Of a stretch of 12,494 nucleotides of DNA, positions 1 through 12,494 are shown piece after piece. The DNA comes from Candidatus Nealsonbacteria bacterium RIFCSPHIGHO2_02_FULL_43_13 (GTDB lineage Bacteria; Patescibacteriota; Minisyncoccia; Minisyncoccales; MHMH01). Position 1 is the first letter of the stretch; each line of letters starts with the position of its first letter. Made by a program: the position numbers and the translations under genes. The stretch spans positions 1 to 12,494 of the forward strand of contig MHMD01000007.1 of assembly GCA_001819295.1 (NCBI GenBank), in the 5' to 3' direction. Below the pieces are notes generated by a model, which was not told the DNA's origin, ran no database searches, and saw nothing but the letters and a program-made list of their open reading frames with translations.

Positions 1-412
1 CTTTAATTTTTTCAAGATTATCATATTCTGGCACCTGTAAATAAGAGGCGCTACTGGCTTGTTTAACCAAATTGATGCTTTGGCTATTATCATCAATAAC
101 TTTCTTAATTTCGGCTTCGTTGGAAATTTTGTCTTGTTTTAAAATTTGATCAAGAATTTCAGATAAGTTGATAGGCGAAGGGACTTTTAATATTTTCTCG
201 GCTTCTTCTAAAGAAGAAAGCCCGTTTATCCCTTCTGAGGGTATAAAAAATGCTGTTAAATCTTCGGTATTTTTTACCGTTTCCGTTTCTTTTATTTGAG
301 GTGTTTGTTTTTGTAAATAATAGTATAAACCGCCGCTGATTAAACTAACGGAAAGTAAAACAATAATTATCCCTATTAAGCTATATCCTTGATTACGAAA
401 GTCTGGTTTCAT
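1..412 (-). CDS. Pilin-like N-terminal membrane-anchored protein (partial, C-terminus off window)
   Basis: An open frame runs from an ATG at 412-410 to the window edge without a stop, giving 137 codons. The N-terminus reads MKPDFRNQGYSLIGIIIVLL, then about 10 more hydrophobic or small residues and a YYYLQKQ segment. This resembles the class III signal of type IV pilins and pseudopilins: a short basic leader, a Gly at residue 9 as the prepilin-peptidase site, an aromatic at +1 and a roughly 20-residue helix. The usual Glu at mature position +5 is Gly here, so it may be a minor or atypical pseudopilin, or simply a single-pass anchored protein. The exported part (residues 37 on) is polar and rich in Glu, Lys and Ser. 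It starts 14 bases after the stop of the efflux adaptor gene and is probably co-transcribed with it. No good ribosome binding site is visible. Function beyond membrane anchoring is not known. Confidence 0.7.
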   Translation of the reverse strand, partial: MKPDFRNQGYSLIGIIIVLLSVSLISGGLYYYLQKQTPQIKETETVKNTEDLTAFFIPSEGINGLSSLEEAEKILKVPSPINLSEILDQILKQDKISNEAEIKKVIDDNSQSINLVKQASSASYLQVPEYDNLEKIK

Positions 413-426
413 GTAGGTGGGCGTTT

Positions 427-1890
427 TTATTTTGGAACGGCTATTTGCTCGCCTTCGGCTAAACCGGAGATAATTTCAACCAGATCGTCTTTTCCGTTCA
501 ATCCGGTTTGGATTTCGGTCTCTTCCAGCTTTTCGTTTTTGAAAATCCGGACAAACATTTTATCGTTCTTTTTTTCAATGCCCGCTCCAGGGATTATTAA
601 AACGTCATCTTTTTGAGCGGTTTTGATGGTAACGTCGGCGCTCATGCCCGGTTTTATTTCTTGAGGCGGATTTTCAAAACTTATCGTCACTTGGTAATAA
701 ACGACTCCTTCAATAAGTTCTTCGGCCGGATTGATCGAAATTACTTTACCGGGGAATATTTGATTCGGAAAAGCGGGCAGTTTTATATCCACGGGATCGT
801 CGATTTTAACTTTGACGATATCTTCTTCATAGATATTAACTTTGATGTCGTAAGGGTCGGCTGGTAGAATAACGATAACATTATCATTTGAAGTCGGCTG
901 AACCGTTTCCCCTATTTTTTTATTAATTTCCGTGACGCGCGCTCGTACCGGACTGCGCAAAGTGACTTCTTTAATTTGGATTTCCAATAAATCAACTTTG
1001 GCTCGGGCTTGTTCTACCTGAGCCTGGTAATAAGTGACGTCAGTTTGACGGGGGCCGGCTTTTTTAATAGTTAACGCATCTTCAGCCTCCTTTACATTGC
1101 CTTGAGCCGTATTAATATTAGCCAGACCCGTGCTGATATTCGTTTTTGCGGTATCTAAGGAAGTCTTGTCAGCTAAGGTAACAGTGTTTCTGTAATTGAC
1201 GTTTTCGGTTACGTTTCGAATGACGGTCAGGTCGGCATAAACATCTTCTAAGGCGCTTTTAAGTTTTAAGAAGGCGCTGTCAATATTCTCATCGGTGGGA
1301 TTGCTTTTAGTTGAGTCAATGTACTGTTTTGTTTCAATCAGAACATTTTCGATTTCGTTTTTTTTGTCTTTAATTATGATTGACTCTTGATCATTGCCGG
1401 TGAAATAAATTTTTTGAATCGAATTTACGGTAGTCAGAGTCCCGCTGCCTTTTTCGTATGAAACATCAATGGTGTCTTGCAGGGCTTGCCGAGCGTTTTT
1501 AAGGGCGGTTTCAGCGAGCTTGATTTCTTCAAGACTTGTGCCAGCCAATATTTGATTAAATTTGGCTTCAGCAACTTTTTGGGCGAATTGGCTCTCGTTT
1601 AATTCGATCTTCAGCTGATTAGTATCTAATCTGGCTAAAGCCGAGCCCGACCAGACTTCCTGGCCGACTTTAATGTAAATCCAGTCGATGGCGCCGGCAG
1701 TTTTAAAATTAAGCTTGATTTCTTCGCCCTGTTGAACTTGCCCGGTTTCGGAAACTTCTTGGATGACGCTTCCCTTAACAACTTCAAATAAAGTAAAATC
1801 CGCCTTTTTTTCTTTAAGAAAAAAGTTATAAATAATAAGAAAAATTGCAATAACAGCTATGGTGATTAGAGCTATTTTTTTCGTTTTCAT
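427..1890 (-). CDS. HlyD/MacA-type efflux periplasmic adaptor protein
   Basis: This 487 aa protein is a membrane-fusion (adaptor) subunit of the HlyD/RND/MacA superfamily, which links an inner-membrane transporter to the outside. Residues 5-24 form one N-terminal membrane anchor. Residues about 52-95 (GEEIKLNFKTAGAI, then VGQEVWSGSALARLDT) and 311-332 (LRSPVRARVTEINKKIGETV) are the two halves of the split biotinyl-lipoyl domain. They bracket a long Ala/Lys/Glu-rich coiled-coil hairpin at about 100-310. A beta-barrel region follows, with the typical KPGMSADVTI at 413-422, then a membrane-proximal domain. I start it at MKTKK (1890): 43 extra codons upstream run through a terminator hairpin and look non-coding. 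In MacA-MacB systems an ABC permease pair usually follows, but here the next gene is a pilin-like protein, so the transporter partner is not in view. TATAAT sits directly against the ATG and no Shine-Dalgarno is seen. Confidence 0.9.
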   Translation of the reverse strand: MKTKKIALITIAVIAIFLIIYNFFLKEKKADFTLFEVVKGSVIQEVSETGQVQQGEEIKLNFKTAGAIDWIYIKVGQEVWSGSALARLDTNQLKIELNESQFAQKVAEAKFNQILAGTSLEEIKLAETALKNARQALQDTIDVSYEKGSGTLTTVNSIQKIYFTGNDQESIIIKDKKNEIENVLIETKQYIDSTKSNPTDENIDSAFLKLKSALEDVYADLTVIRNVTENVNYRNTVTLADKTSLDTAKTNISTGLANINTAQGNVKEAEDALTIKKAGPRQTDVTYYQAQVEQARAKVDLLEIQIKEVTLRSPVRARVTEINKKIGETVQPTSNDNVIVILPADPYDIKVNIYEEDIVKVKIDDPVDIKLPAFPNQIFPGKVISINPAEELIEGVVYYQVTISFENPPQEIKPGMSADVTIKTAQKDDVLIIPGAGIEKKNDKMFVRIFKNEKLEETEIQTGLNGKDDLVEIISGLAEGEQIAVPK

Positions 1891-1905
1891 ATTATAAATA
1901 CTATC

Positions 1906-1940
1906 AAAAAAACATAAAAAATCAAGCCCTTGCGGGCCTG
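1906..1940 (-). terminator. Intrinsic terminator with GCAA tetraloop
   Basis: On the minus strand a 7-bp stem CAGGCCC/GGGCTTG (one G-U pair) closes a GCAA loop at 1940-1923. It is followed by ATTTTTTATGTTTTTTT. It lies 49 bases after the stop of the 305 aa gene and just before the efflux adaptor gene, so it separates the two transcripts. A near-copy lies at 6911-6940. Confidence 0.85.
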
Positions 1941-1988
1941 AAAATATAAAGTCGAAAACAATTGGAGTTTCTTTAGGGAGAAATGGTG

Positions 1989-2906
1989 TCAGCTCTGGTT
2001 TTTCCTTGGTTTTTGGCACTGAAGGTTCCGCTTTATTTCGAGCGCGCGCTTATAATCTGGTTTATAGGCAAGGGAACGGTCAAGAAGAGACATCACTAAA
2101 TTTATCGAGCCGTCGTCAAGCAAAACAGCGGCGGCATAGTTGCAATAAAACTGATGGGGTTCGGGAGCGCAACGATGATATGGTTCTTCTTTTTCAAATT
2201 GCTTTCGTATGGCGCGTATACGGGTTCTGTTTCGCCGCCGGAGATCTTGCCGCATTTCTTCCAATTCTTTAAGCGAATTCGCGTATCCATCTTCAATCTC
2301 CGCTATTTTCCAGCCAGTTCCTTCGGCGGTATTTTCAGCAAAAATTTTTATACCGATTTTATTTATATCTTTTTCCGGGCGGCCGTTTTGCCTGCGCTCC
2401 TCTATTATAATTTCCTTTATAGTCATAAAGCCGCCGCCGGCTTTGGAAAACGGCTGTTCTAAAGGCAAACGATGAAGATATTCCTTTTGAAATTTCTCGA
2501 AATCGGCTTCCACATCAAAAGATTCATTTGGCGAGCCGGCTTCAGCCCGGCCTGTGGCCGGATTTATCTCGAGCCGTCTTTGATAATCGTTGATTAATCC
2601 GGCAATAAAACGCGCCTCGTATGGCCCGGGCGGATATTTTTTCATCATTTCATCCGGCGACAGCCCTCCCAGCTCCCGGTGGGGCAGATAATTTTTCCAC
2701 TCGGTAATAGCCGGCAGAAAAAGCCTCATCGCCTTTTCATCCGCTCGATACATAATGCGCCCAAGAATACCCAAAATGAGCAAAGATTGAAAAGCCGTGT
2801 CTGCTTGCAAAATTTCTTTCTCAATCTCATCCAAGGAAACTTCGCAGTCCAGCCCAAGGCGTTCCAGGACGGCATGGATATCTTGTTTTATTTTATCTAT
2901 TTTCAT
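1989..2906 (-). CDS. Unknown 305 aa protein with TPR-like C-terminus
   Basis: I do not recognise a named family. The 305 aa product has no signal peptide or membrane helix and should be cytoplasmic. Residues 1-75 look alpha-helical (KIKQDIHAVLERLGL, then AFQSLLILGILGRIMYRA). A Pro/Gly-rich stretch at 75-98 contains LPHRELGGLSPDEMMKKYPP. Residues 205-245 are a highly charged probable coiled coil with an Arg-rich run (LRRRNRTRIRAIRK). The C-terminal 255-295 (YCNYAAAVLLDDGS, then LLDRSLAYKPDYKRALEI) fits a tetratricopeptide helix pair, suggesting protein-protein contacts. Codon use is more GC-rich than in the neighbours. The start at 2906 is preceded only by a weak GGATAGG. A 12-bp palindrome TTTAACGTTAAA at 2927-2938 lies just upstream and could be an operator. 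Its own terminator follows at 1906-1940, so it is probably monocistronic. Confidence 0.75.
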   Translation of the reverse strand: MKIDKIKQDIHAVLERLGLDCEVSLDEIEKEILQADTAFQSLLILGILGRIMYRADEKAMRLFLPAITEWKNYLPHRELGGLSPDEMMKKYPPGPYEARFIAGLINDYQRRLEINPATGRAEAGSPNESFDVEADFEKFQKEYLHRLPLEQPFSKAGGGFMTIKEIIIEERRQNGRPEKDINKIGIKIFAENTAEGTGWKIAEIEDGYANSLKELEEMRQDLRRRNRTRIRAIRKQFEKEEPYHRCAPEPHQFYCNYAAAVLLDDGSINLVMSLLDRSLAYKPDYKRALEIKRNLQCQKPRKNQS

Positions 2907-2926
2907 AATTTTACCTATCCCTAGTG

Positions 2927-2938
2927 TTTAACGTTAAA
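2927..2938. repeat. 12-bp perfect palindrome upstream of the 305 aa gene
   Basis: TTTAACGTTAAA is its own reverse complement. It lies 21 bases upstream of the start codon of the 305 aa gene, where a repressor site could sit. A GTTTAAC-type half also recurs at 2939-2946. Regulatory use is inference. Confidence 0.4.
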
Positions 2939-2958
2939 GGTTAAACAGATAAGTTTTG

Positions 2959-2975
2959 CGAGTGTTGAACACTCG
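2959..2975. repeat. Hairpin palindrome CGAGTGTT-G-AACACTCG
   Basis: An 8+1+8 perfect inverted repeat. Flanking GTTTTGC and GCAAAC could extend the fold with a bulge. It lies in the gene-free stretch 2907-3192 between the 305 aa gene and the DUF4325 gene and has no coding role. Confidence 0.6.
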
Positions 2976-3000
2976 ATGTTGCAAACTTCTTCGGCGATAT

Positions 3001-3023
3001 TGAGGGAGGCTTCGCCTCCCTCA
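3001..3023. repeat. Perfect 10-bp-stem hairpin (TGAGGGAGGC-TTC-GCCTCCCTCA)
   Basis: A 10+3+10 inverted repeat. It has the same GGAGGC/GCCTCC core as the hairpin at 9836-9860, so the two may be copies of one small repeat family. On the + strand it is followed by TTTT, but no + strand gene precedes it, so a terminator role is unlikely. Confidence 0.65.
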
Positions 3024-3069
3024 TTTTGGCCCCGGCTTGATGTCCAAACATCCGTAATTTCGCTTAGCA

Positions 3070-3092
3070 AAAAAGGTTCCTGACACCTTTTT
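3070..3092. repeat. REP-like hairpin AAAAAGGT-TCCTGAC-ACCTTTTT
   Basis: An 8+7+8 inverted repeat. With the GTGCCTGTCCCC motif at 3143-3154 it resembles the short conserved hairpins often seen beside REP-associated tyrosine (IS200-like) transposase genes. That resemblance comes from general knowledge, not from a search. No transposase ORF remains here. Confidence 0.55.
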
Positions 3093-3142
3093 CCCACCTT
3101 GGCCGGTTGAAATTACCCATAATTATTTAAAAAAATAAAATT

Positions 3143-3154
3143 GTGCCTGTCCCC
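3143..3154. repeat. GTGCCTGTCCCC motif (REP-like scar)
   Basis: The reverse complement, GGGGACAGGCAC, shares GACAGGCAC with the hairpin at 6236-6259. It lies about 50 bases from the hairpin at 3070-3092. Together they look like remnants of a small REP/IS200-type element. Confidence 0.4.
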
Positions 3155-3192
3155 ATTTAACTGTTGCCTTCATGTCAGTGTTTAACAGGTCA

Positions 3193-3483
3193 TCATTTAA
3201 TTATGAACTTCGCGCCGCTAATTTTTTCTAATGTTTCCAGCGTTGCTTTCACCGAAAGATTATCTGTGGCAATCAGAATGAGCCGGCTGCCAAATTTTTG
3301 GGCGAGCGGGGTTAAAAACTCATCACCCCAAGAAGGAGAAAACGTTAAAACGCCTTCAAAATTAATTTCGAGGATTTCTTCAGAGTTAATGCCCTGCAAT
3401 GTCGGCTGAAAGGCGGCAAACGCCTCCTTGCCCATCTGTCTCGAAATCAATGTTGTCCCAAATTTTTTAAGTTCGATGATCAT
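3193..3483 (-). CDS. DUF4325/STAS-like protein
   Basis: The 96 aa product matches my recollection of the DUF4325 (STAS-like) family in pattern and size. It has a short N-terminal beta strand, a helix ending at GKEAFAAF (19-26), a strand EILEINFEGVLTFS (36-49), then a short loop PSWGDEF (50-56) leading into a helix and a strand SRLILIATDN (66-75). STAS-type anti-sigma antagonists are phosphorylated on a Ser in the loop before this helix; Ser49 and Ser51 are in the equivalent place. It starts 11 bases after the stop of the HTH-ATPase gene, so the two are surely co-transcribed and probably interact, as SpoIIAA and SpoIIAB do. That is inference from domain logic. No Shine-Dalgarno precedes the ATG, so it may depend on translation of the upstream gene. 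No terminator is obvious after its stop. Confidence 0.8.
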   Translation of the reverse strand: MIIELKKFGTTLISRQMGKEAFAAFQPTLQGINSEEILEINFEGVLTFSPSWGDEFLTPLAQKFGSRLILIATDNLSVKATLETLEKISGAKFIIK

Positions 3484-3494
3484 AGTATTTACAA

Positions 3495-4214
3495 TTAAAA
3501 TTTAATTATCGCCAAGCAACCCCGGATAGCCATTTTTGATTTAGTGATGTTTAAATCTTCGCTATCGCCCCTTAAATTAAGTTCTGCATCACCACTTCGG
3601 AACAATAAATCAATTGGATTTTTTGCAATAACTTCGCGAACGAATTTCAACCCATTGCCCCGCTCTTCGGGAGATCGGCCGGAAATTATTTCGGTAAAAG
3701 CAGTCCGAAGAGCATCTTCGTGATTTATAAGCTCTGGTTTTATTCTGCTCAAGGTTTTTAAAACGCCCACGCCCCTGTCGGCAAGAACAATAATTCCCTT
3801 GTGTATATCATAACCAAAAAATATTCCGGGCGCATCGGGCCAATTTCCAAGGTTATGGTCATAAGAATTGTTGCCAATTTCGCCTGCAACCGCCACGATG
3901 ATAGAAAAAATCTTATTCGTCTTTTCGTTGTTTATAAGCAGATCCTGCATCTTAGTTAACCTTGTTTGGAAAACTGCGCTGTTTGAACAATAAAAATCCT
4001 GCGGTATTTCTCCGCCAAGAACCGCCCAACTATTCGCCATTTTCGATAAATCGCTAGAAAATATCTCCAAATCCCTTTTTGAATAATACCTGTGTGTGCC
4101 ACCCGCCTTCTTAAGGGCAACTAATTTACCGCTTTTATCCCAGCGCCTCAACGTATCGATAGAAACACCAAGAAACTCGGCTGCTTCTCTTATGGTTAAT
4201 AACTCTTCTTCCAT
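3495..4214 (-). CDS. MerR-type HTH fused to GHKL (histidine-kinase-like) ATPase domain
   Basis: The 239 aa product joins two domains. Residues 6-52 are a MerR/excisionase-type winged helix: LTIREAAEFLGVSIDTLRRW, then a wing with AGGTHRYYSKRDL, very like the N-terminal domains of MerR regulators and IS607 resolvases. Residues about 98-239 are a GHKL ATPase. The N box is EIGNNSYDHN (112-121), the G1 box DRGVGV (146-151), and the G2 box ERGNGLKFV (184-192). No phospho-accepting His domain, sensor or membrane helix is present. It would therefore be a DNA-binding anti-sigma-type or serine kinase with the downstream DUF4325 protein as likely partner. I start it at MEEELL (4214), because the 20 codons upstream lie over the promoter and repeats. 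TATAAT ends 6 bases before this ATG, implying a leaderless mRNA. The three TATGCAA repeats upstream suggest autoregulation. Confidence 0.85.
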   Translation of the reverse strand: MEEELLTIREAAEFLGVSIDTLRRWDKSGKLVALKKAGGTHRYYSKRDLEIFSSDLSKMANSWAVLGGEIPQDFYCSNSAVFQTRLTKMQDLLINNEKTNKIFSIIVAVAGEIGNNSYDHNLGNWPDAPGIFFGYDIHKGIIVLADRGVGVLKTLSRIKPELINHEDALRTAFTEIISGRSPEERGNGLKFVREVIAKNPIDLLFRSGDAELNLRGDSEDLNITKSKMAIRGCLAIIKF

Positions 4215-4220
4215 GAATTT

Positions 4221-4269
4221 ATTATAGCAAATTATGCAAACTATGCAAGTATTGAACAAAACTATGCAA
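4221..4269 (-). promoter_or_regulatory. Leaderless promoter overlapped by three TATGCAA repeats
   Basis: On the minus strand TTGCAT (4248-4243), a 16-bp spacer and TATAAT (4226-4221) form a good sigma-70 promoter for the HTH-ATPase gene. The expected start of transcription is at or next to the ATG at 4214. ATGCAA (+ strand) occurs at 4234-4239, 4243-4248 and 4264-4269. The middle and outer copies share ACTATGCAA and are 21 bp apart, two helical turns. One copy is the -35 box itself and one lies in the spacer, so a protein bound there would block polymerase. The HTH of the gene product is the natural candidate. Confidence 0.7.
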
Positions 4270-4365
4270 AACAACCGTTTATACCCTCCGTAAGCCGTAG
4301 ATGTTGGGGCGGGCTGAAGGAAGGCTTAGTTAAAAAAGCATACAATGTTTTTCATAGCTTCTTTT

Positions 4366-4470
4366 ACTTTAACCCTAATCTCGCCTTCGCAAGCTACTTG
4401 CAGGTTTTATCTGCCGTAGCTCGCTTCAGCGAGCGAAGGCAGGGGCTCGTAGAGGATGTTAGAACAAAGA
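4366..4470. repeat. Structured repeat element, copy 1
   Basis: The + strand carries a long imperfect hairpin: GCCTTCGC (4383-4390) pairs with GCGAAGGC (4433-4440), AGCTAC with GTAGCT inside it, GCAG with CTGC at the tip, and a side hairpin GCTCGC-TTCA-GCGAGC. It is followed directly by AGGGGCTCGTAGAGGATG and TTAGAAC. The tail is related to the copies at 4971-5010 and 6337-6376. It lies just beyond the terminator of the cupin gene. There is no coding potential, and the 4275-4482 stretch holds nothing else I can identify. Confidence 0.6.
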
Positions 4471-4482
4471 TTAGAGAAAACG

Positions 4483-4509
4483 AAAAAGCGGTGGGGTTAG
4501 CACCGCTTT
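4483..4509 (-). terminator. Intrinsic terminator of the cupin gene
   Basis: On the minus strand AAAGCGGTG, a 7-base loop and CACCGCTTT form a 9-bp stem followed by TTCG and TTTTC. It starts 7 bases after the cupin stop codon. Confidence 0.85.
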
Positions 4510-4515
4510 AGAAAA

Positions 4516-4866
4516 CTAACATAAATATTTATCAGTGGGAATGGAAGGAGCCTTTATAACAATCAAAACCGTTCCATCTTTCGCTTTTTTTGTGTGAGTT
4601 ACGGAACCGCTTTTCACTAATACAAAATCTCCAGGTTTTAATTTCAACACATCCCCCTCAATTTCTTCTTCTAGGCTACCCTTGATTACTATCGTAATTT
4701 CATCTACTTCTTTATGGAAATGTCTTTCCCAACTCATCTTGGAATCCAACTTTATCCAAACAACCTCTACTTTTTTGGTATAGAGAGGATTGTTTTCTGG
4801 TAAAAATGCTCCGCATAAAAAACCTCTCTTTCCTATCGGTTTATCAACTCGTCCCCTGGAATACAT
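4516..4866 (-). CDS. Small single-domain cupin protein
   Basis: The 116 aa product is a one-domain cupin (beta barrel). Motif 1 is HFHKEVDEITIVIKGSLE (49-66), with metal-ligand candidates His49, His51 and Glu53 or Glu56. Motif 2 is KPGDFVLVKSGSVTH (77-91), with His91 as the third His. The residues fit a metal-binding cupin, but substrates vary too much in this family for a specific function. There is no signal peptide. The start at 4866 is fixed by AAAGGAGG with a 6-base spacing from the ATG. The gene has its own promoter (4921-4949) and terminator (4483-4509) and lies alone between two copies of the GGGGCT...GTTAGAAC repeat, like a self-contained cassette. The last residue is Cys116. Confidence 0.85.
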   Translation of the reverse strand: MYSRGRVDKPIGKRGFLCGAFLPENNPLYTKKVEVVWIKLDSKMSWERHFHKEVDEITIVIKGSLEEEIEGDVLKLKPGDFVLVKSGSVTHTKKAKDGTVLIVIKAPSIPTDKYLC

Positions 4867-4920
4867 TTAGAACCTCCTTTCCTATTTTATTAAAGAACTC
4901 TTTTTCTCCTTGAACAAAAA

Positions 4921-4949
4921 ATACTACCAAATATCAAAAGAAAAGTCAA
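4921..4949 (-). promoter_or_regulatory. Sigma-70-type promoter of the cupin gene
   Basis: TTGACT (4949-4944), a 17-bp spacer and TAGTAT (4926-4921) on the minus strand. The -10 is only 4/6 of consensus. The leader of about 48 nt contains AGTTCTTTAATA and a strong AAAGGAGG. Confidence 0.55.
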
Positions 4950-4970
4950 GCCGACCGAGCCTGACAAAAA

Positions 4971-5010
4971 TTGCAGGGGCTAGTGAACGATGTTAGAACC
5001 GTGTTTCAAG
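4971..5010. repeat. Structured repeat element, copy 2 (tail only)
   Basis: The 40 bases from TTGCAGGGGCTAGTGAACGA to TTCAAG match 6337-6376 at 36 of 40 positions by eye. Unlike copies 1 and 3, no strong hairpin lies directly before it. It sits between the cupin promoter and the terminator of the 106 aa gene. Confidence 0.75.
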
Positions 5011-5049
5011 GGATAGATAAGGATATTTATGTACCAAACATGGGTTTAT

Positions 5050-5095
5050 TAAAATAAAAAGACCCTTCTTTACATTGTTCCTTGAAGGGTCTTTT
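5050..5095 (-). terminator. Intrinsic terminator of the 106 aa gene
   Basis: AAAAGACCCTTC (5095-5084) pairs with GAAGGGTCTTTT (5068-5057) around a 15-base loop on the minus strand, followed by TATTTT. The A tract on the other side means it could also work on the + strand. It lies 19 bases after the stop codon. Confidence 0.85.
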
Positions 5096-5114
5096 ATTTT
5101 CGAAATTCCTGCTC

Positions 5115-5435
5115 TCATCTGAGAGCCGAAGGGTTTATTCCGTTAAAGGAAAGGTTGTGTCCTTTGCAGAAAATACGGAGGGAATTATAGAAGTCATCCC
5201 TTTGAGACTTATCAATAGCCACCCTGATGTGCCATCTTCGTCCATGTTCGCCAAAGTCGATACCGCTACTGTCCTCTTGAGTGTATCTAAATGGAATAAA
5301 CATATCTCCGGTCTCAACCTTAAGCTCTTCCTCTATTTTTTTCTTGGTATCGCCCGGGTCTTGTTCTGGCAACATGATATCTATAGATATGGTTTCTCCA
5401 GAAATGACTATTCCAGTATAATTCTTGTCTGACAT
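5115..5435 (-). CDS. Unknown 106 aa protein
   Basis: I do not recognise the family. The product is soluble and mixed in character: an N-terminal strand (TGIVISGETISIDIML, 7-22), an acidic/basic helix (DTKKKIEEELKVE, 29-41), and a Trp-His pair in GRRWHIRVAID (65-75). It then has DDFYNSLRIFCKGHNL (80-95). It has no signal or membrane segment. The start at 5435 is supported by AAGGAGGT, although the 11-base spacing to the ATG is long. A small hairpin TTATGT-AAAA-ACATAA (5472-5457 on the minus strand) lies directly before the ribosome binding site and might affect its access. An intrinsic terminator lies upstream at 5497-5531 and another follows at 5050-5095. No clear promoter is visible between them, so it depends on read-through or a weak promoter. 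Confidence 0.75.
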   Translation of the reverse strand: MSDKNYTGIVISGETISIDIMLPEQDPGDTKKKIEEELKVETGDMFIPFRYTQEDSSGIDFGEHGRRWHIRVAIDKSQRDDFYNSLRIFCKGHNLSFNGINPSALR

Positions 5436-5496
5436 TTAATGTGCTACCTCCTTCCTTTATGTTTTTACATAATTTGAGTTTGAAGATTGACTGACG

Positions 5497-5531
5497 AATA
5501 AAAAAAGCCTTCTACCTAAACAGTAGAAGGC
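5497..5531 (-). terminator. Intrinsic terminator or attenuator after the membrane protein gene
   Basis: GCCTTCTAC, a 7-base loop and GTAGAAGGC form a perfect 9-bp stem followed by TTTTTTTATTCG on the minus strand. It follows a five-codon reading frame with a strong ribosome binding site (5535-5552) and precedes the 106 aa gene. It may therefore be an ordinary terminator for the membrane protein or an attenuator for the 106 aa gene. Confidence 0.85.
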
Positions 5532-5534
5532 CCT

Positions 5535-5565
5535 TCATCTTTCGTTATTCATAATTTACCTCCTT
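5535..5565 (-). other. Strong ribosome binding site with five-codon ORF (MNNER)
   Basis: Minus-strand AAGGAGGT (5565-5558) is followed six bases later by ATG AAT AAC GAA AGA TGA (5552-5535). The stop overlaps a second ATG (AGATGAAGG), whose eight-codon frame runs through the terminator stem and ends at TAG. The leader around it, AGTTCTTTAATGAAGGAGG, resembles the cupin leader. It could be a leader peptide next to an attenuator, or the scar of a gene whose body was deleted. The signals are clear but the function is inference. Confidence 0.5.
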
Positions 5566-5575
5566 CATTAAAGAA

Positions 5576-5854
5576 CTATAGATTGGTTATATAGTCTCCA
5601 CGCCAATCGTATTTGGCTGAGACTTTTGGCCACCACCACACAGGACGTAATGCATACCTCCAGGCTGCGAAACCCACCAAGACTAAGAAAAGGAGCAATG
5701 GTCCAACTAATAAAAGTACCCTGCCATACACCTTATTTCCTTCATCCCAAGTGAGTCTCTCGGCTAATGCCTGACGGCATGCTACAGCTTCGGCATAATA
5801 GCCGAGGAACAGGTTTCCCGCCACCACGCCAATGATTATTAAAATATCAACCAT
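5576..5854 (-). CDS. Small two-helix membrane protein
   Basis: The 92 aa product has two hydrophobic segments, residues about 3-25 (VDILIIIGVVAGNLFLGYY) and 45-67 (RVLLLVGPLLLFLVLVGFAA). A 19-residue polar loop separates them, and a basic, Trp-rich tail follows (RPVWWWPK, 70-77). It should be an integral membrane protein; I know of no family for it. The start at 5854 is set by AAAGGAGG, 9 bases from the ATG. A perfect consensus promoter (5881-5909) lies about 20-30 bases upstream of the ribosome binding site, so the gene should be well expressed. It is followed by a mini-ORF with its own strong ribosome binding site and a terminator. Confidence 0.75.
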   Translation of the reverse strand: MVDILIIIGVVAGNLFLGYYAEAVACRQALAERLTWDEGNKVYGRVLLLVGPLLLFLVLVGFAAWRYALRPVWWWPKVSAKYDWRGDYITNL

Positions 5855-5880
5855 TCTTTGTCACCTCCTTTCTGTCTATC

Positions 5881-5909
5881 ATTATACATCCGAACTAAAT
5901 TTTTGTCAA
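5881..5909 (-). promoter_or_regulatory. Perfect consensus sigma-70 promoter of the membrane protein gene
   Basis: TTGACA (5909-5904), 17 bp, TATAAT (5886-5881) on the minus strand. All twelve consensus bases match and the spacing is optimal. Confidence 0.9.
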
Positions 5910-5962
5910 GTCCACAAATTCTAACTCCACGAGGGGTATATCAAAATTGAGAATACGAAATT

Positions 5963-6223
5963 TTAATTGCTGAGGTATTCTTTCAGCATCGTCATTAACG
6001 TTGTCCTTCCTCGATTTGTTTTGAGGTATTCCTCTCTTCTTTTGGTGTCCCTCTTATTTTTGTAAGCCTCGTAATGAATAAGTTCTAATGGAATATAATA
6101 TTTTGTAGATTTTGACTTTCCGCTATTGTGTTCCTTCAGTCGCTGGTGAAGATCTTCAGAATATCCTATATAAATAAAATCCCTAGTTTTATTATAGAGA
6201 ACGTAGACGTAATAGAATTTCAT
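5963..6223 (-). CDS. GIY-YIG nuclease-like small protein
   Basis: The 86 aa product is one GIY-YIG domain of the compact UPF0213/YhbQ-like type. It has the GIY-equivalent strand YYVYVLYN (4-11), the YIG motif IYIGYSEDL (17-25), the conserved Arg in QRLKEHN (27-33), STKYYIPLELIHYEAY (39-54) and the catalytic-Glu region KRREEYLKT (61-69). The last resembles the usual REKxLKxxxGR pattern, followed by NRGR. The catalytic Tyr, Arg and Glu candidates are all present. Such proteins are often present in several copies per genome and their natural substrate is unclear. I start it at MKFYY (6223); seven more codons upstream would run into the hairpin at 6236-6259. There is no Shine-Dalgarno. A REP-like hairpin just upstream hints at mobility. 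Confidence 0.88.
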   Translation of the reverse strand: MKFYYVYVLYNKTRDFIYIGYSEDLHQRLKEHNSGKSKSTKYYIPLELIHYEAYKNKRDTKRREEYLKTNRGRTTLMTMLKEYLSN

Positions 6224-6235
6224 GTATATATGCTG

Positions 6236-6259
6236 GACAGGCACCAGTCGGCACCTGTC
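6236..6259. repeat. REP-like inverted repeat upstream of the GIY-YIG gene
   Basis: GACAGG and CCTGTC form a 6-bp stem around 12 bases that contain CACC and GGCA. GACAGGCAC is shared, in the opposite orientation, with 3143-3154. It lies 12 bases before the GIY-YIG start codon. Confidence 0.45.
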
Positions 6260-6316
6260 TACGGCAAATTCTACTCTCGCTTATATCGAAACCAAGTAAC
6301 ATTTGTATCTGCCGGA

Positions 6317-6376
6317 GCAAGGCGCAGAATTGTGCCTTGCAGGGGCTAGTGAACGACGTTAGAACCAGGATTCAAG
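6317..6376. repeat. Structured repeat element, copy 3
   Basis: A perfect hairpin GCAAGGC (6317-6323) and GCCTTGC (6334-6340) runs directly into AGGGGCTAGTGAACGACG and TTAGAACC. Positions 6337-6376 match 4971-5010 at 36 of 40 bases. The layout (hairpin, then GGGGCT, then GTTAGAAC) is the same as in copy 1. It abuts the terminator of the amino-acid-kinase-like gene. Confidence 0.75.
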
Positions 6377-6410
6377 AAAAAAGCCTGGAAGACGGTGCTC
6401 CCAAGCTTTT
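6375..6410 (-). terminator. Intrinsic terminator of the amino-acid-kinase-like gene
   Basis: On the minus strand AAAAGCTTGGGAG, a 6-base loop and CTTCCAGGCTTTT form a 13-bp stem with two G-U pairs, running into a T tract. It begins 2 bases after the stop codon. Confidence 0.85.
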
Positions 6411-6412
6411 AT

Positions 6413-6859
6413 TTATAGATAAACTACCTCAATCTTATCAAGATCGTTAGGAAAAGATTTATTTCTTCCCCTTAACGTAACGATAAATATTTTATTGAAA
6501 CTAGGATAAAGAGCCATCGCATAACTGTCACCGTTTACGTGGCAAACCTTATCACCTAATTTGAATACCGGAATAAAAACAGTAGCCTTAATCCCCCTTT
6601 GATTTAATTGCTCTTCCGTTAAGCGTTTTTGTTCTCTCAAGATATCCTCGGCTATTATTCTTCCTTTTTCATTTTTAATTTCTCTCCCGGTTGGAAAAAA
6701 TTCATATTCAATACCCTGTTTTTGTAATGCTTTCGTAATTGAGGTGCCACCCCCACAAAGTATGAATAAACGGTCTGAGGAATTCGTGATCGTAAAAAGC
6801 CAATCATAGAAAGTCGTTTTTTCTATTACATCCCCCGAAGCCTTTATTAGAATGTCCAT
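6413..6859 (-). CDS. Truncated amino-acid-kinase-fold protein
   Basis: The 148 aa product resembles the N-terminal half of the amino acid kinase (AAK) superfamily (UMP kinase, acetylglutamate kinase, aspartokinase). The start MDILIKASGDV (1-11) fits the first strand with its Lys. LFILCGGGTSIT (31-42) fits the Gly-rich substrate or phosphate loop. HVNGDSYAMALYPSFNKIFIVT (107-128) fits the 'N-x-D-(S/T)-x-A...L-x-x-T' segment. Family members run to about 230-300 aa; here the protein stops soon after, so most of the ATP-binding C-terminal part is missing. It may be a minimal or non-catalytic AAK domain; the stop is clean and no decayed frame is apparent downstream. The start is the ATG at 6859, 6 bases after GGGAGG; a TTG one codon earlier is less likely. 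It has its own terminator. Confidence 0.7.
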   Translation of the reverse strand: MDILIKASGDVIEKTTFYDWLFTITNSSDRLFILCGGGTSITKALQKQGIEYEFFPTGREIKNEKGRIIAEDILREQKRLTEEQLNQRGIKATVFIPVFKLGDKVCHVNGDSYAMALYPSFNKIFIVTLRGRNKSFPNDLDKIEVVYL

Positions 6860-6910
6860 CAATTACCTCCCATATGTAATTTTTAAAGTATATTTTATAT
6901 TAAAGAATTA

Positions 6911-6940
6911 AATAAAAAAAATCAAGCCCTCTCGGGCCTG
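6911..6940 (-). terminator. Intrinsic terminator with GAGA tetraloop
   Basis: CAGGCCC-GAGA-GGGCTTG followed by ATTTTTTTTATTT on the minus strand. The stem is identical to the terminator at 1906-1940 and only the GNRA loop differs. It lies 30 bases after the stop of the coiled-coil gene. Confidence 0.88.
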
Positions 6941-6970
6941 AAAATTTCAAAATCAAAATATCGAAGTTAT

Positions 6971-7216
6971 TTAATATTCTAGTTTTATTCCGACCTTTTC
7001 GGCTATTTCTTGAATCCATTTTTCCAATCTATCAACCTTATGGGTAAGCATAACCATTTCTTGAAAGTATGTGTCAGCCTTTTTGGCATAGGCGTCAACG
7101 GAAGTTTGAAGATTTCTAAAATCTTCTTTTAGCTCTTCGAGGTCTTGTTTGGTGGCAACTTCTTCTCTGGTAGCGAAAACCTCTATAAGTTTTTGAATGT
7201 CTTTATCATCAAGCAT
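6971..7216 (-). CDS. Small coiled-coil protein
   Basis: The 81 aa product starts MLDDKDIQKLIEVFATREEV and continues in an almost unbroken heptad-like helix through KQDLEELKEDFRNLQ and VDRLEKWIQEIAEKV. It has no membrane segment, Cys or catalytic motif. Short coiled-coil proteins with 'KxxLxELKEDF' repeats are common unknowns in Patescibacteria and some phages; no function is established that I know of. The start at 7216 has no Shine-Dalgarno. A good promoter lies at 7231-7259, so the expected leader is short (about 10 nt). The terminator at 6911-6940 makes it monocistronic. It takes the place where secE would be expected after rpmG-tRNA-Trp. Confidence 0.75.
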   Translation of the reverse strand: MLDDKDIQKLIEVFATREEVATKQDLEELKEDFRNLQTSVDAYAKKADTYFQEMVMLTHKVDRLEKWIQEIAEKVGIKLEY

Positions 7217-7230
7217 ATTTTTCTGATTTT

Positions 7231-7259
7231 ATTTTATCAATCCTAAAAAACGGTGTCAA
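7231..7259 (-). promoter_or_regulatory. Sigma-70 promoter of the coiled-coil gene
   Basis: TTGACA (7259-7254), 17 bp, TAAAAT (7236-7231) on the minus strand. It begins 7 bases beyond the 3' end of tRNA-Trp, so the small gene is uncoupled from the tRNA/rpmG transcript. Confidence 0.75.
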
Positions 7260-7266
7260 GTTTTTG

Positions 7267-7337
7267 CAGGGGTACTCCGACTTGAACGGAGATTAATGCT
7301 TTTGGAGAGCATCGTTCTGCCATTGAACTATACCCCT
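7267..7337 (-). tRNA. tRNA-Trp (anticodon CCA)
   Basis: A full cloverleaf is visible on the minus strand. The acceptor stem is AGGGGTA/TACCCCT with discriminator G, and the D arm is GTTC...GAAC. The anticodon stem ATGCT/AGCAT has loop CTCCAAA, giving anticodon CCA. The T arm is CTCCG-TTCAAGT-CGGAG. The 3' CCA is not encoded (the next bases are CAA). It lies 23 bases after rpmG, the usual rpmG-trnW order. Confidence 0.96.
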
Positions 7338-7341
7338 ACGT

Positions 7342-7358
7342 CCGCCCAAGGCGGGCGG
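7342..7358 (-). other. GC-rich hairpin between rpmG and tRNA-Trp
   Basis: CCGCCC-GCCTT-GGGCGG forms a 6-bp G/C-only stem on the minus strand with no T tract. It probably separates or protects the processed rpmG and tRNA ends rather than terminating transcription. Confidence 0.5.
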
Positions 7359-7360
7359 GA

Positions 7361-7519
7361 TTATTTCTTGCTTTCCTTATGGGCAGTGTGTTTTCTGCAC
7401 CATTTGCAGAATTTCTTCAATTCTAACTTATTATCGCCCACGGCTTTAGTCTTGCGGGTGAAGTAGTTGGTTTTCTTGCAAACCTGGCACTGTATTTTGA
7501 TAAATGGTTTTTTTGCCAT
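7361..7519 (-). CDS. rpmG: 50S ribosomal protein L33
   Basis: The 52 aa product is bacterial L33 of the zinc-binding (C+) type: CQVC (11-14) and CKWC (38-41) provide four Cys ligands, with NYFTRKTK (18-25) between. It is a component of the large ribosomal subunit near the E site. The start is the ATG at 7519; the frame is open further upstream but lies inside tRNA-Thr, whose 3' end is only 3 bases before this ATG. There is no Shine-Dalgarno, so tRNA processing should leave an essentially leaderless message. It is flanked by tRNA-Thr and tRNA-Trp, as in the widespread tRNA-Tyr/Thr-tuf-rpmG-tRNA-Trp-secE-nusG region, here without tuf, secE or nusG. Confidence 0.95.
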   Translation of the reverse strand: MAKKPFIKIQCQVCKKTNYFTRKTKAVGDNKLELKKFCKWCRKHTAHKESKK

Positions 7520-7522
7520 ATG

Positions 7523-7594
7523 AGCCAATGATCGGATTTGAACCGATGACCTACTCCTTACCATGGAGTTGCTCTACCGCTGAGCTACATTGGC
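7523..7594 (-). tRNA. tRNA-Thr (anticodon GGT)
   Basis: On the minus strand the acceptor stem is GCCAATG/CATTGGC with discriminator T. The D arm is GCTC...GAGC. The anticodon stem ACTCC/GGAGT has loop ATGGTAA, giving anticodon GGT. The T arm is ATCGG-TTCAAAT-CCGAT. CCA is not encoded. Only three bases separate its end from the rpmG start codon. Confidence 0.96.
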
Positions 7595-7608
7595 ATCTAA
7601 AAAATCAG

Positions 7609-7691
7609 TGGGCAGGGAGGGATTCGAACCCCCGAAGGCCGAAGCCAGCTGATTTACAGTCAGCCCCATTTGACCGCTTTGGTACCTACCC
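7609..7691 (-). tRNA. tRNA-Tyr (anticodon GTA)
   Basis: On the minus strand the acceptor is GGGTAGG/CCTGCCC (one U-G pair) with discriminator A. The anticodon stem CTGA/TCAG surrounds CTGTAAA, giving anticodon GTA. There is a long class II variable arm with a TTCGG loop and a T arm with GGTTCGAATCC. CCA is not encoded. It lies 35 bases after trmD, with a small AATAC/GTATT hairpin between, and 14 bases before tRNA-Thr. Confidence 0.96.
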
Positions 7692-7726
7692 AATACTATT
7701 TCGTATTAACTATATAATAAATCTGG

Positions 7727-8377
7727 CTAATTGCCAATATCTTTACCGTGTTTCTGGCGCCATTCTTCGATCTTCTTATGGTCGCCTGAAAGCAGAACAT
7801 CGGGCACGCGCCATTTTTTAAAGACTTCGGGGCGCGTATACTGCTCGTATTCGATAAAGCCCTTATCTTTGGTGATTCTTTCTTTAAGTAATTGGGGCTT
7901 GCCTAAAACTCCGGGAATCAACCTCGCCACCGTCTCGATAACCACCATGGCTGGCAACTCCCCGCCCATCAAATCGTAATCGCCGATAGAAACCTCCTCA
8001 TCAACCAGGTGCTGGACTACTCTTTCATCCACGCCCTCATAACGTCCGCAAATGAAAATAAGATGCTTAGCCCGGGCAAATTTGTAAGCCATCTTTTGAT
8101 CGAACTTTTTTCCCCTCGGCGTAAATAAAATTACCTTGGCGTTTTTTTTCTTTAAGGCTTTGATGGACTTAAAGAGCGGTTCAATCTTGAGGACCATGCC
8201 TAATCCCCCGCCGAACGGCCGATCGTCAACTGTTTTATGCCTGTCCCGAGTCCACTTCCTAAGATTATGCACATTAATTTTAATCAGGCACTTTTTTTGA
8301 GCGCGGGCGATCAGCGACTCTTTGAGATAGGAGTCAAAAATATTCGGGAAAATAGTGATAATGTCGAATTTCAACAT
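7727..8377 (-). CDS. trmD: tRNA (guanine-N1)-methyltransferase TrmD
   Basis: TrmD transfers a methyl group from S-adenosylmethionine to G37 of tRNAs reading CNN codons, preventing +1 frameshifting. The 216 aa product has the SPOUT trefoil-knot hallmarks: MLKFDIITIFPNIF (1-14), DDRPFGGGLGMV (51-62), FICGRYEGVDERV (108-120), SIGDYDLMGGELPAM (130-144) with the catalytic Asp in GDYDL, then YTRPEV (180-185) and VPDVLLSGDH (191-200). It is shorter than the E. coli protein (about 255 aa) but ends after the expected C-terminal helix, so it looks complete. The start at 8377 is the conserved MLKFDI; upstream codons overlap a hairpin. There is no Shine-Dalgarno. It shares a block with khpA, a frequent trmD partner, and with three tRNA genes. 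Confidence 0.97.
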   Translation of the reverse strand: MLKFDIITIFPNIFDSYLKESLIARAQKKCLIKINVHNLRKWTRDRHKTVDDRPFGGGLGMVLKIEPLFKSIKALKKKNAKVILFTPRGKKFDQKMAYKFARAKHLIFICGRYEGVDERVVQHLVDEEVSIGDYDLMGGELPAMVVIETVARLIPGVLGKPQLLKERITKDKGFIEYEQYTRPEVFKKWRVPDVLLSGDHKKIEEWRQKHGKDIGN

Positions 8378-8416
8378 GGAAAAGTAAAGCCGTACTATCA
8401 TCATAATAGCACGGCT
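8378..8416 (-). terminator. Terminator-like hairpin directly before trmD
   Basis: On the minus strand AGCCGT-x-CTAT and ATAG-x-ACGGCT pair with one mismatch around a 7-base loop (8416-8388), followed by TTACTTTTCC that ends at the trmD ATG. Its 5' arm shares one base with the stop codon of the 228 aa gene. It could terminate that gene or act as a conditional barrier before trmD. Confidence 0.6.
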
Positions 8417-9102
8417 CATCGAGAATTGTGAACTTGAAGGAAGCTTAAAATCCTCTCTAAATCCGGCTTCAGAATGCCTTGGCAAACGACTCTTTGGCGT
8501 CCTAGCGGAAAAGGGTTGGTTTGATTCAGGGAAATCAGCACATTGTCGGGTTGGGCGAATTGCGCTATTCCATAAGCGACAATGTCTTGAGGAACGATTA
8601 TTTCTAGGTGATTCGGCACGGTTGATTGGTCCACTCCCAGGCCAATGGTTCGTAAGGCGCGGATAAGCGCGTTAATTTCAATCAAGTTTTGCAGATGAAG
8701 CGTTCTTTTGTCGAAAGACCTGGTAATTTGAGTGAGTTGTTTCCGCCTGTCTAGTTTAATCTTGAGGAAAAATCTAGTTTTTTCTTTATCATTCGGGATG
8801 TGCGGATTTTCGACCAAACTTATCTCTTCCGGTATAATTTCGCAGGTTTTTAGTTTCTTCATATTCTTTCTAGAAAAAACAAATCTCCAGGGCAGATTGA
8901 CAAGGTAGACGCTCGCTTCATTGTGAAGATACTTTCTGATCTCTAAAAGCGGCGTTTCTGCTTCGGGTACGGCTCCGGCGATTAAGCTCTTTAGCTTCTC
9001 TATTAATTCCGCATTGTTTAGCTGAACGCCCGTTAAAGCTTGATGTCTTTGCCTGAATCTTTTCATAGCATGAGGTATGATTTCGATGCCGTCAATTTTC
9101 AT
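8416..9102 (-). CDS. Unknown 228 aa protein between khpA and trmD
   Basis: I do not recognise the family. The 228 aa soluble product begins MKIDGIEIIPHAMKRFRQRH; the 'HAxxRFxxRH' start recalls small RelE/DUF4258-like folds, but this is weak. Residues 60-95 include EIRKYLHNEASVYLVNLPWR followed by FVFSRKNMKKL, a plausible beta-sheet continuation. The C-terminal part, LEIIVPQDIVAYGIAQFAQP (172-191), looks like an alpha/beta domain. I start at 9102 because GGGAGGAAGAG precedes that ATG; nine more codons are possible from 9129. It lies between a bidirectional terminator (9135-9174) and the hairpin before trmD, so it may be its own transcript even though it sits in a conserved block. No promoter stands out in the 30 bases before it. 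Confidence 0.7.
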   Translation of the reverse strand: MKIDGIEIIPHAMKRFRQRHQALTGVQLNNAELIEKLKSLIAGAVPEAETPLLEIRKYLHNEASVYLVNLPWRFVFSRKNMKKLKTCEIIPEEISLVENPHIPNDKEKTRFFLKIKLDRRKQLTQITRSFDKRTLHLQNLIEINALIRALRTIGLGVDQSTVPNHLEIIVPQDIVAYGIAQFAQPDNVLISLNQTNPFPLGRQRVVCQGILKPDLERILSFLQVHNSR

Positions 9103-9134
9103 TCTCTTCCTCCCGCGGCTTTTTATCAAAGTGC

Positions 9135-9174
9135 GAACAAAAATACGCTACATCACTATAGCGTATTTTTGTTC
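9135..9174. terminator. Bidirectional intrinsic terminator after khpA
   Basis: GAACAAAAATACGCTA (9135-9150) and TAGCGTATTTTTGTTC (9159-9174) form a perfect 16-bp stem around 8 bases. The A and T runs are inside the stem, so a T tract is present in either direction. It starts 19 bases after the khpA stop. GACGTTAGAAC on the minus strand at its edge matches the tail of the repeat at 6317-6376. Confidence 0.85.
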
Positions 9175-9192
9175 TAACGTCAAGGATACGTT

Positions 9193-9537
9193 TTAGAGTT
9201 TTAATTCATCAAGTCCCGATCCTTCGGGCCTTCTTTCATATCCTGATTCCTCGGGTCTTCTGACGCGAGGTCCTCGGCCACCCTCTGGCTCTTCGATTTT
9301 TAAGTTCACTCTCGCGTGGTTCTTAAGACCGATAATGCGAACCAAAGTTCTGATGGCTCTCGCAGTTGAACCTTCGCGGCCCACGATTTGGCCCATGTCT
9401 TCGGCGTGGACGTTCAATGAGAGTAAAACTCCCATCTCATCAACCTTGCGGTCGACTTTAACGCTTTCCGGATGGTCAACCAACGATTTTACAACGTAAT
9501 CCAGGAATTGCTCGTCAACAGTTTTTTTGTCTGCCAT
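9193..9537 (-). CDS. khpA: KH-domain RNA-binding protein KhpA (YlqC-like)
   Basis: The 114 aa product carries a single KH domain of the KhpA/YlqC family, a small RNA chaperone that pairs with KhpB in many bacteria. Residues 6-80 are the domain; the RNA-binding GxxG loop is GREG (53-56) in GQIVGREGSTARAIRTLVR, and the following strands include HARVNLKIEEP. Family members are often about 75-90 aa; this one adds a roughly 30-residue charged, Gly/Arg/Glu-rich tail (GGRGPRVRR and similar), probably disordered and possibly RNA-contacting. It has a perfect promoter at 9621-9649. The leader of about 75 nt has AGTAGC/GCTACT that can pair, and no Shine-Dalgarno. In many genomes khpA lies between rpsP and rimM-trmD; here trmD is two genes on. 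Confidence 0.93.
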   Translation of the reverse strand: MADKKTVDEQFLDYVVKSLVDHPESVKVDRKVDEMGVLLSLNVHAEDMGQIVGREGSTARAIRTLVRIIGLKNHARVNLKIEEPEGGRGPRVRRPEESGYERRPEGSGLDELKL

Positions 9538-9620
9538 GTTAGCTAAAATTCTTTATCATTAATCCTCTAAATAGTAGCCCGACCTTTAAACAGCGTAACT
9601 GCTACTAAACTACTGCCCTA

Positions 9621-9649
9621 ATTATACTCCTGTTTAAATAGATTGTCAA
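9621..9649 (-). promoter_or_regulatory. Perfect consensus sigma-70 promoter of khpA
   Basis: TTGACA (9649-9644), 17 bp, TATAAT (9626-9621) on the minus strand, about 27 bases beyond the 3' end of tRNA-Ile. Confidence 0.9.
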
Positions 9650-9676
9650 CGGCCTGCCCCAAGTCGCGTCGAAGGG

Positions 9677-9748
9677 TGGGCACGGAAGGAGTCGAACCTT
9701 CCACTTCTTCATTATCAGTGAAGCGTTCTACCGCTGAACTACGTGCCC
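9677..9748 (-). tRNA. tRNA-Ile (anticodon GAT)
   Basis: On the minus strand the acceptor stem is GGGCACG/CGTGCCC with discriminator A. The D arm is GTTC...GAAC. The anticodon stem CTTCA/TGAAG has loop CTGATAA, giving anticodon GAT. The T arm is GGAAG-GTTCGACT-CCTTCC (in part). The next bases are CCC, not CCA. This isoacceptor often sits in the 16S-23S spacer; here it stands alone about 1.2 kb downstream of the 16S gene with its own promoter. Confidence 0.96.
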
Positions 9749-9762
9749 TCAAAACACTTTTA

Positions 9763-9791
9763 ATTTTAGCCAAAAACTACAACCTTGTCAA
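9763..9791 (-). promoter_or_regulatory. Sigma-70 promoter of tRNA-Ile
   Basis: TTGACA (9791-9786), 17 bp, TAAAAT (9768-9763) on the minus strand. The expected start is a few bases before the mature tRNA 5' end at 9748. Confidence 0.8.
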
Positions 9792-9817
9792 AACAAAAAT
9801 GAGTGAGGTGGGGCCTC

Positions 9818-9860
9818 TTTCATGTTGGAGGTTTCATGTTGGAGGCGAAGCCTCCAACAT
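9818..9860. repeat. 14-bp tandem duplication leading into a perfect hairpin
   Basis: TTTCATGTTGGAGG occurs at 9818-9831 and again at 9832-9845. The second copy runs into ATGTTGGAGGC-GAA-GCCTCCAACAT (9836-9860), an 11-bp perfect stem. The core GGAGGC...GCCTCC is shared with 3001-3023. It lies between a terminator and the tRNA-Ile promoter and has no coding role. Confidence 0.65.
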
Positions 9861-9884
9861 TTACGCCTTTGATATTCTGCTGAT

Positions 9885-9921
9885 TTAAAACGAAAAGGTC
9901 TTGGACGGATCCAAGACCTTT
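9885..9921 (-). terminator. Intrinsic terminator of the 79/83 aa gene unit
   Basis: AAAGGTCTTGG, a 6-base loop and CCAAGACCTTT form an 11-bp stem followed by TCGTTTT on the minus strand. It lies 11 bases after the stop codon of the 83 aa gene. Confidence 0.88.
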
Positions 9922-9932
9922 CTTCTTGTAGG

Positions 9933-10184
9933 TTAAGGCTCTTCCCGCAGTAAGTCCTCGGTTTCCTTCATCAGGTCTCGACCTTCCTGCATCCATTTAT
10001 CAAAAGCTGCTCTGGATTTTTTCATCGCCTCGTCCACCCGCGGTGCATATTGCTCGACAACGATTTTCTCTGCGGCTAAGCGATCCGATGTTGATTTCAA
10101 CACCTGATCAATTTCCGCAAAAATTTTAGCCACCTCATCTTCCGCCGTCGACAAATCTGCATATGCCTTATCTTCTTTTTCCAT
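9933..10184 (-). CDS. Small helical unknown protein (83 aa)
   Basis: I do not recognise the family. The 83 aa product is acidic and almost entirely alpha-helical in appearance: AYADLSTAEDEVAKIFAEID, then a second helix around RLAAEKIVVEQYAPRVDEAM and a third with FDKWMQEGRDLMKETEDLL. It has no Cys, signal peptide or membrane helix, and could be a small helical bundle or coiled coil. AAGGAG is followed directly by one ATG (10190) and by a second ATG (10184) six bases on. The second has proper spacing, so I choose it; the first would add Met-Ala. It is the second gene of a unit driven from 10733-10761 and is separated from the first gene by a long structured RNA stretch, which may control its expression. 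Confidence 0.72.
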   Translation of the reverse strand: MEKEDKAYADLSTAEDEVAKIFAEIDQVLKSTSDRLAAEKIVVEQYAPRVDEAMKKSRAAFDKWMQEGRDLMKETEDLLREEP

Positions 10185-10202
10185 TGCCATCTCCTTATTT
10201 TA

Positions 10203-10314
10203 TTTTCCCCGTAGCATTGATCTTCCTTTGAAAATCAATCTTACGGAGAGGAGAGCCAAACATCTTTTAAAAAGACTGTCTGGCTCTCTCTTAGAATGAA
10301 CTACTACTTAGTTC
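10203..10314 (-). promoter_or_regulatory. Three-hairpin leader of the 83 aa gene
   Basis: Three hairpins occur in a row on the minus strand before the ribosome binding site. The first is GAACTA-AGTAG-TAGTTC (10314-10298). The second is GAGAGCCAGAC...GTTTGGCTCTC, with an inner CTTTT/AAAAG helix (10288-10251). The third is CCGTA/TACGG with ATTGAT/ATCAAT (10246-10209). The third ends about 12 bases before AAGGAG. No riboswitch class I know fits; the structure is seen, the regulatory role is inferred. Confidence 0.55.
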
Positions 10315-10319
10315 GGGGT

Positions 10320-10425
10320 GGGGAGAAAGAAGGAGAAGTTCTTGTTCTGTCTAATCCTTGCTTTTGCAAAGAAAGAACAATTACCTTTTTATGAACCTCA
10401 TCGGTTCAACCCGTGCCTTCTCCCC
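10320..10425 (-). ncRNA. Candidate structured RNA with a three-way junction
   Basis: On the minus strand GGGGAGAA (10425-10418) pairs with TTCTCCCC (10327-10320). Inside are a hairpin GAACC-GATGA-GGTTC (10407-10393) and a long arm TTGTTCT/AGAACAA (10380-10374 with 10348-10342) capped by CTTTGC-AAAA-GCAAGG. The result is a closed three-way junction of about 106 nt. It starts 6 bases after the stop of the 79 aa gene, without a promoter of its own. It could be a processed small RNA or the first part of a long leader for the 83 aa gene. There is no coding potential. Confidence 0.45.
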
Positions 10426-10431
10426 GCCTGC

Positions 10432-10671
10432 CTACTTACTGAAAGAGATTTTTTGGAGTTTTTCTTCGGTTTCCCGTAAGATTTCTGCCATGAACTCTTT
10501 TGCAAATTCGAGAAGTTCCTCTTTAGGAATACCTGTTTCCTGAGCAAGTTGTCCGATCTCTTTCTTGACGTTGTTCGCGTCGGCGAGACCTCTTATTTGG
10601 AAATCACGGATTTTTTCCCGCTTCAGGACAGCGTAGGCAATCTCGGCCTTTCGTTCCTTTGATATAGCCAT
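10432..10671 (-). CDS. Small charged helical unknown protein (79 aa)
   Basis: I do not recognise the family. The 79 aa product begins MAISKERKAEIAYAVLKREK. It is rich in Lys, Glu and Ala, is probably a three-helix protein, and has ETGIPKEELLEFAKEF (48-63) as a possible helix-turn-helix-like stretch, though not a convincing one. It has no membrane or signal segment. The ATG at 10671 is chosen over the GTG at 10680 because AAGGAGG stands 8 bases before it and the GTG overlaps that site. A perfect promoter with a palindrome across the -10 region lies 60-90 bases upstream. The leader can form AGAAGA/TCTTCT plus AGGAA/TTCCT just before the ribosome binding site. Promoter, ribosome binding site and hairpins together suggest a strongly expressed, controlled gene. 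Confidence 0.75.
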   Translation of the reverse strand: MAISKERKAEIAYAVLKREKIRDFQIRGLADANNVKKEIGQLAQETGIPKEELLEFAKEFMAEILRETEEKLQKISFSK

Positions 10672-10732
10672 CTTTCTCACCTCCTTCAGAAGATAAATTA
10701 GGAACGTACTTCATTCCTTTTCTTCTACCATA

Positions 10733-10761
10733 ATTATAGCATGCTATTTTGGATTTGTCAA
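10733..10761 (-). promoter_or_regulatory. Perfect sigma-70 promoter with palindromic operator candidate
   Basis: TTGACA (10761-10756), 17 bp, TATAAT (10738-10733) on the minus strand. The 12-bp palindrome ATAGCATGCTAT (10736-10747) covers half of the -10 box and the adjacent spacer, where a dimeric repressor would block polymerase. It drives the 79/83 aa unit. Confidence 0.88.
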
Positions 10762-10773
10762 GGTTTTACGGAA

Positions 10774-10798
10774 CCAAAAACCGCCTTTGGGGCGGTTT
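10774..10798 (-). terminator. Intrinsic terminator of the 16S rRNA transcript
   Basis: AAACCGCC-CCAAA-GGCGGTTT on the minus strand followed by TTGG, an 8-bp GC-rich stem running into a short T tract. It ends the rRNA transcription unit about 185 bases beyond the 16S 3' end and lies directly before the next promoter. Confidence 0.85.
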
Positions 10799-10982
10799 CC
10801 TGCAAATTAACTAACACGTAGTTCCTTAGAGTTGCCTCGTAAGATCGATATTTAAAGGCCATTGATCAAGGCCTCAGAATTAAGGAGAGAATTCTCACTC
10901 CTCAATTCGGTCAACGCTGTTTTTTCTCAAATAGCGAGCAATATGCCCGAAGGCATATTAATCAATATAGAAGAGAAAAAAA
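10799..10982 (-). other. 16S rRNA 3' trailer with three hairpins, no 23S gene
   Basis: After the mature end the minus strand has TATTTTTTTCTC. Then comes an 8-bp hairpin AATATGCC-TTCG-GGCATATT (10959-10940) with an ultra-stable UUCG loop, followed by GAATTGAGGAG/CTCCTTAATTC (10908-10877, 11 bp, one G-U pair) and AGGCC/GGCCT around TTGATCAAT (10874-10856). No tRNA, 5S or 23S sequence is recognisable. These are probably rRNA processing or stability elements. Confidence 0.55.
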
Positions 10983-11026
10983 TAATGTAGTGATCCATGC
11001 ACAGCTTCCGCTACGCATGCCTTGTT

Positions 11027-11283
11027 CATGTTGTTCTCTATATCGCTATAAAGCATGGACTATATCTTCACCCAACAATTTGTTGGGGCTCGGCGTGTAG
11101 TCTCTGAGGGGTCATCCGCCATTTGGCGGAGACTTCCCTGCTGATTGTCTGCACCGAAAGCATTTTTACTCATATTAATCTATTTTAACACGAGTAGCTT
11201 CCGGATACACAGGTTTTCCAGCATATAGCCAAGTTTTTTAATAAGGATTGCTCCTCAAAAGTCGCAACGTGCAGTTTGCACCA
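11027..11283 (-). mobile_element. ORF-less group I intron in 16S rRNA (about position 1498)
   Basis: This 257 nt insertion between GAAGTCGT and AACAAGG has clear group I features. In P1 the exon AAGTCGT pairs with the internal guide GCGACTT, with the required U-G at the splice site. The intron ends in G. The conserved core shows AATCAGCAGGGAAG (P/Q region), a P5-type hairpin TCCGCC-AAAT-GGCGGA, P7 as GACTA (in GAGACTACACGCC) with TAGTC (in AAGATATAGTCC), and P8 as CCCAACA-AAT-TGTTGGG. There is no reading frame inside, so mobility would need a nuclease supplied in trans. Insertion falls in the helix 44-45 linker of the decoding region. Confidence 0.92.
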
Positions 11284-11698
11284 ACGACTTCATTCTTGTT
11301 ACCGATCTTAGCTTAGGTCCACAATAAAGTGAAACGTCGGCTACTACCGGCTTCCCTAATGTGACGGGCGGTGAGTACAAGATTCAGGAACGTATTCATC
11401 GCGCCATAGCTGATACGCGATTACTAGCGATTCCAGCTTCATGAGGGCGAGTTGCAGCCCTCAATCTGAACTGAGAGGCCGTTTGTGCGATTAGCTCCGG
11501 ATTACTCCTTCGCAACGCGCTGTCGGCCCCATTGTATCATGTGTGCGGCCCAGGGCATCAAAGGGCCGTGCTGATTTGGCGTCATCCCCACCTTCCTCCT
11601 GGTTGTCCCAGGCAGTTCTCTGTGACATATAAAACACAGAGTAGGGGTTGCGCATGTTAATCCATTTAAGGGTGCGTCTCAAGATACATGCTGACGAC

Positions 11699-12490
11699 CA
11701 TATTCTTCCATAATTACTTATGGTATGGACTATACCATTTCCCGATAAAGCGGGAACCAGCGTGTAATGGCAATATTATTACCATTAAGTTCTCCTAGTC
11801 CTGGTGGAAAACTAAGTCTCTACGGGGTACGAATACTAATTTTTGCAATTTCAACGAATATGCCAAGATGTTGTCTAAAAATTTCTTCGATTCAAAACGA
11901 GAAATATATAGACAAAAAATTCTTGCACTTTTGTAATAGTAAACTTTTGTGTTGCTAATGCCGATTCTGCTAAGAAGTTTCTTGTCGATTTCTGCTTCAA
12001 TTCTTCTGGCGTAAACAATCCGACAGTCGTTTCGTAAGTTCTTGTCGATCGATCCATCACCGTCAAAGCGTCCGGCAAGATACGCTCGGATAACTTTAAT
12101 TCTTTTCAATTTGTTTAAACTGTTTTTAGCTAAAACAAATTCTCTCAATAATGGCCGGCTGTTTACGAACAGATGATGTCTGTTGAATTTTATTCTATCT
12201 TTCGAAAAATGTTTTTCCAGGAATTTTCTGAAAACGTCGATTAGGTCGGAATTTGTATTGCTAAGTCCGATCGAACTTGCCCACCAATAACTATCGGCAC
12301 ACCAAAGACCAAGAATGTAAGCGTCTTTCTCTTTCGAAAAGAAATTACAAAAATTAGTATTCGTACTTCCCACGGTATTGCCCATTCCTTAATTATATCA
12401 TTAAAGAATTAGGGTTTCACCGTTATGAGCTGGTTTTTACACTAAAGATTGCTCTCTAGTGGGTCGTTTACCTTATATTTTTAAGGTATC
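11699..12490 (-). mobile_element. Group I intron in 16S rRNA (about position 1060) with endonuclease gene
   Basis: The 792 nt intron lies between GGTT and GTCGTCAGC. P1 is formed by exon GGTT with GACC (U-G at the splice site), with an ACCTTA/TAAGGT hairpin in the loop. The intron ends in G (11699). Core elements include GGGCAATACCGTGGGAA (P/Q-like), P7 as GGACTA (11801-11796) with TAGTCC (11732-11727), and hairpins TTCCCG/CGGGAA and ATGGTAAT/ATTGCCAT between them. The LAGLIDADG gene occupies most of the rest, looped out by a 26-bp stem (11827-11852 with 12341-12366). Confidence 0.92.
11795..12385 (-). CDS. Intron-encoded LAGLIDADG homing endonuclease
   Basis: The 196 aa product is a double-motif LAGLIDADG endonuclease. 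Motif 1 is YILGLWCADS (23-32) and motif 2 YLAGRFDGDGS (102-112), each with the acidic catalytic residue at its end (Asp31; Asp108 or Asp110). It would cut intron-less 16S genes near position 1060 and so spread the intron; some family members also help splicing as maturases. At 196 aa it is at the short end for a two-motif enzyme but has no break. The frame overlaps the ribozyme at both ends: the first codons cover the GGGCAATACCGTGGG core and the 26-bp stem, and the TAG stop lies inside P7. The ATG at 12385 is preceded by TTAAGGA with no spacing, so translation from the precursor is probably weak. Confidence 0.92.
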   Translation of the reverse strand: MGNTVGSTNTNFCNFFSKEKDAYILGLWCADSYWWASSIGLSNTNSDLIDVFRKFLEKHFSKDRIKFNRHHLFVNSRPLLREFVLAKNSLNKLKRIKVIRAYLAGRFDGDGSIDKNLRNDCRIVYARRIEAEIDKKLLSRIGISNTKVYYYKSARIFCLYISRFESKKFLDNILAYSLKLQKLVFVPRRDLVFHQD

Positions 12491-12494
12491 AACC

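Follow-up and report, generated by a model that had tools for sequence, protein, structure and literature searches.

The 16S rRNA gene in the window (the whole stretch of DNA analysed here, 12,494 nucleotides) ends without the anti-Shine-Dalgarno (anti-SD) sequence CCTCC, and the same holds for nearly all genomes of its order in which the 3′ end is recognisable. The reading that we favour, and consider probable, is that the anti-SD has decayed nearly throughout this order, leaving a tail without pairing beyond chance, that typical genes are of a leaderless or short-leader type, and that a minority of genes led by Shine-Dalgarno (SD) motifs was mostly imported. Genomes are given by number: G000 is the window's own, G001 and G004 belong to the same family and G026 to the same order.

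The 16S rRNA 3′ end

The last 16S exon (10983..11026, minus strand) consists of AACAAGG, helix 45, GGATCAC and a tail. Read from 11026 down to about 10975, the minus strand gives ...AACAAGGCATGCGTAGCGGAAGCTGTGCATGGATCAC|TACATTATTTTTTTC, with the exon terminating in GGATCAC-TACATTATTTTTTTC; CCTCC is absent from this gene end (GGATCAC-TACATTATTT), and a degenerate tail, TACATTA, stands in place of the expected CTCCTTT. The Rfam bacterial SSU model (RF00177) aligned through its final column over 11040-10983, with a score (26 bits, E 6.9e-6) that lies below the family gathering score of 50 for a query consisting of the short last exon alone, and relatives have homologous tails. The first-pass annotation had described a 16S 3′ end lacking CCTCC, and the sequence, the alignment to the model end and the homologous tails all bear this out. 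It had also explained the tail by one deletion and two substitutions, which the alignment does not support: CACCTCCTTTA aligns with CACTACATTAT without a gap and differs by substitutions only, three of them within CCUCC (at what we take to be E. coli positions 1536, 1537 and 1539) and one, T to A, behind it. Tails in between the two states are found in relatives, namely CACCTCATTT in G303 and G335 and CACTACATTT in G002 and G026.

Distribution of CCTCC in the order, class and phylum

Among the 30 loci of relatives examined first, the 3′ end was matched in 26, and none of the 26 carried CCTCC, so the tail is more than a chance variant. In an order-wide draw the helix 45 pattern was matched by 86 of 147 genomes (the window's own included), and CCTCC is missing from 85 of these 86. 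The order's lone CCTCC (G307:C43) stands behind a helix 45 that we read as foreign in appearance. Intermediate forms are present in G345 (TCTCC) and in G289, G303 and G335 (CCTCA), and the remaining 81 genomes have none of these motifs. A class-wide draw (152 of 237 genomes matched) gave NCTCC in 67 genomes (69 rows, 19 of them not CCTCC) and CCTCC in 48; since G164 carries CCTCC only in a foreign-looking second copy, we count the motif as retained in 47 of the 152. In a phylum-wide draw 117 of 192 genomes matched, and outside the class CCTCC is present in 107 of 109 genomes, the exceptions being G410 and G374. The Fisher statistic on the breadth of the loss (1.5e-32) ignores relatedness, and the counts leave out genomes without a pattern match, often presumably cut by introns or contig ends.

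Named records with a tail of this kind (35 stretches) include Ca. Paceibacterota, Nealsonbacteria, Wildermuthbacteria and Harrisonbacteria. A degenerate anti-SD had been offered earlier as one option for this organism; the draws on relatives, order, class and phylum support it for a whole lineage rather than for one strain. Second or odd 16S 3′ ends occur within single bins (G164, G121, G307, G451, G530 and G517, the last with one 16S copy that has CCTCC and one that does not), some with a foreign-looking helix 45, and are probably contamination or mixed bins. The family of G303 and G335 (f46), two of the genomes with CCTCA, is among the more SD-enriched families.

SD motifs and their pairing with the tail

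Genes were called with a home-made, SD-blind finder, which in a check on E. coli recovered the stop in 34 of 37 genes and the exact start in 24 of the 37. In the family, a 6-mer SD precedes 9/120 sampled genes in G000, 61/417 in G004 and 7/175 in G001, and in G026 it precedes 1/248. Classmates that keep CCTCC have few such genes (2/63 in G158, 0/36 in G270), as do G139 with TCTCC (2/52) and G111 with no such motif (1/33). In the controls, such a motif precedes 4/35 genes in a 50-kb stretch of E. coli K-12 and 5/50 in G409, outside the class; G004 thus reaches the long-SD frequency of E. coli without CCTCC. In G004, 62 of 112 GGAGG occurrences within 80 nt sit 4-9 nt from the start. At the genome scale, AAGGAGG-N4-9-ATG is enriched 4- to 9-fold over a reversed-pattern control (pseudocount 1) in 9/9 family genomes; for the remaining 138 genomes of the order the median is 1.9. 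Enrichment of at least 3-fold is seen in 41/147 genomes and is highest in G261 and G321, which belong to other families.

These sites are not explained by the genome's own tail, whose pairing with gene leaders does not exceed chance. With a cut-off of -6 kcal/mol it binds 1/120 leaders in G000 (shuffled leaders 6.1%) and 4/417 in G004 (3.6%); at -4.5 kcal/mol it binds 12/120 (16.5%) and 38/417 (12.9%), respectively. SD-led genes are no exception, with mean energies of -2.8 (G000) and -2.0 kcal/mol (G004) for the own tail versus -11.8 and -12.7 kcal/mol for a canonical tail.

Genes in the window

The first-pass annotation had counted at least six window genes with AGGAGG or GGGAGG, and this count stands: AGGAGG precedes the starts at 10671, 5854, 5435 and 4866 (and a 5-codon ORF at 5552), and GGGAGG precedes those at 9102 and 6859. 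The six ORFs other than the 5-codon one are on the minus strand. The first, beside the 16S gene, is an orphan ORF of 79 aa (10432..10671, GAAGGAGGTGAGAAAG-ATG), the second (5576..5854) has a TTGACA/TATAAT promoter ending 26 nt upstream, the third (5115..5435, AAGGAGGTAGCACATTAA-ATG) has no Pfam match, and the fourth (4516..4866, AAAGGAGGTTCTAA-ATG) encodes a cupin domain (PF07883, 1.1e-7), with a match in 3 of 59 other genomes searched and one weak match in a plasmid search. The two ORFs preceded by GGGAGG (8416..9102 and 6413..6859) have no Pfam match. Genes of core type on the same strand have no SD: a KhpA/KhpB-type KH protein gene (9193..9537; PF13083, 4.9e-20) and a trmD-like gene (7727..8377; PF01746, 1.3e-56). 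The same is true of a MerR-type gene (3495..4214; PF00376, 7.5e-11 with 3495-4217 as query), where by our reading a TATAAT ends 6 nt before the ATG, so that the window holds both predicted start types, leaderless in the MerR-type gene and leadered with an SD in the ORF at 5576-5854.

The 79-aa orphan matched in 3 of 59 other genomes searched, and a protein search returned three matches, one of them the query itself. The two distant homologs with a readable start (in G052 and G024) are 36-39% identical and come from other families, in genomes that have no CCTCC. A GAGGTGA-like motif precedes both, and the SD-like motif thus spans three families. A phage origin of the orphan was considered, and no match was found. 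An ORF with a GIY-YIG domain (PF01541) lies at 5963-6223 (minus strand). A 40-nt repeat occurs three times in the window (6337-6376, 4971-5010 and 4437-4476), each time following an ORF that carries an SD-like motif, in a cassette-like arrangement; three further copies are on contig C6 (in tandem at 741 nt) and one is in G004, with none in stretches of six other genomes. The repeats do not meet, by eye, the consensus of integron attC sites.

Promoter positions of the two gene classes

A −10 box directly before the start codon would let the mRNA begin at or near that codon. A plain count of TANAAT cannot serve as proof of this arrangement, as the scrambled TAANAT is about equally enriched near starts, and the leaderless claim therefore rests on a two-box test with permuted hexamers as control. 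In genes without an SD, a −10 box ends 5-9 nt before the start in 12/111 genes of G000 (3.1 expected), 19/168 of G001 (3.6), 31/356 of G004 (7.7), 19/247 of G026 (7.7), 7/61 of G158 (0.6) and, weakly, 2/50 of G139, the genome with TCTCC (0.8). The box thus exceeds composition in five of six genomes. Only about 8-11% of genes fall in the 5-9 nt bin, so that the excess is carried by a minority; for most genes no promoter can be recognised at this position. We infer from this that transcripts of typical genes would start at or near the start codon. Leaderless initiation is known from archaea and actinobacteria, which retain CCUCC; there, too, the promoter is placed for a transcript start at the AUG, a start that is here predicted from promoters.

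SD-led genes of G004 behave differently: the −10 box lies at 0-14 nt in 1/61 and at 30-49 nt in 20/61 (4.4 expected), and both bins separate them from the genes without an SD (Fisher, 0.0017 and 1.8e-6, respectively). G000 has nine SD-led genes, too few for this contrast.

Homologs of SD-led genes and the possibility of another SD reader

SD-led genes are seldom shared with relatives. In the sampled stretches of G026, homologs were found for 2/61 SD-led genes of G004 versus 112/328 other genes (p 6e-8), and for 0/9 SD-led genes of G000 versus 44/108 (p 0.013). Stretches from the same genus as G004 gave the same picture for SD-led versus non-SD genes: 0/61 versus 58/356 in G006, 2/61 versus 41/356 in G007 and 2/61 versus 39/356 in G008. 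By their first residues many SD-led genes resemble, in our reading, enzymes of central metabolism that are usually missing from such small genomes. They are scattered over contigs, the 16S contig included, which makes simple misbinning unlikely, although three neighbouring stretches account for 21 of the 61. The SD-led genes of G004 are probably imports, and the homolog counts of the window's own genome suggest the same.

It is unlikely, in our judgement, that the SD is instead read by an alternative anti-SD in another RNA, or by a protein that binds G-rich leaders, with the motif under selection. Such a reader would account for the enrichment in all nine family genomes, for the spacing of GGAGG in G004 and for the motifs retained before the 79-aa orphan in three families. 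Two single genes can be added: in a start-aligned pair from G004 and G007, with 31% identity, both members carry GAGGAGG, which may fall within an overlapping gene, and AAGGAGGTGA is found at long spacing in a G001 gene that we take for gatB, with none in the G000 ortholog. Within 16S, an internal CCTCC occurs in 4 of 23 order loci, and there is none in the three loci from the family (f1) or in the window's part of the gene, which speaks against a displaced anti-SD there; in the C26 stretch, which holds the 5′ part, a single CCTCC lies past the final 16S match. The window's own genome contains CACCTCCTT 19 times, a sequence that SDs on the opposite strand would equally produce. Also against another reader, among start-aligned reciprocal best pairs an SD is present in both partners in 0/30 (G004-G000), 0/40 (G004-G001) and 1/38 (G000-G001). 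Long-term selection on the SD would have little to act on, since few SD-led genes are shared, too few for SD conservation between same-genus orthologs to be judged.

A related idea is that the family still reads the SD by a second mechanism outside 16S that works in parallel with leaderless initiation, a single pool of ribosomes then serving two initiation codes; we give this a slim chance. The enrichment in nine of nine genomes and the SD of the orphan across three families may reflect residual SD function in the family, and an even 4- to 9-fold enrichment throughout the family would not be needed if SD motifs were pure passengers.

Structure of the 16S gene, its intron and its trailer

The exon upstream of the last one (11284..11819, minus strand; RF00177 at 11374-11819 and 11282-11368) covers the 3′ domain to helix 44 and ends at 11284, which presumably corresponds to U1498 in E. 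coli numbering. Between the two exons lies a group I intron of 257 nt (11027..11283, minus strand; RF00028, 72.2 bits over 11295-11036), with the boundaries GAAGTCGT|TGG...CATG|AACAAGG (11284 | 11283-11027 | 11026), and thus, on our assumed numbering, between U1498 and A1499. Its score exceeds the gathering score of 50 bits, and a U.G wobble at the 5′ splice site and a G as the last intron base can be read from the sequence. The intron sits in the 16S decoding centre, and in G004 this site is occupied by a longer insertion whose 3′ end is similar. An ORF with a LAGLIDADG domain (PF14528; 11795-12385, minus strand) lies within another 16S insertion, and the break between the two contigs that share the gene falls near this ORF.

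Downstream of the exon, the trailer contains a conserved element (10830..10915, minus strand), a long hairpin followed by an H-type pseudoknot, aligned from 25 sequences (A1). The 25 complete elements were chosen from 42 recognised by regular expression among 100 trailers, and 20 of 23 pairs change on both sides, in a structure drawn by eye from the same 25 sequences. Paired cells amount to 91.4%, versus 68.7% in shuffles and at most 59.2% when the structure is slid. The apical part of the hairpin is palindromic, and the element is found in trailers of many members of the order. With E values up to 1 allowed, the element has no Rfam match of its own. Of three matches in this stretch, one is to the 16S end, and the other two (E 0.22 and 0.38) are to an sRNA family that is unrelated and lie around a hairpin resembling an intrinsic terminator, which follows the trailer (10775..10797, minus strand; by eye, accgccccaaaggcggtttttgg).

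The segment at 10807..10843 (minus strand) is likely the 3′ strand of a pre-16S processing stem, as a block upstream of the 16S start on contig C26 is complementary to it (CTTACGAGGCAACTCTAAGGAAC...). Leaders and trailers of relatives are likewise complementary, with matching changes in some. The G000 leader pairs with the trailer at -61.1 kcal/mol, compared with a mean of -40.8 and a best value of -62.6 kcal/mol for 100 shuffled leaders. Combined with the window's trailer, the G004 leader reaches -67.9 kcal/mol, a stronger pairing than that of the own leader. These values lend some support to a conserved processing stem and do not prove that C26 and the window's contig hold one gene, since the best shuffle and a relative's leader do as well.

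These features bear on whether CCTCC might reach the mature RNA from elsewhere. The first-pass annotation had allowed for a further exon, and more generally a spliced or trans-added 3′ end could supply the motif; introns are present in these 16S genes, and the trailer does contain CTCCTTA (10887-10881, by reading). We nevertheless hold this to be highly improbable, because that CTCCTTA forms the 3′ arm of the hairpin conserved in the trailer and is not found in other trailers (G002 being an example), the sole group I intron match at this end lies upstream of helix 45, between GAAGTCGT and AACAAGG, and in relatives the 16S tail continues into the conserved trailer.

The idea of a second or decaying copy, with a normal 16S unseen, fares no better. 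The assembly is in 32 contigs and 92% complete, and its 16S is cut across two of them, which leaves some room for an unseen copy. A Rfam search found a single 16S in non-overlapping pieces, the 5′ part on C26 and the 3′ part in the window (on C7, a contig of 12,612 bases). The intron boundaries are exact, and many independent genomes have tails related to this one, the loss being common to 85 of 86 genomes of the order, G004 with its 16S in a 271 kb contig among them; a hidden normal copy is thus scarcely credible. An assembly or sequencing error, for which we found no point in favour, has practically no weight, since the tail variant is shared among related genomes, with the type CACTACATT in several independent genomes, including named Nealsonbacteria and Wildermuthbacteria records.

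Discussion

Loss of the anti-SD in this lineage is of a known kind, here nearly order-wide and accompanied by an SD-led minority. In the accessible part of PMC10783764, SD-scarce organisms without CCUCC are defined as a category (iv), with Wolfebacteria, Campbellbacteria, Absconditabacteria and Peribacter among those named. The likeness extends to a tail without a conserved CCUCC, a variant common to related genomes, few leaders that pair with it and, in part, the same radiation. That category is limited to at most 5.5% of mRNAs binding their own tail, and our genomes fall under this limit at -6 and over it at -4.5 kcal/mol, cut-offs that are our own and differ from those of that paper. Its table lists a few single genomes of the radiation, whereas the loss described here takes in almost an entire order and a large part of a class; to what that part of the paper covers we add the in-between tails, a promoter test that points toward leaderless starts, and an SD-led accessory class in the same genomes. 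Its SD-abundant category without CCUCC (iii) likewise combines the lack of an exact CCUCC with SD-like sites. The altered tails there (CCUCA, CCUCU and ACUCC) still pair, while the window-type tail does not do so beyond chance, the values for G000 and G004 lying below those of shuffled leaders; the CCTCA tails of G289, G303 and G335 come nearest to this category. Flavobacterium and other Bacteroidota, as far as described in the accessible part of PMC6847099, also have genes without an SD, but keep the anti-SD that is lost here. The titles and abstract openings examined contained no report of order-wide anti-SD loss in this class.

Protein searches touch on the same subject. For bS21, G000 gave no match, and 3 of 20 genomes have one above the cut-off. 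Era, which binds GAUCACCUCC and which most CPR bacteria do not have (PMC10582724, accessible part), gave no match over the curated cut-off in 20 of 20 genomes; weaker matches in 18 are, in our reading, other GTPases. YchF, tied to leaderless translation, is broadly retained in CPR bacteria, according to the accessible part of PMC12641178, which also describes CPR 16S 3′ ends as often incompletely annotated and introns as frequent.

In the reading that we favour, the organism belongs to an order of Paceibacteria-type Patescibacteria in which, as comparison shows, the 16S anti-SD decayed by substitutions. The class seems to have been sparing in its use of the SD before the loss, to judge from two sampled classmates that keep CCTCC and have few SD-led genes, and CCTCC may have been free to drift because there was little SD pairing to protect. 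Typical genes would be initiated on leaderless or short-leader transcripts by way of the start codon, initiator tRNA and IF2, or by 70S entry. The SD-led minority appears to be a separate class, with leaders, promoters about 30-49 nt upstream and mostly no homologs in the sampled relatives; this class was delineated in G004, and the window's own genome agrees as regards homologs. Its members are probably recent imports that still carry the SD of their donors. The first-pass annotation had not considered that SD-led genes might form a class of their own, imported for the most part.

Bacteria are generally taken to have an anti-SD almost without exception, and its loss from nearly a whole order departs from that. 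With graded tails, in a class where many genes look leaderless, the way in which a lineage gives up SD-dependent initiation can be tested by comparison. In this class, gene finding or expression prediction that relies on the SD would go astray, and in such genomes an SD could mark a recently imported gene.
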